Of a stretch of 64,000 nucleotides of DNA, positions 1 to 64,000 are shown piece by piece (the stretch's first letter is position 1; every line of letters starts with the position of its first letter). This DNA is from Candidatus Aquicultor sp. Its GTDB lineage: Bacteria; Actinomycetota; Aquicultoria; Aquicultorales; Aquicultoraceae. The translations under genes and the position numbers were made by a program. The stretch spans positions 1 through 64,000 of the forward strand of contig DASXVE010000030.1 in assembly GCA_036504445.1 (NCBI GenBank), read 5' to 3'. Under the pieces are notes generated by a model, which ran no database searches, was not told the origin of the DNA, and saw only the letters and a list, made by a program, of their open reading frames with translations.

Positions 1-2
1 TC

Positions 3-2600
3 TTCGTTACCTACTCGGTGGCGGCCGGCGCCACCGTCGGCGCAACCCTCGGGGCGCAGCTCTCCTTTACCGGGCTCGGCGTTAAGGCCCCGGATATCGT
101 AAGCACGCAGAACCTGCCGGCAACGACCGGCTTGCATATAATTGAGAATTCTGTAGATACAATATCGGTCTCCCATACGCCACCGGCAGATTTCACCATG
201 CTACAGGGCACATCCGGCATACTTGATGTAATTACCTTAACCGCTCCAACCAATGGCGACGGTGCTGAATTGGGCGGCATTAAGGTCGACCTTGTGGGCA
301 CAGCCGTACCGTCTGATGTTGCGTTCTTGCGCCTCTATGATGATGTGGATGGATCCGGTACCTTAAATGCTGGCGATACCTTGCTTGATACAAAAGTACC
401 CTCGACGGGTACGGTTGGATTTACCCTACCGCCGGGCTTCAAGATCAATCCCGGACCCAGCGGAGCACGGCACCTGCTTATCGAGGCTGAAGCAAGCCCT
501 TTAGCAAAGGTCAGGGCAACAATAAAAGCAAATCTAGTTAATAGTTCATATGTCGTTCTTGCTGCGCCCGACACGGTCGATCCGAGCACCTTCCCGCTCA
601 CATCCGCGACAACTACAATAGGCGATGCACCGGACAAGGTAACTGTAAGCCAGACAGCCGTAGATGGCGGTAATGTGGTAATCGGAACTGCCAATCACGT
701 TATGCAGGTAATCGATCTTACTATCAATGCCGATTCGGCGGTTATAAACTCCCTTACCGTTGAGCGAACCGGAACGGCAACTGACAGTGATATCGCGTTA
801 AACAGTGTAAAGCTTTGGTATGACGCCGATAACAGTAATTCCTTGACGCCGGCCGACTGGCAGCTCTCCTCGTCGAAGACATTCATGAATGGTAAAGTGA
901 CGTTCGACAATATTAAACTAGCTGCGATTACACCTACATCGCCGGTGAAGTTACTCGTAACATACTCGGTAACACAAGATGCGGTTATGGATATCGGTAA
1001 AACTATCGGTGCATCAATTGAAACTAGCGCAAGTGTAGGCATCGTCCCTCCAGACTATGCAGAACTCAGCACGACGCCGCTCGTAAGCGCGCTACATACA
1101 ATTGCTCCGATGCCGCCAACGGCGCCGACCGGTTTGAAAGTTACCGCGGGTGCGAATAACCGGTTCACGCTTCAATGGAATAATAACCCGGCCAGCGAGC
1201 AAGTAACGATATATAAAATATACCGGGCAAATCCTGGTTCGGAGACGTTTGTGCCGCTCCCGGCGACAGCGGCAACAAGTACCTTTGTGGATACCGTCCC
1301 TTCACCCGGTGATTATTCATATAAGGTATCGGCGGTCAACTCAACCGGAGAGAGCGTTCTCAGTGCGGCCGCCATAGCAGAGTCGGTTGATCTGAGCGTC
1401 ACAATTAGTTCAGCGAGCGCAACTACGACAATCGAGAGTGCAAATGAAACGGTTAAGCTGCTTGTGCCCCCGAGCCCAGGATATCTAAACAAGAAATTCA
1501 CAATAAAAAGCGCAGTGCGGCCGCCCGGCGTGCGAATGGTCAGCAGGTTCTATTATGAACTCTCAACAGATGCGACACAGCCGCTCAATCCGGCATTGAC
1601 GCTGATTTTAAGATGTAACGGGCCGATTGACCCGGCTGAGAAGAAAGTCAGCATATACCACTACACGAGCGATCATAAGTGGGAACGAGTCGCCGGCAGT
1701 AATGGCCAATACATCTATGACGGCTATAGCGGTAACAATAGTATTGGATACACAGGGATTACGACCTTCTCAGGGTACGCGGCTGCTGAAAATAGCTTTG
1801 GTGGATACGGTTACCCGTTGCGATTTACCGACGCCGCAACAAAGGGCCCGCACGGTGGCTATACAAGCACAACCAACAAGTGCAAAGAATGCCATGCGGT
1901 TCACCTTGCAACCGGCGCATATGATTTAACGCGGGCCAACACTCGAAACGAGACCTGCGAGTTCTGCCACGGTATTGGCGGGGCGGCAGCCACCCAGATT
2001 GTCCTCGACGAAGGCGGTCACGGCTTGAGTCAAGCTCAAAAAGGTCAAGATATGGTAACCGCTCCCGATGACACCGAGATGGCTTACACGAAACGTCCAT
2101 CTGATTGGGGTTGTCTCGAGTGCCATTCGGTACATGATAATAAGACGGTAAAACTTGCCGGTTTCACAAGCAATAAGCTGCTCAAGGCAAATCCGAATCC
2201 GCAGAAGAACGGCTATTACCTGTACTATACGCCAACAACCGGTGAGACATCGCAGACGATAAGCCAGTGGTGCTCGACGTGCCACAACGCCAACTTCGGT
2301 ATCGGTACAGACGGCTTGAAAAAGACGGTTCAAAATGGTGGAGCACCTGCGAATGTTTACGGGCACCCATCATCATCAGAAGGCGCCACAACGACACCCG
2401 ACGGCTTCGCGGTCGTTAACCTGAATGACGGCATCAACAACGGTCCGGCCTGTCAGCAATGCCACGTAGCCGACGGCAGAACCGGCGTGAGCGAATTCCC
2501 GCACTCCTCTGGTTCAGAGCCATCGATGCTTAAAACAGGAACCGGCTCAGGTATAGATAATGTCTGTAGCGGCTGCCACAATACCGCATCACTACCGTAA
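3..2600 (+). CDS. Surface hexahaem c-type cytochrome with beta-module repeats and FN3 domain (5' partial)
   Basis: The frame is open at the left edge, so the N-terminus and any signal peptide are missing. The visible part holds two copies of a roughly 170-residue beta-rich module (about bases 150-590 and 640-1070). The end of an earlier copy is seen at the edge, because FVTYSV at base 3 matches LVTYSV near base 955. An FN3-like domain follows (about 1110-1370), then a beta-rich linker and six CxxCH haem c sites (CKECH, CEFCH, CLECH, CSTCH, CQQCH, CSGCH) between about 1880 and 2580. No C-terminal anchor is seen. The design (adhesive beta modules, then a haem domain) suggests a secreted or wall-associated electron carrier; this is inference. 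It converges on the 12-haem genes with only a 9-base gap. The same beta module recurs in the pentahaem protein at 6121, which argues for a shared location. Confidence 0.85.
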   Translation, partial: FVTYSVAAGATVGATLGAQLSFTGLGVKAPDIVSTQNLPATTGLHIIENSVDTISVSHTPPADFTMLQGTSGILDVITLTAPTNGDGAELGGIKVDLVGTAVPSDVAFLRLYDDVDGSGTLNAGDTLLDTKVPSTGTVGFTLPPGFKINPGPSGARHLLIEAEASPLAKVRATIKANLVNSSYVVLAAPDTVDPSTFPLTSATTTIGDAPDKVTVSQTAVDGGNVVIGTANHVMQVIDLTINADSAVINSLTVERTGTATDSDIALNSVKLWYDADNSNSLTPADWQLSSSKTFMNGKVTFDNIKLAAITPTSPVKLLVTYSVTQDAVMDIGKTIGASIETSASVGIVPPDYAELSTTPLVSALHTIAPMPPTAPTGLKVTAGANNRFTLQWNNNPASEQVTIYKIYRANPGSETFVPLPATAATSTFVDTVPSPGDYSYKVSAVNSTGESVLSAAAIAESVDLSVTISSASATTTIESANETVKLLVPPSPGYLNKKFTIKSAVRPPGVRMVSRFYYELSTDATQPLNPALTLILRCNGPIDPAEKKVSIYHYTSDHKWERVAGSNGQYIYDGYSGNNSIGYTGITTFSGYAAAENSFGGYGYPLRFTDAATKGPHGGYTSTTNKCKECHAVHLATGAYDLTRANTRNETCEFCHGIGGAAATQIVLDEGGHGLSQAQKGQDMVTAPDDTEMAYTKRPSDWGCLECHSVHDNKTVKLAGFTSNKLLKANPNPQKNGYYLYYTPTTGETSQTISQWCSTCHNANFGIGTDGLKKTVQNGGAPANVYGHPSSSEGATTTPDGFAVVNLNDGINNGPACQQCHVADGRTGVSEFPHSSGSEPSMLKTGTGSGIDNVCSGCHNTASLP

Positions 2601-2609
2601 AAACTTAGC

Positions 2610-3719
2610 TTATTTATGCGTGGGCTTGTGGGGCTTAAGGGCACCACCACGTGAATCGGTGTGACATTGCGTGCAGAAGTTCGGGTTATGGCAATTTGAA
2701 CACGTACCACCTTGGCTACTGGCTGACATCCCGTGTTGCGCAACCCAATCGGAGGTATGCGGAAACCCACCGGCGTGACACGTGCGACAGTCGTTGCTCG
2801 TATGGCATTCCCAACAGAGCGTTTTGTCGATAAACCCTTCTAACGCGTGCCCGCCATTACGCCAGGCAGGTAAATGCGGCAGTTGTAAGTTATGGCAATT
2901 CAAGCAGACCGTTATACCATGACATGATTTGCACAAGATTTCCCCCGGTCCCTCGGCTCTTGGGTAATTCTGCAAATGCGCACGTGTTTGCCCGACCAAC
3001 ACGAACGCATGGCATGCATCGCATTCGGCTGATGCCTGTTTCTGATTATGGCAATCTATACATGTACTCATCCCAAAAGAATCGAGTCGCTTTACGGTAC
3101 TATGCAAAACCGGTTTCTGGTAATGACAATCAACGCATCGGTATCCGGCGTCTAGCGGCTCTTTGTGTTGCATTACGATCGCGCCGGATTGTCTCTTGCC
3201 GTGCAACACGCTTTTATGACACCGTAGGCACACTTCGTTGGTAACCTGTGCAGAGGTCACGTTCCCTAAGATTTTCGACTTGGAAGATACCATCTCGACC
3301 AAACGCAGTTTATCGATAAATACGCCGGTTAGGCCAGGCTCCTGGTGGCACGCTTCGCAGGGAACTTTACTATGTATCGACCGCTTGGAATCGTCAAATG
3401 CAGCCTTCATTTCGTGGCAACTCGCGCAAAACGAAGCCTTTGATGCGAACTCTACGGCAGTCCCAAGCGAAACAATCGCTAGTGTGCCGGTTATTAAAAT
3501 GGCAAAATAGGTCCGCCTTAGCTTACGCCTAAGCTGTTTTTCCTCAATCTGATTCCCCGCTTTTTTAACCGGCCGGACAAAGAGAATTGCGATCAGTACG
3601 AGTATAATAAATACCAGCAAAATACCTATGCCGACCAGGATAGGGATCTCCCGCATATGTAGCTCGGGCTGCTGTATGACTTTCATGATGTGTTGGAAGA
3701 AGGCACGGGCGCTTAGCAT
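2610..3719 (-). CDS. Membrane-anchored dodecahaem c-type cytochrome (copy B)
   Basis: About 369 residues. Two hydrophobic segments lie near residues 24-48 and 72-92, separated by a basic stretch (KQLRRKLRR), which predicts a membrane-anchored protein with its haem domain outside the membrane. Twelve CxxCH motifs follow: CASCH, CEACH, CLRCH, CVDCH, CIDCH, CDACH, CKSCH, CLNCH, CWECH, CRTCH, CSNCH, CTQCH. The first pair (CASCHEMK ... CEACH) resembles the NapC/NirT quinol-oxidising anchor domain, so it may take electrons from the quinone pool; that is inference from spacing only. Its ATG lies one base after the TAA of the upstream 12-haem gene (TAATATG), so the two are almost certainly translated together. 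Internal ATGs at residues 12 and 22 are alternative starts. Haem attachment genes (ccs/ccm) are not in the window. Confidence 0.88.
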   Translation of the reverse strand: MLSARAFFQHIMKVIQQPELHMREIPILVGIGILLVFIILVLIAILFVRPVKKAGNQIEEKQLRRKLRRTYFAILITGTLAIVSLGTAVEFASKASFCASCHEMKAAFDDSKRSIHSKVPCEACHQEPGLTGVFIDKLRLVEMVSSKSKILGNVTSAQVTNEVCLRCHKSVLHGKRQSGAIVMQHKEPLDAGYRCVDCHYQKPVLHSTVKRLDSFGMSTCIDCHNQKQASAECDACHAFVLVGQTRAHLQNYPRAEGPGEILCKSCHGITVCLNCHNLQLPHLPAWRNGGHALEGFIDKTLCWECHTSNDCRTCHAGGFPHTSDWVAQHGMSASSQGGTCSNCHNPNFCTQCHTDSRGGALKPHKPTHK

Positions 3720-3720
3720 A

Positions 3721-4797
3721 TTACGGGTTTGCCCCCCCTTGCATTAGCGACCTATTGTGTGCGTGGTCATCATGGCATTTTTTACAGTCTCTGACCGGAT
3801 GACACGTCTTGCAGATTTCCTGTCCGGTTACTTCAACCGACATATTATGAAGCGCTAGCCAGCCGGTCGGGTGCGGCATCTGAATATTATGACAGTTCTT
3901 GCAGAACATTCCATTTACATGGCATATATTACAATCATCAGGGCTCTTCTTGGCCTCCTGGCCATGGATATACGGCCATCCTTCCGGGTGCGGCACGGTT
4001 GTTGCATGGCAGCGAGTACAATCTTTGTCGCTGTGACAGTTTTTGCACATATAAAGGTTTCGCGAGCCGTGTGTCTTAGGCCAACTGCTATCGTGAACAA
4101 TGCTGCTGCGCTCAGCCGGTTTCATACCGAGCCACACGTTGCTTAAGTGGCATGTCTGGCAGCGAGATGACGCAATCTCATCGTTATGACAGCTGCTGCA
4201 TTTCTCCATCATAGAGATACCTATTCGCTCCCCCGTTGTATGCGAGATGTTATCATGGCACTCAAGGCAAGATATCCCCGCTTGCATAACCTCGGCATGA
4301 CTCATCATTGTTTGGAATTTGGTTTGAACACCATGTTTGATATCGCTATGGCAACCTAAGCATGCCTCATTATCAACTGCGGATGATATCGGCAACTGGT
4401 ACTTGCCCGTGAGACTGTTTGCCGTCATACGTGTCTCTTCAAGGTTTAAGATGGGTATGGCAAGCACTGCGGTTTTCTTGTGACAGCTGAGACACGTCAC
4501 GTCAAAATGAGTGGAGGAAGCCCAGCCGTCGACCGCTTGGCGCATTACATGGCACGATCCGCATACAGCCGGCCGTGACGCCGTATAAGAAGCAGCCCCC
4601 GCTATAACAAGAATAATTGCAAGAATCATGGGAATCGGCAGCTTGAAGATCGTATTAATATTAAGTCTTGAAAGAAGTCCTCGGGTATAGATAAAAAGGA
4701 GCGCGAGGAAGACAAACGCAATACAAAGCGCCGCGATAACTATATCAGTTGCGCTGACTTTCTCAACTAATGCTATTAGTGATTTCGGCAATACCAA
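3721..4797 (-). CDS. Membrane-anchored dodecahaem c-type cytochrome (copy A)
   Basis: About 358 residues, beginning with TTG. Two transmembrane segments (about residues 17-38 and 50-70) precede twelve CxxCH motifs: CGSCH, CLSCH, CLGCH, CLECH, CSSCH, CQTCH, CKNCH, CTRCH, CNICH, CKNCH, CKTCH, CKKCH. The first haem context (CGSCHVMRQAVDGW...THFDVTCLSCH) is of the NapC/NirT type. It has the same architecture as the gene directly downstream (two membrane spans, then 12 haems), so the two look like an old tandem duplication or two subunits of one complex. An extended -10 (TGCTATAAT, minus strand, 4927-4935) lies about 130 bases upstream. The start is uncertain: a second TTG two codons further on would also fit. 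Confidence 0.88.
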   Translation of the reverse strand: MVLPKSLIALVEKVSATDIVIAALCIAFVFLALLFIYTRGLLSRLNINTIFKLPIPMILAIILVIAGAASYTASRPAVCGSCHVMRQAVDGWASSTHFDVTCLSCHKKTAVLAIPILNLEETRMTANSLTGKYQLPISSAVDNEACLGCHSDIKHGVQTKFQTMMSHAEVMQAGISCLECHDNISHTTGERIGISMMEKCSSCHNDEIASSRCQTCHLSNVWLGMKPAERSSIVHDSSWPKTHGSRNLYMCKNCHSDKDCTRCHATTVPHPEGWPYIHGQEAKKSPDDCNICHVNGMFCKNCHNIQMPHPTGWLALHNMSVEVTGQEICKTCHPVRDCKKCHDDHAHNRSLMQGGANP

Positions 4798-4926
4798 CTC
4801 TTAGATACCACCAATATTCTAGATTATCTACTGTGTCCCCTGGCTCCCTTTGCATGAACTGTGCGGGATTACCATACGTGCGAGCGTTGATAGTTGCCAT
4901 AAAACCAGCGGCCCTTTACTGAATAA

Positions 4927-4935
4927 ATTATAGCA
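4927..4935 (-). promoter_or_regulatory. Extended -10 promoter element for the dodecahaem cytochrome pair
   Basis: Minus-strand TGCTATAAT is a perfect TATAAT with the TGn extension. No good -35 is seen, as expected for an extended -10 promoter. It points toward the 4797 start. The same 9-mer occurs at 7563, 26934 (minus) and 35200, each upstream of a gene. Confidence 0.5.
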
Positions 4936-5001
4936 TAATTGAATACAAGCTTCAGTTTTTGATGTATTATTAGTGCAGGCAGAGATAAGGAGTGAAATAC
5001 T

Positions 5002-5973
5002 ATTAACAGACGCCTCTTCATAGCGATTATTGTACTCATCGCATTGATTGGCACGACGGGTATTTTATATTACTCACTGTCAAACACATCGCACAACAAC
5101 ACACCCAATCAACAAGATGCATCACCTGCAAGCCATCCAAAATATATTGGATCAATCAAGGGCGAAGGCGATGACCGTCTGAAAGCACCGATGGCTGTTA
5201 CCGTTGCCGATACGGGGCTTTTCGTCGCGGATTCCGGCAACAGCAAGCTCGATATCTTTACGCAGACAGGAACGTTAGAGCAGTCTGTGAAGATAGCACT
5301 AAAATCCGGGTCCAATTACCCGGTCGGTGTCGCGGTTGATATGGGGCGGCGCATTTACGTAAGCACCATCGGTACAACAGGACGAATCGTCGTATATAAC
5401 GCTCACGGCACCTACTTGTACACGTTCCCCGATGGTGCGTCAAATGATGCATCGGTCTACGCCGCGCCGGTCAAGCCGATCGCTATCTATGCTGCAAACC
5501 GGAAGCTTTATACAACCGACGTCATCGATCAGGATGTTAAGGTCTATGACTATAGCGGAAAGCTTGTCACACGCTTCGGCCGCCCGGGCTCTGAAAAGGG
5601 CGAGTTCTTGTACCCGAACGGTATTGCCGCCGATAAAGACGGCACTATCTTCGTCAGCGATTCGAATAACGCTCGCATTCAGGTATTTAGCAGTAAGGGC
5701 GAATTCTTATACCAGTTTAGCGGTACGGAGAAAAATTCGTTATCGCTGCCGCGAGGTATTGCATTTGACAACACCGGCCGCATCCATGTCGTCGATACCT
5801 TCAAGCACAAGGTATTCGTCTTTACTAAGAAAGGTAATCTCTTGTTTACCTACGGCGGCTTCGGTTCAGACGACGGTAAGTTAGCTTACCCTAACGGTAT
5901 TGCGATCGACGCCAAAACCGGCACTATCTTCATCGCGGATAAACTCAATAACCGGATCACGATGTGGCGATAA
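5002..5973 (+). CDS. Signal-anchored NHL-repeat beta-propeller protein (ATT start proposed)
   Basis: NHL-repeat protein of about 323 residues. Repeats of the type AVDxxGxIYVSDxxNxRIQVF recur along the chain (for example GIAADKDGTIFVSDSNNARIQVF, GIAIDAKTGTIFIADKLNNRI), consistent with a six-bladed propeller. The first TTG in frame (5044) would cut into a hydrophobic segment and has no ribosome site. Reading upstream to the ATT at 5002 restores a full signal anchor (residues NRRLFIAIIVLIALIGTTG) and places AAGGAG at 4987-4992, nine bases before the ATT. The frame closes at the TGA at 4993, so no ATG/GTG start exists with a complete anchor. NHL propellers often sit beside multihaem cytochromes; a scaffold role outside the membrane is inference. 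Confidence 0.8.
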   Translation: MNRRLFIAIIVLIALIGTTGILYYSLSNTSHNNTPNQQDASPASHPKYIGSIKGEGDDRLKAPMAVTVADTGLFVADSGNSKLDIFTQTGTLEQSVKIALKSGSNYPVGVAVDMGRRIYVSTIGTTGRIVVYNAHGTYLYTFPDGASNDASVYAAPVKPIAIYAANRKLYTTDVIDQDVKVYDYSGKLVTRFGRPGSEKGEFLYPNGIAADKDGTIFVSDSNNARIQVFSSKGEFLYQFSGTEKNSLSLPRGIAFDNTGRIHVVDTFKHKVFVFTKKGNLLFTYGGFGSDDGKLAYPNGIAIDAKTGTIFIADKLNNRITMWR

Positions 5974-6120
5974 CCTACGCTAATTTAGTCGCATACCGGT
6001 GATATAAGTTGAGTAAACCAGCGATTGTTGCTATAGTTAAGGTGGGAATTTATAGGTACGCAGTATTGCTTAGGTAAGCGCACCTATGCCGGTATCGACT
6101 TATTACAAGGAGCCCGATAC

Positions 6121-7410
6121 GTGACAGCCCGGTTTCAGCGCACGAGTAGCATAAGCAACCGATTAGTAATATATATTGCGGTAGTATTCACCTTATCGGT
6201 ACTCTTCACCTTGTCACTTTTCAGTGTTGCGCTGGCAGCGGCCACCGTATCGGTTACATCGCGTCCGGAAACGCGCGGCAGTATTACGCCGGGGCTTGAT
6301 GGGGTTGTCACCCAAAGTATTACGCTTAAGACAAATAGTGGCGAAGCCCAACTTACCGGCATTATCCTTAACGAATTCGGAACCGGCGATGCTTCCACAA
6401 CAGTTGATGCGGTTAAGATTTATAAAGAAACGAACGGCATGGGCAGGCTGCAAACCACCGGTGCGCCTGCAGATACTTTGATGAGTACAACCCCCGGCAC
6501 ATATAGTGGCGGTGATACCACGCAATTCAATTTTAGTGTAGCCGAAACGCTCTCGACTTCCTCGACCAGCTATTATATTGTCTACAACATTAAGCCCGCC
6601 GCGCCGACCAACGTCACTGTCGGATCGCAGCTGGTCGACAAGAACTCGGTGCTTGTTACAGCACCGGCAACGGTAGCGGCGTTCTCAAATTTGCGATCAC
6701 GCGAACTCGCAATCGTCGCTATCCCCCATGGAAGCGTACGGTCAAATAATCCGAGCCCGTTTTCCTCAACGAGTAATCTGTGCGAAACGTGCCATGCGGT
6801 GCACCTCGCCCCGGATTTCTCGAATTTCGGGTTGACCGGCGATAACGCAACGCGCCGCCTGCTTATCCAACCGTACTTCGAGAGCCCTGATGTTGTAAAC
6901 GATCCGACTAAGGGTTCTGATATCTATAATGCATTATGCTTGAGCTGTCATGACGGTACGGGCGCGTCAACAGTTGCCAACATAAAACAGCAGTATAGTG
7001 ACATAACGGCAAATCGCGCCGGACACCTGACGAATGCAGACTCAACGATCACTGCGGATATGGCCAATGCGGGCTATAAAGCCCCGAAAGCCGGTAAGAA
7101 ATATAACACGAACGTTAAAATACCGTGCATGATCTGCCATGACGTGCATACTTCGACCAAGAATAATTATGCAATGCTCGCCGACCAACTCTACGATTAT
7201 TCCACAAGCAATGGGTGGAACGACCCGAATGCCAACGGGCGCATTGATAGCGGCGATGAGGCGTGCGAGGTATGCCACCGCTACACAACTGAAACTACGA
7301 GAACAGCGATAGTGATGGGGTACGATCTCACCATGCCGCAAACCCATGAAGAGACGAGCACCGCCTGCTTAGCCTGCCACTCCAGCTCGCACGCGCTTAC
7401 AGTTCCATAA
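6121..7410 (+). CDS. Secreted pentahaem c-type cytochrome with N-terminal beta module
   Basis: 429 residues from GTG, with AGGAG about ten bases upstream. A signal peptide is clear: a basic start, then a hydrophobic core (about residues 15-38) ending in VALAAA. A beta-rich module of about 160 residues follows, of the same kind as in the protein at 3-2600 (it ends in a YYIVYNI strand comparable to LLVTYSV). The C-terminal half carries five CxxCH sites: CETCH, CLSCH, CMICH, CEVCH, CLACH. The CETCHAVHLAP context closely resembles CKECHAVHLAT of the hexahaem protein, supporting common descent. Probably exported and wall- or surface-associated; the electron partner is unknown. Confidence 0.87.
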   Translation: MTARFQRTSSISNRLVIYIAVVFTLSVLFTLSLFSVALAAATVSVTSRPETRGSITPGLDGVVTQSITLKTNSGEAQLTGIILNEFGTGDASTTVDAVKIYKETNGMGRLQTTGAPADTLMSTTPGTYSGGDTTQFNFSVAETLSTSSTSYYIVYNIKPAAPTNVTVGSQLVDKNSVLVTAPATVAAFSNLRSRELAIVAIPHGSVRSNNPSPFSSTSNLCETCHAVHLAPDFSNFGLTGDNATRRLLIQPYFESPDVVNDPTKGSDIYNALCLSCHDGTGASTVANIKQQYSDITANRAGHLTNADSTITADMANAGYKAPKAGKKYNTNVKIPCMICHDVHTSTKNNYAMLADQLYDYSTSNGWNDPNANGRIDSGDEACEVCHRYTTETTRTAIVMGYDLTMPQTHEETSTACLACHSSSHALTVP

Positions 7411-7428
7411 TGCCGGCTACATCCCAAA

Positions 7429-7460
7429 ACTTCTTACAAGAAATACTTCTTACAAGAAAT
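7429..7460. repeat. Tandem 16-bp repeat with internal dyad
   Basis: ACTTCTTACAAGAAAT occurs twice head-to-tail. Each unit contains the inverted repeat TTCTT-AC-AAGAA. It lies just after the pentahaem cytochrome gene. It could be a pair of operator half-turns or a simple duplication. Confidence 0.6.
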
Positions 7461-7548
7461 TGCGCCCACTAAGAATTTCATCTATCACGGCTTCGCTTGA
7501 ATGGTTAGAATAAGTAAAGAGATAGGTTTAGCTGTCTAACGCATCCTA

Positions 7549-7581
7549 TAGCGCCCATATTCTGCTATAATATGAGCGCTA
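7549..7581 (+). promoter_or_regulatory. Inverted repeat overlapping an extended -10 element
   Basis: Arms TAGCGCCCATAT and ATATGAGCGCTA (12 bp, one mismatch) flank a 9-base centre. TGCTATAAT at 7563-7571 lies inside the dyad, with the TPR gene starting 44 bases further on. The arrangement suggests a repressor site over a promoter; a weak terminator hairpin is the alternative (no T-run follows). Confidence 0.4.
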
Positions 7582-7614
7582 TCGAATAAACAAGCATGTA
7601 TCGGAGGAATAGTA

Positions 7615-8625
7615 GTGGGAAGACATGCTGCAAATAGAAAACCATCGTCCGACAAAAAGATCCCTACCAAGAAGAAAATACCGAGCGAACAAAAGCAAGG
7701 CACCGCAAAACCAACCCAACAAGACGGCAAGGTAACTCGACCGGCAGTGCAAAAAACTCCCGAGAAAAAGCCGGTTGAAACCGGATCACAGAAACCGGAT
7801 GATATCATGCTCAGTGGGCACAACAGAACGAGAAAGCCGGAACCTCCTGAGCCAATGAGCCTCGATATTTCCGAAGAGCGAAGCACCGGTAAGATTATCG
7901 CGATCATGGCGGTTGTTGCTATTGTCGTCCTGGCGATAGGCGCAGGAATCATATATTTAATCACGGCACCGGCTCCCTCTAAAAAACAGATAGCAGCCGT
8001 ATCCAAGCAAGACCAAATTACGGAAACACAGCTGATCGAAACATACAATAAGGGCGACTATAAAGCGGTAATCCCGCGCATGGAGATGTTTACCGCAGCA
8101 CACAAGGATAATATAAAAATTCGCGATATGCTGGCATCGGCCTACTTACTGACCGGGCAGATCAAACAAGCCCTCGATGAGTATGAAGCCATACTAAAAG
8201 CAAAGCCGAATGATGCAGAAACCCTGTATAAGATGGGCGTGCTGCTTGAGCAAACAGGTCGCCGGAATGAGGCGATCACCACACTCGACCAAGCTACAAA
8301 AGCCGCGCCCAACGTTGCGCTCTTTCACGCCGCGCTTGCGCGCGTCGATACCAAGGCCAAGTTTTACTCCCAGGCGCTCGATCAGTGGCGGGCAGTGCTC
8401 AATCTGCTGCCGTCAAACGATACGTCGCGTGCCGACGTCTTTGCCGAAATGGCCAATATTTATATTCTACAAAACGACGTAACGCAAGCGCGGGGTGTAA
8501 TCGTCACCGGCTTAAGCCTCGATCCCAACAATTCAACCCTCAAAACGCTAAAAGCAACCGTTGACAACCAGAACACTTCTACTCCTGCACCTGTACAACC
8601 GGGGGTATCACAGAGTGGGCGCTAA
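7615..8625 (+). CDS. Single-pass membrane protein with TPR domain
   Basis: 336 residues from GTG, with GGAGG about eight bases upstream. A very basic, hydrophilic N-terminal tail of about 95 residues (Lys/Pro/Gln-rich, low complexity) would lie in the cytoplasm. One transmembrane helix (about residues 97-120, IIAIMAVVAIVVLAIGAGIIYLI) precedes three to four TPR units (for example ALDEYEAILKAKPNDAETLYKMGVLLEQTGRRNEAI), which would face outside. The C-terminus is Thr/Pro/Gln-rich. It overlaps the next gene by 11 bases, so the two are probably co-translated. A scaffold or assembly role for the surface cytochrome locus is inferred from context only. Confidence 0.82.
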   Translation: MGRHAANRKPSSDKKIPTKKKIPSEQKQGTAKPTQQDGKVTRPAVQKTPEKKPVETGSQKPDDIMLSGHNRTRKPEPPEPMSLDISEERSTGKIIAIMAVVAIVVLAIGAGIIYLITAPAPSKKQIAAVSKQDQITETQLIETYNKGDYKAVIPRMEMFTAAHKDNIKIRDMLASAYLLTGQIKQALDEYEAILKAKPNDAETLYKMGVLLEQTGRRNEAITTLDQATKAAPNVALFHAALARVDTKAKFYSQALDQWRAVLNLLPSNDTSRADVFAEMANIYILQNDVTQARGVIVTGLSLDPNNSTLKTLKATVDNQNTSTPAPVQPGVSQSGR

Positions 8626-10903
8626 AAAGGTTTTTCTTGTCCTTATTGCCCTATTCATGTGCTTAGTTGTATTCCCCGGCATCGCCATCGCGGATCAGCT
8701 CACGGTAAATGGAGCCTTTGACGACAACGCTACCGGCTGGAAAGTTACCGCACCAACCAAAGGCATCGAAGCGGTATGGGATAAAGCAGGCTATTATCAT
8801 ACCGGAAGCCTGCGATTTAGCCTCCCCGGACGCCGTAGTAAAGGCGAGATATGGACAACGCAACGCATCAATACTCGGTTGCAAAGCGGCAGTAAGGGCA
8901 ATATTGAATTTGCCTGGAAGAAGAACTGGTCGGCGATTCTGCCAATGTCGCAACGCATCTACATCGAGCTTATCAAACCGGATAATTCCGCGGTCACAGT
9001 ATGGGCGGATGCAACCAAGCTTAACGACAACACGTGGGTAACAGCATCCGTCAATATATCCTCTTACCTCGATCAAAGCGGCATCTATGGCGTGCGTCTC
9101 GGCGCGATACTCGAAAACGGCAATGCGCGTGATGCCACGGCATTTGCCTGGTTTGACGATGTGCGTTTCAATATTACTTCAGGTGTAAACAGCCGGCCGG
9201 TAACGGCAGTGCTAAACCCGACCGGCAAAGAAATGCTCACCGGGCACGAGTATGCAATTAACGGTATGGCTAGTGACGATACCGGCATTACAAAAGTCGA
9301 GGTCGCAATATACCGTATCTACGATAACTCGTGGTGGAATGGCAATAGCTGGGTTAAATACGAGTACTGGGATACCGCCAGTGTGACAGCCAACTTAAGC
9401 GTCCGCTCCGTTGCCTGGAGTTATTCTTGGCCGCTGCCCACAAGTGATGGCGCTACATATAAAATATTGGCGCGAGCTCACGATACCACCGGCAACCAGG
9501 AATTGTTGCCCGCTAGAAGCGTAGTAAGCGTTGATAATGTAGGCCCTGTAGGCAGTATCTTCATCGAAGATGCCGCCAGCTATACGAATCACCGCAATGT
9601 CCATGTCTCAATGGATATCCTAGGTGCTCTGCAAATGCGCTTCAGCCAAGATAACGGGCATACTTGGACGAACTGGGAGCGGTTTGCCCAAGACAAAACC
9701 CTAGCCCTTTCTCAGGGTGACGGTGCAAAAATCATTACGGCTCAATTCGTGGATGGTTGTGAGAATTTATACCAGATTTCCGATAGCATTGTGCTTGACA
9801 CGACGCCCCCGGTTACACGCCATCTTTACCCCGCATCGAACGCCACCAACATTGCAGCAGATTCAACGATCGGTATCGTCTTCTATGAAGACATGGATCC
9901 GCTCAGCTTTAAAAACGATGGCACCGAGCCGGGTTCGACATTTTACCTTAAGCAAGAATCACGCTGGGTAGCAGCTACTGTGGCATACGATAGTAAAGGA
10001 AAATCCGCCAAACTAATGCCCAAGGGCAAACTCGAGCCGGGCGCCACTTATGAGGTCTATATAAACGGCGGCATCAGAGATGCCTCAGGCAACCCGTTGG
10101 CGGCGAATTTTTCTTGGAAGTTTTCTACCTCGGGCACGTTTGCCGCATCGCTCAAAGGCACTGTCGGTAAAGATGGCGGAATTGTTGAGGATGGCGGGCA
10201 CATGCTGTCGCTTGAAATCCCAAAAGGTGCGCTAGCGGCAGACGTCGCGATTACGATTGATGAGCTTCGGGGGAGCGCTATCCCGAGGCTAAACGGCGTC
10301 ACCAGGTACAGCCCGGCATATCGGCTCATGCCCGAGAAACTACCGTTTAGCCAAACGGCAACAATTAAGATCAAATACCGGGCGGATGAAATACCCGATC
10401 CGACGAACTTGCGCCTGATCGCCTATGATGATCAGCGAAAAACTTGGGAAGTTGTGCCGAATGCTCGCATCGACCTTGTAAATAACCAGATTATTGCACC
10501 GCTTCTACAGCTTACGACTATCACTCTCGCAGGAAGCGGTGACGCAGAACCGCCGCAGAGCACATTTATAGCACCGACCGGCGCCACCGAGATCGGCGGC
10601 GGCATGGCTTACCTCATGTATGGATTGGCAAACGACAATATGAACGTTGCTAAAATCGAGGTTATGATTCGTAAGGAATCCGAGAACGCTTACTGGAACG
10701 GTAAAGACTGGCAAAATAGTGAGACGTGGCTTGGCGCTAATATCACATCCGGTAAGAATCAAAAAGATGCAAGTTGGGCATATCTATGGACACTGCCGGA
10801 TGATCGATACGCGACCTATCAGATTCGAGTCCGGGCAACCGATGGTAACGGAAACAAAGAGGTAAACCCCGCAACTATAACAGCTAAACTTACCGGCAAC
10901 TAG
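8615..10903 (+). CDS. Secreted multi-domain Ig-like protein
   Basis: About 762 residues from the GTG at 8615, chosen because it directly precedes a good signal peptide (GAKKVFLVLIALFMCLVV...AIAD); an upstream in-frame start at 8561 would place 18 non-signal residues ahead of it. Regions in order: a beta-sandwich of carbohydrate-binding type (about 25-190, ending AFAWFDDVRFN), an Ig-like domain with the WWNGNSW motif, a second Ig-like part, a Big_5-type domain (DTTPPVTRHLYPASNATNIA...IVFYEDMDP), a region like the ZU5 fold (GGIVEDGGHMLSLEIPKGAL), and a C-terminal Ig-like repeat with YWNGKDW that matches the first WNG domain. No haem sites and no sorting motif are seen. Likely an extracellular structural or adhesive protein of the cytochrome locus. 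Confidence 0.78.
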   Translation: MGAKKVFLVLIALFMCLVVFPGIAIADQLTVNGAFDDNATGWKVTAPTKGIEAVWDKAGYYHTGSLRFSLPGRRSKGEIWTTQRINTRLQSGSKGNIEFAWKKNWSAILPMSQRIYIELIKPDNSAVTVWADATKLNDNTWVTASVNISSYLDQSGIYGVRLGAILENGNARDATAFAWFDDVRFNITSGVNSRPVTAVLNPTGKEMLTGHEYAINGMASDDTGITKVEVAIYRIYDNSWWNGNSWVKYEYWDTASVTANLSVRSVAWSYSWPLPTSDGATYKILARAHDTTGNQELLPARSVVSVDNVGPVGSIFIEDAASYTNHRNVHVSMDILGALQMRFSQDNGHTWTNWERFAQDKTLALSQGDGAKIITAQFVDGCENLYQISDSIVLDTTPPVTRHLYPASNATNIAADSTIGIVFYEDMDPLSFKNDGTEPGSTFYLKQESRWVAATVAYDSKGKSAKLMPKGKLEPGATYEVYINGGIRDASGNPLAANFSWKFSTSGTFAASLKGTVGKDGGIVEDGGHMLSLEIPKGALAADVAITIDELRGSAIPRLNGVTRYSPAYRLMPEKLPFSQTATIKIKYRADEIPDPTNLRLIAYDDQRKTWEVVPNARIDLVNNQIIAPLLQLTTITLAGSGDAEPPQSTFIAPTGATEIGGGMAYLMYGLANDNMNVAKIEVMIRKESENAYWNGKDWQNSETWLGANITSGKNQKDASWAYLWTLPDDRYATYQIRVRATDGNGNKEVNPATITAKLTGN

Positions 10904-10948
10904 TGCGAAAGGCCTTGCGCCACCCGGGCGTTAACACTCATTGCTGAC

Positions 10949-12448
10949 TCAGCCGGCCTTCGCTTTACTTGGACGGGCAGTTTCCGAATACGTCTTGATA
11001 GGCGTATCGGTACTTTCCTTCGCCTCATAGAGCGCTTCGATGGCACTTTGCGTCAAACTGTTTACATCGGATGCATCTACCGGGAACACCGCTATTCCGA
11101 TTGCAACCGTAAGATTTGCCGATGAGCCGTCTTTTTTGGCAAAAGCGGCCGTTTCAATCTTCTTTCGCAAGTTCTCCGCATATTCGACGGCATCGAGTTC
11201 ATCAGTATCGGTTAGCAAAAGCGAGATTTCATCACCGCCGTAACGGTAACCGGAATCCGTCTCGCGGAGGTCATCACTCACAATTGCCGCAATTTGCTTA
11301 AGCGCGGAATTGCCGTATTGATAGCCATTTAGCTCATTGAAGCGTTTAAACTCCTGGATATCAAGGATTAATAAAGCGAGCGAGCGCATATGACGTTTAG
11401 CAAGCGCAATATCTTTAGTAAGGTCTTGGTTGAACTTGAAAAAGCTCCCAAGCCCGGTGAGCGAATCGGCCAGACCTAACCGGCGCGCGGTTTTATACAG
11501 GCCATCGACATCGCGTCCGATCCAGAGCCAGCCAAGCACTGCTACAAGCAACAACGGCAGAATAAACCAAAGTTGTTGGAGTATTACATTGAGGGCCTGC
11601 TTTTGAAGTGTCGATTGCTCAAAACATACGGCTACAAGCCATGGGGCTCGTTTCGTGTTATAAAGACTCGAATACCTGACAATGCCATCAGGCCCGGGCA
11701 TAGTTATACTCATACCGGATGTGATAGTTCCGCCGGGTATTTTCGGTTGAAACCGCTTCCCTATCCAGTGTTTCGGGTCAAGCGTGCGTGCAATTATAGT
11801 GGCGTTTTGGCCGAGAACTGTGATTTCAGATCCTTTAGCGACATTCATAGTTACAATGCGTTCCTGCAATCGCGCAAGATCGAACGATATTCCAACGAAA
11901 CCGACCCGCTTCCCTGTTTTCGTAAACACGGGGTATGTAATATGGATTACCGGCTTTTTGCTCAGCATGCCTATCATATAATCGCCGTAAGCGAACCCGT
12001 CCGCATCTATCGATCGTTTGTAATACGCGGTTTCTTTAACGGTAACGATTATTTTACCGTCGGGTTTAGTGTACGTACGCGCAGCCGCGCGCATGTTTCC
12101 ATCGAGGTCGACAAAGATGATGTTCTTGTAGTATGGATACTTGGCCGCTATTCCGCTAAACCACTTCTTAAGCGCGGGGTAATCTTGGTTTTGGGCGGCA
12201 TCGCTATGTGAGATGGCAACCAGGAGGTCCCCTGTTGCCTGGACAAGCTCATCAACGTTACCCGCGACTTCACGTGCGTCGCGGACATTTTTAGTAGTTT
12301 TGTCGTGCAAAAGCTGTATATACCCGCTATACCCCTGATGTGCTGAGAAAATAATGAATGGAAGGAGCATGACGACGAGTAAGAGCAGCAGGCGTGAGCG
12401 CAAGCCATAGTCAAACGATTTTAATCGAGTTCCACCGTTATTTACCAT
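10949..12448 (-). CDS. Membrane diguanylate cyclase with extracellular Cache sensor
   Basis: 499 residues. A transmembrane helix (about residues 17-37), an extracellular double-Cache-like sensor (about 40-275; YYKNIIFVDLDG and GFVGISFDL are typical strands), a second helix (about 290-307), then a GGDEF domain. The active-site motif is GGDEI (residues about 403-407) instead of GGDEF; the signature Gly-Gly-Asp-Glu is kept, so activity is plausible. An inhibitory I-site RETD lies five residues before it, as in product-inhibited cyclases. It would make c-di-GMP in response to a small external ligand. A dyad at 12471-12489 covers its likely transcription start. It converges with the Ig-like gene. 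Confidence 0.9.
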   Translation of the reverse strand: MVNNGGTRLKSFDYGLRSRLLLLLVVMLLPFIIFSAHQGYSGYIQLLHDKTTKNVRDAREVAGNVDELVQATGDLLVAISHSDAAQNQDYPALKKWFSGIAAKYPYYKNIIFVDLDGNMRAAARTYTKPDGKIIVTVKETAYYKRSIDADGFAYGDYMIGMLSKKPVIHITYPVFTKTGKRVGFVGISFDLARLQERIVTMNVAKGSEITVLGQNATIIARTLDPKHWIGKRFQPKIPGGTITSGMSITMPGPDGIVRYSSLYNTKRAPWLVAVCFEQSTLQKQALNVILQQLWFILPLLLVAVLGWLWIGRDVDGLYKTARRLGLADSLTGLGSFFKFNQDLTKDIALAKRHMRSLALLILDIQEFKRFNELNGYQYGNSALKQIAAIVSDDLRETDSGYRYGGDEISLLLTDTDELDAVEYAENLRKKIETAAFAKKDGSSANLTVAIGIAVFPVDASDVNSLTQSAIEALYEAKESTDTPIKTYSETARPSKAKAG

Positions 12449-12470
12449 GTGGCACCTTACCTATGCAAGT

Positions 12471-12492
12471 AATACCCTATATGGGTATTATA
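12471..12492 (-). promoter_or_regulatory. Promoter -10 with ATACCC/GGGTAT dyad before the cyclase gene
   Basis: AATACCC-TATAT-GGGTATT (12471-12489) is a perfect 7-bp dyad. It partly overlaps a minus-strand TATAAT (12487-12492) and lies 23 bases before the cyclase ATG. ATACCC...GGGTAT dyads are typical of CsoR/CstR-family repressors; that assignment is inference. Confidence 0.4.
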
Positions 12493-12602
12493 CTATAACT
12501 CCAGGTTAATAGCCATATTTACATCGCTTGTGTTGGTTCATGGTCCCTAGCGCTGAATTAGAGCGCTACTACAGTTATATTCACCATTGGCTGCATAACA
12601 TT

Positions 12603-12627
12603 GTTTAAGCGAGGGGCGCGGGGGTAT
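12603..12627 (+). promoter_or_regulatory. SigB/SigF-type stress promoter (GTTTAA-N13-GGGTAT)
   Basis: GTTTAA at 12603-12608 and GGGTAT at 12622-12627 are separated by exactly 13 bases, matching the general-stress sigma consensus of Bacillus SigB and close to actinobacterial SigF/SigB sites. It lies 49 bases before the small ORF at 12676 and upstream of the KGG stress gene, a class of gene (GsiB) that is a SigB target in Bacillus. Confidence 0.65.
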
Positions 12628-12675
12628 GAGAAATGCTGAAAAGCAGCACCCATCTGTTAAGAGGAGAAAACAACT

Positions 12676-12741
12676 ATGACGCGAGGATTCGGGGGTCACG
12701 GCCCGGCCGAGATTCTCGAAGAATACAGTAAAGTCGCTTAG
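12676..12741 (+). CDS. 21-residue small ORF resembling the N-terminus of DUF2795-type proteins
   Basis: ATG with GAGGAG about nine bases upstream encodes MTRGFGGHGPAEILEEYSKV plus one Ala, then TAG. From memory, the opening RGFGGHxPA is characteristic of small DUF2795-like proteins, which continue for 40 or more further residues. Here the frame stops early, so it is either a truncated remnant or a genuine short peptide. It is the first ORF after the SigB-type promoter and precedes the KGG gene by 60 bases. Confidence 0.45.
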   Translation: MTRGFGGHGPAEILEEYSKVA

Positions 12742-12801
12742 GCGGCGCTGCGCGTGAGATACCGCGTGCGCGGGTAATGACGTAATAAGGAGGCGAGATT
12801 C

Positions 12802-13002
12802 ATGCCCGAAGAAAAAGAACATAAAGGCGAAATGACGGTAAGCGAAGCCGGTCATCTCGGCGGCGAGAAGGGCGGTCATAAAGGCGGCGAAACCACAAAA
12901 CAGAAATATGGTCACGAATTCTATGAAGAGATCGGACACAAGGGTGGGCAAAAAGTAAAAGAGCTCATCGAGAAGGGCGAAGAAGCCGAAGGCGAGAAAT
13001 AG
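12802..13002 (+). CDS. KGG-repeat hydrophilic stress protein (GsiB-like)
   Basis: 66 residues, highly charged, without hydrophobic segments. It carries repeats of the KGG (conidiation/stress-induced, GsiB) type: GHLGGEKGGHKGGETT and GHEFYEEIGHKGGQK. A strong AAGGAGG ribosome site lies eight bases before the ATG. Proteins of this family are hydrophilin-like and protect against desiccation or general stress. The SigB-type promoter at 12603 and the strong terminator right after the stop make a self-contained stress unit. Confidence 0.85.
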   Translation: MPEEKEHKGEMTVSEAGHLGGEKGGHKGGETTKQKYGHEFYEEIGHKGGQKVKELIEKGEEAEGEK

Positions 13003-13020
13003 CTACCAGCACACCGGGTA

Positions 13021-13053
13021 AAAACGGCGGATCTAAAAGATCCGCCGTTTTTT
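13021..13053 (+). terminator. Rho-independent terminator after the KGG gene
   Basis: A perfect 13-bp stem (AAAACGGCGGATC / GATCCGCCGTTTT) with a 5-base loop and a T-run, 18 bases after the KGG stop. Confidence 0.9.
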
Positions 13054-13159
13054 GTCTTGGGAAGGGACTCCTTCAAAATCAGCATATCGCCAATTTTAAG
13101 GTGGCACAATTTTCGGGAGGACAGGTCACCACCGCGTTACCACGAGGAGCTTACACAAC

Positions 13160-13192
13160 AAAAAACCCCGGCAATATCACTACTGCCAGGGC
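13160..13192 (-). terminator. Rho-independent terminator after tRNA-Phe
   Basis: On the minus strand CCCTGGCA pairs with TGCCGGGG (one G-T pair) across a 10-base loop, followed by TTTTTTG. It lies just past the 3' end of tRNA-Phe. Confidence 0.75.
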
Positions 13193-13197
13193 ATAAA

Positions 13198-13273
13198 TGG
13201 TGGCCGGGGACGGACTTGAACCGCCGACACGGGGATTTTCAGTCCCCTGCTCTACCAACTGAGCTACCCGGCC
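13198..13273 (-). tRNA. tRNA-Phe (GAA)
   Basis: 76 bases. The acceptor GGCCGGG pairs with CCCGGCC; the anticodon loop is CTGAAAA (GAA); a T-loop of the TTCAAGT type is present; CCA is encoded. Stands alone, with its own terminator. Confidence 0.95.
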
Positions 13274-13412
13274 ATGTAACGTGCACCTATTCGGTTTAAA
13301 GGTACCATAATAGATTACGTAAATATCTAGAAAAAATCAAGCCCACAGGCCCTATCCTGTGAAAAACGATGATCCGTGGTATTATACAAAAAATATCGTT
13401 ACAGTGGGTACC

Positions 13413-14699
13413 ATGGATATAGCAACCGCATTTATTTGTACAAACTATAATAAATACAGCGTAAACGCGCTTGCCGGCGCGGTCGAGAGCACACCGGCGA
13501 CCCAGAATGCGCACCTCTACTTTATTACCGAGCACTCGCCGGTAAAAATCTTGGAAGCTCTTACCGAGCTGCAACGCTCACACGAGATGTTGCTTATCGG
13601 ATTTTCATTCGCGACAACGAACGCTGTTGCCGTCTACGAGCTCTTAAGCATGCTTAAAGCGGATTTAGCGGGCGGTCGGGCTCTTTATATTGCCGGCGGC
13701 CCCCACGCCTCGGGTGACCCTTCCGGAGCGCTTGCTATGGGCTTTGATATTACGGTGATCGGTGAAGGGGAGGAGACGTTCCCTGAACTCATCAATGCGC
13801 TCACGGATGATTTGGATTGGCGCGCTATACGGGGTATCGCCTACCATGACGGCGAAAGCGTGGTGACCACGGGCAGGCGGCGCCCGGTCGACCTTAATCG
13901 TTTTGCGCCGTTTTCACCCAGCCACGAGAGGCTCTCACCGATTGAGGTCAGTCGCGGCTGCCCGCACGCATGCCGGTTTTGCCAGACATCGTTTCTCTTC
14001 GGCGCCAGAATGCGCCACCGTGCCTTGGATGAAGTGCTCGGATATATCTCGCTTAGCAAAGTTAAAGGGACAAAAGACTTTCGCTTTATCTCGCCAAACG
14101 CGCTCGCTTACGGTTCCGAAGACGGTATATCCGTCAACCTGGAGGCAATTGAGGGGCTGCTGCGCGGGGCATCTGCTATCGTCGGCACCGATCACCTATT
14201 CTTCGGCTCGTTCCCGTCCGAGGTGCGCCCTGAGGCTGTCTCGCCTGAAGCCATAGAGCTTATCACTAGATTTACCGCCACAAGACAGATCGTTATCGGC
14301 GCCCAAACCGGGAGCCAGCGGATGCTCGACAGCTTACACCGCGAGCATAACGTCGAAGACGTAGATCGAGCCATCGAATGCATCCTCGCCGCCGGGCTCG
14401 AGGTTTGCGTCGATTTTATTTTTGGCTTACCCGGTGAAACCAACGACGACCGTCTGCACTCAATCGCCATGATGGATTCGCTGGCGGCACGCGGCGCCAA
14501 GATTCACAGCCACACGTTTATCCCGTTGCCCGGAACACCCCTTGCCAAGGAAGATGTAGGCGTTATCGACAAAGAACTTGCCGCATATTTGAGCAGGCTG
14601 GCCAACAAAGGGCTGCAATTCGGCCAGTGGAAAAAGCAGCAACGCCTCGCACGCGAGGCGTCACATTTCTTGCTCCATCTGCATCACCCGCTTATCTAG
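13413..14699 (+). CDS. B12-binding domain / radical SAM protein
   Basis: About 428 residues from the ATG at 13413 (MDIATAF); an in-frame GTG at 13359 adds 18 residues but lacks a ribosome site. The N-terminal half is a cobalamin-binding-like Rossmann domain (LLIGFSFATTN, YIAGGPHASGDP, VIGEGEETFPELI). The radical SAM core follows with the cluster motif CPHACRFC, then GAQTGSQRMLDS and GLPGETNDDRLHSI typical of the B12-radical SAM superfamily. It resembles the MJ_1487-like uncharacterised group (recalled, not searched). The substrate is unknown; such enzymes do methylations or rearrangements. Its last 8 bases overlap the convergent gene at 14692. Confidence 0.85.
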   Translation: MDIATAFICTNYNKYSVNALAGAVESTPATQNAHLYFITEHSPVKILEALTELQRSHEMLLIGFSFATTNAVAVYELLSMLKADLAGGRALYIAGGPHASGDPSGALAMGFDITVIGEGEETFPELINALTDDLDWRAIRGIAYHDGESVVTTGRRRPVDLNRFAPFSPSHERLSPIEVSRGCPHACRFCQTSFLFGARMRHRALDEVLGYISLSKVKGTKDFRFISPNALAYGSEDGISVNLEAIEGLLRGASAIVGTDHLFFGSFPSEVRPEAVSPEAIELITRFTATRQIVIGAQTGSQRMLDSLHREHNVEDVDRAIECILAAGLEVCVDFIFGLPGETNDDRLHSIAMMDSLAARGAKIHSHTFIPLPGTPLAKEDVGVIDKELAAYLSRLANKGLQFGQWKKQQRLAREASHFLLHLHHPLI

Positions 14700-14970
14700 C
14701 CGAGCCCTCTGTCCTGCCGGTACGTTGGGGCTCCTTCATCGTAAAGCGCTTCTCGTTCGCCTTTGCTGCCCGGCGTTCTTTGCCCTCCAGCGCTGCTTCA
14801 CCGGCTTTATTGCCCTGTATCTCTTGCTCAACGTCCATGATCGACTTCTGTTCAGAACGTTCCTTTAGCGCCCGCCCTATGGCTTCTTTTAAATCCCACG
14901 GTCTTCCCTGTTGTCTGGTCCCTTCATCGGCATTATTGCGATCTTGCATATTCTCATTTTGCTGTGCCAT
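14692..14970 (-). CDS. Small highly charged hydrophilic protein of unknown function
   Basis: 92 residues from the ATG at 14970, chosen because GGAG lies nine bases upstream; the upstream in-frame TTG would overlap that site. The protein is rich in Gln, Glu, Arg, Lys and Asn, with no hydrophobic segment, and is probably largely disordered or helical (LKEAIGRALKERSEQKSIMD). No family recognised. A GGGTAT hexamer lies upstream on its strand at 15007-15012, but the nearest GTTTGA is 21 bases away, too far for a SigB-type promoter. Confidence 0.55.
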   Translation of the reverse strand: MAQQNENMQDRNNADEGTRQQGRPWDLKEAIGRALKERSEQKSIMDVEQEIQGNKAGEAALEGKERRAAKANEKRFTMKEPQRTGRTEGSAR

Positions 14971-15083
14971 CTGTATCATCTCCAAATTCCCGATTATAAT
15001 TCACTCATACCCACTTTCGCGCTGTGAATGCAGTCAAACGCCGGGTCGTATATGATGAAAGAAAACGAGACGCGGAGACTTAT

Positions 15084-15521
15084 ATGAAAACACGACCGTC
15101 GATACTTCTCATCCAGAACGGAAAAATCATGCTGCTGCAATATCTTTACGGTGATACGGCTGTCTGCGGTATCCCTGGTGGTGGTGTTAACGATGGCGAG
15201 ACGCTTATCGATGCTCTTGTACGCGAGCTTGCAGAGGAAGTCGGGGTCGAAATCGAGGTTGACGATCTCGCTTGTGTCGTTGAAACACCGAGCGCCGGTA
15301 CGGTAAAGCACACGCTTCATTGCGTCTTTACCGGCGTGATTACACGTGGAAAGCCACAGGTTAACCCGGAGCATACTACCGCCCTGGGCATCGTGTGGGC
15401 CGATGCCTTACAGCTCGATGAGCTGGTCCTCTATCCACCGGTAAATGATGTCGTAAAAGCGGTGCTTGCAGGCAATTACGAGGCACGTTACTTGGGATTG
15501 CGCGAGCGTACGTGGTTTTAA
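15084..15521 (+). CDS. Nudix hydrolase
   Basis: About 145 residues from the ATG at 15084 (MKTRPSILLIQNG), which has a GGAGA ribosome site; an earlier start at 15024 would add 20 residues without one. The Nudix box is complete: GGVNDGETLIDALVRELAEEVGV fits Gx5Ex7REUxEExGU, spanning about 15180-15250. The family cleaves nucleoside diphosphates linked to another group; the exact substrate (damaged nucleotide, ADP-ribose, other) cannot be told. It converges with purE, 8 bases apart. Confidence 0.88.
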   Translation: MKTRPSILLIQNGKIMLLQYLYGDTAVCGIPGGGVNDGETLIDALVRELAEEVGVEIEVDDLACVVETPSAGTVKHTLHCVFTGVITRGKPQVNPEHTTALGIVWADALQLDELVLYPPVNDVVKAVLAGNYEARYLGLRERTWF

Positions 15522-15529
15522 GCGCAGGT

Positions 15530-16030
15530 TTACTCGGCGTGCTCGGCTTTGAGCTTTGCGGATTTTTCGTTGAGCTGATCGCGAGTCTGAGCGCGCTTTG
15601 CTTCCAGGCGCTGTGCGAGCTCCATATCGGTAACCGCAAGTATCTCGCACGCGAGGTAAGCGGCGTTTGCCGCCCCATCAATCGCTACCGTTGCCACCGG
15701 GACGCCCTGCGGCATCTGCACGGTTGCATACAGCGCATCAACGCCGGCGAGCGCACCGGATTTTATCGGTACGCCGATGACCGGAAGCGTTGTGTGTGAG
15801 GAGATCACGCCGGCCAGGTGCGCAGCCATACCGGCGCCGCAGATAATCGCACCTAAACCGCGTTCACGAGCGATCTTAGCATATTGCGCAGCCTTATCGG
15901 GCAAACGGTGGGCGGAAATAATATCTATCTCGTAAGGAACATCCAGTTCTTTAAAGACGTTTGCGGCCTTCTCCATGACGGAAAGGTCGCTATCGCTTCC
16001 CATTAGAATTCCAACACGCGGCGTAGCCAT
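15530..16030 (-). CDS. purE: N5-carboxyaminoimidazole ribonucleotide mutase (PurE)
   Basis: 166 residues, normal length. It contains the class I PurE motifs GSDSDLSVM at the N-terminus, [17 protein letters not shown] and [12 protein letters not shown]. It interconverts N5-CAIR and CAIR in purine synthesis. GGAGG precedes the ATG, and a minus-strand TATTAT at 16090-16095 with a TGn extension is a likely -10. Class I PurE usually works with PurK, but purK is not in the window, either beside purE or with the other pur genes. Confidence 0.95.
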
Positions 16031-16117
16031 AGTATCCTCCGTACATTCCGTGAGACAACCGTTCCTTAAACAAAGCTTTTAGAAACTCTATAATACCATA
16101 TCGGTTTTTGGCTGGTT

Positions 16118-16441
16118 TTACTGAGCGCTTCTCAGGGCTTCATTAAGCGCTGCTCGCACCATGTCTTTGCTTGGATAGTGCTGTGCGCCCTCCAGGGTAT
16201 GATATATGCGGCATGAAAATGAATAAGTGGTTTGTCCCCAAGCGTTAGGGTCAACATCAAAACCATTTACCCTCACGGTCGGCGAACCTAAGAACTTATG
16301 CGAGATGGCTTCCGCTTCGCTCTGTATTTCTATTTCATTAATTTTTGCATTGATGCATAGCTCATCCATAGCCTCTTTGAGCGCCTCACGAGCGCTCGGG
16401 ACTCCCGGTCATCCTGCAAAATAGAGAAATTCAATATTCAT
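16118..16441 (-). CDS. Candidate selenoprotein, small thioredoxin-like protein with in-frame TGA (Sec) codon
   Basis: ATG at 16441 opens MNIEFLYFAG, then TGA (16409-16411), then PGVPSAREALKEAMDEL and an uninterrupted frame to TAA at 16118 (107 residues with Sec at position 11). In the many Cys-containing relatives the motif reads (L/F)YFxGCP at the same place, with LGSPTVRVNG-D(V/I)DP further on, as here; I recall this family being annotated as DF family (seleno)protein. A SECIS-like hairpin begins 12 bases after the TGA. Conventional gene calling would start after the TGA at 16369 and lose the active site. Function: thiol/selenol redox, substrate unknown. selA/selB/selC/selD are not in this window. 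There is no strong ribosome site. Confidence 0.78.
16379..16397 (-). promoter_or_regulatory. Bacterial SECIS-like hairpin after the TGA codon
   Basis: In the mRNA, nucleotides +12 to +30 after the TGA form GAGCGC / GCGCUC (6 perfect pairs) plus a U-G pair closing a 5-base loop CGUGA, with G as its second base. A stem-loop starting close after UGA with a G near the start of the apical loop is the bacterial SelB-binding pattern. Confidence 0.6.
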
Positions 16442-16498
16442 AGTTATATTTAACCACAAAAACAAAAAGACTCCATCAAAAGATGAAGCCTTAGACTC

Positions 16499-16575
16499 TG
16501 GCGGGAGCGACGGGATTCGAACCCGCGATCACCGGCGTGACAGGCCGGCATGTTAAACCGCTACACTACGCCCCC
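16499..16575 (-). tRNA. tRNA-Asp (GTC)
   Basis: 77 bases. Acceptor GGGGGCG/CGCTCCC; anticodon loop CTGTCAC (GTC); CCA encoded. Last of a four-tRNA cluster on the minus strand (Lys-Glu-Val-Asp). Confidence 0.95.
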
Positions 16576-16663
16576 ATGTTGAGCACTGGCAATTTTCACA
16601 GTCAAACAGCATTATACTGTTTTTACGACGAGATTTCAACGTCGCTATCTGGCAAAACGTTGA

Positions 16664-16738
16664 TGGTGGGGGTTACAGGATTTGAACCTGTGACCCTCTG
16701 CTTGTAAGGCAGATGCTCTCCCGCTGAGCTAAACCCCC
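16664..16738 (-). tRNA. tRNA-Val (TAC)
   Basis: 75 bases. Acceptor GGGGGTT/AACCCCC; anticodon loop CTTACAA (TAC); CCA encoded. Confidence 0.95.
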
Positions 16739-16763
16739 AATAAACCTAAAAAAACAAACTTTG

Positions 16764-16836
16764 TGCCCCCAGGGGAATTCGAATCCCCGCCGCAGCCTTG
16801 AAAGGGCTGTGTCCTAGGCCCCTAGACGATGGGGGC
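16764..16836 (-). tRNA. tRNA-Glu (TTC)
   Basis: 73 bases without CCA. Acceptor GCCCCCA/TGGGGGC; anticodon loop CTTTCAA (TTC). The 3' end reads ACAAAG, so CCA must be added after transcription, unlike its three neighbours. Confidence 0.93.
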
Positions 16837-16837
16837 A

Positions 16838-16913
16838 TGGTGAGCCGTGAAGGACTCGAACCTTCGACACCCGGATTAAAAGTCCGGTGCTCTACCAACT
16901 GAGCTAACGGCCC
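16838..16913 (-). tRNA. tRNA-Lys (TTT)
   Basis: 76 bases. Acceptor GGGCCGT/ACGGCTC; anticodon loop CTTTTAA (TTT); CCA encoded. First of the cluster; only one base separates its 3' CCA from the tRNA-Glu 5' end. Confidence 0.95.
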
Positions 16914-16992
16914 GACTAAAGAACCGTTGTTTACTATCCGTAAACAAAAAATAGCGTAGCGGTAGACATACATTACCGCTACAGCATTAGAT

Positions 16993-17021
16993 ATGATACT
17001 ACAGCTAAACCCCAATGTCAA
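16993..17021 (-). promoter_or_regulatory. Housekeeping promoter of the tRNA Lys-Glu-Val-Asp cluster
   Basis: Minus strand: TTGACA (17016-17021), a 17-bp spacer, TATCAT (16993-16998). The -35 is perfect and the spacing optimal, 80 bases before tRNA-Lys. Confidence 0.75.
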
Positions 17022-17144
17022 TCGCTACCATGCATGCCAGCGCTCAACCGGCATGCCGTGCACATAAACCATACCAGCAATTATAGCGCGCCCACATACA
17101 TTAGCAAGAGCGAATCATAAATATCGGGGTTTACCCGGATACGA

Positions 17145-18707
17145 CTAATGGCGGAAGTGGCGCTTGCCGGTAAAGACAAGCGGAACACCGTATTCGTTTG
17201 CCGCAGCGATAACTTCATCATCATGGATTGAACCGCCCGGCTCGACGATGCACGATGCGCCGGCTTCAACCGCCGCGTCTAAACCGTCCCTGAACGGGAA
17301 GAAGGCATCGGATGCTACAACGGCCCCTTTTACCTTCTCGCCGCCTTTGCGCGCTCCAAGCCAGGTTGAGTCAACACGGCTCATCTGACCGGCGCCGACA
17401 CCAACAGTCGCCTGGTCTTTAACGTAGATGATCGCATTCGACTTAACGTGTTTTGCGATCTTCCAGGCAAATACCATGTCTTTCCATTGTCCTTCGGATG
17501 GCCGCGCCTCGCTTACCACGCGCCAATCGGCGGCTGACTCTTCGATATTGTCGAAATCCTGCATGAGCACGCCGCCGTTCACACGGCGCACATCGTGGTC
17601 GAAGTAGCTCACGGTCGTAACGCCGCCGGTATCGATTAGACGAAGGTTCGCTTTCTTTGTAAGGATATCGAGCGCCTCTTCGGCGTAGCCCGGTGCGATG
17701 ACCACCTCGGTAAAGATTTTTCCCATCTCTTCCGCAGCCGCTGCATCGACTACCTGGTTGAAGGCGACAATGCCGCCGTACGCCGATACGGGATCGCAGT
17801 CAAACGCTTTTTTGTATGCATCTGCCAGGTCTTGGCCGATAGCGCAGCCGCACGGATTATTGTGCTTGATAACGGCGCATGCCGGCTCCCGGTCTAAATC
17901 GCACACCAGCGCCCACGCGGCGTTCATATCCAAGATATTGTTATATGAGAGCTCTTTACCGTGGATCTGCTTGAAGTTGACGAGCGCGTCCGCCGGCGCT
18001 CCGGCCTGGCGGTAATACGCCGCTCTCTGGTGCGGGTTTTCACCGTAGCGTGTATCCATGATTTTCTCGAAGGTCATTACTCTGATTTTCGGGAATTCTT
18101 CCTTCTCGTCACGCGATGTGAGGTACTGGGCGATTGTCGAATCATACAGCGCGGTGTGCTTAAACGCCTCTTTGCAGAGCGTAAAACGGGTGTCGCGCGA
18201 GACCGCCCCATCGTTGGCGCGCATCTCAACAAGAATCTTCGGATACCAGCTCGCATCGACCACAACAGTAACGCCCTCAAAATTCTTTGCGGCGGCCCTG
18301 ATCATTGTCGGACCACCGATATCGATATTTTCAATCGCCTCGTCGAGTGTGACGTTCGGCTTGGCGATTGTCGTCGCAAACGGGTAGAGATTCACACACA
18401 CGAGATCGATCGGCTCGATCGCCGCGTCGGCGATCTGCCGCATGTGCTCTTCTTTCCTGCGGTCGGCAAGAATCCCGCCGGAGATTTTCGGATGCAGCGT
18501 TTTGAGCCGCCCCTCCATCATCTCAGGGAAGCCGGTATATTCAGATACTTCAGTAGCGATAATTCCCGCATCACGCAGCGCACGTGCCGTACCACCAGTC
18601 GAGAGAATCTCGACCCCCATATCTTTAAGCCCTTTGGCGAACTCGATAACTCCGGTTTTATCGGAAACACTGATTATTGCCCGCCTGATTTTAATCTTGT
18701 CGATCAT
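17145..18707 (-). CDS. purH: Bifunctional AICAR formyltransferase / IMP cyclohydrolase (PurH)
   Basis: 520 residues, full length. The N-terminal IMP cyclohydrolase (MGS-like) domain has ISVSDKTGVIEFAKGL, STGGTARALRDAG and GRLKTLHPKISGGIL; the C-terminal transformylase domain has RYGENPHQRAAYY, IKHNNPCG, the AYGGI segment and a C-terminal VEPGGSIHDDEVI. It performs the last two steps to IMP using 10-formyl-THF. GGAGG precedes the ATG. A minus-strand TATAAT at 18747-18752 suggests its own promoter, since 248 bases separate it from purN. Confidence 0.96.
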   Translation of the reverse strand: MIDKIKIRRAIISVSDKTGVIEFAKGLKDMGVEILSTGGTARALRDAGIIATEVSEYTGFPEMMEGRLKTLHPKISGGILADRRKEEHMRQIADAAIEPIDLVCVNLYPFATTIAKPNVTLDEAIENIDIGGPTMIRAAAKNFEGVTVVVDASWYPKILVEMRANDGAVSRDTRFTLCKEAFKHTALYDSTIAQYLTSRDEKEEFPKIRVMTFEKIMDTRYGENPHQRAAYYRQAGAPADALVNFKQIHGKELSYNNILDMNAAWALVCDLDREPACAVIKHNNPCGCAIGQDLADAYKKAFDCDPVSAYGGIVAFNQVVDAAAAEEMGKIFTEVVIAPGYAEEALDILTKKANLRLIDTGGVTTVSYFDHDVRRVNGGVLMQDFDNIEESAADWRVVSEARPSEGQWKDMVFAWKIAKHVKSNAIIYVKDQATVGVGAGQMSRVDSTWLGARKGGEKVKGAVVASDAFFPFRDGLDAAVEAGASCIVEPGGSIHDDEVIAAANEYGVPLVFTGKRHFRH

Positions 18708-18955
18708 CTACCCCTCCTTATTTCACAACCTTACATTGTTTCACTGATTATACTGTAAGCGATATAGATAGGCTATTATTTTGCGGTTAGTAGATGCAAT
18801 TGTTACGTAGTTATATTGGTGTTAACCGAACACACTCAACCTTAAACGCTGCAGATGAAAAAGCCTTGTAATAACATAGGGCGATTTAGGCGCGAACGAG
18901 AGAGAATATATTGGCTGTTTGTAAGTAGCTTTTGGTGATTAAGAATACATTCCTG

Positions 18956-19594
18956 CTATTCTACGATATGGACTCTTCTGCCCTCTATGCGCAATCGCCC
19001 TTCACAGTAGAGTTTGATGGCTTTCGGGTAGATTACGTGCTCGACCGCATGTATCTTCGCGGCGAGCGTCTCTTCAGTGTCGTCCTCGTCCACGTACACG
19101 CACTCCTGGAGGATAATCGGACCTTCGTCGAAAACCTCGTTGGCGAAGTGCACGGTTATGCCTGTTACTTTGACGCCGTAGGCGAGCGCATCGGCAATGC
19201 CGTGCGCGCCGGGAAAGGACGGCAGAAGCGCCGGGTGAAGGTTCAACGCGCGGTTGGGATACACATCGAGTACCTCTTTCCCGAGGAGGCGCATGTAGCC
19301 GGCCATAACGACGAGCTCAACACCATACTGCCGCAATTGCTTTAAAAGCGCAACGTTGTATGCCGCCTCATCGGCGTACTCGCTTCGCTTAAGTATAGCG
19401 GTGGGGATATTATGGGTTGTCGCCCGAACCAGGCCGTAGGCATCCGACCTGCTGCTGATAACGACCGCGATATCGGCCGGCACTTCTCCAGATTCACACT
19501 TGTCGATTATCGCCTGCAAATTGCTGCCGCTTCCCGAAATCAGCACCCCGAGATTAACGCGACCGTTCGGCTGCCCGCCAAACCCGTTAGACAT
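18956..19594 (-). CDS. purN: Phosphoribosylglycinamide formyltransferase (PurN)
   Basis: About 212 residues from the ATG at 19594. This start overlaps the purM stop (ATGTCTAA), giving translational coupling; a longer frame from 19636 would run into purM. Motifs: VLISGSGSNLQAIID (substrate loop), AGYMRLLG, the catalytic NLHPALLPSFPG (Asn, His) and HFANEVFDEGPIILQ (Asp). It transfers formyl from 10-formyl-THF to GAR. Last gene of the purC-purN operon. Confidence 0.95.
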   Translation of the reverse strand: MSNGFGGQPNGRVNLGVLISGSGSNLQAIIDKCESGEVPADIAVVISSRSDAYGLVRATTHNIPTAILKRSEYADEAAYNVALLKQLRQYGVELVVMAGYMRLLGKEVLDVYPNRALNLHPALLPSFPGAHGIADALAYGVKVTGITVHFANEVFDEGPIILQECVYVDEDDTEETLAAKIHAVEHVIYPKAIKLYCEGRLRIEGRRVHIVE

Positions 19595-20630
19595 AGCGCA
19601 CCACGCCTGTGCCGGGCGCAATCCTGCCGATCTCAAAGGTGGTCTCCCCCTCGCCTATGAGCAGCTTGAGCGCATCATACAAATCACTGCCATCGACAAC
19701 GATTGCCATGCCAATACCCATGTTAAACGTCTGCAACATCTCGGCTTGGGCGATATTGCCCTCGCGCTCCATAAAGGCAAAGATAGGCGGCGCATCCCAC
19801 GAGCCAAGCTTAAGCTCGGCATCGACCCCTGCGGGCAGGATTCTCGGGATATTATGCGTCAACCCTCCGCCCGTTATGTGAGCGAGCCCTTTTATCTTTA
19901 TCTCTTGCATAAGTTTAAGGATCGGTTTCACGTATATCTTGGTCGGTTTTAAAAGCTCCAATCCGAGACTTTTGCCGCTATCCCAATAGACGGTATCAAG
20001 CAAAAGATTCTTGGTTTCGACGAGTTTTCGCGCAAGCGAATAGCCGTTGCTGTGAAGCCCGCTTGACGCAAGCCCGATGATGACATCGCCCTCCGTAATC
20101 GTCTCGCCGGTTATAACGTCCGGTTTATCAACGATACCGACCGCAAAACCGGCCAGGTCGTATTCACCCGGTGCATAAAAACCGGGCATCTCCGCAGTCT
20201 CGCCGCCAAGGAGTGCGCATCCCGCCTGCCGGCAGCCCTCGGCGATGCCTTCGATCACCGCTGCGGTCTTATGCGGCTCAAGCGCGCCGGTCGCGAAGTA
20301 ATCGAGGTAAAACAGAGGTTCCGCCCCCTGTACCAAAATATCGTTTACGCACATAGCGACCAAGTCGATGCCAACCGTATCGTGTATATCGAGCGTTTGG
20401 GCGATTTTGAGCTTGGTGCCGACGCCGTCGGTACCCGATACCAGCACCGGTTCTTTATAGCGCTTGGTATCGATGCCGAAGAGGCCGCCGAAGCCGCCGA
20501 TATCGGTTAACACTCCGGGGCGAAACGTCGATCGCACCGATTTCTTTATAAACTCAACCACCTGCTCGCCGGCTTTAATATCTACACCGGCGTCTTTATA
20601 TGTTAAACCTTCGTTGTTTGCGTCAACCAT
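19587..20630 (-). CDS. purM: Phosphoribosylformylglycinamidine cyclo-ligase (PurM)
   Basis: 347 residues from the ATG at 20630 (MVDANNEGLTYKDAGVDI), which overlaps the purF stop as TAATG; the usual family length supports this over the longer frame from 20714. Motifs: TYKDAGVD, GTDGVGTKLKIA, HDTVGIDLVAMCVND, LGGETAEMPGFY and HITGGGLTHNIPRILP. It makes AIR from FGAM with ATP. Coupled on both sides (purF before, purN after). Confidence 0.95.
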   Translation of the reverse strand: MVDANNEGLTYKDAGVDIKAGEQVVEFIKKSVRSTFRPGVLTDIGGFGGLFGIDTKRYKEPVLVSGTDGVGTKLKIAQTLDIHDTVGIDLVAMCVNDILVQGAEPLFYLDYFATGALEPHKTAAVIEGIAEGCRQAGCALLGGETAEMPGFYAPGEYDLAGFAVGIVDKPDVITGETITEGDVIIGLASSGLHSNGYSLARKLVETKNLLLDTVYWDSGKSLGLELLKPTKIYVKPILKLMQEIKIKGLAHITGGGLTHNIPRILPAGVDAELKLGSWDAPPIFAFMEREGNIAQAEMLQTFNMGIGMAIVVDGSDLYDALKLLIGEGETTFEIGRIAPGTGVVRYV

Positions 20631-22075
20631 TATGTGGCCTCTTCCTCCTCGAGCATGAGTTTTGAAACCCTGAAATCTTCTGGCACATTGATTGGGTATT
20701 GCCCGTCGAAACACGCCATGCAGAATTGTTCGCTTTGGCCTTCCGTTGATTTAACGAGCCCCTCTAAGCTTAAGTAACCGAGGCTGTCCGCCCCGATAAA
20801 TTTGCACACATCATCGATGCTGTTATTCGCTGCGATAAGCTGCTCCTGGGTATCGGTATCGATTCCGTAAAAGCACGGCCATTGAACCGGCGGCGAGCTG
20901 ATGCGCATGTGGATCTCGCGCGCCCCCGCTTCCCGTAGCATATCGATAAGTTTCTTGCTGGTATTGCCCCGCACGATAGAATCGTCGACGACGACTATCC
21001 GCTTGCCGTCGATAACTTCGCGAAGCGGATTAAGTTTGAGCTTGATTCCAACCTGCCGAATCGTCTGTGTCGGCTGAATAAACGTTCGCCCAACATAACG
21101 GTTCTTGACCAACCCTTCCCGATACGGGATGCCCGATGCTCGGGAGTAGCCGACCGCTGCCGGCACGCCGGAGTCCGGCACGCCCAATACCAGATCGGCA
21201 TCGACCGGGTTCTCTTTTGCCAGCTCAGCGCCCATAGCTTCACGCGCGCTGTAGACCAGCCGGTTGCACAGCTTAGTGTCGGGCCGGGCGAAGTAGACGA
21301 ACTCAAAAATGCAAAGGCTGGTTTTATTCGATTCCACCGCCTGGATGCTGCGCATGCCGACCTCGTCGATAATGATGAGCTCGCCGGGGTTCACGTCGCG
21401 CAGGTAGGTGGCGCCAACAATATCCAGCCCGCACGTCTCCGAGGCAATTACGTAATGCTCGCCCAGCCTTCCGAGAACCAGTGGCCGGATACCGTGCGGG
21501 TCGCGCATTGCAAAAAGCCTTGTCTCGGTCATAACCACGACCGAATACGCGCCGTGCAGCCGCTTCATCGTCTCTTTTATTGCATCTTCGATGCCTTCAT
21601 CTGCATACGATGCGATAAGAGAGGCTATGACTTCACTATCGCTTGTCGAGCGAAATTTCTGCCCGTGCTCGCTCAGCTCGGTCCTGAGCTCCTGCGTATT
21701 GACCAGGTTGCCGTTATGCGCAAGCGCCAGACTCCCGCCTTTAAACGTTTTATAGATCGGTTGCGCGTTCTCCCAGTGCGTCGAACCGGTTGTCGAGTAA
21801 CGCACGTGCCCGATGGCAATATTACCCTGCAGGCTGGCAAGATTACTATCCTTGAATACCTGGGTAAGTAGCCCCATGTCTTTATAGATAATGATCGAGC
21901 GGTCGTCCGATACTGCGATTCCGGCGCTCTCCTGGCCCCGGTGCTGCAGTGCGTACAGGCCGAAATAGGTCAGCCTGCTTACATCTTCGCCCGGTGCAAA
22001 AATGCCGAAGACACCGCATGCCTCTTCGGGCCGGTCCGGACGGTCATAATCGAAGTCATCAATATTGTGACTCAA
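20630..22075 (-). CDS. purF: Amidophosphoribosyltransferase (PurF), iron-sulfur type
   Basis: About 481 residues from a TTG at 22075, chosen because AAGGAG lies nine bases before it; the upstream in-frame ATGs have no ribosome site. The Ntn glutaminase nucleophile is Cys in EEACGVFGIF after a propeptide of about 19 residues, which must be cleaved. PRPP site: KRIVVVDDSIVRGNTS. Cys residues in CIFEFVYFARPDTKLC and FCMACFDGQYP match the [4Fe-4S] ligands of the oxygen-sensitive Bacillus-type enzyme. First committed step of purine synthesis. A 134-base gap to purQ may hold an internal promoter. Confidence 0.95.
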   Translation of the reverse strand: MSHNIDDFDYDRPDRPEEACGVFGIFAPGEDVSRLTYFGLYALQHRGQESAGIAVSDDRSIIIYKDMGLLTQVFKDSNLASLQGNIAIGHVRYSTTGSTHWENAQPIYKTFKGGSLALAHNGNLVNTQELRTELSEHGQKFRSTSDSEVIASLIASYADEGIEDAIKETMKRLHGAYSVVVMTETRLFAMRDPHGIRPLVLGRLGEHYVIASETCGLDIVGATYLRDVNPGELIIIDEVGMRSIQAVESNKTSLCIFEFVYFARPDTKLCNRLVYSAREAMGAELAKENPVDADLVLGVPDSGVPAAVGYSRASGIPYREGLVKNRYVGRTFIQPTQTIRQVGIKLKLNPLREVIDGKRIVVVDDSIVRGNTSKKLIDMLREAGAREIHMRISSPPVQWPCFYGIDTDTQEQLIAANNSIDDVCKFIGADSLGYLSLEGLVKSTEGQSEQFCMACFDGQYPINVPEDFRVSKLMLEEEEAT

Positions 22076-22209
22076 AACAAAAAACTCCTTAGAACTCGCT
22101 TGCATCTTATGCGCGCTTGCTCTACGTAAGAATATATTGTAAGCATTAATAAGCTTAACGCACATTATGTATGGTTGTAAGCACCCGCGTGTGTACTCGC
22201 AATGTGTGC

Positions 22210-23007
22210 CTACAAATTACGCTTTACATAATCGACCGCGTTTTTAAATATCACAAGGCCGTCACCCTCATCGGGCAGGTTCTCGCGGGTCCAGCGCGGG
22301 TGCTGCGTGCGCCGGATATAGTTTTCCGGGTGCGGCATCATCCCGAAAATGCGCCCGGTCTCATCACATATTCCGGCAATGTGCTCGACCGACCCATTTG
22401 GATTAACCGGATAGTCGCCAAACTCGCCGTCCTTATCGACATAACGAACAACTACCTGGCCGTTATCGTTAAGACGTTTAAGCGCCGCGTCGTCACGCGG
22501 GATAAACTTGCCCTCGCCGTGACAAATCGGCACATAAACCGGTTTCTCGATCCCTTTGGTAAAGATGCACTTCGAAGTAGGATTAACCTTAAGATTTACC
22601 CAGCGATCCTCGAACTTGCCGGAGTCGTTGTTGGTAAGCGTGACGTCTTGCTGCATGTAATTGCCGTCAAATCCAGGCAAGATACCGAGCTTTACCATAA
22701 CTTGAAAGCCGTTGCACACGCCGAGGATGAGCTTGCCGTCGGCAATAAATTCTAACAGTTCGTCTTTTAGCTTATATTTCAGCTTGTTTGCCAGCACTTT
22801 ACCCGAGGCGATGTCGTCACCAAAGGAAAAGCCGCCGGGCAGCATCAGAATCTGATAATCTCTCAGGCGCTTTATACCGTCTGCGATATCATGTAGGTGC
22901 ACGCGCTCGGCATCCGCACCGGCGAGCTCAAATGCATCCTGAGCGTCGCGGTCGCGGTTAATACCGGCGGCTAGCAGTACGATTACTCTTGGTTTTTCAC
23001 TCATCAT
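22210..23007 (-). CDS. purQ: FGAM synthase glutaminase subunit (PurQ)
   Basis: 265 residues. Class I glutamine amidotransferase with the nucleophile in LILGVCNGFQVMVKLG, oxyanion-region MLPGGFSFGDDIASG, and the His-Glu of the C-terminal MMPHPEN. It supplies ammonia to PurSL. Only 3 bases separate it from purSL. At 265 residues it is of the longer PurQ kind, with an insertion near PICHGEGKFIPRDD. Confidence 0.94.
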   Translation of the reverse strand: MMSEKPRVIVLLAAGINRDRDAQDAFELAGADAERVHLHDIADGIKRLRDYQILMLPGGFSFGDDIASGKVLANKLKYKLKDELLEFIADGKLILGVCNGFQVMVKLGILPGFDGNYMQQDVTLTNNDSGKFEDRWVNLKVNPTSKCIFTKGIEKPVYVPICHGEGKFIPRDDAALKRLNDNGQVVVRYVDKDGEFGDYPVNPNGSVEHIAGICDETGRIFGMMPHPENYIRRTQHPRWTRENLPDEGDGLVIFKNAVDYVKRNL

Positions 23008-23010
23008 CCA

Positions 23011-26000
23011 TCACCACCGAAGGGGCGCTTTCCACGCCTCTTTAAGTTCATCAATGCCTGCGTTGATCAGTGTGGTGGCGCCGTGTGCTACCGTAAAACG
23101 ACCGATGGCCGTAACGTAGCCGATTTTTGCGCACGGCACACTACCCATCATCGCCTCAAACTCGGCCGCCATCGAAGGCGCAATCGTTACGATAAAGCGA
23201 CTGTTCGATTCGGAGAAGAGCACCTTCTGCACATCCAAATCACCGTCGGCCGGCACCTGCTTCATATCCAGCGCCATTCCGAGCCCGCCGGCAAATGCGC
23301 TCTCAGCAGCGGCAACGGCAATTCCGCCCTCCGAGCAATCGTGAGCCGATGCTACGAGGCCGTTTTGAATAGCACTATGGAGCGCCCGGTACAGTCCAAG
23401 CGCGGCTTGTACATCGACCTGCGGCACGTTCGCGCCTTTAGCCCCATGCAGCACATAGTAGTGCGAACCGCCGAGCTCATCGTGCGTCGTGCCCAGCATG
23501 TAGACTAAATCGCCGGCACGCTTGGCATCCATCGTAACCGCACGCTCGACATCGGGCACAATGCCGATCGCCGAGATAAGCAGTGTCGGCGGAATTGCAA
23601 TTGTATTATCTCCGAGCTTGTACTCGTTATGGAAACTATCTTTACCTGAAATAAACGGTGTCCCTAAGCCTACGGCTGTGTCGTAGCAGCCTTTAGCCGC
23701 GCGGACAAGCTGGGCGAGTTTGTGGTCGCCGTCCGGATTGGTATCTGAAAGAATCGGGTTACCCCAACAGAAATTATCTAAAATCGCGATGTGGTCGGGA
23801 TCGCCACCCACCGCGACTATGTTTCTAATCGCCTCATCGATGGCGGAAGCCGCCATCCAGTAGGTATCGATTTCGCCGTATTTGGGATTGATGCCGTTTG
23901 ACACCGCGATGCCGCGTTTTGAACTGCCGCGCGGGCGGATAACCGCGGCGTCGGCCGGCCCATCGTTATATGCGCCGGTCAGCGGCTTAACAACGCTCGC
24001 TCCCTGCACCTCATGGTCGTACTGGCGAATTACCCACTCCTTGCTGCACACGTTAAAAGCACCAAGAATACGTTTTAGATCACCGGTTGCGTCGGTGCCC
24101 GCGGCAGCTATATCCGGCTCCGCCTCAAATACCGGCCGCCACTCGGCTTTTAGCTGCAAGCCCGGCAGACCTTCATGGACGAATTCGCTCTCTAGATACA
24201 GAACCGTTTTCCCATCGTATTTGATGTGGACTTTCCCACTATCGGTAAACTTACCTATAACCGTCGCCTCAACATCGCGGCGCCGGCATAAATCCAAGAA
24301 ACCTTCGATTGTTTCAGGCGCTACTGCTACCGTCATGCGCTCCTGCGATTCCGACACCCAGAGCTCCCACGGCGCAAGACCCGGATACTTGGTCGGCGCT
24401 TTTTCCAGGTCGACCTCGCAGCCGCCGGAAAACTCGCTCATCTCGCCAACGCTCGACGACAGGCCCCCGGCGCCGTTATCGGTTATCGCCCGGTAGAGGT
24501 TTGCCGCGCGTGCCTCAGCAAGCGCATCCTGCATCTTGCGCTGTACGATCGGCGCGCCGATCTGTACAGCCGAGCTCGACGTATCCTCATCGAGGGCAAC
24601 GGATGAAAACGTCGCTCCGTGGATGCCGTCTTTGCCGATTCTTCCCCCCACCATCACGATCAAATCACCCGGTTTTACTTCCTTTTCATGCGACGGCTTG
24701 CCGTTTACCACCTTCGGCATAAACCCACCGGTACCGCAGTAAACGAGCGGATTATATACGTACGCCTCATCGAAGAGGATGGCGCCGTTTACTGTTGGAA
24801 TACCGATTTTATTACCGCCGTCTTCCACGCCTTTGCGCACGCCTTTAAAGATGCGCTTGGGGTGAAGCACGGTTTGCGGAAGCTTCTCATAGGGGAAGTC
24901 GGGCGGCCCGAAACAGAACACATCGGTGTTAAAGATAAGGTCGGAGCCGATACCGGTTCCCATCGGGTCGCGGTTGACGCCCACAATACCGGTCACCGCA
25001 CCGCCGTACGGGTCGAGCGCAGACGGGTGATTGTGCGTCTCCACCTTAAACACCATATTGTACTCATCGTCGAATTCGACGACGCCGGCATTATCGACAA
25101 AGACCGACACCAGCCAGCCTTTCTCTTTGCCGATTTCCTCGGTTGCTTTTCTGATATAGGTTTTAAAGAGGCTGGCGATGCGTTCCCGCTTGCCGTCCTC
25201 GGTGTAATCGATTAATGCGTTAAAAATCTTGTGCTTGCAGTGCTCCGACCAGGTTTGTGCGAGCATCTCAAGCTCGACGTCGGTCGGCCGGGGGCCTAAG
25301 CCCATCTTCGCGCGCTCTCCAAGCACACGCTCGTCCTTGAAGTAGTCGCGGATCAGGCGCATCTCTTCGAGGTTCAAGCTGAGCACGCCCTTGGTACTGA
25401 TCTCGATGAGCTCATCATCGGAGACATCAAGGTCGACCTCAGCAACGTTGATGCGACTCGTCGGAGTCGTAGCACCTGTTGCCGCCGGCACGGGCTGTGT
25501 AGCCGCAGCCAACTGCATCACCGCGGTGTCGTCGGTCGTGGGTCCGCCATCGTGTAGCATGGCAGTACCGCCCTTCATGTTCAGACCAAGCCGAACACGT
25601 CCTTTGTACTCAACTCTGTTAAGGTCAATCTCGTATTCCTCAATCAGCGGATTGGCAAGAAGACCGATCGTTATATGTTGCGCTTGCTCGACCGAAATAT
25701 CGCCTTCGAAGAGGTAGAGTCGCGAGGTATGCACCGATTCGCAGGAGGCAAATTTTACCCCGAGCATGTCTTCGATACCCTCAACGGTGGTCACACCGAC
25801 GTTATCGGTAACGCCCGGTTTGTAGCCGACCTCGATCGCCGCATCAAACGGCGCATACGCGGCTATATCACGGCGAATCGTGTTGGTAACCGGGTTAACT
25901 TCACTAGTAACGCGATACTCTTGAATTATGGGATCGGTCAAAAGGTCGCACGCTATCCGATCGACCTGATCGGCGCTCAGCGCTTTATGAATGGTGTAGA

Positions 26001-26118
26001 CATCGATAACGCGGACTGATCCAACGGGAATATGCAAATCCTCGATGACTTGTTTTTTCACCGAGTTGCCGCGCGCATCTACGATGCCGGGTTTTAAAAC
26101 GACTTCAACACGCGACAT
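23011..26118 (-). CDS. purL: FGAM synthase, PurS-PurL fusion with two PurS-like domains
   Basis: 1035 residues, against about 740 for free PurL. The first 175 or so residues hold two PurS-like units: VEVVLKPGIVDARGNSVKKQ... and IEVGYKPGVTDNVGVTTVEG..., each followed by a shared LLxxPxIxEYxI segment. An Ala/Thr/Pro-rich linker (about 205-230) follows, then the PurL linker region and catalytic domains: TWSEHCKHKIF, VETHNHPSALDPYGGA, the ITDNGAGGLSSSVGEM loop and the second half with SAHDCSEGGIAVA. It converts FGAR to FGAM with ammonia from PurQ. No separate purS gene is nearby, which fits the fusion. Directly abuts purC. Confidence 0.93.
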   Translation of the reverse strand: MSRVEVVLKPGIVDARGNSVKKQVIEDLHIPVGSVRVIDVYTIHKALSADQVDRIACDLLTDPIIQEYRVTSEVNPVTNTIRRDIAAYAPFDAAIEVGYKPGVTDNVGVTTVEGIEDMLGVKFASCESVHTSRLYLFEGDISVEQAQHITIGLLANPLIEEYEIDLNRVEYKGRVRLGLNMKGGTAMLHDGGPTTDDTAVMQLAAATQPVPAATGATTPTSRINVAEVDLDVSDDELIEISTKGVLSLNLEEMRLIRDYFKDERVLGERAKMGLGPRPTDVELEMLAQTWSEHCKHKIFNALIDYTEDGKRERIASLFKTYIRKATEEIGKEKGWLVSVFVDNAGVVEFDDEYNMVFKVETHNHPSALDPYGGAVTGIVGVNRDPMGTGIGSDLIFNTDVFCFGPPDFPYEKLPQTVLHPKRIFKGVRKGVEDGGNKIGIPTVNGAILFDEAYVYNPLVYCGTGGFMPKVVNGKPSHEKEVKPGDLIVMVGGRIGKDGIHGATFSSVALDEDTSSSAVQIGAPIVQRKMQDALAEARAANLYRAITDNGAGGLSSSVGEMSEFSGGCEVDLEKAPTKYPGLAPWELWVSESQERMTVAVAPETIEGFLDLCRRRDVEATVIGKFTDSGKVHIKYDGKTVLYLESEFVHEGLPGLQLKAEWRPVFEAEPDIAAAGTDATGDLKRILGAFNVCSKEWVIRQYDHEVQGASVVKPLTGAYNDGPADAAVIRPRGSSKRGIAVSNGINPKYGEIDTYWMAASAIDEAIRNIVAVGGDPDHIAILDNFCWGNPILSDTNPDGDHKLAQLVRAAKGCYDTAVGLGTPFISGKDSFHNEYKLGDNTIAIPPTLLISAIGIVPDVERAVTMDAKRAGDLVYMLGTTHDELGGSHYYVLHGAKGANVPQVDVQAALGLYRALHSAIQNGLVASAHDCSEGGIAVAAAESAFAGGLGMALDMKQVPADGDLDVQKVLFSESNSRFIVTIAPSMAAEFEAMMGSVPCAKIGYVTAIGRFTVAHGATTLINAGIDELKEAWKAPLRW

Positions 26119-26853
26119 CTACCAGTTGCCACCCTCTTTGGATGTTGTTCCCTGCACGCGTGCGAGAACCTCCTGGTAGGCTTCCTCGACCTTACCGAGG
26201 TCACGGCGGAAACGATCTTTGTCCATCTTTTCGCCGGTTTCTTTATCCCACAAGCGGCAGGTATCCGGCGAAATCTCGTCACCTAAATAGAGCAGACCGT
26301 CTTTTGCGCCGAACTCGAGCTTGTAATCGATCAGCGTTAAGCCGAGCTCACCAAAGAAACGCTTCAATGTTTTATTGATAGTTAATGCGGCCGAGCGCAT
26401 CTCTTCAACCTGCGCTTTGGTAGCAATACCGAGCTCTTCAATATGATCTTCGTTGATAATCGGGTCACCTAAATCATCGCGTTTGTAGTAAAACTCGACG
26501 ATGGTCTTCTTTAAGGGTGTGCCCTCCTCGTAGCCGATACGCTTAGCGAGACTCCCCGCGGCGACGTTGCGCACAACAACCTCGACCATGAGCATATCGA
26601 GCCGGTCGGTGAGCAGATTACGCTCGTCAAGAAGCTCGCGGTAGTGCGTGCGCACTCCCTCATTCTCAAGAAGCTGAAAAAGGGCTGCCGATATCTGTGC
26701 GTTAACCGAGCCCTTTCCACTGATTTGGCCTTTCTTTTTGCCGTCAAAGGCAGTCGCATCATCTTTAAACTGGTGGATGATCGCGCCGGCATCGTCGGTT
26801 GCAAAAACCTTCTTTGCCTTTCCCTCGTGAATCTGATCAAGCTTTTGTACCAA
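26119..26853 (-). CDS. purC: SAICAR synthetase (PurC)
   Basis: 244 residues from a TTG at 26853 with AGAGGTGA just upstream. Motifs: QIHEGKAKKVFATDD, FDGKKKGQISGKGSVN (ATP loop), VVRNVAAGSLAKR, LEFGAKDG and ISPDTCRLWDKETG. It joins Asp to CAIR. First gene of the operon purC-purSL-purQ-purF-purM-purN; its stop directly abuts the purSL start. Confidence 0.95.
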   Translation of the reverse strand: MVQKLDQIHEGKAKKVFATDDAGAIIHQFKDDATAFDGKKKGQISGKGSVNAQISAALFQLLENEGVRTHYRELLDERNLLTDRLDMLMVEVVVRNVAAGSLAKRIGYEEGTPLKKTIVEFYYKRDDLGDPIINEDHIEELGIATKAQVEEMRSAALTINKTLKRFFGELGLTLIDYKLEFGAKDGLLYLGDEISPDTCRLWDKETGEKMDKDRFRRDLGKVEEAYQEVLARVQGTTSKEGGNW

Positions 26854-26933
26854 TTGGTCACCTCTGGCTTAGCCCCTAAGGGTGTTTTATTCACAAATTC
26901 ATATTACCTGTAAGTTGCACTGATTACAAATCT

Positions 26934-26942
26934 ATTATAGCA
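26934..26942 (-). promoter_or_regulatory. Extended -10 promoter of the purC operon
   Basis: Minus-strand TGCTATAAT, 81 bases before the purC start; no clear -35. No purine riboswitch-like core was recognised between it and purC. Confidence 0.5.
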
Positions 26943-27086
26943 ACTACTGGATGTTTTTCACCTGTGCTTGCACGTGCCGCGAACCGGGGTATGACCTTAG
27001 TTAACAAAATGTTGCTACCGAGGCTTTTGCAGTTTCCTTGCCCCGCTCATGATACGCCACTAATACCGCTAAAATGGTAGACATAA

Positions 27087-27118
27087 AATACTACCAAGTC
27101 TATAGACTTGGTAGTATT
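27087..27118. repeat. Perfect loopless 32-bp palindrome between divergent genes
   Basis: Arms AATACTACCAAGTCTA and its exact complement meet with no spacer (centre 27102/27103). It lies between purC (minus) and the GT2 gene (plus), where no terminator is needed. It could be an operator for a dimeric or tetrameric regulator or a mobile-element scar. The rest of the 422-base gap holds the purC promoter and nothing else recognised. Confidence 0.75.
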
Positions 27119-27275
27119 AACCGGTTTTCTATAATAAATATCTAATATCGAATGATTTTATGCACAAATATTTAAAGGTGTGTCGGATTTTAGCAGATGT
27201 TTAGAGGGAGTTGAGTACCGGTTGCGCCGTGAACGATAAACGTTTCAATTTTACCTCACAGGGAACATACTCTCC

Positions 27276-28034
27276 ATGGTAAATTCGGCAGCAGTTCTGG
27301 AACAATTCCGGCACTGGGACGATACTGCGTATATATCAATTATCATCCCGGCTTATAACGAGGAAGCGCGCTTGGAGCGCACATTACGGCACGTGCACGC
27401 ATATTTCGCCTCCCGCCCCCAGCGCTTCGAGATTATCGTAGTCGATGATGGAAGCGCTGATGGAACACCGTTTTTAGCTAAACGCTTGGCGAAGGATCTG
27501 GGTAACATTGACCTCGTTACGTATTCGCCCAACCACGGCAAAGGATATGCCGTAAAACGGGGTGTTCTCGCATCGCACGGGCAGTTTGTGTTGATTTCAG
27601 ATGCCGACCTCTCCACCCCTATCGAGGAAACCGAAAAGCTATTGGCCATGTGCCAGGGCGGTACCGATGTCGCGTTCGGCTCGCGAGCGTTGCCCGAATC
27701 CCAAATCGACGTGCCGCAAAGTTTTGCCCGCCGGACGATGGGCAGGATGTTTAATTTCATGGTGCGTGCAATCGCGCTACCCGGTATTTCCGACACGCAG
27801 TGCGGCTTTAAGTGCCTTCGCGGGGACACCGCCCGTTCGCTCTTCGCCAATCAGGAAACCGAGCGCTTTGCGTTCGATGTCGAGTTACTGTTGAGGGCTA
27901 GAAACCAGGGGTGCAAGATTCGCGAGGTACCGGTTCGCTGGCTCGATAGCGAAGCTTCGACCGTGCACCCGATCAGCGACGCACACGAGATGTTTGTCAG
28001 CCTGTTAAGAATTCACAGGCGCTTGCGAAAGTAA
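27276..28034 (+). CDS. Family 2 glycosyltransferase, dolichyl/undecaprenyl-phosphate glucosyltransferase type
   Basis: 252 residues, a soluble GT-A fold with no transmembrane segment. SIIIPAYNEEARLERTL opens the nucleotide-binding domain; VVDDGSADGT and ISDADLSTP are the metal and nucleotide motifs; GFKCLRGDTARSLF and RFAFDVELLLRARNQG are typical of the ALG5/DPM1-like branch that charges polyprenyl phosphate with a sugar. This would feed the GT39-like transferase 6 bases downstream, and the two probably form an operon. Sugar and lipid are not determined. Confidence 0.88.
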   Translation: MVNSAAVLEQFRHWDDTAYISIIIPAYNEEARLERTLRHVHAYFASRPQRFEIIVVDDGSADGTPFLAKRLAKDLGNIDLVTYSPNHGKGYAVKRGVLASHGQFVLISDADLSTPIEETEKLLAMCQGGTDVAFGSRALPESQIDVPQSFARRTMGRMFNFMVRAIALPGISDTQCGFKCLRGDTARSLFANQETERFAFDVELLLRARNQGCKIREVPVRWLDSEASTVHPISDAHEMFVSLLRIHRRLRK

Positions 28035-28040
28035 GTTCGG

Positions 28041-29921
28041 ATGAACATAAAGTCTACTACATCAGGAAACACTAACAGGATTAAAGCATCGGTACCGTAT
28101 GTTATTGCGGCAATCATCCTTACGCTTATGCTTGGTTCGATGCTGTATGCGGCAAGCCAGGACTCGGCAACGATGGACGAACCGGTACATGCAGTTGCAG
28201 CCTATACCTACGTGAAGACGCTCGATTATCGTCTCAACCCCGAGCATCCGCCTTTGGTTAAAGACCTGGTTGGGCTCGCTATTTCCACCTTGCCGGTGCA
28301 TTACCCGTTTTCGTTTTTCTACCGGCATATCTCGTTAGAATACGATCAGGGCTACAAATTCCTCTTTGGCAGCGGTAATGATGCAGATGCGATTCTCTTC
28401 CGGGGACGTTTGGTAATAATTGCGATCACCATTCTTATGGGCGTTTTTGTATTTGTGTGGTCAAAGCATCTCAGCGGTGCATTTGCCGGATTATTCTCGC
28501 TCATTCTGTTTGCCTTTGATCCGAATATCCGGGCGCACGGGCACTTTATCACCCAGGATGCCGCTATCTCGGCGGCAATCCTTATCAATCTCTACTTCGT
28601 CTGGAAGTTCTTACTTAAGCCTTCGCCGATGCGCCTAGTAATTGCGGGCATTACGTGCGGCATCGCTTTCGTTACCAAGTTTTCCGCACCGCTCTTAATT
28701 CCCATATATATAGTGCTCGCGATCTATTCAGCAAAACGAGGTTATATGGAGCGCCCTGGGGTACCAATGTCTGTTGGAGCGGCAGCGGTCGACGACGTAC
28801 CGGGCATCGGGGGGGCGGCCGGTCGCGCGTTTGTCCGGTCGCGGCTGCGATATTACACACTATCGTTCGTTAGTATCCTGCTTATCGCGTTTATCGTTTT
28901 TTACGGCGTCTATTCCATCAATATGCTGCATTTCTCGACCTATACCCAGCGATCGGTTATCGAACTTAAAACAGGCGGCAACAGCCCGCTTTCTGCGCAC
29001 TGGCTTAACGATTCGGTACTCAGACCTATTCCGTACTATCTGCTGGGGATATCGATGGTGCAGCGCCATGTTACCGGCGGCCACGACGTTTTTATCCTTG
29101 GACAATTGCGGCCTACCTACCGCTGGTATTATCCGATTGCATTCACGCTGAAAAGTACGATCCCAACACTATTGTTAATACTCGGGCTGATTGTGTTCGG
29201 CAGGCGTATCAAAACTAAAAGCCCTACGGGTGAAGCAACTCTTGTTAGCGGTTTTGTTATCTTCGCTTTAGCGGCCTTAATCGGCAATTTGAATCTGGGC
29301 TCACGCTATCTCCTGCCCATCTACCCGCTGTTCTATGTGTATGCCGGAAAAATCGCCCTGTTGTTCAGAACCGATATAACGCACAACAGCGCGGTCGCGC
29401 CCGGCATCGGCAATACGAGCACCAGCTCGGTTAAGCGGAGTCTTGCCAACCTTGGTGCGTGGGCGACTAAGCCGGGCATTAACAACCTGAGCATCAAGGC
29501 GGTTCTCCTCAACACCGTCATAGTAGGGCTGGCGCTCTGGCAAATCGTGACGTGCATGCGAATCTCCCCATACTACGTTTCATACTTTAACGAGCTTGTC
29601 GGGCCGATAAAAGGCGGCACGCTGATTACCGACGCGAATGTGGACTGGGGGCAAGATTTACGACGCCTAAAGACCTACGTCGATCGTAATAATATCGAGC
29701 ACTTTACACTGGATTACTTCGGCGGCTGCGTCCCGAGTTACTATTTCGGCGACAAGGTAACGTTATGGAAGCCCCAACAGAAAGGTCGGCCCCGCGGATG
29801 GTTTGCGGTATCGGTGACGGATTACTCGGTCGGGATCGCCCGGCATAAGTACCAGTGGCTTGAGCACTACAAACCGGTCGCTTATATCGGCTATTCCATC
29901 AAGGTGTATAAATTGCCATAA
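28041..29921 (+). CDS. Polytopic glycosyltransferase of the GT39/PMT (ArnT-like) type
   Basis: 626 residues with about 10-12 predicted transmembrane helices. The first loop holds the typical catalytic pattern: acidic DEPVHAVAAYTYVKTLDYRL followed by NPEHPPLVKDL. The C-terminal extracytoplasmic part contains DANVDWGQDLRRLKTYV and YFGGCVPSYYFG, common in this family. Such enzymes use polyprenyl-phosphate sugars to glycosylate proteins or lipids on the outer face of the membrane. Paired with the donor-making GT2 gene just upstream. Confidence 0.85.
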   Translation: MNIKSTTSGNTNRIKASVPYVIAAIILTLMLGSMLYAASQDSATMDEPVHAVAAYTYVKTLDYRLNPEHPPLVKDLVGLAISTLPVHYPFSFFYRHISLEYDQGYKFLFGSGNDADAILFRGRLVIIAITILMGVFVFVWSKHLSGAFAGLFSLILFAFDPNIRAHGHFITQDAAISAAILINLYFVWKFLLKPSPMRLVIAGITCGIAFVTKFSAPLLIPIYIVLAIYSAKRGYMERPGVPMSVGAAAVDDVPGIGGAAGRAFVRSRLRYYTLSFVSILLIAFIVFYGVYSINMLHFSTYTQRSVIELKTGGNSPLSAHWLNDSVLRPIPYYLLGISMVQRHVTGGHDVFILGQLRPTYRWYYPIAFTLKSTIPTLLLILGLIVFGRRIKTKSPTGEATLVSGFVIFALAALIGNLNLGSRYLLPIYPLFYVYAGKIALLFRTDITHNSAVAPGIGNTSTSSVKRSLANLGAWATKPGINNLSIKAVLLNTVIVGLALWQIVTCMRISPYYVSYFNELVGPIKGGTLITDANVDWGQDLRRLKTYVDRNNIEHFTLDYFGGCVPSYYFGDKVTLWKPQQKGRPRGWFAVSVTDYSVGIARHKYQWLEHYKPVAYIGYSIKVYKLP

Positions 29922-29956
29922 GCCGCAGTTGGTGCCTATTATTGAGGTATTAAGAA

Positions 29957-29980
29957 GCCCCGCCGCAGAAGCGGCAGGGC
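29957..29980 (-). terminator. Hairpin between convergent genes, possible terminator
   Basis: GCCCCGCCGC-AGAA-GCGGCAGGGC forms a 10-bp stem with one C-A mismatch. The minus-strand T-tract (TTCTTAA) is weak. Confidence 0.4.
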
Positions 29981-30042
29981 GTGAGTTCGTGTATCTTGTA
30001 AAGCTCCCGGCTTTACCGTTGTGCCTGTGCGGCAGTCTTACT

Positions 30043-31341
30043 TCAGGTGACCTGGGCTTTATCCCCGCTGATACTGACGATTGTGCCGAACGGCGCCGAG
30101 AGGCCCTGCAGTTTCGTGAGAATTTCTTTCGCCGTGCAGCCGGTCGCCGGTGTAGGTTTTCCGGATGGGTCCACGACAATCGGCATGACTTCGGCACCTG
30201 CAAGCCTGCCCTGTGCAAGCTTAAGCTTGATGATAAAGGCATCGCGGTATGATTTCTTCGCTGGGGCGTAGACAAAGTCGCCAGGGCTGTAGGCTATAAA
30301 CTTGCCGTTGTAGAGCTCGATGCCTTGCATGGTGTGCGGGTGCCCGCCAATAATGATATCGGCCCCGGCATCGATGGCTCTCTTTGCGATAGTGCGCTGG
30401 TAATCCCGGACAGCACTATCATATTCGCCACCCCAGTCACAAAGCAGTACGAGATAGTCACTATGATTTGCAGCCGCTTGGATGATGGGCTTAAGGTAAC
30501 GCCACTTTAGGTCGGCAGCTATACCGGTTGTTTTAAGCGTTGCGCCGCTTTCAGCTGGTGTAAGCGGTGAGAATGCCAGAAATGCAATTCTCTTGCCTTT
30601 TATCTCGAGCACTTTGCAGGTATATGCCTGGTTCAGGTTCGAACCGGCGCCCGCATGCGTAATGCCGTACTGCTCAAGAAGCTTGGTCGTACTAAAGAGA
30701 CCTTGCTGGCCGAACGACATAATCTCGCTGTTGGCCAGAGATACTACGTTAATGCCGGCAGCCCTCATACCCTTAGCCGCCTCAGGCAGACCGTATAAGG
30801 AGTAGTTGCCGGTCGATGCTTGTGCCGACGCTGAAAACGGTGATTGCAGACTACCAGCGATGACATCGCCGGTTTGCAGTATCTGCTTTACGGCTGAGAC
30901 GGGGGCTTCCGGACCGCTGCTTATCACCAGGTCGCCGACTTTGCCGCTCAGGGCCATATTGCCTAACCCGATAAGAATCACGGTATCTGCGTTGCTCTTA
31001 TCGGCTGCGGCCTGATCGAGCGTCGTGATCGTTGTCGCGACGGGGGTCTTTACCGTACTCGTTGCTTCTATTGAAGAGACCCGCTTGCGTATCGCGTCTT
31101 GTTTTGGCGCAAGTTGGGCTGTTTTTTGTGCGGTCGATATTTTTACCTGGTTTGTCACCGGCCGGGTAGCAATGTACCAGGTGGTACAGGCCACAACCGG
31201 CACTATAAGAGCGACCAGCAAGAGCATCCTCAGGGTTACTTGCCTGACAATTTCACGCTCAATCTGTTGTTTGCCTGAATCGTAGTAATCGCTGTCAATA
31301 AGCTGCAGTTGCTGGTATTCGTTTTTATCTTTCTTACTCAT
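30043..31341 (-). CDS. CapA-family protein with altered metal-site motifs
   Basis: 432 residues: a cytoplasmic tail, one transmembrane helix (about residues 36-55), then a CapA/PgsA-type metallophosphatase-like domain outside. The family pattern is clear, but key positions differ from what I recall for the family: GLGNMALS where GDxML is usual, GSLQSP where NLE is usual, LANSEIMSFGQQGL where NNHxxDxG is usual, CDWGGEY where HWGxEY is usual. GGHPHTMQGIELYNGKFIAYSPGDFVY is kept. Several presumed metal ligands (Asp, Asn, Glu, His) are therefore replaced, suggesting a non-catalytic or altered activity. Related proteins are linked to poly-gamma-glutamate or capsule synthesis. It sits in the surface-glycan island. 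Confidence 0.8.
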   Translation of the reverse strand: MSKKDKNEYQQLQLIDSDYYDSGKQQIEREIVRQVTLRMLLLVALIVPVVACTTWYIATRPVTNQVKISTAQKTAQLAPKQDAIRKRVSSIEATSTVKTPVATTITTLDQAAADKSNADTVILIGLGNMALSGKVGDLVISSGPEAPVSAVKQILQTGDVIAGSLQSPFSASAQASTGNYSLYGLPEAAKGMRAAGINVVSLANSEIMSFGQQGLFSTTKLLEQYGITHAGAGSNLNQAYTCKVLEIKGKRIAFLAFSPLTPAESGATLKTTGIAADLKWRYLKPIIQAAANHSDYLVLLCDWGGEYDSAVRDYQRTIAKRAIDAGADIIIGGHPHTMQGIELYNGKFIAYSPGDFVYAPAKKSYRDAFIIKLKLAQGRLAGAEVMPIVVDPSGKPTPATGCTAKEILTKLQGLSAPFGTIVSISGDKAQVT

Positions 31342-31486
31342 ATCAATCTAGCGTTAATAGTACAACAAACTGGTAAAATTTACAAGATTAATATGCAAGT
31401 TTTCTATGCGAGCAGCATGAGCTGTGGATATATTCGGCAAGCCAGGTTATATGCCGGGAGCATGGCAGCTCCTGGGTCAGCAATAG

Positions 31487-31518
31487 CGAACGCGGCCCTC
31501 ATAAGAGGGCCGCGTTCG
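31487..31518. repeat. 14-bp perfect hairpin (tetraloop) without T-run
   Basis: CGAACGCGGCCCTC-ATAA-GAGGGCCGCGTTCG lies between divergent genes, 43 bases before the SigB-type promoter of the PRC gene. No T-run on either strand, so a terminator is unlikely unless assisted. Confidence 0.6.
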
Positions 31519-31560
31519 TAAACGTGCGTTAAGCCCAAACCGACCATTTTGGAGATTTTC

Positions 31561-31585
31561 GTTTGATGTGGGCGACTGCGGGTAT
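31561..31585 (+). promoter_or_regulatory. SigB/SigF-type stress promoter (GTTTGA-N13-GGGTAT)
   Basis: GTTTGA at 31561-31566 and GGGTAT at 31580-31585 have a 13-base spacer, the same geometry as at 12603. It lies 42 bases before the PRC-barrel ATG. Confidence 0.62.
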
Positions 31586-31626
31586 GCTCTTAGTAACGGA
31601 ATTATGAGCTAGTGGGGGTGAACGCT

Positions 31627-32250
31627 ATGTCGTTCAAACGCTTCAGCTATATAGAGGCAGAGATGCGTGTTGCGCCGCAGATTGCCGATTTACGTGGCTA
31701 CCAAGCATTCGACAGCGCCGGCAAGTTTATCGGTACGGTTGATGATCTTCTGGTAGACGCAAGTGATAATACAATGGCCGATTATATCCTCGTTAGCGGG
31801 GGCAATATCGCCACCATGTTCAGCGGCAAAAAGCTGATTGTTCCGCTTGGGCGGATGAATATCGACGCGAGCAATAAAACCGTGCACGTTAACGTGCTGT
31901 TAGACCAGCTTTGGGATTTTCCAACGTATGATTCGCTTGATGACCCGGACCTTAAAGACGAGGTCGAGGAATTTTGGAAGGCGAGCGAGACGCATGTGCT
32001 GGTGGAAGATGTGACGCTATCATATCCGGCGGCTATGGAATCGCCGCCGCCGGAGCCGCCGGAGGTTGAATCGTCCAAGCAGCCGGCGCATAACCCGCTT
32101 ATAGCGGCGGGCTTAGAATTCCCGCTTCCGGAAAGCATCGTTAACCGTGCGGTTGCGCATATCGATGAAGAGCTCAAGGCGGAAGAGGAACCCGGCGCCG
32201 AGCGGTCGAAACAAGAGAATGAAGGAAAGCCGGGGGGGCAAGCCGCGTAG
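31627..32250 (+). CDS. PRC-barrel domain protein
   Basis: 207 residues from the ATG at 31627 (MSFKRFSYIEAEMRV), with GGGGGTG upstream; a GTG five codons earlier lacks proper spacing. A PRC-barrel occupies about residues 15-95: YQAFDSAGKFIGTVDDLLVDASDNTMADYILV ... KLIVPLGRMNIDASNKTVHVNV. The C-terminal half is acidic and Pro/Glu-rich, probably disordered. Stand-alone PRC-barrel proteins are often stress-induced. The SigB-type promoter upstream supports such a role here. Confidence 0.85.
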   Translation: MSFKRFSYIEAEMRVAPQIADLRGYQAFDSAGKFIGTVDDLLVDASDNTMADYILVSGGNIATMFSGKKLIVPLGRMNIDASNKTVHVNVLLDQLWDFPTYDSLDDPDLKDEVEEFWKASETHVLVEDVTLSYPAAMESPPPEPPEVESSKQPAHNPLIAAGLEFPLPESIVNRAVAHIDEELKAEEEPGAERSKQENEGKPGGQAA

Positions 32251-32287
32251 GATGGCCGGTTAATGTAACGTGTTCCAAAGTATTAAA

Positions 32288-32317
32288 CTAATAGGCGGAC
32301 ATATGTCCGCCTATTAG
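32288..32317. terminator. Perfect loopless 30-bp palindrome between convergent genes
   Basis: CTAATAGGCGGACAT and its exact complement meet with no spacer, between the PRC gene (+) and purB (-). The position suggests a bidirectional terminator; T-tracts are weak (TTTAATA on the minus side). Confidence 0.55.
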
Positions 32318-32338
32318 AACCACCACCGATACCTAAGG

Positions 32339-33640
32339 CTATACTTCCAACTTCTCTAAGCGATCGTATATGATGCCGACATTTCGTAGGAAGTAGGCAA
32401 CATCAAAGAGTTCATCGAGTTCTCTATCACTTAAGAGCTTCGTAGCTTCGGGGTCGTTCTTGAGGAGGATTTTTAAGTCGCCCTCACCGCGCCATGTAGC
32501 CATGGCGTTTCGCTGCACGATTGCATAGGCTTCTTCCCTGGCAAGCCCCTTCTCGACGAGCGCGAGAAGCACGCGCGATGAGAAGATCAACCCGCCGGTG
32601 CGGTCCATATTTTGCTGCATATTCTCCGGATAGACCAGGAGCCCTTCGAGCAGCCATTTGAGCTTGTTCAACATGTAATCAAGAAGCGTGGTGCTGTCCG
32701 GGATGATGACGCGCTCGACGGATGAATGGCTGATGTCGCGCTCGTGCCAAAGCGCTACGTCTTCAAGCGCGGCAACGCTGTTACCGCGAATAACGCGGGC
32801 TAAACCGGTCAGACGCTCGCCGATAATCGGGTTGCGTTTATGCGGCATCGCCGACGACCCTTTTTGCCCCACGGCAAACGGCTCTTCGACCTCACGTGTA
32901 TCGGTCTTTTGCAAACCCCTCAGCTCAACCGCAATTTTTTCGATTGTCGCCGCGGTAATGGCAAACGCGCTCATGTATTCGGCGTGCCGGTCGCGCTGGA
33001 GCACCTGGGTGGACACCGGTGCGGGCGTCAAGCCGAGACGTTCGCACACGTACTCCTCGACAAACGGGTCGATGTTCGAATAGGTACCGACTGCCCCTGA
33101 GAGCTTGCCGACTGAAATTACCGCTTTGGCGCGCTCGAGACGGTTTAGGTTGCGATGCATCTCAAATGCCCAGTTGGCAAATTTGAGACCGAAGCTCATC
33201 GGCTCGGCATGGATGCCGTGCGTGCGCCCCACGCTGACTACGTCGCGATATTTAAACGCCTGCGTTTTCAGAACGCCAAGCACCTCGCGAACGTCGTCTA
33301 TGAGGATATCGATAGCGTCGCGCATCAGTACCGAAAGACCGGTGTCGACAACATCAGAAGAGGTCAAGCCGTAATGCACATAGCGCGAGGCCGGGCCGAT
33401 GTTTTCAGCTAAATTGGTCGTGAACGCGATGACGTCATGGTGCACCTCGGCCTCGATGGCTTCGATGCGGTCGACGGAAAACGCGGCTTTTACCCTAATC
33501 TCGTCGAGCGCCTCCTGCGGCACGATGCCCAGCTGCACATGCGCTTCGGTTGCGAGGATCTCGATCTGCAACCAGGTTTCAAATTTGTTCTGTAAACTCC
33601 AGATATCCCGCATGCGTGGAAACGAATACCGTTCTATCAT
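32339..33640 (-). CDS. purB: Adenylosuccinate lyase (PurB)
   Basis: 433 residues, normal for the bacterial family. Signature GSSAMPHKRNPIIGERL carries the catalytic Ser loop; YVHYGLTSSDVVDTGLSV and GRTHGIHAEPMSFGLK carry the catalytic His. It cleaves SAICAR and adenylosuccinate, acting twice in the pathway. 36 bases after purD on the same strand, so probably an operon purD-purB. Confidence 0.95.
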   Translation of the reverse strand: MIERYSFPRMRDIWSLQNKFETWLQIEILATEAHVQLGIVPQEALDEIRVKAAFSVDRIEAIEAEVHHDVIAFTTNLAENIGPASRYVHYGLTSSDVVDTGLSVLMRDAIDILIDDVREVLGVLKTQAFKYRDVVSVGRTHGIHAEPMSFGLKFANWAFEMHRNLNRLERAKAVISVGKLSGAVGTYSNIDPFVEEYVCERLGLTPAPVSTQVLQRDRHAEYMSAFAITAATIEKIAVELRGLQKTDTREVEEPFAVGQKGSSAMPHKRNPIIGERLTGLARVIRGNSVAALEDVALWHERDISHSSVERVIIPDSTTLLDYMLNKLKWLLEGLLVYPENMQQNMDRTGGLIFSSRVLLALVEKGLAREEAYAIVQRNAMATWRGEGDLKILLKNDPEATKLLSDRELDELFDVAYFLRNVGIIYDRLEKLEV

Positions 33641-33676
33641 GTCTTTAAGCCTTCTTCCTTGGAAATTTAGCCAGCC

Positions 33677-34951
33677 TTAAGCCTCGACAGCGCGAAGCGC
33701 AATGTCGTTTCGGTAGTGAATCCCGTCAAAGTGAATTTTTTCTACCGCAGCATATGCCCTGTCCCTCGCTTCTTTAAAATCAGCGCCGATTGCGCTCACA
33801 TTCATCACACGACCGCCGCTGGTTACTATATCGCCGCTATCATTCAAGCGCGTGCCCGCATGAAATACCTGCACTCCCGGCACGGTAGCCGCTTCTTCAA
33901 GACCGTTGATTTCATATCCGGTGCTATAGTCACCGGGATAACCGCCGGATGCAAGAACAACCGACACGCACACATCTTTGGTCCAGGTTAACGTAACACC
34001 GGAGAGGTCGCTGTTCGCTACGGCGAGCATCGGCTCAAGCAAATCGCTCTTGAGGCGCGGTAGAATCGCCTGGGTTTCCGGATCACCGAAGCGCACGTTA
34101 AACTCGATAACTTTCGGGCCGGAATCGGTCAGCATTAAACCGGCATAAAGGATACCTTTATACTCGATACCTTCGGCAGCCATGCCCCGTATAGTCGGGC
34201 GAAGGATTGTTTCAACTATCTTTTTATAGAGCCCCGGTGTCACAACCGGCACCGGCGAATACGAACCCATACCGCCGGTATTGGGGCCTTCATCGTTATC
34301 GAACGCCCGCTTATAATCCTGCGCCGGCGCCATCGGAATTACATCCTTACCGTCGCTAAAGGCCAGCACTGAGAGCTCTTGACCCGAGAGATGCTCCTCG
34401 ATGAGAACGGTTTGACCCGCCGGGCCAAACGCGCGCTCGACCAGGCAGCTGCGAACCGCAGCGCGCGCCGCGTCCATGTCCGGCGCTATGATGACGCCTT
34501 TGCCCGCGGCCAGACCGTCGGCTTTGATGACGTACGGAGCGGGAAACGTTTCAAGGTAAGCAACCGCACGGCCGTAATCGTTAAAGAGCATGGCGTCCCC
34601 GGTCGGGATGCCGTATTTTTTCATGATCTCTTTAGCAAACCCTTTGCTGCCCTCCAGCTGTGCCGCTTTCGCGCTTGGACCGAAGACCTTCAACCCCCGG
34701 CGCATAAATATATCGGCGATGCCGGCGACAAGCGGGGCTTCGGGGCCGACTACTGTTAGGCCGACCGCCTGGTCCTGGGCAAAACCGGCAAGTGCGTCGA
34801 GGTCATTGATATCGATTTTGACGCACTCGGCATCCTGGACGATACCACCGTTACCCGGTATGCAAAAAATTCGTTCGACCTGCGGGCTTTGTTTGAGTTT
34901 CCATACCAGGGCGTGTTCTCGCCCACCACTGCCGATAACCAGTATTTTCAA
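33677..34951 (-). CDS. purD: Phosphoribosylamine-glycine ligase (PurD)
   Basis: About 424 residues from a TTG at 34951, where KILVIGSGGREHALVWKL begins exactly as family members do; AGGAG lies 10 bases upstream. Earlier in-frame starts would add 38 residues with no match to the family. ATP-grasp motifs: YVIKADGLAAGKGVIIA, EEHLSGQELSVLAFSDG, NTGGMGSYSPVP and EFNVRFGDPETQ. It makes GAR from phosphoribosylamine and glycine. Confidence 0.94.
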   Translation of the reverse strand: MKILVIGSGGREHALVWKLKQSPQVERIFCIPGNGGIVQDAECVKIDINDLDALAGFAQDQAVGLTVVGPEAPLVAGIADIFMRRGLKVFGPSAKAAQLEGSKGFAKEIMKKYGIPTGDAMLFNDYGRAVAYLETFPAPYVIKADGLAAGKGVIIAPDMDAARAAVRSCLVERAFGPAGQTVLIEEHLSGQELSVLAFSDGKDVIPMAPAQDYKRAFDNDEGPNTGGMGSYSPVPVVTPGLYKKIVETILRPTIRGMAAEGIEYKGILYAGLMLTDSGPKVIEFNVRFGDPETQAILPRLKSDLLEPMLAVANSDLSGVTLTWTKDVCVSVVLASGGYPGDYSTGYEINGLEEAATVPGVQVFHAGTRLNDSGDIVTSGGRVMNVSAIGADFKEARDRAYAAVEKIHFDGIHYRNDIALRAVEA

Positions 34952-35199
34952 CGTCTCACGTCTCCTTTGTTCGGTTTTTATGCATTGCTCGCTCACGCAA
35001 AAGATGCGACAATTTTGGCAATCAAATAAGGTGCCGATTTGTCTTCGGATGTGGTTCACACCCACTAATTGTACGAAAAACCGCTCCTAGCTGCAATAAA
35101 AGCAGGTTCGCGGGCTTAGCGAGAACATGCGGGCTTACTAAAAAAGCACTAGTTGAGCAGTTAAAAAAGCACTAAGAAGGGGTAGAATTCTTACGAAGC

Positions 35200-35208
35200 T
35201 GCTATAAT
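35200..35208 (+). promoter_or_regulatory. Extended -10 promoter of the surface-protein/glycosyltransferase operon
   Basis: TGCTATAAT, 33 bases before the GTG at 35241. No clear -35. It likely drives the run of five genes from 35241 to 41083 and perhaps the sortase. Confidence 0.5.
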
Positions 35209-35240
35209 AAGAGAAGTACTGTACATTCGTGAGGTTAAAT

Positions 35241-35798
35241 GTGATAAAAACCGCGATATCGCTTATTGCAATTACGCTCTTTGGCATATGCCTGGCGTGT
35301 GCCCAAACCGCATATGCCGACACCGATACGGGCTCCGGTGTAAAACTGACTCCACCGGAGACAGTTTATAACATCCCGCAAAAACCCAAACCGACGACAA
35401 CCACCGAGAAAACCGCGACTAACAATGGCGGCGCTGATCAGGTATATTCACCAGGGCATCAAGCAACAAAGCAGAACGGGGCAAACACGAGAGGCGGCGC
35501 TTCAGCGACAAGCAGCACAAGCACGACAACGACCGAGCGCACCAAAAAACGCACCGATGCAATGCCTGCGAGCGTGAGTTCAACTACAACGACAAGTGAA
35601 ACAAAAAAGCAGGTTGCGGTGGCAGGCGAACAAGTTGAAAACCCGAATACAGCGAAGCCGTTTGATCTCGGTATAGATGTTAAACCCTATCTGGCAATGG
35701 CAATACTCTTGATGCTCTCGGTAACGACCGGGTACTCAAGAACTGCCGGGAGGCGCGGTGCAAAGGGGCGCGTTATTAAAAAAGGAACAACGCTATGA
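35241..35798 (+). CDS. Secreted Thr/Ser-rich protein with C-terminal membrane anchor
   Basis: About 185 residues from the GTG at 35241, which has GAGG six bases upstream; a GTG at 35229 has none. Signal peptide IKTAISLIAITLFGICLACAQTAYA, then a low-complexity Thr/Ser/Lys-rich stretch (about residues 30-130) of the sort that carries O-linked sugars, a hydrophobic helix (YLAMAILLMLSVTTGY) and a short very basic tail (RRGAKGRVIKKG). This resembles a wall-spanning anchored protein, but no LPxTG/LAxTG motif is visible. No family recognised. It overlaps the next gene by ATGA. Confidence 0.65.
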   Translation: MIKTAISLIAITLFGICLACAQTAYADTDTGSGVKLTPPETVYNIPQKPKPTTTTEKTATNNGGADQVYSPGHQATKQNGANTRGGASATSSTSTTTTERTKKRTDAMPASVSSTTTTSETKKQVAVAGEQVENPNTAKPFDLGIDVKPYLAMAILLMLSVTTGYSRTAGRRGAKGRVIKKGTTL

Positions 35799-36547
35799 GA
35801 AATTACGCGGCGAAAGAAGAGGTTGCGCCTGTGCAGGGTAGCCTTGAACAGCCGATTATATCGATTGTGATACCGGTCTATAACGAAGAGGGATTTCTCC
35901 CAACTGCAATCCCCGATATTTGCGCTCAGCTGCACACCACCGATGTCGCATATGAACTCATCCTGTGCGAAAACGGCAGCACCGATAACACGATCGGTAT
36001 CGCCCGGGCGCTCAAGGAAGAGTACGATGGTGTGCGCGTTCTCTCTATCGACCATGCGGATTACGGGCGGGCGATGCGGGCTGGGATGCTGGCCGCGCGG
36101 GCGCCGTACACCATCATCTTTGATGTAGATTACTACAGCATCGATTTCTTGCGGGAGGCGCTTCCGCTGCTCGAATCATATGATATCGTGATTGCTTCAA
36201 AGCTTGCGCCGGGGACGGACGACCGGCGAAGCATATTTCGCAAGCTTATCACGCGCAGCTTCAGTAAGGTAATAAGGATGGCCTTTAGCACGAAAACAAC
36301 TGAAACGCACGGTATAAAAGCATTTCGAACGGATACGGTATTGCCTGTTATCGAGCGCACGCAACTTGCCAAGGATTTATTCGATACAGAACTCATTATT
36401 CGCGCAGAGAGGAGCGGCCTGGCCATAAAAGAGCTTCCAATCACTGTCGAAGAGAGGCGTCCGGCAAGATCGAGCATATTCAAGCGAATCCCGCGAACCG
36501 TTGTTGGGCTAGGATTACTACGTTACTACCTGTGGAAAGAACGCTAA
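35795..36547 (+). CDS. Family 2 glycosyltransferase
   Basis: 250 residues. ISIVIPVYNEEGFLPTAIPDI and ILCENGSTDNTIGIAR are the nucleotide-binding motifs; IIFDVDYYSIDFL carries the DxD-like metal site (DVD). No transmembrane segment. Its ATG overlaps the stop of the preceding Thr/Ser-rich protein, so expression is coupled. Together with the PTPS-related and DUF2079 membrane proteins that follow, it probably builds or transfers a surface glycan; donor and acceptor unknown. It is only distantly similar to the other GT2 at 27276. Confidence 0.84.
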   Translation: MRNYAAKEEVAPVQGSLEQPIISIVIPVYNEEGFLPTAIPDICAQLHTTDVAYELILCENGSTDNTIGIARALKEEYDGVRVLSIDHADYGRAMRAGMLAARAPYTIIFDVDYYSIDFLREALPLLESYDIVIASKLAPGTDDRRSIFRKLITRSFSKVIRMAFSTKTTETHGIKAFRTDTVLPVIERTQLAKDLFDTELIIRAERSGLAIKELPITVEERRPARSSIFKRIPRTVVGLGLLRYYLWKER

Positions 36548-36577
36548 TACACACGATCCATACGGGAGGAGAACGAA

Positions 36578-38809
36578 ATAAAGCAACCGGTTAACACGGC
36601 GCGGCGTGCTCTGTTCGAGCGCCTGGTAACAGCACTCGGATTTATCGCCATTTACGCCGTGCTTTTATCCTTTTTCAAGCCAGATCTCATGCTCTCTGCG
36701 ACGACAACGGCCGGTGGGGATACCGGCGCACACCATTATGTCGCAAGCTATCTTATTCACAACCTGCTACCGCAGGGACGGATAACCGGATGGTCGCCCG
36801 GATGGTACGCGGGGTTTCCAATGCTCACCTTCTACTTCCCGCTCGGATTTCTATTCATCGCGCTTTTCAGCACGGTGGTCAAATATCAAATAGCGTTTAA
36901 GCTGGGAACGGTGCTTGGCATATTTTTACTACCACCGGCAACCTACGGTGCATTTCGAGCGCTTAAATTCAAGTTCCCGCTGCCGATTATCGCCGCCGCT
37001 TTTACGCTCCCGTTTCTGTTTATGGAAAGTTTTTCGATCTACGGCGCAAACATACTCTCAACGCTTGCAGGTGAATTCAACTTTTCACTCAGCTTCGCGC
37101 TGTCGATCCTGTTCATGGCGCTTCTTTACCGCGACGTCACCGATGAAAAATTCCGTGTGTCTACCGCGGTTACGCTCGGTCTGGTTGCGCTCTCGCACGT
37201 CGTTACCACCATGGTGGTAATAATTATCTCGTCATATTACCTGCTATATCGCTGGAATCTGAAACGGTATGCGATCCTCGCCGGTGTGTTTGCGCTGGGA
37301 TTTGCTTTGAGTGCGCTCTGGGCGATTCCGTTTGCCGCGAACATCGGCTACACCGCGCACATGCAGTGGGATCAATTGAGCGGTATCAACGAGATATTGC
37401 CGCCCCCGATCCGGCCGTTTCTCATACTAACAATCATCGGTGTCATCGGCGCGCTGGCGCGGCACGATAAGCGCACGTTCTTGTTTGTATGGGCGCTAGC
37501 CGTTACCGGTGCGCTTTTTTTTATGCTACCGCCGGGGCGCCTGTGGAACGGAAGGGTGTTGCCGTATTTCTACTTTTTCGTCTTTGTGTGGGCGGCATAC
37601 GGTGTATGGTTTTTACGGCGCGCGCTCGCCTATCTCTTCCACGATTTTACCGGCCTGCCCAGGCGTTATGCTGAGTACGTCGTGGCAATTGCGGCCATTG
37701 CACTGCTGGCCGCCAATATTTATAGTTCAACCGGCGTTGCGGCTACGTGGATAAAATGGAACTACTCGGGCTTTGAGGGCAAGGCGCACTGGTCGAGCTT
37801 TAACCGGATCAACCAGTACATTAAAAGCTTGCCGCCGGGCCGCGTCATGGTCGAGCATTCGCAGAAGATCGATGCGTTCGGCACGCCCCGTGCGTTCGAA
37901 TTGCTGCCGTATTTCGCAAACCATCCCACCATGGAAGGTACGCTCATGGAGGCATCGTATACGGCGCCGTTTCACTTCGTTAACCAGGCCGAGCTTTCAA
38001 AGGAACCGAGCTATGCAATCCTTGGCGTTGACTATCCCCTGCTCGATGTCGATAAGGGCGTTCGGCACATGCAGCTCTTAAATATCGGCTACTTTCTCGC
38101 CATCTCGGATGTAGTTAAGAAAAGCGCCGATAAAAATCCGCACCTTACGTTGCTTAAGAAGTTTTCGGTGCCCGATACCGATATGAAGTACTCGCTCTAT
38201 AAAGTACAAACCGACGGCTATGTGACGATTCCCCGGTTTAAACCGGTGCTCGTAAAGACGAACAACTGGCGCGACACCGCGCTTGCCTGGTACGCCCGCC
38301 CCGATCTACTCGATATGCCGTTAATCGACAAAACTCAGGCAGAATCGCTTGCTACAACATATAAAACAGTGCGGAGTAATTTAAAAGGGAGCCTTCCGCT
38401 GGAGGCGGAAGCTGTCGGCACAGTTTCCGGTGTCAAACTCACCGACAACACGCTCGAGTTCAACACCAATCGTATTGGTGTTCCGCATATAATAAAGATC
38501 TCGTATTTTCCGAATTGGAAAGTTGAAGGCGCCGACGGGCCGTACCTCGCTTCTCCGTCGGTTATGATGGTTGTCCCCCGGCAGCAGCATGTTCGCCTCT
38601 ACTACGGCACAACGTTTGCCGATACCGCCGGGGCGCTGATTTCGGATGCTGCCTGGACATTTGTTGTGATCTACGGCTTTGTGTTTGCAAGCAGGCGCAT
38701 TTTCGCATGGCGTACTCAGCGCAACGGCGCTGAAAGCGAAGTGCCGACCGATGTGGATGAAATGCCGTCGGATATCCCCGAGGATAGGTCGGAAGGGAGC
38801 TATGCGTAG
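36578..38809 (+). CDS. Polytopic membrane protein, PTPS-related (PF10131-like) family, ATA start proposed
   Basis: About 743 residues if it starts at the ATA at 36578. GGAGG at 36565-36569 sits eight bases before this ATA, and the reading (KQPVNTARRALFERLVTALGFIAIYAVLLSFF) gives a complete first transmembrane helix. The conventional start, GTG at 36659, falls inside that helix and has no ribosome site; no ATG/GTG/TTG occurs with good spacing in between. Many helices follow, with AGGDTGAHHYVASYLIHNLLPQGRITGWSPGWYAG typical of the 6-pyruvoyl-tetrahydropterin-synthase-related membrane family, which looks like a GT-C glycosyltransferase. The C-terminal ~180 residues are soluble, outside, followed by a last helix. 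Confidence 0.8.
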   Translation: MKQPVNTARRALFERLVTALGFIAIYAVLLSFFKPDLMLSATTTAGGDTGAHHYVASYLIHNLLPQGRITGWSPGWYAGFPMLTFYFPLGFLFIALFSTVVKYQIAFKLGTVLGIFLLPPATYGAFRALKFKFPLPIIAAAFTLPFLFMESFSIYGANILSTLAGEFNFSLSFALSILFMALLYRDVTDEKFRVSTAVTLGLVALSHVVTTMVVIIISSYYLLYRWNLKRYAILAGVFALGFALSALWAIPFAANIGYTAHMQWDQLSGINEILPPPIRPFLILTIIGVIGALARHDKRTFLFVWALAVTGALFFMLPPGRLWNGRVLPYFYFFVFVWAAYGVWFLRRALAYLFHDFTGLPRRYAEYVVAIAAIALLAANIYSSTGVAATWIKWNYSGFEGKAHWSSFNRINQYIKSLPPGRVMVEHSQKIDAFGTPRAFELLPYFANHPTMEGTLMEASYTAPFHFVNQAELSKEPSYAILGVDYPLLDVDKGVRHMQLLNIGYFLAISDVVKKSADKNPHLTLLKKFSVPDTDMKYSLYKVQTDGYVTIPRFKPVLVKTNNWRDTALAWYARPDLLDMPLIDKTQAESLATTYKTVRSNLKGSLPLEAEAVGTVSGVKLTDNTLEFNTNRIGVPHIIKISYFPNWKVEGADGPYLASPSVMMVVPRQQHVRLYYGTTFADTAGALISDAAWTFVVIYGFVFASRRIFAWRTQRNGAESEVPTDVDEMPSDIPEDRSEGSYA

Positions 38810-41083
38810 ATGACGTGGTTTACCGTTCGCAACGGCTCGCTTGAAAAATTGCCCGACATAGGATGGCCTGATAATATTGCCGCCGACTGGCTTGTTGACC
38901 AGCTGGCAATGCACGACGGAATTTTGCCGGAACGTCTGCTCGGCTTCGGCGAATGGGAAGACGGGGCACTGCACGGCCTGTACGCACTTGACCGTGAAGG
39001 TTCCCTCGTTGTGCTGGCGATAGCACAGCAAACATGTACGAAGGCTCATGCTATTGCCGCCGCAGAGCATGCATGGAACTTGCGGAATATGGACGCGGCC
39101 GAGCTCAATTCGATAGCCAAAGGATACTTTGCAGCAAAAGGAATAGACGCCCAAGAATTAGCCCTGATGCACCAGGAAACTTTTTCACTAAAACATGCAT
39201 TGCAGCATTGGAAATTTAATTGCGACCAGCGGCTCATTATGCTCACGCCAGGCTATACGGAAGCGGCTCGAACATCACTTGCCTGGCGCAGGTTCGAGCT
39301 TTCGATTGAAGCGTACATGGTGCGCTTTTCCGACGTTGAGGGTAGGCAGCTGGCAGTAATCGATGCCGACACAACGCTTTCCGGGAACGCGTTGGTGTCA
39401 CTGCCGTGGCTCCTCATCAACGCGCCCGTATCGAAACTGCGCCGCCTACGCAACCGCACCACTCGCGGGGGCCGGGGTACACACCGCGCTACTAATGCCG
39501 GCGAAAGCCGGACTGCGGATAACGGTGATAAGGCAACCGGTAGTGCTGACAGCAATGATGCAGCAGATGACAGTGACTGTGACCATGATGGCGGGGGCCG
39601 GGTTCAAGCAGCTATAACCAGACGACCGGTGGATATGGTGCTTGCTGCTACCGGTTGGTTTGACTCGCTTAACGAACGCTGGCTCTATGCGATACTCGGT
39701 AGTTTTATCGGCTTATATATAGTCGTATACTCATATCTTACTGTAATTAACCATCAAAACTTCGGTTCGTTTGGCTTTGACCTTGGTATCTTCGACCAGG
39801 GAGTGTGGCTCTTAAGCCAAGGGGCAGCGCCATTTATAACCGTCCGCGGGCTCCACCTCTTTGGCGATCATCTCTCGCTGATTCTGCTTCTTATCGCCCC
39901 TCTCTATAAGGTTTGGGCCGATGCCAGGTTGCTTCTAATTCTGCAGACAATTGCGCTCGCGTTGGGGGCGGTTCCCGTATTTCTACTAGCCCGAGCGAGG
40001 CTTAAAAATGCTGCGCTCGCACTCTCGATTGCAGTATCGTATTTGCTATACCCGGCACTTCAATGGGTTAATTTCGATCAGTTTCATCCGGAGAGCTTTG
40101 CTGCGCCGAGCTTGCTGTTTGCGTTGTACTTCGCCAACCAATCACGCTACCTGTGGTTCTCTATAGCTGCCGGTATCGCGTTGCTTACAAAAGAGGATAT
40201 GGCGCTCGTCGTAGCGCTCATGGGTATTTATATCGCACTGCGCTATAATCGCAAAGCCGGTATCGCCACGTCGGCCGTTGCGGTTGTCTGGTTTGTCATC
40301 GGGTTGAAATTGATTTTACCGCTTTTTAACGGCGCCGGTTTTTTCTACATTGAAAACTTCTCGCGTTTCGGGCAAACACCAACCGAGGTTGTGATGAATT
40401 CGATCACCCATCCCGGGTTGCTCCTCTCCACGGTGACGCAAGGAAGCAAACTTACCTACCTTACGCAGCTTCTTGCACCGGTTCTCTTTCTACCATTGGT
40501 TGCAATCGGGCTCTTTGCAGTCTGTTCACCTACGCTATTTTCAAACTTGGTCAGCCAGCAAGGCTATATGGACTCGATTCAATATCACTACGCGGCAGCC
40601 ATTATTCCGTTTGTATTTGCCGCCAGCATTGCCGCTTTTAAGAAACTCGACCTATCCGAAACGACCATGCGAATGAGCGCTATCGGCGTTTTGGCGGCAG
40701 CGCTGGTGGCAAATATTCTTGTCAGCCCATCCCCGCTTTCGCAAAACTTCGCAAAAGGCTACTGGAACCTTTCCAACGAGCGGCGAGCGACAATCGAAGC
40801 TGCGGTGGCAAAAATCCCAAGCAATGCGGTGGTAAGCGCCCAGTATTACCTCGTACCTCACCTCGCGCATCGGGAGCGCATTTATGAGTTTCCGAACCCG
40901 TTTGCCGTGCAGAACTGGGGCGTTCAAGGTGAGCACCCGGCATCGGTACAATCGATCGAATATGTAATAGTCGATAAGCGGAATCTGCCGGATCAACAGC
41001 AGCTTATCTTTGCGCGCTTAGCAGCGGCCGGGTTTAGCGAAAGGTTCAATAAGGAAGATATTGTAGTGCTTAGCAGAAAATAG
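38810..41083 (+). CDS. DUF2079 membrane protein with N-terminal degenerate nuclease-like domain
   Basis: 757 residues; the ATG directly follows the preceding stop. The C-terminal two thirds (about 285-757) is a DUF2079 polytopic protein (NFGSFGFDLGIFDQGVWLLSQG, GLHLFGDHLSLILLLIAPLYK, FDQFHPESF), a family with GT-C-like features. The first ~210 residues resemble the DUF91/NucS-like PD-(D/E)xK fold: a helix, LPERLLGFGEWED, HGLYALDREGSLVVLAIAQQ, a helix, then QRLIMLTPGYTEAARTSLAWRR. The usual acidic DLLALD and ExK of the active site read HGLYALD and AIAQQ, so it should not cut DNA. A 60-residue charged low-complexity linker joins the two. This fusion is unusual. Confidence 0.75.
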   Translation: MTWFTVRNGSLEKLPDIGWPDNIAADWLVDQLAMHDGILPERLLGFGEWEDGALHGLYALDREGSLVVLAIAQQTCTKAHAIAAAEHAWNLRNMDAAELNSIAKGYFAAKGIDAQELALMHQETFSLKHALQHWKFNCDQRLIMLTPGYTEAARTSLAWRRFELSIEAYMVRFSDVEGRQLAVIDADTTLSGNALVSLPWLLINAPVSKLRRLRNRTTRGGRGTHRATNAGESRTADNGDKATGSADSNDAADDSDCDHDGGGRVQAAITRRPVDMVLAATGWFDSLNERWLYAILGSFIGLYIVVYSYLTVINHQNFGSFGFDLGIFDQGVWLLSQGAAPFITVRGLHLFGDHLSLILLLIAPLYKVWADARLLLILQTIALALGAVPVFLLARARLKNAALALSIAVSYLLYPALQWVNFDQFHPESFAAPSLLFALYFANQSRYLWFSIAAGIALLTKEDMALVVALMGIYIALRYNRKAGIATSAVAVVWFVIGLKLILPLFNGAGFFYIENFSRFGQTPTEVVMNSITHPGLLLSTVTQGSKLTYLTQLLAPVLFLPLVAIGLFAVCSPTLFSNLVSQQGYMDSIQYHYAAAIIPFVFAASIAAFKKLDLSETTMRMSAIGVLAAALVANILVSPSPLSQNFAKGYWNLSNERRATIEAAVAKIPSNAVVSAQYYLVPHLAHRERIYEFPNPFAVQNWGVQGEHPASVQSIEYVIVDKRNLPDQQQLIFARLAAAGFSERFNKEDIVVLSRK

Positions 41084-41099
41084 AGCGCTGGGAGCTGCG

Positions 41100-41870
41100 A
41101 TGGCGATTCAGAACAAAAATAGGGTAGTACTTCGCATATCGGGACTGTCGCTGATCGCGACGGGAGCGCTCATTCTTACGATGCTGTTTTCCACCGACCT
41201 CTCCTCGATCATCAGCCAAAAACGCCTCTCCGATGAGTGGAATACGATGGAGCGCCATTCCAAACAGCCGACCACCTCATCCACCATGCGCGTCGGTATC
41301 ATCCCTCCATGTATCCTCGAAACACCGACGGCACATAAACGCACAGCAACTAAGCAGCTACCGGAGAGGATAGAAACACCGGACCTAGCACAAAAGCGGC
41401 TTAACCGTGAAAAGGCTCAGGGGTTGGGGTTGCGCACCACCGTGCATCACAAAGCCGTAGCGCACCTATCGCCGTTTGCCCGTATTGAAATTCCAAAGAT
41501 TAATCTCGATGCTATCGTTGTTCAAGGTGTTGACGATGCAGCGCTCGCCCTTGGTCCTGGGCACATGGAAGAAACCGCATGGCCGGGCGATGTCGGCAAC
41601 ATGGTTATTTCGGGACACCGCGTGACCCACAGCCACCCGTTTTACTATATTAACGAGCTGAAGTCCGGTGATCCTATCCATGTCTACAATCGTGATAGAG
41701 AGCGTTTTACCTACTACGTGCAGGAACAGAAAGTGGTCGTGCCTACGGATCTAAGCGTTATCGAACCGGCCAGCGATAAAACTCTCACACTATCCACGTG
41801 CAACCCACGCTTTAGTGCGGCAACACGCCTGATTATCGTCGCCAAGATGCCGCTTGTAGATCTGCCGTAA
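41100..41870 (+). CDS. Sortase, class E-like
   Basis: 256 residues. A signal-anchor helix (about residues 12-30) is followed by a variable linker and the sortase beta-barrel: FARIEIPKINLDAIVVQGVDD, the catalytic His in VISGHRVTHSHPF, the catalytic Cys in LTLSTCNPRFS and the Arg in AATRLIIVAKM. Length and motifs fit the class E/F enzymes of actinobacteria. It transfers proteins with LPxTG/LAxTG-type signals to the wall. No clear substrate with such a signal is seen in the window; the Thr/Ser-rich protein at 35241 is the nearest candidate but lacks the motif. Confidence 0.88.
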   Translation: MAIQNKNRVVLRISGLSLIATGALILTMLFSTDLSSIISQKRLSDEWNTMERHSKQPTTSSTMRVGIIPPCILETPTAHKRTATKQLPERIETPDLAQKRLNREKAQGLGLRTTVHHKAVAHLSPFARIEIPKINLDAIVVQGVDDAALALGPGHMEETAWPGDVGNMVISGHRVTHSHPFYYINELKSGDPIHVYNRDRERFTYYVQEQKVVVPTDLSVIEPASDKTLTLSTCNPRFSAATRLIIVAKMPLVDLP

Positions 41871-41920
41871 GTACCCGGAGTATACCTCATAAATGCCAAC
41901 AATTATTTTTGATAGGAAAA

Positions 41921-41942
41921 GCCCTGGCATCCCTGCCAGGGC
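41921..41942 (-). terminator. Rho-independent terminator between sortase and purA
   Basis: GCCCTGGCA/TGCCAGGGC, a 9-bp perfect stem with a 4-base loop. The minus strand continues TTTTCC, so it ends purA; it may also stop sortase transcripts. Confidence 0.7.
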
Positions 41943-41992
41943 AAAAGTGAATTGCTCTATGTAATAATTGTCTGTTAAGCAGCTGCCAATCG

Positions 41993-43285
41993 CTAACCTT
42001 TTACAAACGAGCCTTTTGCTAAAATCGTCTGGTTCCTATCGGGGCCGACTGAAATGAAGGTGATCGGCACGCCGATGATTTCTTGTAAACGGTTAACATA
42101 GTTCTGTGCCGCCTTCGGGAGCTGTTCAAACGACGTGGCTCCGGTGATATCGGTCTGCCACCCCTCATGCTCCTCGTAAATCGGTGTGCACTTATGAAAC
42201 ACCGTCTGGTGATATGGCATATGGTCGTATACCTCGCCCTCGAACTCATAGCCGACGCATACCTTAATCGTTGGAAAATGCGAGAGCACATCGAGTTTGG
42301 TCAGCGCAATATCGGTAAGGCCGCTAATTGCGGCAGAGTATTTAAGAACCATGCCGTCGAACCAGCCGCAACGGCGCGCCCGCCCCGTAGTCGTACCGTA
42401 CTCGTAGCCCTCTTTGCGCATACACTCGCCGGTTTCATCCACGAGTTCCGTCGGAAATGGTCCAGATCCGACGCGCGTGGTGTAAGCTTTGGTGATGCCG
42501 ATAATCCGCGTGATCTGCGTGGGGCTCACGCCCGCGCCGACACACGCGCCACCGGCTATGGGGGATGACGACGTCACAAACGGGTACGTACCGTAATCCA
42601 AATCAAGCATCGTGCCCTGCGCACCTTCAAACAATACGTTTTTGCCTTCTCCGAGAGCGGTATTGATCGCCCATACCGTGTCCCCGATCAAGCCTTGCAG
42701 CCGCTCGGCATAGGCATGGTATTCATCTGCAATTGCCTTTGCGTCCAGTGGCTCTAAGCCGTAGACCTTGGTGATTATCTGGTTCTTAAGCTCGAGCGCC
42801 ATATCGAGTTTCGTGCGAAAGATCTTCATATCGAGTAGATCTTGCATGCGCAAACCAACCCGCGCCGCCTTATCGGAGTACGCCGGACCGATACCTAGGC
42901 CGGTTGTGCCGATCTTTGATTTACCGAGCACGAGCTCGGAGGCCTGGTCGAGCACCCGGTGATACGGCATGATCAGGTGCGCATTGCCGCTGATAATAAG
43001 GTTCGGTTCGCTTAGGCCGATACTTTTGAGTTGATCGAGCTCCGTAATCAGCGCTTTGGGGTCGATAACCAGCCCCGATGCGATCACCGATTGAATGTGC
43101 GGGAACAGGACACCCGATGGCAGGAGATGGAGCTTAAGCTCATGGCCATCGGCGATAATGGTATGCCCGGCGTTATGACCGCCCTGATAGCGAACGACCA
43201 TATCCATGTCGCGGGCTAAGAGGTCGGTTACTTTACCTTTTCCCTCATCTCCCCATTGCGTCCCGATGATAACTGTTGCAGGCAT
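41993..43285 (-). CDS. purA: Adenylosuccinate synthetase (PurA)
   Basis: 430 residues, normal length. VIIGTQWGDEGKGKVTDLLA holds the GTP loop and catalytic Asp, GGHNAGHTI the catalytic His, followed by GAQGTMLDLDYGTYPFVTSS and TTTGRARRCGWFDG. It makes adenylosuccinate from IMP, Asp and GTP on the way to AMP. Its ATG overlaps the stop of the FAD-dependent oxidoreductase upstream (TAATG), so the two are coupled. Confidence 0.96.
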   Translation of the reverse strand: MPATVIIGTQWGDEGKGKVTDLLARDMDMVVRYQGGHNAGHTIIADGHELKLHLLPSGVLFPHIQSVIASGLVIDPKALITELDQLKSIGLSEPNLIISGNAHLIMPYHRVLDQASELVLGKSKIGTTGLGIGPAYSDKAARVGLRMQDLLDMKIFRTKLDMALELKNQIITKVYGLEPLDAKAIADEYHAYAERLQGLIGDTVWAINTALGEGKNVLFEGAQGTMLDLDYGTYPFVTSSSPIAGGACVGAGVSPTQITRIIGITKAYTTRVGSGPFPTELVDETGECMRKEGYEYGTTTGRARRCGWFDGMVLKYSAAISGLTDIALTKLDVLSHFPTIKVCVGYEFEGEVYDHMPYHQTVFHKCTPIYEEHEGWQTDITGATSFEQLPKAAQNYVNRLQEIIGVPITFISVGPDRNQTILAKGSFVKG

Positions 43286-44670
43286 TATTTCCTCCCGGCT
43301 AGTGAACGTATAATTGAACGAGCGGCGACTACTCCGCTGGCCGAGGACTGCATAAGCCCCCGTGTAATGCCGGCGCCGTCACCAATCGCGTAGAGATTAT
43401 CTATTTCACTCTCAAGCGTGTGCGACAGCTTGAGGCGCGATGAATAAAACTTAACCTCGACACCATAGAGTAATGTGTTTCTCGAGTTAACCCCCGGCGC
43501 GAGCGTATCGAGTGCAGAGAGCATCTCAGTAATATCAGATATATACCGGTAAGGCAACACAAAACTCAGATCGCCCGGCGTCGCATCGACAAATGTGGGT
43601 ACTGTGGTACCCCGTGCAATGCGTTCCGGTGTTGAACGGCGCCCGTCGAGCAGGTCGCCAAGCCGCTGCACAATAATACCGTCCCCGAGAAGATTTGCCA
43701 AGCGAGCGATGTACTTGCCGTAGCCAATCGGCTCATTAAACGGTTCGGTGAAAACTGTGCTTACCAGCAGCGCAAAATTCGTATTCTCGGTCTTTTTCTC
43801 GGCGTAGCTGTGACCGTTTACCGTGACGATGCCATCGGTTGACTCTGATGCCACAACGCCATAGGGGCACACGCAAAATGTGCGTACCTGATCCTGGAAT
43901 CGCTTTGACGTGTAGATGAGCTTCGGCTCGTAGGTGTCGCGCGTTAGCGGCTCCATAATAACCTCCGGGAGCTCTACCCGAACACCGATGTCAACCGCAT
44001 TATTAGCGGGCTGCAAACCCAGGCGGCGGGCTTCTTTGTTAAGCCAGTCCGCGCCTTCCCGGCCCGGAGCAACGATAACGTAATCGGCTAAAATCTGCGT
44101 TCCGTCATCGATTTGAACCCCGTTAACCCGCACATCATCCGTGAGTATGTGGGTGACTTTTGTGCCGGTCATGATATCGATGTGCGATTCAAGGCGATCC
44201 TTCATCAGCTTCAGGATATCGAGTGCACGGTCTGAACCGATGTGGCGCACCCGTTGCGGTATGAGTCGCATATCCGCTTGTACTGCGCGGCGCTGCAATT
44301 CGCGGATCTTCTCGTCATCGGTGCCGTACACCTCAGCCGGTGCGCCGAACTCACGGTAGACGCCATCCGCATACTCTATGAGATTTTCAAGCTCACCCAC
44401 GCCAACGTACTCGCCAAGCCAACCGCCGACACCTGTTGAGAGCGTCAGTTTGCCATCGCTAAACGCACCGGCACCGCCCCAACCGGAGGTAATACGGCAC
44501 GGCACACAGTGTGCGCATCTACCGGTTTTACGCTCCGGGCACTTACGTTTCTTAATGTCAGGCCCTTTTTCAATGATAAGCACGCGCGGCCCTCCGTCTT
44601 TGGAGAGCTCAAGTGCGGCAAAAATGCCGGCCGGGCCGCTGCCGATAATGATGACATCATAATCTGCCAT
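43285..44670 (-). CDS. FAD-dependent oxidoreductase (COG2509-like)
   Basis: About 461 residues from the ATG at 44670 (MADYDVIIIGSGPAGIFAALEL), with AAGGTGAG upstream; eight residues of a longer frame are ignored. The N-terminal dinucleotide-binding motif GSGPAGIFAALELSKDGG, the Cys-containing segment CPERKTGRCAHCVPCRITSGWGGAGAFSDGKL, and the C-terminal NLYAIGDGAGITRGLMQSSASG fit the uncharacterised COG2509 dehydrogenases. The four nearby Cys (C..C..C..C at about 50-65) might bind a metal or disulfide. Function unknown; coupling to purA suggests a housekeeping role. A TTGACT-N17-TATGCT promoter lies at 44850-44878. Confidence 0.85.
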   Translation of the reverse strand: MADYDVIIIGSGPAGIFAALELSKDGGPRVLIIEKGPDIKKRKCPERKTGRCAHCVPCRITSGWGGAGAFSDGKLTLSTGVGGWLGEYVGVGELENLIEYADGVYREFGAPAEVYGTDDEKIRELQRRAVQADMRLIPQRVRHIGSDRALDILKLMKDRLESHIDIMTGTKVTHILTDDVRVNGVQIDDGTQILADYVIVAPGREGADWLNKEARRLGLQPANNAVDIGVRVELPEVIMEPLTRDTYEPKLIYTSKRFQDQVRTFCVCPYGVVASESTDGIVTVNGHSYAEKKTENTNFALLVSTVFTEPFNEPIGYGKYIARLANLLGDGIIVQRLGDLLDGRRSTPERIARGTTVPTFVDATPGDLSFVLPYRYISDITEMLSALDTLAPGVNSRNTLLYGVEVKFYSSRLKLSHTLESEIDNLYAIGDGAGITRGLMQSSASGVVAARSIIRSLAGRK

Positions 44671-44849
44671 CGAAAACTCACCTTTTACGCACACAACGAC
44701 TCAGGCAGATGAGCATCTTGTTGCATCCCACCCACTAGAGTCGTGCGCCGCATTAATTAAAATTGCCCGCACATCGTGTGCAGGCTGGCTTGCATGCGTT
44801 CACATAAACCCATAAAAAAACACCGGCTAATGTGAACATGTGCGTCTTT

Positions 44850-44878
44850 AGCATAGCTAAATACCCAGCTAAAGTCAA
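44850..44878 (-). promoter_or_regulatory. Housekeeping promoter of the oxidoreductase-purA operon
   Basis: Minus strand: TTGACT (44873-44878), a 17-base spacer, TATGCT (44850-44855). Confidence 0.65.
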
Positions 44879-44899
44879 GAAAAGCGGTGTCGCCCGGCA

Positions 44900-44908
44900 T
44901 GGTATACT
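44900..44908 (+). promoter_or_regulatory. Extended -10 element before the pseudogene
   Basis: TGGTATACT, 32 bases before the ATG at 44941; it is followed by AAGGTGG and AGGTGAA ribosome-type sites. Confidence 0.4.
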
Positions 44909-44940
44909 GCAAACTACAAAAATAAGGTGGTGCAGGTGAA

Positions 44941-46183
44941 ATGGCCGAGACATTGCGTGAGAAAATCGAAACTTGGGCTTTGCAAGCGACGAGCAAACCC
45001 GGTTCAGGGGTAGCATTACGGCAAAAAGCTATCGATATAGCCAACATAGGTTCGAATACGCGTGTGCTCAATATAGCAACCGGCGTCGGAGGCATGGCGT
45101 TTGCCTTGCGCGAGAAAACCCCGCACGTCACTGCAATCGATGTATCGGAAGAACGCATCGCACTCGCGCAGCAAAACCCGCGAGCGGACGTCATCGACAA
45201 AGCTACCGTGCGGCAATCGACCGACCCTGATGGAACGACGCATGTCGACGTCAATGTGCCGACGGCTGCTGTTGAAAAAGCCCTTGCCGATAGTTCGGTC
45301 AATGAAGTCGTTTTACGGATTAAAACTGCGGCCGATGAGCAAATCGCATCACTTCCTGCGGACGCATTCTCAAAGATGGCTGAAAAGCAGGCTGAACTAG
45401 TCGTACAAATCGATAAAGTTGCTCTACATATCCCGGCGGAAATCGTGCATGTTGACGAGCTGGCTAAAGCGCTCGACATCCTTCGGCACGAATACTGTGA
45501 CCGGCGAGTTCTCGTATACCGATAGCGACATCCAGGATGTAAGTGATGTGCAAAAGCTGAACGTATACAAGTTTGACGAGGCGACACAACACTGGGTCTA
45601 CTGCCCAAGCAAAGTTGATAGTCAAACAAAAACAATTACGTTCGCGACGCACACATTCAGTAATTATACGATCATGGAACACGCGATATCATTTAACGAT
45701 ATCAAGAAGCATTGGGCTCAAGATGCAATCGAGCTTATGGCATCAAAATATGTAGCAAACGGGATGCCTTCCGGCAAATTCATTCCCGAGGGCAATATAA
45801 CACGGGCGGAATTTGCCGCTATGCTGGTACGCGGGCAGTGTTGAGGCTGCCGCCCAAGCCGGGATCATCAACGGAAGAAACGGGTACTTCTTCCCGAATA
45901 GTATGATTATCCGTGAGGAGTTTGCCGCCATGATCATGCGCGCGCTCGCCAAAACCGGCACAAGCACCTCAATCACCGCTGCCGGGCAAGAGCGACTCTT
46001 ATGCCCGTTTAAAGATGTATAAGACATTCATAGCTGGGGGCCGCTGCCGATACTGCAAAAGCCCTTAAAACCGGCATCATGACGGGAATGCGCGGCAATG
46101 AGTTCGGCCCGACGCAAAACGCGACGAGAGCACAGTCTGCGACCATGCTGAAACGGCTTATGGCTAAGGGTTCCCTGTTGTAA
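44941..46183 (+). pseudogene. Pseudogene: methyltransferase N-terminus fused to frameshifted S-layer (SLH) protein
   Basis: The first ~85 residues are the start of a SAM-dependent methyltransferase (VLNIATGVGGMAFALREKTPHVTAIDVSEERIALAQQ), which then runs in frame into an S-layer-type sequence (VNVPTAAVEKALADSSVNEVVLRIKTAADEQIASLP) after about base 45190. The S-layer part is broken: a frameshift near 45490 leads to GEFSYTDSDIQDVSDVQKLNVYKF and a first SLH unit, another near 45840 to a second SLH unit (AQAGIINGRNGYFFPNS), and another near 46020 to a third (AKALKTGIMTGMRGNEFGPTQNATRA). A deletion fusing two genes followed by decay explains this best. No intact SLH protein remains here. Confidence 0.8.
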
Positions 46184-46207
46184 GCAGATAATACAAGAGA
46201 ACAAGAG

Positions 46208-46243
46208 ATAAAATAAGGCCGCCTAATGGCGGCCTTATTTTAT
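46208..46243. terminator. Strong bidirectional rho-independent terminator
   Basis: A 16-bp perfect stem (ATAAAATAAGGCCGCC and complement) with a TAAT loop and A/T flanks on both sides. It lies between the pseudogene and the hydrogenase operon. Confidence 0.85.
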
Positions 46244-46309
46244 AGCTATATCTTTGTGCTAATCAAGAGATCATAATCACAGCTCGTGAACTCACGGCTG
46301 CACTTAGCC

Positions 46310-46789
46310 TCACGATGGTCGTTCTACCTTCGCTTCGGGCATGAGCACAACCCCCACAACCATTACCTTAATCAGGTCGATCACATCGGTAATGGCAGCT
46401 TCCACTTTTGGCGAGAGCTGATCGCTATGATCTAACGAATCCGCACCGACCGTTATCAATACGGCTTCCGGGTGCGCATCGTAGAGGGTGTTTGCAAGCG
46501 CCAGGATCCCCTGCGGGCTCAAGCTATGGGATTCGAGGGTATCGGGCGACGCCGGCAAAATCGCGTTTATCGACACCTCGCCGGGCGCATCCTCAATGCT
46601 TGCATCGATGAATATTACGCGGTGGGCTCGGCTAACAGCTTCAGCAATCTCCGGCGTGAGCTGGTGCAACATCATGACAGTCGTATCATGCTCATCCAGT
46701 TTGCCCGCAAGACGCTCGGCGACTTGCCAGCCGATTCCGTCATCGCCACGGAGCGGATTTCCGTACCCTATAATCACGGTCTGCTTCAT
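46310..46789 (-). CDS. hoxW: Hydrogenase maturation protease
   Basis: 159 residues. IIGYGNPLRGDDGIGWQVAERL and VIFIDASIEDAPGEV hold the Ni-sensing acidic residues (Asp/Glu) of the HyaD/HycI/HoxW family; HSLSPQGILALANTLY follows. It removes the C-terminal extension of the large subunit once nickel is inserted. Its start overlaps the end of the large-subunit gene, fitting a dedicated role for HoxH. No hyp genes are in the window. Confidence 0.9.
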   Translation of the reverse strand: MKQTVIIGYGNPLRGDDGIGWQVAERLAGKLDEHDTTVMMLHQLTPEIAEAVSRAHRVIFIDASIEDAPGEVSINAILPASPDTLESHSLSPQGILALANTLYDAHPEAVLITVGADSLDHSDQLSPKVEAAITDVIDLIKVMVVGVVLMPEAKVERPS

Positions 46790-48210
46790 TAGTTTCGCTC
46801 TACTCCTCCGACGCGCTCACCCGTCGAATCGACTACATCGAGTACCATCGGCATTTGCCCGACTGCGTGAGTTGAACAACTCAAGCACGGGTCGAATGCC
46901 CTGATTACAGCCTCAATTCGGTTGAGCACTCCCTCTGAGACATTTGGACCTTGAATGTAATGCCGGGCCGCCTGTAGGATTCCCTGATTCATGGCCGTAT
47001 TGTTATGCCCGGTAGCGACAATCATGTTCGCCCAAGTAATAAGGCCCTCATCGTCGATCTTGTAATGATGCACCAGGATACCGCGCGGCGCCTCGATAAC
47101 GCCTACGCCCTCCAGGTTATTCGGACCGGCAAACGCCCGTACGCGCGGGCTTAAGATGTCCGGATCTGAGAGCAGCTCCTCGATCTTCTCGAGCGCGAAC
47201 AAAATCTCAATCAACCGAGCGTAGTGATAGTAAAACGAGCTCAAAACCGCTCCACGTTCGAGATCGCGAAACTCCGCCCATTCCTGCCCGGCCGCCGGTG
47301 TGTCCATGGCGCTTGCCACATTAAGACGAGCCAGCGGACCGACGCGGTAAGGCGCATCCGGATGCCCGGCCAGCTTATACGCCGGGAACTTCGTGTACGA
47401 CCACGTTTCCGTAGCTTCGGAAATATAATCATCGTATTTAACCGGGTCAAGCTCATCAGCGATAATCATGCCGGTCGAATCAATAATACGCAAACGCCCG
47501 CTATAGTGATCGGGCGAGCCGTGCTCGTCGACAAGGCCGGCAAAGAGTGTCGGGAAGTTGGCAAATACCCGAATTTCTTCACGGTGCGCTTCAAGCGTCG
47601 GCTTAAACCAATCAAGCGTGCGCTGCATAACCAGTTTTGCCTCCGGCATCATCGCTAAGATCTCTTCGCGATTCTCTTTATCGAGCGGTGCATTTACGCC
47701 GCCCGGAACAACCCACGACGGGTGGATTCGCTTTCCAGCAAGGCGCTCAATAATATCCTGCCCGAGCTTTCTTAAATGCACGCCGTCTTTTGCACGCTCC
47801 GGGTGCTGCTGTATAACGCCAAAGACGTTTCGCTTAGCCGGATCGGCATCCATACCGAGCAGCAGATCGGGCGATGAGAGATAAAAGAAGCTCAACGCAT
47901 GCGACTGCACGATCTGCGCATAGTTTAGAAGCTGGCGGAGTTTTACCGCAGTCTCCGGTATCGTAACAGCAAGAATCTGGTCGCACGCCTTGGCGGATGC
48001 CAATAAGTGGCTGACCGGGCAAATACCACAGATACGCGCCATCAGTGAGGGCATCTCGGTAAACGGGCGCCCCTCGCAGAACTTTTCGAAACCCCGTAGC
48101 TGCGTTATGTGAAAATGCGCGTTGGTTGCGCGCCCCTCATCATCAAGCTGTATCGTAACTCTGGCGTGCCCCTCTATTCGGGTTACCGGATCAATAATAA
48201 TAGGATCCAT
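46789..48210 (-). CDS. hoxH: NAD-linked [NiFe] hydrogenase large subunit (HoxH-like)
   Basis: 473 residues. The nickel site is complete: N-terminal [12 protein letters not shown] (CxxC) and C-terminal [12 protein letters not shown] (CxxC followed by His), all Cys and no Sec. A C-terminal extension of about 26 residues after the His is the usual protease target. The sequence fits group 3 (3d-like) bidirectional hydrogenases. It binds the NiFe(CN)2CO centre and interconverts H2 and protons/electrons. It follows hoxY by 10 bases and overlaps the protease gene. Group 3b is less likely because the partner genes are HoxEFU-like. Confidence 0.92.
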
Positions 48211-48220
48211 ATCTATCCCC

Positions 48221-48757
48221 CTAACCGAACTTTACGCTGGCGCCAACATTAGGAATGCGGCCTGCGCAAAGCTCCTGAATTACTGAATAAATGAGGTCGG
48301 CCTGCGGCGGACAGCCCGGAACGAAGACATCGACCTCGACGATCTCGTGCACCGGTACCGCTGTCGGCAGTAGCGCGGGCACGCTGTCGGTCGTGTTCGA
48401 CAGCTCTTCGATGCACGGGGCGGTATCGCCAAACGCTCTCTCGAGTACGTCGGTTACGGTAAAGCGATTGCGCATCGCAACGACATTACCGGTTACGGCG
48501 CAATCGCCCAGCGCAACCAGCGTTTTTGTGCGCTCGCGAATAAGCTCTATCAAGTGCCGGTTCTCCTCATTGCCGACCGCCCCTTCCACAAAAGTGACAT
48601 CGACATTTTTAGGGAACTCTTTTGCATCGACCAACGGGCTGTAGACCAGCTCAATCGATTTACTAAGCTCGATGATTCGCTCATCGATATCCAAAAGCGA
48701 CATGTGACAGCCGGAACAGCCGTCGAGCCACACGGTCGCAATACGTGGTTTACTCAT
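48221..48757 (-). CDS. hoxY: NAD-linked [NiFe] hydrogenase small subunit (HoxY-like)
   Basis: 178 residues, the short form with one cluster. Cluster ligands: WLDGCSGCHMSLLD (CxxC), LGDCAVTGNV, and VPGCPPQADL, giving four Cys for the proximal [4Fe-4S]. There is no Tat signal, so the enzyme is cytoplasmic. It passes electrons from HoxH to HoxU. Its ATG overlaps the hoxU stop. Confidence 0.92.
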   Translation of the reverse strand: MSKPRIATVWLDGCSGCHMSLLDIDERIIELSKSIELVYSPLVDAKEFPKNVDVTFVEGAVGNEENRHLIELIRERTKTLVALGDCAVTGNVVAMRNRFTVTDVLERAFGDTAPCIEELSNTTDSVPALLPTAVPVHEIVEVDVFVPGCPPQADLIYSVIQELCAGRIPNVGASVKFG

Positions 48758-49485
48758 TATGATTCCTCCCGTGTGTGCAATAGGTACGGCAAGCTCTTTG
48801 GTTTCTTGACCATCTCGGCGACCGATTTGCCCTTTTCAAAGAGCGCCCCGGTCGGACAGATATTGACGCATTTACCGCAGCTCGTACAGGTCTCCGTCTC
48901 GCCCCACGGCTGGTTCAAATCGGTAATCATCCGGTTGTTGATACCGCGACCCATTGTGCTCCAGGTATGCGCCCCTTCGATGTCGTGACATATGCGCGAA
49001 CAGCGCGTACACAGCGTGCAGCGGTTATGATCTATCGCAAACTTGTTGTGCGACGCATCGACTTGTAACTTTGGATAGCGATACGGGTAGCGTACGTGCG
49101 TCATTCCCAAGCGCCTAGCAAGACTTTGAAGCTCGCAGTTGCGGTTGGAAACACAGACCGAACAGACGTGGTTGCGCTCGGAGAAGATCAGCTCAAGCAT
49201 CATCATGCGATACTTGCGCAGCCGCTCCGTATCGGTGAAGACTTCCATGCCTTCCTCAACACGCGTGGTACATGACGGCACGAGCTTCGGGATACCGGTA
49301 ATCTCAACGAGGCACAAGCGGCAGCCCCCAGAGACCGATAACCCCTCGATGTAGCACAGGGTCGGAATGAAAATATTGTGTTCGCGGGCGACATCGAGGA
49401 TTACCTGATTCTCACCGCCGGCAACATCGCGACCGTCAATTTTAAGCGTTTTTATGCGCCCTGGTTTTTGTGCAACTTGTTTCAT
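48757..49485 (-). CDS. hoxU: Hydrogenase diaphorase subunit HoxU (NuoG-like iron-sulfur protein)
   Basis: 242 residues from the ATG at 49485, with GGAGGTGA upstream; the ATG overlaps the hoxF TGA. An N-terminal [2Fe-2S] domain has CYIEGLSVSGGCRLCLVE and a later Cys (VPSC); a NuoG-type middle motif has CSVCVSNRNCELQ; then two ferredoxin motifs, CTLCTRCSRIC and CTSCGKCVNICP. It links HoxY with HoxF in electron transfer. Confidence 0.92.
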   Translation of the reverse strand: MKQVAQKPGRIKTLKIDGRDVAGGENQVILDVAREHNIFIPTLCYIEGLSVSGGCRLCLVEITGIPKLVPSCTTRVEEGMEVFTDTERLRKYRMMMLELIFSERNHVCSVCVSNRNCELQSLARRLGMTHVRYPYRYPKLQVDASHNKFAIDHNRCTLCTRCSRICHDIEGAHTWSTMGRGINNRMITDLNQPWGETETCTSCGKCVNICPTGALFEKGKSVAEMVKKPKSLPYLLHTREES

Positions 49486-51170
49486 GACTTCACCTCCACC
49501 GGTTCTTTGGCCGGTGAGCAAATTTTACATACGCCTGCCGGGCACGTTTTATCAACGATATGTGCCATATACTCGTCCTTAAAGTAGCGAAGCGTGGAGA
49601 GCACCGGGTTCGGCGCCGATTGGCCAAGCCCGCACAGACTGGTGTTTTTCACCAGGTCGGAGAGTTCAATAAGCATATCCATATCCTCGAGTGTCGCATG
49701 CCCCTCGGTTATCTTGCATAAGATGTCATACATCTGCGCGGTACCGACCCTACACGGGGTACACTTGCCGCATGACTCAGACATGCAAAACTCCATGAAG
49801 TAGCGGGCGACATCGACCATGCAGGACGTCTCGTCCATAACGATCATACCACCCGAACCCATAATCGAGCCCACCTGCTGGAGCGACTCGTAATCGACCG
49901 GCATGTTTAAGAACTGCTCGGGGATACAGCCACCCGACGGTCCGCCGGTTTGCACCGCTTTATAGCGGCGCCCTTCCGGTATGCCGCCGCCGATATCAAA
50001 GATGATATCGCGAAGCCGTGTTCCCATCGGCACTTCGATAAGACCGGTGTTTACAATACTTCCGGCCAGCGCGAACACCTTCGTTCCCTTGCTTTTTTCC
50101 GTGCCGATTGCAGCGAACCACACGCCGCCTTCGCGGATAACCGCCGGGATATTAGCAAACGTCTCGACGTTATTGATAAGCGTCGGGCAATCCCATAAGC
50201 CCCGCTCTGCCGGATACGGCGGACGTGGGCGCGGCATGCCGCGTCGTCCCTCAACCGAGGCGATCAGCGCGGTTTCCTCACCGGTAACGAACGCTCCCGC
50301 CCCGAGACGCAGGTGCAGTTCGAAGCTAAACGTCGTACCGCAAATATTTTTGCCGAGCAAGCCCATCTTTTCAGCTTGCCGAATGGCGTTCTTTAAAGTC
50401 TTAATTGCCAGCGGATACTCCGCCCGCACATAGATAAATCCCTGATGAGCGCCGATGGCATACGCGGCAATCGCCATGCCCTCGATTACCCGGTGCGGAT
50501 CGCCCTCAAGAACGCTGCGGTCCATGAACGCACCCGGGTCGCCCTCATCGGCGTTACAAATGACGTACTTAGTCGCACCGCCGTTAGCTTTTGCGACGGT
50601 GCTCCACTTCAAACCGGTCGGATACCCGCCGCCGCCACGGCCCCTCAGACCGCTCTTGGTAACCTCGCCGATAACATCGGTCGGGCTCATCTCGGTCAGA
50701 GCCTTATACAACGTCTGGTAACCACCAACGGCGATGTAATCCTCAATGTGCTCGGGGTCGATTTTGCCCATATTCTCGAGAACAACTTTTACCTGACTGG
50801 CAAAAAACGGCTCGTCCATTGAGCGTTCAAGCCCCGCAGCCGCAGCACCCTTAGTTTCCGTGGCCTCGAGTGTTTGCACGATTGCCGGCACATCCTCGAG
50901 TGTTACGCCCTCATACAGCTTATCTTTTTTGCCATGTGACTCGACCGCAACCAGCGGTCCTTTTGCGCATAACCCGAGACAGCCGACTCCTTTAACGGAG
51001 CACTTCTTGTCTTTGCCCTGCCTGGCTATCTCGCCTGTTAGCGCATCTTTTACTTTATCGCCACCAGCAGACAAGCATCCTGCCGCCGTACATACGCATA
51101 CCTCGTGCTCGAACCGCTCTTTCGATTCCTGCTCGGCTTTGGCGATTGCATTCAGTTCTTCATTAGTCAT
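49482..51170 (-). CDS. hoxF: Hydrogenase diaphorase subunit HoxF (NADH/FMN binding, NuoF-like)
   Basis: About 562 residues from the ATG at 51170, with GGAGGTGGG upstream. An N-terminal thioredoxin-like [2Fe-2S] domain (CVCTAAGCLSAGG ... CLGLC) is fused to the NuoF part: GRGGGGYPTGLKW (NADH), CNADEGDPGAFMDR (FMN), and ESCGKCTPCRVGTAQM with SLCGLGQSAPNP for a [4Fe-4S] cluster. The C-terminus adds an 8Fe-like CPAGVCKIC motif. It reduces NAD+ or oxidises NADH. It overlaps hoxE and hoxU at its ends. Confidence 0.93.
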   Translation of the reverse strand: MTNEELNAIAKAEQESKERFEHEVCVCTAAGCLSAGGDKVKDALTGEIARQGKDKKCSVKGVGCLGLCAKGPLVAVESHGKKDKLYEGVTLEDVPAIVQTLEATETKGAAAAGLERSMDEPFFASQVKVVLENMGKIDPEHIEDYIAVGGYQTLYKALTEMSPTDVIGEVTKSGLRGRGGGGYPTGLKWSTVAKANGGATKYVICNADEGDPGAFMDRSVLEGDPHRVIEGMAIAAYAIGAHQGFIYVRAEYPLAIKTLKNAIRQAEKMGLLGKNICGTTFSFELHLRLGAGAFVTGEETALIASVEGRRGMPRPRPPYPAERGLWDCPTLINNVETFANIPAVIREGGVWFAAIGTEKSKGTKVFALAGSIVNTGLIEVPMGTRLRDIIFDIGGGIPEGRRYKAVQTGGPSGGCIPEQFLNMPVDYESLQQVGSIMGSGGMIVMDETSCMVDVARYFMEFCMSESCGKCTPCRVGTAQMYDILCKITEGHATLEDMDMLIELSDLVKNTSLCGLGQSAPNPVLSTLRYFKDEYMAHIVDKTCPAGVCKICSPAKEPVEVKS

Positions 51171-51660
51171 TGCCGACCCACCTCCGAAGCCGCTCGATGA
51201 CGCGCGGCGCATCTAAATTGCCGACGATTTCACCGTCGAACACTGCTACCGGTGCGAGTCCACACGAGCCCAAACACCGTGCTGAAAGAAGCGAGACCTT
51301 ACCATCATCGGTTGTCTCGCCGGGAGTTATGCCAAACTCATTTTTGATCGCCTCTAAGATGGCATTTGCCCCCTTGATATAGCACGCGGTTCCGGTGCAA
51401 ACAACGCACGTGTGCTCGCCTTGGGGTTTTAGCGTAAAAAAGTGATAAAACGTTGCGACGCCATAGGCGCGAGCAAGCGGCACCTGAAGCGAAGCTGAAA
51501 CGAACTTAAGCGCATCTTCGTCGATGTAGCCGAAAGATTCCTGCACTGTGTGAAGCGTTTCGATGAGCGCATGGGGCTCATAACCGTTGCGTCGCATCGT
51601 GCCTTCCACCAACCGCCAGCGTTTGTCCTCTGACGGCGGGGCGGGCTTAGTAAGATTCAT
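51163..51660 (-). CDS. hoxE: Hydrogenase diaphorase subunit HoxE (NuoE-like)
   Basis: About 165 residues from the ATG at 51660 (MNLTKPAPPSEDKRW); an earlier start at 51702 would add 14 residues. [2Fe-2S] motif: CTGTACYIKGANAILE then ARCLGSCGLAPVAVFDG. First gene of hoxE-F-U-Y-H-W, with overlapping junctions except for the 10-base gap between hoxY and hoxH. It probably gives the complex a second electron exit, as in electron-bifurcating relatives; that is inference. Confidence 0.92.
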   Translation of the reverse strand: MNLTKPAPPSEDKRWRLVEGTMRRNGYEPHALIETLHTVQESFGYIDEDALKFVSASLQVPLARAYGVATFYHFFTLKPQGEHTCVVCTGTACYIKGANAILEAIKNEFGITPGETTDDGKVSLLSARCLGSCGLAPVAVFDGEIVGNLDAPRVIERLRRWVGND

Positions 51661-51891
51661 ACTGTAATCATCCCCTCTTGGAGCTTTAAAGCGCAAAAAC
51701 ATAACTATGCTATATATATCGTGTTAAGTTGGATATTGATGAGAAGTAAATGGTTGCTAAGGCACCCAAAATGTTACGTACTGCAAGGTGTCGTAGTAGC
51801 ATAAAGTTACATGGCGCAATGTGCTCCCTGGATTTTGCGCATAAAAACATCATAGTGCTGTTACGAAGTCACGTAAAGGGGCTGTTGCAAA

Positions 51892-52723
51892 TTAATGATT
51901 TGGGTTGGATGTACCCAGCAAATCTGAAGCCAGCTTTCGCATGTAGGCAACATCCGGGCCCATCTCTTGGCCGTATTCGTGAAGCAGCGTGCCCTCATAG
52001 ATAAGCTCTTGTGCTTCTTCACCAAGGATATCGCCGGGGTAATTGTCGATGAGGTATACGTTAAGCAAGAAGTATGCGTTTCGGGCCTTCCACGGCTCCA
52101 GCTCACCTTTCTCGATCTGATCGAGAAACCACAGCGTTAAACGCGCCAGCATATGGCGGGCGTCCTCTATGTCGCCCTGCTCGATTTTTAAAGCGATGGG
52201 CTCGATCACGATATAGACGTCGCGAGTCGCCTGCTTTTCGTATTCGGTAAACGGGATATCCGGCTGCATCATTACATCAATCCTAAAATTGGTAATACCA
52301 CCATAGACGATTAATAATCTTGTCTGTAAATCATATACTCTAACACTTTTCGATTCAATACTCATTAGGATGGCAGTGATAAGATAAAGAATGACCTCTG
52401 ACCCATACCACCAGAAACGAGGCGTTCCAAGCATGTAGAAACCAAAAGGAAGAGCTACGAGAAAAGCCAGATACATAGGCAAAGAAATTCCCAAGGATAG
52501 CGATGCTAGCGCGAGGCTTGCCGGTAAGAGAACCATTACTATATAGAGTAAAAAGTTGGCTACCAAAGGCCGTACCGTTACCGATTAAGCCCTTAAACTC
52601 CTGTAAAAAGGCATAAGTTGAAAACGAGCCATCGTTCCTCAAGAATAGGAAGTGCCCAAACCAACTAGTCAATATTAGCACTGACTTTAATGAACGATGT
52701 TCTCTCTTATCATCACCTAGCAT
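51892..52723 (-). CDS. Polytopic membrane protein of unknown function, probable 1-base frameshift
   Basis: The longest frame (from a TTG at 52566) encodes 224 residues: two or three N-terminal helices (NFLLYIVMVLLPASLAL, MYLAFLVALPFGFYML, EVILYLITAILM) and a soluble, helical C-terminus. That TTG has no ribosome site. In another frame, 51 plausible residues run from an ATG at 52723 (KSVLILTSWFGHFLFLRNDG...) to the same place. Removing one T from the TTT near 52567 joins them in frame (...GLIGNGTALVANFLLYIV...). This suggests a real or sequencing frameshift. Unknown family. Confidence 0.5.
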
Positions 52724-52852
52724 GGTTTTTGCTAAGATTTTTAGCGTTAAGTCTAATGTAACTGCCGATTTTTACCGATATTTTGCAGCAGATAACACAT
52801 TCGTGCGGATATGAGCCCAAGGACCGCTATATCTAAAAAGGGAAGTGAAAAT

Positions 52853-53338
52853 ATGTCGAGTATGTGTCCACCTTCGTTCGAAAAAGCAGATGGATCAAAC
52901 GTACAGCTTAAAGCCATAAAAGGCAGCAAGAAAATTTCCGGGGCCTGCCCAACGTCGACGGAAAAAGTCAGTGAAACAGGTGTGCGGCTTATAGCCACTA
53001 TGGCTGTAATCGCCCTGCTGGTTTCACTATTTGTTTTGCAGCCGTACAAAGCATATAACGTTGCTTTAATGGCGTTTATGACAGTTGATTTCGGATTACG
53101 GGGCTTCGGTTATAAAAAGTACAGCCCGCTGGCTAAGCTTTCTAGCGCCATAATCTCAGTGTTCAAGCTGGGGAGCAAGCCTATAAACGCTGGGCCGAAA
53201 ATCTTTGCCGCCAAGATCGGCTTCTTCTGTTCATTAGCGACAGCAGCGTTTCTCGCGCTGAACTGGACGACTGCGGCAATTGCAGTAGCTGCAATGTTCT
53301 TATCCTGCGCGGCGCTTGAGAGCTTCTTTAACTACTGA
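52853..53338 (+). CDS. DUF4395 membrane protein with duplicated N-terminal Cys motif
   Basis: 161 residues from the ATG at 52853, with GGGAAGTG upstream. The usual DUF4395 start motif (CPxSxEKxxExxxRLxA) appears twice: CPPSFEKADGSNVQLKA and CPTSTEKVSETGVRLIA. Three or so transmembrane helices follow (ATMAVIALLVSLFVL; ALMAFMTVDFGLRGF; FCSLATAAFLAL / IAVAAMFLSCAALES), with YKKYSPLAKLS and PKIFAAKIG typical of the family. The function is unknown; family members are linked to redox or sulfur chemistry because of the Cys motif. Confidence 0.75.
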   Translation: MSSMCPPSFEKADGSNVQLKAIKGSKKISGACPTSTEKVSETGVRLIATMAVIALLVSLFVLQPYKAYNVALMAFMTVDFGLRGFGYKKYSPLAKLSSAIISVFKLGSKPINAGPKIFAAKIGFFCSLATAAFLALNWTTAAIAVAAMFLSCAALESFFNY

Positions 53339-53349
53339 GTTGCCTGTAC

Positions 53350-53369
53350 TATGTATTCGGGAATACATA
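53350..53369. repeat. Inverted repeat TATGTATTC-GG-GAATACATA
   Basis: A 9-bp perfect dyad with a 2-base centre, 11 bases after the DUF4395 stop. It may be part of the transcript end or an operator. Confidence 0.4.
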
Positions 53370-53451
53370 AGGTTAAACTTCGTGTAGTGCCGGAGAAGTC
53401 GCAGGAAACGACCGATACGAAGGAAGTTGCATAAAGTTTTACAAAATAAAA

Positions 53452-53515
53452 ATGGCGGAATGTAAAAGTTTCGCCATTAAACTTAAGAGGATGGTTCAGT
53501 TAGAACCATCCTCTT
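53452..53515. terminator. Two adjacent hairpins between convergent genes (terminator region)
   Basis: Hairpin 1 (about 53452-53478): AATGGCGGAA/TTTCGCCATT with a G-T pair. Hairpin 2 (53485-53515): AAGAGGATGGTTC-AGTTA-GAACCATCCTCTT, 13 perfect pairs. They lie between DUF4395 (+) and porB (-). Confidence 0.65.
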
Positions 53516-53567
53516 TTAATTACTGATTTATTACCGATTCACCGGATACTTAAGATCTGCTTCTCTA

Positions 53568-54497
53568 TTATTCAACGCCGGCGAGTTTCTTTAATTTCTC
53601 CCAGCTCTTCGTTACTTCAGACTGGAAAGTTTCGAGCAGCTGCTCGTTGCCCGGCTTAAAGAGGTGTTTGAAGCGGCCTTGCGGCTTCAAGAAATCAACA
53701 ACCGGCTTTAGCTCTTTTGGCTTAAAGCTGATCTTGTACTCGCCGTCGACAATCTCGTAGAGCGGCCAGAAGCCGGTCTGCACACCGAGCTTGGCGATCT
53801 CGATCGTCATATCGTTCGGTACACGCCAGCCGCGCGGGCACGGTGCGAGCACGTTTAAGAACGCTGGGCCTTCGACTGCAAACGCCTTTTCGGCTTTGTC
53901 GACGAGATCTTTCCAGTGGCTAACGCTCGCTTGCGCCACATACGGAATGTGGTGCGCCGCCATGATCTGCGTGAGATCTTTCCTCCACTGCGGCTTGCCC
54001 TGCCCTGCTTTGCCGGCCGGCGACGTTGTTGTCGATGCGCCGAACGGGGTTGCGCCCGAGCGCTGGATACCGGTGTTCATGTAGGCACCGTTATCGTAGC
54101 AGACGTAAACCATGTCGTGGCCGCGCTCCATTGCACCGGAGAGCGACTGAAGACCGATATCGTACGTACCGCCGTCGCCGCCGAACGCGACGAATTTTAT
54201 CCTTTTATCCGCCGGGATTTTCCCTTTTCTCTTAAGCACCTGGTATGCTGCTTCAACGCCCGACATAGTTGCCGCCGAGTTCTCGAACGCGTTGTGGATG
54301 AACGAGGTCTTCCATGCGGTCATCGGGAACGAGGTTGTTGAAACCTCAAGACAGCCTGTCGCTGAGCCGCACACAACCGGCCCCCGTACGCCAAGTAACA
54401 CCTGGCGTACTGCAATGGAGGCACCGCAACCAGCGCATAGGCTATGTCCGCCGCTTAAGAGATCTTCTCTTTTGCTGAGCTCTTTAATCGTTGCCAT
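53568..54497 (-). CDS. porB: Pyruvate:ferredoxin oxidoreductase beta subunit (PorB)
   Basis: 309 residues. TPP-binding domain: FVAFGGDGGTYDIGLQSLSGAMERGHDMVYVCYDNGAYMNTG holds GDGG and the NxxYMNTG motif. N-terminal Cys (SLCAGCGASI), CSATGCLE-like and CPRG (LAPCPRGW) supply the [4Fe-4S] ligands typical of PorB. It decarboxylates pyruvate to acetyl-CoA, reducing ferredoxin, or makes pyruvate in the reverse direction. Last gene of porC-D-A-B; pyruvate specificity is by resemblance, another 2-oxoacid is possible. Confidence 0.9.
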   Translation of the reverse strand: MATIKELSKREDLLSGGHSLCAGCGASIAVRQVLLGVRGPVVCGSATGCLEVSTTSFPMTAWKTSFIHNAFENSAATMSGVEAAYQVLKRKGKIPADKRIKFVAFGGDGGTYDIGLQSLSGAMERGHDMVYVCYDNGAYMNTGIQRSGATPFGASTTTSPAGKAGQGKPQWRKDLTQIMAAHHIPYVAQASVSHWKDLVDKAEKAFAVEGPAFLNVLAPCPRGWRVPNDMTIEIAKLGVQTGFWPLYEIVDGEYKISFKPKELKPVVDFLKPQGRFKHLFKPGNEQLLETFQSEVTKSWEKLKKLAGVE

Positions 54498-54503
54498 GTG
54501 CCT

Positions 54504-55703
54504 CTACTCCTTTACTCCAAGATATTTCGCCGCTGTCGTAGGCTTGTCGCCGGCAGCGATCTTCTGCAAATCTTCAACTACTGACCCGATAAGATCCGGG
54601 CCGACCTCACGACCGCCGAGACCGTACACGTAGCCCTGAACCTCTGGCCGATTTGCGACGCCGTAGAGCGCGCTTGCAACCTCGAGACTGACCGGGCCAC
54701 CGGCTGCACCAAGAGAGTCGGCGCGATCCATAACCGCAACCGCTTTAAGGTGCGAAAGCGCACCGGCGATCTCTTCTGCCGGGAACGGCCTGAAGAGCCT
54801 CGGTTTTAGTACGCCGACTTTGATGCCTTTAGCGCGCATCTCATCGACAACGTACTTCGCCGTACCGGCGGTTGAGCCGATTACGACAATGCCTATCTCG
54901 GCGTCGTCGAGCTTGTACTCCTCGAAGAGGCCGTACGTACGCCCGGTGAGCGCACCGTATTCTTTGCTTACCTCGAGCACGACGTCTTTGGCTTTCATGA
55001 GTGCGTTCCGCATCGCATAACGGTGCTCGGTATAGTACGCGGGCATAACGAACGGGCCGAACGTCATCGGGTTATCGGTATCGAGCAACGCTCGCTCGGG
55101 AATGCGCTCGCCGACGAACGCTTTTACATCAGCGTCCTCGAGCACCTCGAAACGATCGATCGCGTGGCTGATGATAAAGCCGTCGTAGAGCACCATTACC
55201 GGCAGTAAGATGTCGGCATGCTCGGCGATACGAATCGACATGATCGTGTTGTCGTATGCTTCCTGCGCATTCTCACCAAAGAGGTGAATCCAACCCATAT
55301 CACGTGCACCCATCGAATCGGATTGGTCGCAGTGAATGTTGAGCGGACCGGACAGCGCGCGGTTGACGTTGTGCATGACGATCGGCAATCTCATCGCTGC
55401 CGCAATTGAAAGAAGCTCCCACATATACGCCAAGCCCTGTGAACTTGTCGCCGTCATAACGCGGGCGCCGGCAGCGGATGCGCCCATTGATGCGCTCATC
55501 GCACTGTGCTCGCTCTCCACGTTGATGTACTCGGTATCAACCGCACCGTTTGCTACGTAGCTGGCAAACTCTTCAACAATTGTCGTCTGGGGCGTAATCG
55601 GATACGCCGCAACGACATCGGGATTAATCTGTTTCATGGCGAGCGCACAGCCGCCGTTACCGGTCATCGCAACAGGTTTTTGCGTCGCTATTGTGGTAGC
55701 CAT
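54504..55703 (-). CDS. porA: Pyruvate:ferredoxin oxidoreductase alpha subunit (PorA)
   Basis: 399 residues from the ATG at 55703 (MATTIATQKPVAMTGNGG), with GAGGAG upstream; it overlaps the porD stop (TAATG). Contains the pyrimidine-binding domain: AYPITPQTTIVEEFASYV, ESEHSAMSASMGASAAGARVMTATSSQGL, LPIVMHNVNRALSGPLNIHCDQSD. The C-terminal half contributes the second domain (EIGIVVIGSTAGTAKYVVDEMRAKGIKVGVLK). It forms the catalytic core with PorB. Confidence 0.93.
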   Translation of the reverse strand: MATTIATQKPVAMTGNGGCALAMKQINPDVVAAYPITPQTTIVEEFASYVANGAVDTEYINVESEHSAMSASMGASAAGARVMTATSSQGLAYMWELLSIAAAMRLPIVMHNVNRALSGPLNIHCDQSDSMGARDMGWIHLFGENAQEAYDNTIMSIRIAEHADILLPVMVLYDGFIISHAIDRFEVLEDADVKAFVGERIPERALLDTDNPMTFGPFVMPAYYTEHRYAMRNALMKAKDVVLEVSKEYGALTGRTYGLFEEYKLDDAEIGIVVIGSTAGTAKYVVDEMRAKGIKVGVLKPRLFRPFPAEEIAGALSHLKAVAVMDRADSLGAAGGPVSLEVASALYGVANRPEVQGYVYGLGGREVGPDLIGSVVEDLQKIAAGDKPTTAAKYLGVKE

Positions 55704-56014
55704 TACTCCTCGCCCCTTTCGTTTATCATAGTAATTGCGCCGACATTGCAGACTTTGGCACAGATACCGCAGCCTTTGCAATGCTCGTAATCAAAGCCGT
55801 CCCACTTCTCATCCTTTACGCGAACGGACGAATCGGGGCAGTTAATCCAGCAGAGGAGGCAGTTCGTGCACTTCTCTGCATCTTGTACCGGCCGCTCTGT
55901 TCTCCAGCCACCGGTCTTATTATCAACGGCATTTCCTGCGGTCGGAATTGTTGCGCCAAGCGGCTGCTTTTTCCATCCCCAGTTCTCAATGCCAGTCGTA
56001 TCCCACTTCTTCAT
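55703..56014 (-). CDS. porD: Pyruvate:ferredoxin oxidoreductase delta subunit (PorD)
   Basis: 103 residues. Two [4Fe-4S] motifs of the 2[4Fe-4S] ferredoxin type: CTNCLLCWINCP and CKGCGICAKVC. It carries electrons from the PorB centre to ferredoxin. Overlaps porC (ATG at 56014) and porA at its ends. Confidence 0.93.
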   Translation of the reverse strand: MKKWDTTGIENWGWKKQPLGATIPTAGNAVDNKTGGWRTERPVQDAEKCTNCLLCWINCPDSSVRVKDEKWDGFDYEHCKGCGICAKVCNVGAITMINERGEE

Positions 56015-56592
56015 TATTCGCCTTTCACCTCCGCGTAGGCGCGCTTGACGGCTTTCACGTTGCCCTCGATAATCTCCTCCGAGAATTTCTTGCCAAACGA
56101 TTTGCGGACATAACCCGCCACATCATCGATTGACATCGTCCCAAGGATTTTGACTAACGCACCCATCATCGGCGTATTTGGAATTGCTCTGCCGATAGTC
56201 TCTTTTGCGATTTTACTCGCATCGACTGTGTAAATCTTATGACCTGTTAAACCCATCTGCTCGCGGATCTCGGCCGGCGTCTTGTTCGTGTTAACGATTA
56301 ACGCGCCATCCGCGTCCAAACCTGCGGCCACATCGACTACGCCCAAAAGGGTCGGGTCGAGAACCGTCACGATACCGGGATTAGTGATACTGCTGCGTAT
56401 ATAGATTGGATTCTTGCTAATTCTTGTATACGCTCGAATCGGAGCACCCATTCTCTCCGGGCCGTATTCAGGGAATGCCTGGAAATACTGCCCTTGCGAC
56501 AGGGCGGTCTCTGCGAGTAGTTTCGCAGCGGTAACCGCGCCCTGGCCGCCCCGTGCGTGCCAGCGTATCTCGGTAAGTTTCTCCTCTGCCAT
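56014..56592 (-). CDS. porC: Pyruvate:ferredoxin oxidoreductase gamma subunit (PorC/PorG)
   Basis: 192 residues. Typical opening EIRWHARGGQGAVTAAKLLAETAL and FPEYGPERMGAPIRAYTRIS; later VLDPTLLGVVDVAAGL and TPMMGALVKI. It binds CoA in the complex. First gene of the operon, with GGAGGTGA before the ATG and a good promoter at 56658-56686. Confidence 0.93.
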   Translation of the reverse strand: MAEEKLTEIRWHARGGQGAVTAAKLLAETALSQGQYFQAFPEYGPERMGAPIRAYTRISKNPIYIRSSITNPGIVTVLDPTLLGVVDVAAGLDADGALIVNTNKTPAEIREQMGLTGHKIYTVDASKIAKETIGRAIPNTPMMGALVKILGTMSIDDVAGYVRKSFGKKFSEEIIEGNVKAVKRAYAEVKGE

Positions 56593-56657
56593 GTAGTCAC
56601 CTCCAAAATACTAAAAACATAATGCTCCCAAGTGGCCGGTAGAAGGCCAATAGAAGC

Positions 56658-56686
56658 ATTTTACGCGTGTTACATACACCTGTAAA
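56658..56686 (-). promoter_or_regulatory. Housekeeping promoter of porCDAB
   Basis: Minus strand: TTTACA (56681-56686), a 17-base spacer, TAAAAT (56658-56663). 66 bases before porC. Confidence 0.7.
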
Positions 56687-56810
56687 TAAAATCACCGCGA
56701 ACGGCAATATTTGACGGTAAACGGTTAATTATGCAAATCAACGGGATGCCTGAATGTATACCTAATCACCGCGATAATTTTTGCTACAATCTGCTACCAA
56801 TACGAGTAAA

Positions 56811-57410
56811 CTACATTTCTCGTCGGCCTTCAAGGGCGCGACCGAGCGTAATCTCATCGGCGTATTCAAGATCGCCGCCAACCGGCAGGCCGCTTGCTAT
56901 GCGCGACACCTTAATGCCGAGCGGTTTTACGAGCTTGGCCAGATACATCGCTGTCGCCTCACCCTCGATATTGGGGTTTGTTGCGATAATGATCTCGTCC
57001 ACATCCCGCTCGCCGAGACGCTTTAAAAGTTCTTTGACACGGATATCATCGGGCCCGACCCCGTCAATCGGCGAAATGGCGCCTTGCAGCACGTGGTAGA
57101 GCCCCTTAAACTCGCCGGTTTTTTCAAGGGCTACGATATCGCGCGGCTCTTCCACAACACAGATAACGTTCTGTTCACGGCTGGTGTTGCGGCAAAACTC
57201 ACAGGTAACCTGGTCGGTAACGTTAAAACACTCATCGCAAAAACGGATTTTATCCTTGACCTCATCGATTGCCTTACTCAGTTTCTTCGCCTCATTCGAC
57301 GAGCTTTTCAGGATATAAAATGCGAGGCGTTGTGCGGTTTTCGGTCCGATACCGGGTAATTTTGAGAGTTCTTCAATAAGGCTCGCGACCGGCCCAGCAT
57401 AATAAGCCAT
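56811..57410 (-). CDS. recR: Recombination mediator RecR
   Basis: 199 residues from the ATG at 57410 ([18 protein letters not shown]), with AAGGTGG upstream. A helix-hairpin-helix ([17 protein letters not shown]), a four-Cys zinc finger ([16 protein letters not shown]), and a Toprim domain ([40 protein letters not shown]). It loads RecA in the RecFOR pathway. Its place after ebfC and dnaX is the common bacterial order. Confidence 0.96.
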
Positions 57411-57537
57411 ATATAGTTCCACCTTTATGATTAATCTTGAAGTGCGGCATACCCATTATACCGTATTCTGGAAGATTATTCTTGGACAAGCGAGGGGTGG
57501 ATAGACAGACTGTAGCAGCTGCGAAAGCGCGGTGCCG

Positions 57538-57876
57538 CTAAAACCCCGGTAGACCCATTCCGCCTAAGCCGCCGGCAAGCGGTCCGGCTACTGCCGCCAT
57601 CTTCTGCTGGGCAAGCTCCTGCGATTGCCTGATTGCCTCGTTTACCGCGGCGACGATCATGTCCTGAAGTATCTCAACGTCCTCGGGGTCGACAACCGCC
57701 GGGTCGATTATAATCTCAACTACCTGCTGTTTCCCGGTAACGATCGCTTTAACAGCGCCGCCGCCGGCACTCGCTTCTACGTTAGTTTCGGCGAGCTCCT
57801 GGTCAACTTTGGCCATATCGGCCTGCATTTTTTGGACTTGTTTCATCATGTTGCCCATATTCCCCGGCATTTTCAT
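57538..57876 (-). CDS. ebfC: Nucleoid-associated protein, YbaB/EbfC family
   Basis: 112 residues. Opens MPGNMGNMMKQVQKMQADM and contains VEASAGGGAVKAIVTGKQQVVEIIIDPAVVDPEDVEILQDMIVAAVNEA, the family core. It forms a tweezer-like dimer that binds DNA. The start directly abuts the dnaX stop. Confidence 0.95.
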   Translation of the reverse strand: MKMPGNMGNMMKQVQKMQADMAKVDQELAETNVEASAGGGAVKAIVTGKQQVVEIIIDPAVVDPEDVEILQDMIVAAVNEAIRQSQELAQQKMAAVAGPLAGGLGGMGLPGF

Positions 57877-59640
57877 CTATTTGTCCTCCTGGCTTTTTTC
57901 CATATTATCGATGGAAATATCCTCAACAATTTTGGCGCCAAATGTATTCTGCACTAGTTTAACATACTCGTCGACAGCCAAAGTGTGCCCTTCGGGGGCA
58001 TCGGTTTCAACGACGGCAACGGTCTTGGTGCCGCCGTTTGCGAGCTCGCAGATAATCGGAACATCGATACCGCTCGCAACTTTTACCGCATCTCGCAAGA
58101 GCCGCATATTCTCGGGACTCTCGACAAACGTCTTATCGCTTTCTTTAAGCGCAAGTACCAACCGACCCTGCTCGATGCGCATGAGCTTAGCCGCTGCAAA
58201 GAAATTGTAGCGCGTTTTCTTCTTCTCTTTAATTATCTTTAGCACCTGCGGCCACGCTCGTTTCATCTCCCCTATATCCAGTGTCTCAATCGCAGGCGCT
58301 TCACCCGCGTGCGCTGCTGCGCCGCCGGTTTGCTTAGCGGTTGGTGTGCATTCCGTCTTTTTTGTCCGCACAGAAGCCGGTGCGCTGTCAGTCGCTGGCG
58401 CGTTACCCTTAACGGCTTGCGGTCCGGCAGCCTCCGGTGAAAGCTGTACGAACGCAGACGCCGTTGAGCTGGTTGCTGACGCCGGATTCTCGCCGCTTGC
58501 AAGTGTTGCTTCCAAACGCTCGATCCGGTGAAGCATCGACTCCGTCGAAACGTCATCGCTCGATCGCACCATCTTAAAGAGCGCGATTTCTAAGCTCAAA
58601 CGAATATCGGCCGCCCATCTGGATTGGTTATATACCTCATTTAGGGTGTTGATAAAAAACATGAGCGAGCGCGGATCAACCGCCGCAGTCTGCGCTTTAA
58701 AGCGCTCGTAGAGTTCATCGGGTATGGCGCCGATGCGCCGGCCCGGAACGGTCTTGGTCAGGAACAAATCGCGAAGATGGCGCACGAGATCAAGCACGAA
58801 CTGGCGCAGATCGGTTCCGCCCGCCACGAGCTGTTCGATTAGCACCAGACCGCCTGCTAAATCGCTGTTGACCAACATGTCGGTACACGAGATCAGCAAT
58901 TGGCTGTCGGTTACACCTAAAAGCGCGGTGACATCGGCGAGGCTGATCTTTTCTTTCGAATACGATGCGAGCTGGTCGAGCACGCCAAGCGCGTCACGAA
59001 GCGCCCCCTGGGCGTGGTTGGCGATCAGCGTGATCGCATCATCGGAAATTGCAATTTGCTCCGCCTCGGCGACTGTCTTTAAGCGCTCTTCGATATCGGC
59101 TACGGAGATGCGCCTGAAATCGAACCGCTGGCAGCGCGATAATATCGTGGGAAGCACCTTATGGGTTTCGGTGGTTGCCAGCACGAAGACGACATGCTCC
59201 GGCGGCTCCTCCAGGGTCTTTAGCAGAGCGTTAAACGAGGCCGGTGAAAGCATATGAACCTCGTCGATGATATAGACCTTCTTGTTTCCTTCTGTGGCGC
59301 TATAAGGGATCCGCTCCAAAAATTCGCGGATCTCATCGACTTTGCTGTTTGACGCAGCATCGAGCTCAAGCACGTCCATCGAGGTGCCGTCGTTAATAGA
59401 GACACATGATGTGCATTTGTTACAAGGCGTAGTCGTCGGCCCTTGCTCGCAATTAATCGCTTTAGCAAGCACACGTGCCGTTGTTGTTTTGCCGGTACCG
59501 CGCGGCCCGCAAAAAAGGTATGCGTGCGCGATCCGGCCCTTTTCAATGGCATTCTTTAACGTCTGGGTGATATGGGGTTGCCCGGCGATCTCATCGAAGG
59601 TCTGTGGTCGCCATTTGCGATACAGTGACATATACGCCAA
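57877..59640 (-). CDS. dnaX: DNA polymerase III subunits gamma/tau (DnaX)
   Basis: 587 residues. The AAA+ clamp-loader domain begins MAYMSLYRKWRPQTFDEIAGQ; Walker A in FCGPRGTGKTTTARVLAKA, a zinc site with four Cys (CEQGPTTTPCNKCTSC), Walker B and sensor in VYIIDEVHMLSPASFNALLKTLEEPPEHV, and TTETHKVLPTILSRCQRF. An Ala/Ser/Thr-rich linker (about residues 385-440) is followed by the C-terminal tau-like part. The A-rich run near IKEKKKTRYNF is interrupted (no A7), so no clear programmed frameshift for gamma. Confidence 0.95.
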   Translation of the reverse strand: MAYMSLYRKWRPQTFDEIAGQPHITQTLKNAIEKGRIAHAYLFCGPRGTGKTTTARVLAKAINCEQGPTTTPCNKCTSCVSINDGTSMDVLELDAASNSKVDEIREFLERIPYSATEGNKKVYIIDEVHMLSPASFNALLKTLEEPPEHVVFVLATTETHKVLPTILSRCQRFDFRRISVADIEERLKTVAEAEQIAISDDAITLIANHAQGALRDALGVLDQLASYSKEKISLADVTALLGVTDSQLLISCTDMLVNSDLAGGLVLIEQLVAGGTDLRQFVLDLVRHLRDLFLTKTVPGRRIGAIPDELYERFKAQTAAVDPRSLMFFINTLNEVYNQSRWAADIRLSLEIALFKMVRSSDDVSTESMLHRIERLEATLASGENPASATSSTASAFVQLSPEAAGPQAVKGNAPATDSAPASVRTKKTECTPTAKQTGGAAAHAGEAPAIETLDIGEMKRAWPQVLKIIKEKKKTRYNFFAAAKLMRIEQGRLVLALKESDKTFVESPENMRLLRDAVKVASGIDVPIICELANGGTKTVAVVETDAPEGHTLAVDEYVKLVQNTFGAKIVEDISIDNMEKSQEDK

Positions 59641-59717
59641 GGTAAGCCTCCGGTCGGCTCAAAGGTTGGACAAAAATACCCGCTCCGCAAGCGAATTTAA
59701 GAAAGAAAATATGACGA

Positions 59718-59982
59718 CCGTGCACCTGCTGTTGACATCCGGCCCCAAGCGTTGCCGCGTAGTTGGCTCCAGCCAGGCTTCCCTGCGGCACACGAAATGG
59801 CCCGCTTACCGCTGCTTCCTCCCGGACCTCACGGGGTTCACGAGTTTTCGTTGCGCAGGACCCAGCTTTCAACACCACTTGCGCCACAACCGACCTTACA
59901 ACCGGGTAGCCTCGAGCAGGAATTCAGCCTCGCTATAGCGGATTGCGAGAACAGGGCACCGCTGCCTCCCCACCTAGCACGG
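59718..59982 (-). ncRNA. ffs: Signal recognition particle RNA (long bacterial form)
   Basis: 265 bases. The conserved helix 8 region reads GTGAACCCCGTGAGGTCCGG then GAGGAAGCAGCGGTAAG on the minus strand (near 59807-59844), the universal SRP RNA signature. The ends CCGTGC (5') and GCACGG (3') pair. The 5' domain begins CCGTGCTAGGTGGGGAGGCA as in other long (Alu-containing) SRP RNAs of Gram-positives. It starts only 7 bases after tRNA-Ser(GGA), so it is probably cut from a common precursor. Precedes dnaX as in Bacillus. Confidence 0.93.
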
Positions 59983-59989
59983 TCATCGG

Positions 59990-60079
59990 CGGAGAAGGAG
60001 GGATTCGAACCCTCGAGGCGGGGTTACCGCCAACGCGATTTCCAGTCGCGCGCACTAGGCCGAACTATGCGACTTCTCC
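59990..60079 (-). tRNA. tRNA-Ser (GGA)
   Basis: 90 bases, type II with a long variable arm. Acceptor GGAGAAG/CTTCTCC; anticodon loop CTGGAAA (GGA). CCA not encoded (3' G then CCG). Confidence 0.93.
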
Positions 60080-60176
60080 GAACGCGAATTAAATTATTAA
60101 ATTTACCACGCAATTTTATCATAGACAGCCTTGATTTCACATATCTTGGCAAGAGCTTGGCTGCCTTTCTGCCGCG

Positions 60177-60217
60177 GAAAAAAATAGAGAGACATAGTCT
60201 CCCTGTCTCTCTATTTT
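60177..60217 (-). terminator. Rho-independent terminator after tRNA-Ser (CGA)
   Basis: A 14-bp perfect stem (AAAATAGAGAGACA and complement) with a 9-base loop and a minus-strand T-run (TTTTTTT), two bases past the tRNA-Ser(CGA) 3' end. tRNA-Ser(GGA) downstream must therefore have its own promoter within 60080-60176. Confidence 0.88.
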
Positions 60218-60218
60218 G

Positions 60219-60307
60219 CGGAGGAGGAGGGATTCGAACCCTCGAGGCCCTAAAGGGCCTAACGGTTTTCGAGACCGCCGCACTCGACCGGACTATGCGA
60301 CTCCTCC
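60219..60307 (-). tRNA. tRNA-Ser (CGA)
   Basis: 89 bases, type II. Acceptor GGAGGAG/CTCCTCC; anticodon loop CTCGAAA (CGA); long variable arm. CCA not encoded. Confidence 0.93.
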
Positions 60308-60403
60308 AACATATAGCAGCGGGGCGATGCCACCGCCTCGCCCCGACGCGTAATAATTCTATCAGGTAATGTAGTGCAACACAATGACGCACGAACCGGT
60401 CGG

Positions 60404-60874
60404 TTATCCTTCCGGTTCTTCCTTTTTCCTGCGCTTTCGGAAAAAATCCTGAAGGAGTCGGACGTTTTCATCTTCGAGCACACCGCTCGTGACCTCAAGA
60501 CGCCAGTTAAGACGCTCATCGTGAACTATATTGTAGAGCGAACCGGCGGCTCCTGATTTCTGATCGGATGGGCCGTACACAAGCCGCTTCATCCGGGCTT
60601 GAAAGATGGCACCGGCGCACATCGGGCATGGCTCCTTTGTCACGTAGATCGTGCAGTCGCTCAAGCGCCAGCGACCGAGTTTCTTCGAAGCCGCCTCAAT
60701 CGCTAGTATCTCGGCATGAGCGGTCGCTACCTCACGCTCTTCACGTTCATTTCTAGCAACCGCTACAACCGCATCACCGCATACAACAACGGCGCCAACC
60801 GGCACCTCATCGGCTTCGGCAGCCATTTTTGCCTCATCAATGGCCATACGCATGTAGATAATGTCATCATCCAT
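60404..60874 (-). CDS. tadA: tRNA adenosine deaminase (TadA)
   Basis: 156 residues. The zinc deaminase motifs are HAE (ATAHAEILAIEAA) and PCxxC (KEPCPMCAGAIFQARMKRLVYG), and the substrate-loop sequence includes PVGAVVV and VARNEREE. It converts A34 to inosine in tRNA-Arg(ACG). The C-terminal FFRKRRKKEE is typical. Position beside tRNA-Ser and ffs-dnaX matches the Bacillus tadA-scr-dnaX order. Confidence 0.94.
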   Translation of the reverse strand: MDDDIIYMRMAIDEAKMAAEADEVPVGAVVVCGDAVVAVARNEREEREVATAHAEILAIEAASKKLGRWRLSDCTIYVTKEPCPMCAGAIFQARMKRLVYGPSDQKSGAAGSLYNIVHDERLNWRLEVTSGVLEDENVRLLQDFFRKRRKKEEPEG

Positions 60875-61127
60875 TTTGCACCCGTTTTCAACGCGCTCTG
60901 TCCTACCTTAGTATCAGCCGCATGTATTGTAGCGTTACCGCCCCTAGCGTATCACGGTCACGATTACGGTTCTACCCTTTGCAAAAGCTGTCGCAGCATC
61001 ACCGGCGCCACACCCGGCTAAACCCTCGATACAAGGTAAATATGATCATAGAGCAACTGCGCGTAGCTTGACGCGAGCATGGATACAATTATTCTGCTTT
61101 GGGTAACGGTAACCGGAGGAGGATATC

Positions 61128-61796
61128 ATGAGCAGATTACATCCATTCATTAGGTGGGTCGGCACACGGTTGGTTTTATCGGCATTTATCCTCGTGGGCG
61201 CCCAAAGTATCGCATGCGCCGATTCGGTCAGCCCGACAACCACGGACATACCCGGCCCGGAAGCCACAGACACAGTGACAGCGCCTGGAGCCATATCACC
61301 AGAAACGTCGGTATCACCAGCCGTTCCCATAGAGCCGCCCAGCGCGCCCCTACCACCTCCGATGACCGTACCGACAAAGCCGCCGGTATCGCCAGTTGCA
61401 CCGTCATCGCCAAAGGTGCGCTCACTGCCGGAGCAGGCTACGCTAATCGCCAAGAAGTACAAGATTCCCCCGAAGCTATTTCTTGCGCTGGTGCGGCAAG
61501 AATCGAGATGGAACTACCGGGCGGTTTCAAAAAAAGGGGCTCTTGGGCTTACGCAGGTAATGCCGCATAATGTAAAAGCGCTTGGGTATAAGCTCTCAAG
61601 GTTCAAGACATCACCGGGCGCACAGCTCGAGGCAGGGGCCCGAATCTTAAACACCGAGTATAAGCGATTTTGTCGTTGGGATTTGGCCCTGGCGGCATAT
61701 AATGCAGGATCCGGTGCCGTACGTAAATATGCGGGAATACCCCCGTATCGGGAAACCATAACGTATGTGCGCAGAATCATAGGTGCGGCGAGCTAG
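61128..61796 (+). CDS. Secreted lytic transglycosylase (SLT domain)
   Basis: 222 residues from the ATG at 61128, with GGAGGAGG upstream. The signal sequence ends near SIACADS; a Pro/Thr/Ser-rich wall-type linker (about 35-95) precedes the SLT domain: ATLIAKKYKIPPKLFLALVRQESRWNYRAVSKKGALGLTQVMP holds the catalytic Glu (QES), then AAYNAGSGAVRKYAGIPPYRETITYV. It cuts peptidoglycan between MurNAc and GlcNAc for wall turnover or assembly of wall-crossing structures. Convergent with the c-di-GMP protein, 12 bases apart. Confidence 0.9.
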   Translation: MSRLHPFIRWVGTRLVLSAFILVGAQSIACADSVSPTTTDIPGPEATDTVTAPGAISPETSVSPAVPIEPPSAPLPPPMTVPTKPPVSPVAPSSPKVRSLPEQATLIAKKYKIPPKLFLALVRQESRWNYRAVSKKGALGLTQVMPHNVKALGYKLSRFKTSPGAQLEAGARILNTEYKRFCRWDLALAAYNAGSGAVRKYAGIPPYRETITYVRRIIGAAS

Positions 61797-61808
61797 CCGT
61801 TCTCTACG

Positions 61809-64000
61809 CTAGGCGCAAAGACGGTTGTCATCCAAGAGAATTCGCTCGATCTGGCTGGCGGGTACCGGTTTGCTAAACAAGAAACCCTGCATCTCATGGC
61901 AGTGCAGCGACCGCAAGAACTCAAGCTGTTCGTGCGTCTCGACGCCTTCTGCGACCGCGCCAAGGTTGAGACTGCGCGCCATGGCCACAATCGCCGTAAC
62001 AATCGCGGCGTCGTTATCACTGGTTTCAAGCGTACGGATAAACGACCGGTCGATTTTTAGTTTTCTGACCGGGAATTGTTTAAGGTAGCTTAGGGATGAG
62101 TAGCCGGTCCCGAAATCATCTATTGAGACGTGAATACCCATCTGGTCAAAGCATTTCAGAATCGCGATTGCTCGATCTGCATCACGCATAACAATGCTCT
62201 CTGTGATCTCGAGTTCGAGATATCTTGGGTCGAGGCCTGTATCGGCAAGTACCTGTTCGACCGTTTCCACGAGATCCTTCAGCTCAAATTGTTTTACTGA
62301 AAGATTTACCGATACCTTAATATCCGCATGGCCTTTATCCTGCCACTGCTTTAACTGTCCACATGCCTCGCGAAGTACCCACTCCCCGATCGGTACGATA
62401 AGACCGGTCTCCTCGGCTGCCGGAATAAAATCCATCGGCGGCACAAGACCTAATTCTGGATGATGCCACCGCAGTAGCGCTTCCATACCGAACATCTTAC
62501 CGCTCATGATGTTGACCTGCGGTTGGTAGTAAAGGATGAACTCCTGATTCTCAAGGGCTTTGCGCAAGCTATTCTCAATCATAAACTGCTTGCAAGCCGA
62601 TTCGTTCATCGATGATGCGTAGAAATGGTAGTTGTTTTTACCTTGCTCTTTCGCCCGGTGAAGGGCAGTATCGGCATTGCGTAACAGCGATTGTGCATCA
62701 GTGCCATCAAGCGGGTACAAGCTTATTCCGGCGCTTGCCGCAGTATATATCTCATGGCCATCTATCTCAAATGGCTGCTCGATCACCCCTAGCACATTTT
62801 GTGCTATTTTAGCTACACCTTCGGCATGCGCCACATCAGATAACAATAGAACATATTCATCGCCGCTGACGCGTGCAACGGTATCGCCCTCATGGATATA
62901 TCCCGTGAGACGCTCGGCTATGTTTCTCAGAAGCTCATCGCCTGTGCTATATCCGAGCGTATCGTTTATAGTTTTTAGATTATCGACATCAAGACAAACT
63001 ATCGCCAGCATGCCGCCGTCTCGCCTGCAATGCGCAATTGATAATTCGAGATGATCATTTAGAAGCATTCGGTTTGGCAAACCGGTTAATGCGTCATAAT
63101 AGGCCATGAAGCTGAGCATTTCTTCTGCTTGCTTGCGATCGGATATATCTCGGACGATGCTTGCTATGACCGGTTTACCATTCCACTCCAGAGATCGAGC
63201 ACTGACTTCAACCGGCATTACTGTTCCGTTTTTCCTTACATGCCCCGTTTCGAACACGTTGCCGCCGCTGGCATAAAGTTCATCCAGGTGCTGCTTCTTT
63301 TCGCCCTCTTCTGCCCGCGGCAAATTATCTAGGTGCTCTAGCGGCAAATTAAGAAGCTCTTCCTCCGTATACCCTCGTGTTGTGTACGCCGCTTCATTGA
63401 CATAAAGCATATTACCATCAAGATCGTGGACGATTACGGAATCTGTCGCCGTATCAAGAAGCTTAGACTTAAATTTAAGCTCTTCCTGCGCTTTTTTGCG
63501 TGCCGAGATATCCCTAACCGACGCTAAGATATGCCTACGGTTGCCAATTGAGAACGGTCCGGCGTGAATTTCGACAGGTACCGTCTTACCGTCTTTTGTT
63601 CGATGTGTCGCCTCGACCCTCATCCATTCGGTCTCGATTACCTTGCGCCACGAACCCCACCTTGAAGCGCTTGGGCCTTTATGCTCTAAATCCTGAATAC
63701 CAAGAGCGAGAAGTTCGTCGATTGTGCAACCATACATATCAGCGGCCTTCTGGTTCGCCGCAGCAATACGCCCACGCGAATCATCATGCGCCTCCAGGAT
63801 AAATATTGCGTCGCCCGTCTTATCACATAAAAGTTTGTAGCTTGCATCAAGATCAAGTATAGCGCATGCTGCTAGATTATCTCGCATGCAGCCGGTATGC
63901 AGCACACCGTCGGCGCTTAAGCGTGTTCCACCGCTTGTGCCGGCAAGATCGGCATATGACTCGATCCGATTCCTGCCGCGGTGTTTTGCGCTATAAAGAG
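61809..64000 (-). CDS. Multi-domain c-di-GMP protein: (GGDEF)-PAS-PAS-GGDEF-EAL, 5' partial
   Basis: The frame continues beyond the GTG at 63905 to the right window edge; the extra residues ([18 protein letters not shown]) are the C-terminal end of another GGDEF domain. Visible order: GGDEF tail, PAS (about 63840-63500), PAS (63470-63140), GGDEF, EAL. The internal GGDEF motif is SGDEY, so it is probably not a cyclase. The EAL domain is complete: [53 protein letters not shown] and AEGVETHEQ, so phosphodiesterase activity is expected. It starts upstream of the window, so its N-terminal sensor is unknown. Confidence 0.9.

Follow-up and report, generated by a model that had tools for sequence, protein, structure and literature searches.

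The question raised by this locus is whether a TGA triplet lying within a short gene of Candidatus Aquicultor sp. terminates translation or is decoded as selenocysteine (Sec). In the window, meaning the whole stretch of 64,000 nucleotides of contig DASXVE010000030.1 that was analysed, the frame opens with an ATG at 16441, contains exactly one in-frame TGA (codon 11, 16411-16409) and closes with a TAA at 16120-16118, giving 107 residues, all as described in the initial annotation. As that annotation had also anticipated, the standard gene call at the locus is a protein of 83 residues with its start at 16369; routine annotation would truncate the protein and drop its active residue. The start of the gene is found about 25 nt past a terminator, and inspection of the upstream sequence revealed no evident Shine-Dalgarno sequence before the ATG. 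The features of the locus are collected in Table 1.

Table 1. Features of the DF locus and of its surroundings, with positions counted along the window.
Feature	Position	Strand	Basis and remarks
purE-like ORF, downstream neighbour	15530..16030	(-)	ORF call; conserved in four further relatives with the Sec form
DF-family selenoprotein gene, 107 aa, Sec at residue 11	16118..16441	(-)	translation with TGA=U; NF049942, 105.4 bits
83-aa ORF expected from a standard gene caller, without the active residue	16118..16369	(-)	ORF call
Codon of invariant Cys77, CRxY motif, second conserved site	16211..16213	(-)	family alignment; Sec in some other families
Candidate bacterial SECIS hairpin	16379..16397	(-)	stem of 7 bp closing the loop CGUGA; UGA to apical loop, 18 nt; -11.8 kcal/mol; weak alone, ~4% by chance
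TGA codon assigned to Sec, residue 11, GUP motif	16409..16411	(-)	translation and alignment; Cys in homologues
Terminator-like hairpin, after tRNA-Asp and just upstream of the DF gene	16467..16492	(-)	hairpin call
tRNA-Asp, upstream neighbour	16499..16575	(-)	tRNA call; four relatives with the Sec form have it next to the gene too

The 107-residue reading matches the NCBIfam model NF049942, "DF family (seleno)protein", with an E-value of 1.2e-30 and full coverage of the model; its 105.4 bits exceed the curated cut-off of 70 bits, and the score in the genome scan with the stop read through was 96.8 bits. DF is already listed among the selenoprotein families (PMC12013277; review PMC13188914), and the window gene joins this known family. 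The conserved motif is GUP in the window gene and GCP in the Cys homologues; all 36 aligned members have either Cys or Sec at residue 11 (site 1), and Cys77 (site 2) is just as invariant. Homologues devoid of Cys or Sec at position 11 had been named in advance as a finding that would count against Sec; every aligned member has Cys or TGA there.

The source genome (2.57 Mb, 34 contigs, 100% complete) contains selA (615 bits), selB (400 bits), the tRNA-Sec with anticodon UCA and selD (374 bits), located in a stretch of about 5 kb on contig C25, so that the search for selA, selB, selC and selD proposed in the initial annotation recovered all four genes. The selD gene (L018, G000:C25:104126-105046) itself carries an in-frame TGA in the N-terminal active-site loop (...SKSGUAAKMGPGD), indicating that the genome has at least one further selenoprotein gene; the standard caller places the selD start downstream of this TGA.

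The principal competing explanation is that the TGA is a nonsense mutation of a former Cys gene, whose remnant would be a pseudogene or the 83-residue protein from 16369; the presence of this standard ORF and the lack of a clear ribosome-binding site before 16441 would agree with it. However, nine of ten further genomes from the taxonomic family of the source genome contain the DF gene, with TGA at the exact codon in seven of them, spanning at least four genera, and Cys in two; one of the seven, G009, has an additional truncated Cys paralogue. A single scan of genome contigs yielded one homologue of the Cys type. The tree places both Cys forms inside the Sec-bearing relatives with moderate support, suggesting that Sec and Cys were exchanged within the taxonomic family. 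Downstream of the TGA, close TGA-bearing pairs display dN values of 0.03-0.06 and dS values of 0.25-0.50, with a dN/dS of about 0.1, which indicates that the frame past the TGA is under purifying selection at the protein level. The recurrence of the TGA at the same codon, this purifying selection and the full set of sel genes in the genome, together with the fact that the 83-residue form would be without the first strand and the active residue, make a nonsense mutation very improbable. The preference for Sec readthrough expressed in the initial annotation was thus borne out by the NF049942 match, by the same-codon TGA of the seven relatives and by the selection on the downstream frame; this comparative evidence is the strongest part of the case for Sec.

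Less probable still is the reading of UGA as Trp, or as Cys via a suppressor tRNA, since the long tRNA at C9:6865-6955 that could speak for it, while above the tRNA-Sec cut-off, is a tRNA-Cys (gca) by ARAGORN with anticodon GCA and not UCA, the genome has a tRNA-Sec(UCA), selA, selB and a Sec-type selD, and in four of the relatives the DF gene itself ends at an ordinary TGA stop, which argues that UGA is not simply reassigned there. This tRNA-Cys(gca) locus (L011, G000:C9:6865-6955), which exceeds the Rfam tRNA-Sec cut-off, has comparable second hits, also over that cut-off, in some relatives.

The TGA of the DF gene almost certainly encodes selenocysteine, and we are highly confident that the gene encodes a DF-family selenoprotein of 107 residues with a thioredoxin fold, with UGA codon 11 decoded as Sec under the direction of a SECIS element. 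The frame, the homology, the Cys/Sec exchange, the sel machinery and the purifying selection all point to actual Sec insertion at residue 11, in which SelB and Sec-tRNA would read the UGA as selenocysteine and the SECIS hairpin, starting 12 nt downstream of the UGA, would direct the insertion. As to the distribution of the machinery, selA is found in 16 of 18 Sec-form genomes versus 19 of 32 Cys-only or gene-less genomes (Fisher p 0.05, weak support). Two TGA-bearing genomes are exceptions: in G007 (97% complete), neither selA, selB nor selD passes the cut-off and no tRNA-Sec reaches the scores of the relatives, and G010 (77% complete) has no selA, selB or full selD and no tRNA-Sec at the relatives' scores. 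The sel genes form a single locus in the relatives, so that one assembly gap could take out all of them; alternatively, the sel genes may have been lost in the G007 lineage.

Bacterial SECIS elements are described as having a loop of 3-9 nt with a G among its first two bases, a stem of 4-16 bp, a distance of 16-37 nt from the UGA and an MFE of at most -7.5 (PMC13188914), and the window hairpin satisfies these limits (Table 1). By itself, this compatibility is weak evidence and not decisive: equally good hairpins were obtained in 129 of 3000 synonymous recodings of the DF gene (~4%) and at 48 of 1069 TGA triplets sampled in the window (4.5%), and the weight given to the hairpin in the initial annotation was overrated. 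The GAGCGC/GCGCTC pairing reported there was confirmed, beginning at the 12th base after the TGA, but the G is not second in the loop as had been claimed, since the 6-bp stem leaves the loop UCGUGAG with G in third position; G comes second only with an additional U-G pair closing the CGUGA loop. In the seven relatives, almost the same place is taken by a different and shorter stem, which reads GCRCA-GGA-TGYGC in most of them and has its loop about 20 nt from the UGA; relative to it, the window hairpin is a shifted, stronger stem. The SECIS fit is weaker in some relatives than in the window gene. No supportive compensatory covariation was observed in two registers of the hairpin across eight Sec genes, and none of the synonymous-shuffle tests of the relatives' hairpins was individually significant. 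The codons around the hairpin loop are CAG GAT in seven of seven relatives, whereas the first of these codons is GAA or GAG in the Cys forms. The Rfam search around the DF gene returned no SECIS family match, which is unsurprising because in-frame bacterial SECIS elements are poorly conserved.

The family was then considered across the phylum, where matches at E up to 0.001 were found in 104 of 397 sampled genomes, and 18 genomes in all have one or two TGAs in the gene. Translation places Sec at site 1 in nine genes, at site 2 in seven and at both in two (G076 and G265). The Sec motif at site 2 is URxY or URxF, aligned with Cys77; it replaces the first site as the Sec position in L036/L065 (G013), L038 (G027), L039 (G018) and L061-L064. 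The double forms L059 (G265:C35) and L060 (G076:C26) contain two in-frame TGAs, one per conserved Cys site, and a strong SECIS-like hairpin follows each of them. The hairpins of the site-2 TGAs and of both TGAs in the double forms range from -7.5 to -17.7 kcal/mol, within the same SECIS limits. L036 is flanked by genes for an LMWPc-family phosphatase/ArsC-like protein and a Sulf_transp-family protein.

An AlphaFold2 model built with 36 family members as input has a pLDDT of 96.9, and its best PDB folds by Foldseek are thioredoxins and SelW-like proteins, with TM of about 0.5; the top matches are thioredoxins, with a probability of about 0.99. The CxxC active site is absent, the window protein having UPGV and the whole family a single Cys/Sec at the motif; residue 11 therefore probably pairs with Cys77, residue 77 being its most likely partner. 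In the proposed mechanism, the selenol of residue 11 would occupy the place of the thioredoxin nucleophilic Cys, ahead of the first helix, and would probably form, together with Cys77, a redox or metal-binding pair of distant residues.

Possible functions are suggested by the genes surrounding the Cys homologues. The small actinobacterial homologues have 31-37% identity over at least 90% of the query, and all plasmid matches belong to actinobacterial genera, which makes Actinomycetota the probable phylum of the window. The plasmid-borne homologues adjoin or overlap an alkylmercury lyase gene and one of the MerR family, ArsR/SmtB regulators, a transporter for cadmium resistance accompanied by a signal peptidase II gene, and P-type ATPases for cations or copper. 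One of the six inspected plasmids has no metal genes near the homologue, and plasmids are in any case rich in metal genes. Among the chromosomal Cys forms, that of G004 lies downstream of an ArsR regulator and the end of a pyridine-nucleotide-disulphide reductase, that of G002 has a DsbD-like protein, a P-type ATPase and a thioredoxin as neighbours, and a MerR gene lies upstream of the acidobacterial form. In the window, the downstream ORF is presumably purE, a name given from its sequence and the surrounding pur genes, and the order tRNA-Asp, DF, purE accompanies the TGA form both in the window and in four relatives. Elsewhere in the window, a bacterial large SRP RNA (59718-59982) adjoins two tRNA-Ser genes. 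No metal genes adjoin the window copy of DF, whose role may thus be in general thiol redox instead.

The DF protein likely acts in redox or metal handling as a thiol/selenol protein with a thioredoxin fold, and its role would lie in thiol redox or in the handling of soft metals (Hg, Cd, Zn, Cu). The link of the Cys homologues to mercury/cadmium operons gives a "hypothetical" family its first testable function. We give even weight, for and against, to the broader reading that residues 11 and 77 form a reactive pair, with Sec at the first, the second or both sites and a SECIS of its own for each, and that the Sec forms represent the selenium counterparts of a thioredoxin-fold protein serving soft-metal (mercury/cadmium-type) resistance. 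The Sec/Cys exchange at both halves of this putative redox/metal pair offers natural variants for identifying the attacking residue.

Compared with thioredoxins (the Trx/ArsC complex 2ipa, NrdH-type proteins, MJ0307), DF shares the predicted fold and a cis-Pro-like SPT loop, but it has no CxxC, its Cys/Sec being placed before the first helix and the second residue about 66 positions further on; the match has a Foldseek E of only 0.009, with TM of about 0.5. The SelW-like/Rdx selenoproteins (2obk, 2fa8) are likewise a Sec/Cys family with a thioredoxin-like fold, whereas their identity with DF is 9-10% over the Foldseek alignment, and the NCBIfam search gave no SelW match for the DF protein. The small actinobacterial proteins annotated as "alkylmercury lyase" or "thioredoxin family protein" are DF homologues, most of those inspected being in metal-resistance operons, but the aligned members have Cys rather than Sec, and the lyase name derives from annotation alone; next to the DF homologue of Pseudonocardia lies a separate gene of the alkylmercury lyase family. 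The closest system is DF as defined by deep-Sep, to which the window protein corresponds as a member of a Sec/Cys family of about 100 residues, over the cut-off of the same curated HMM. The deep-Sep account of 2025 reports DF as a selenoprotein from a single Desulfosediminicola and describes no TGA-containing homologues in other Sec-using bacteria (PMC12013277). Here, instead of that one protein, TGA members occur in 18 genomes, probably of another phylum; the TGA takes either of two positions, and two genomes have it at both. Judged against that published text, the wider distribution, the second position for Sec and the forms with two Sec residues appear to be additions, and the enlarged set shows a selenoprotein family reported with one Sec member to extend across a phylum.
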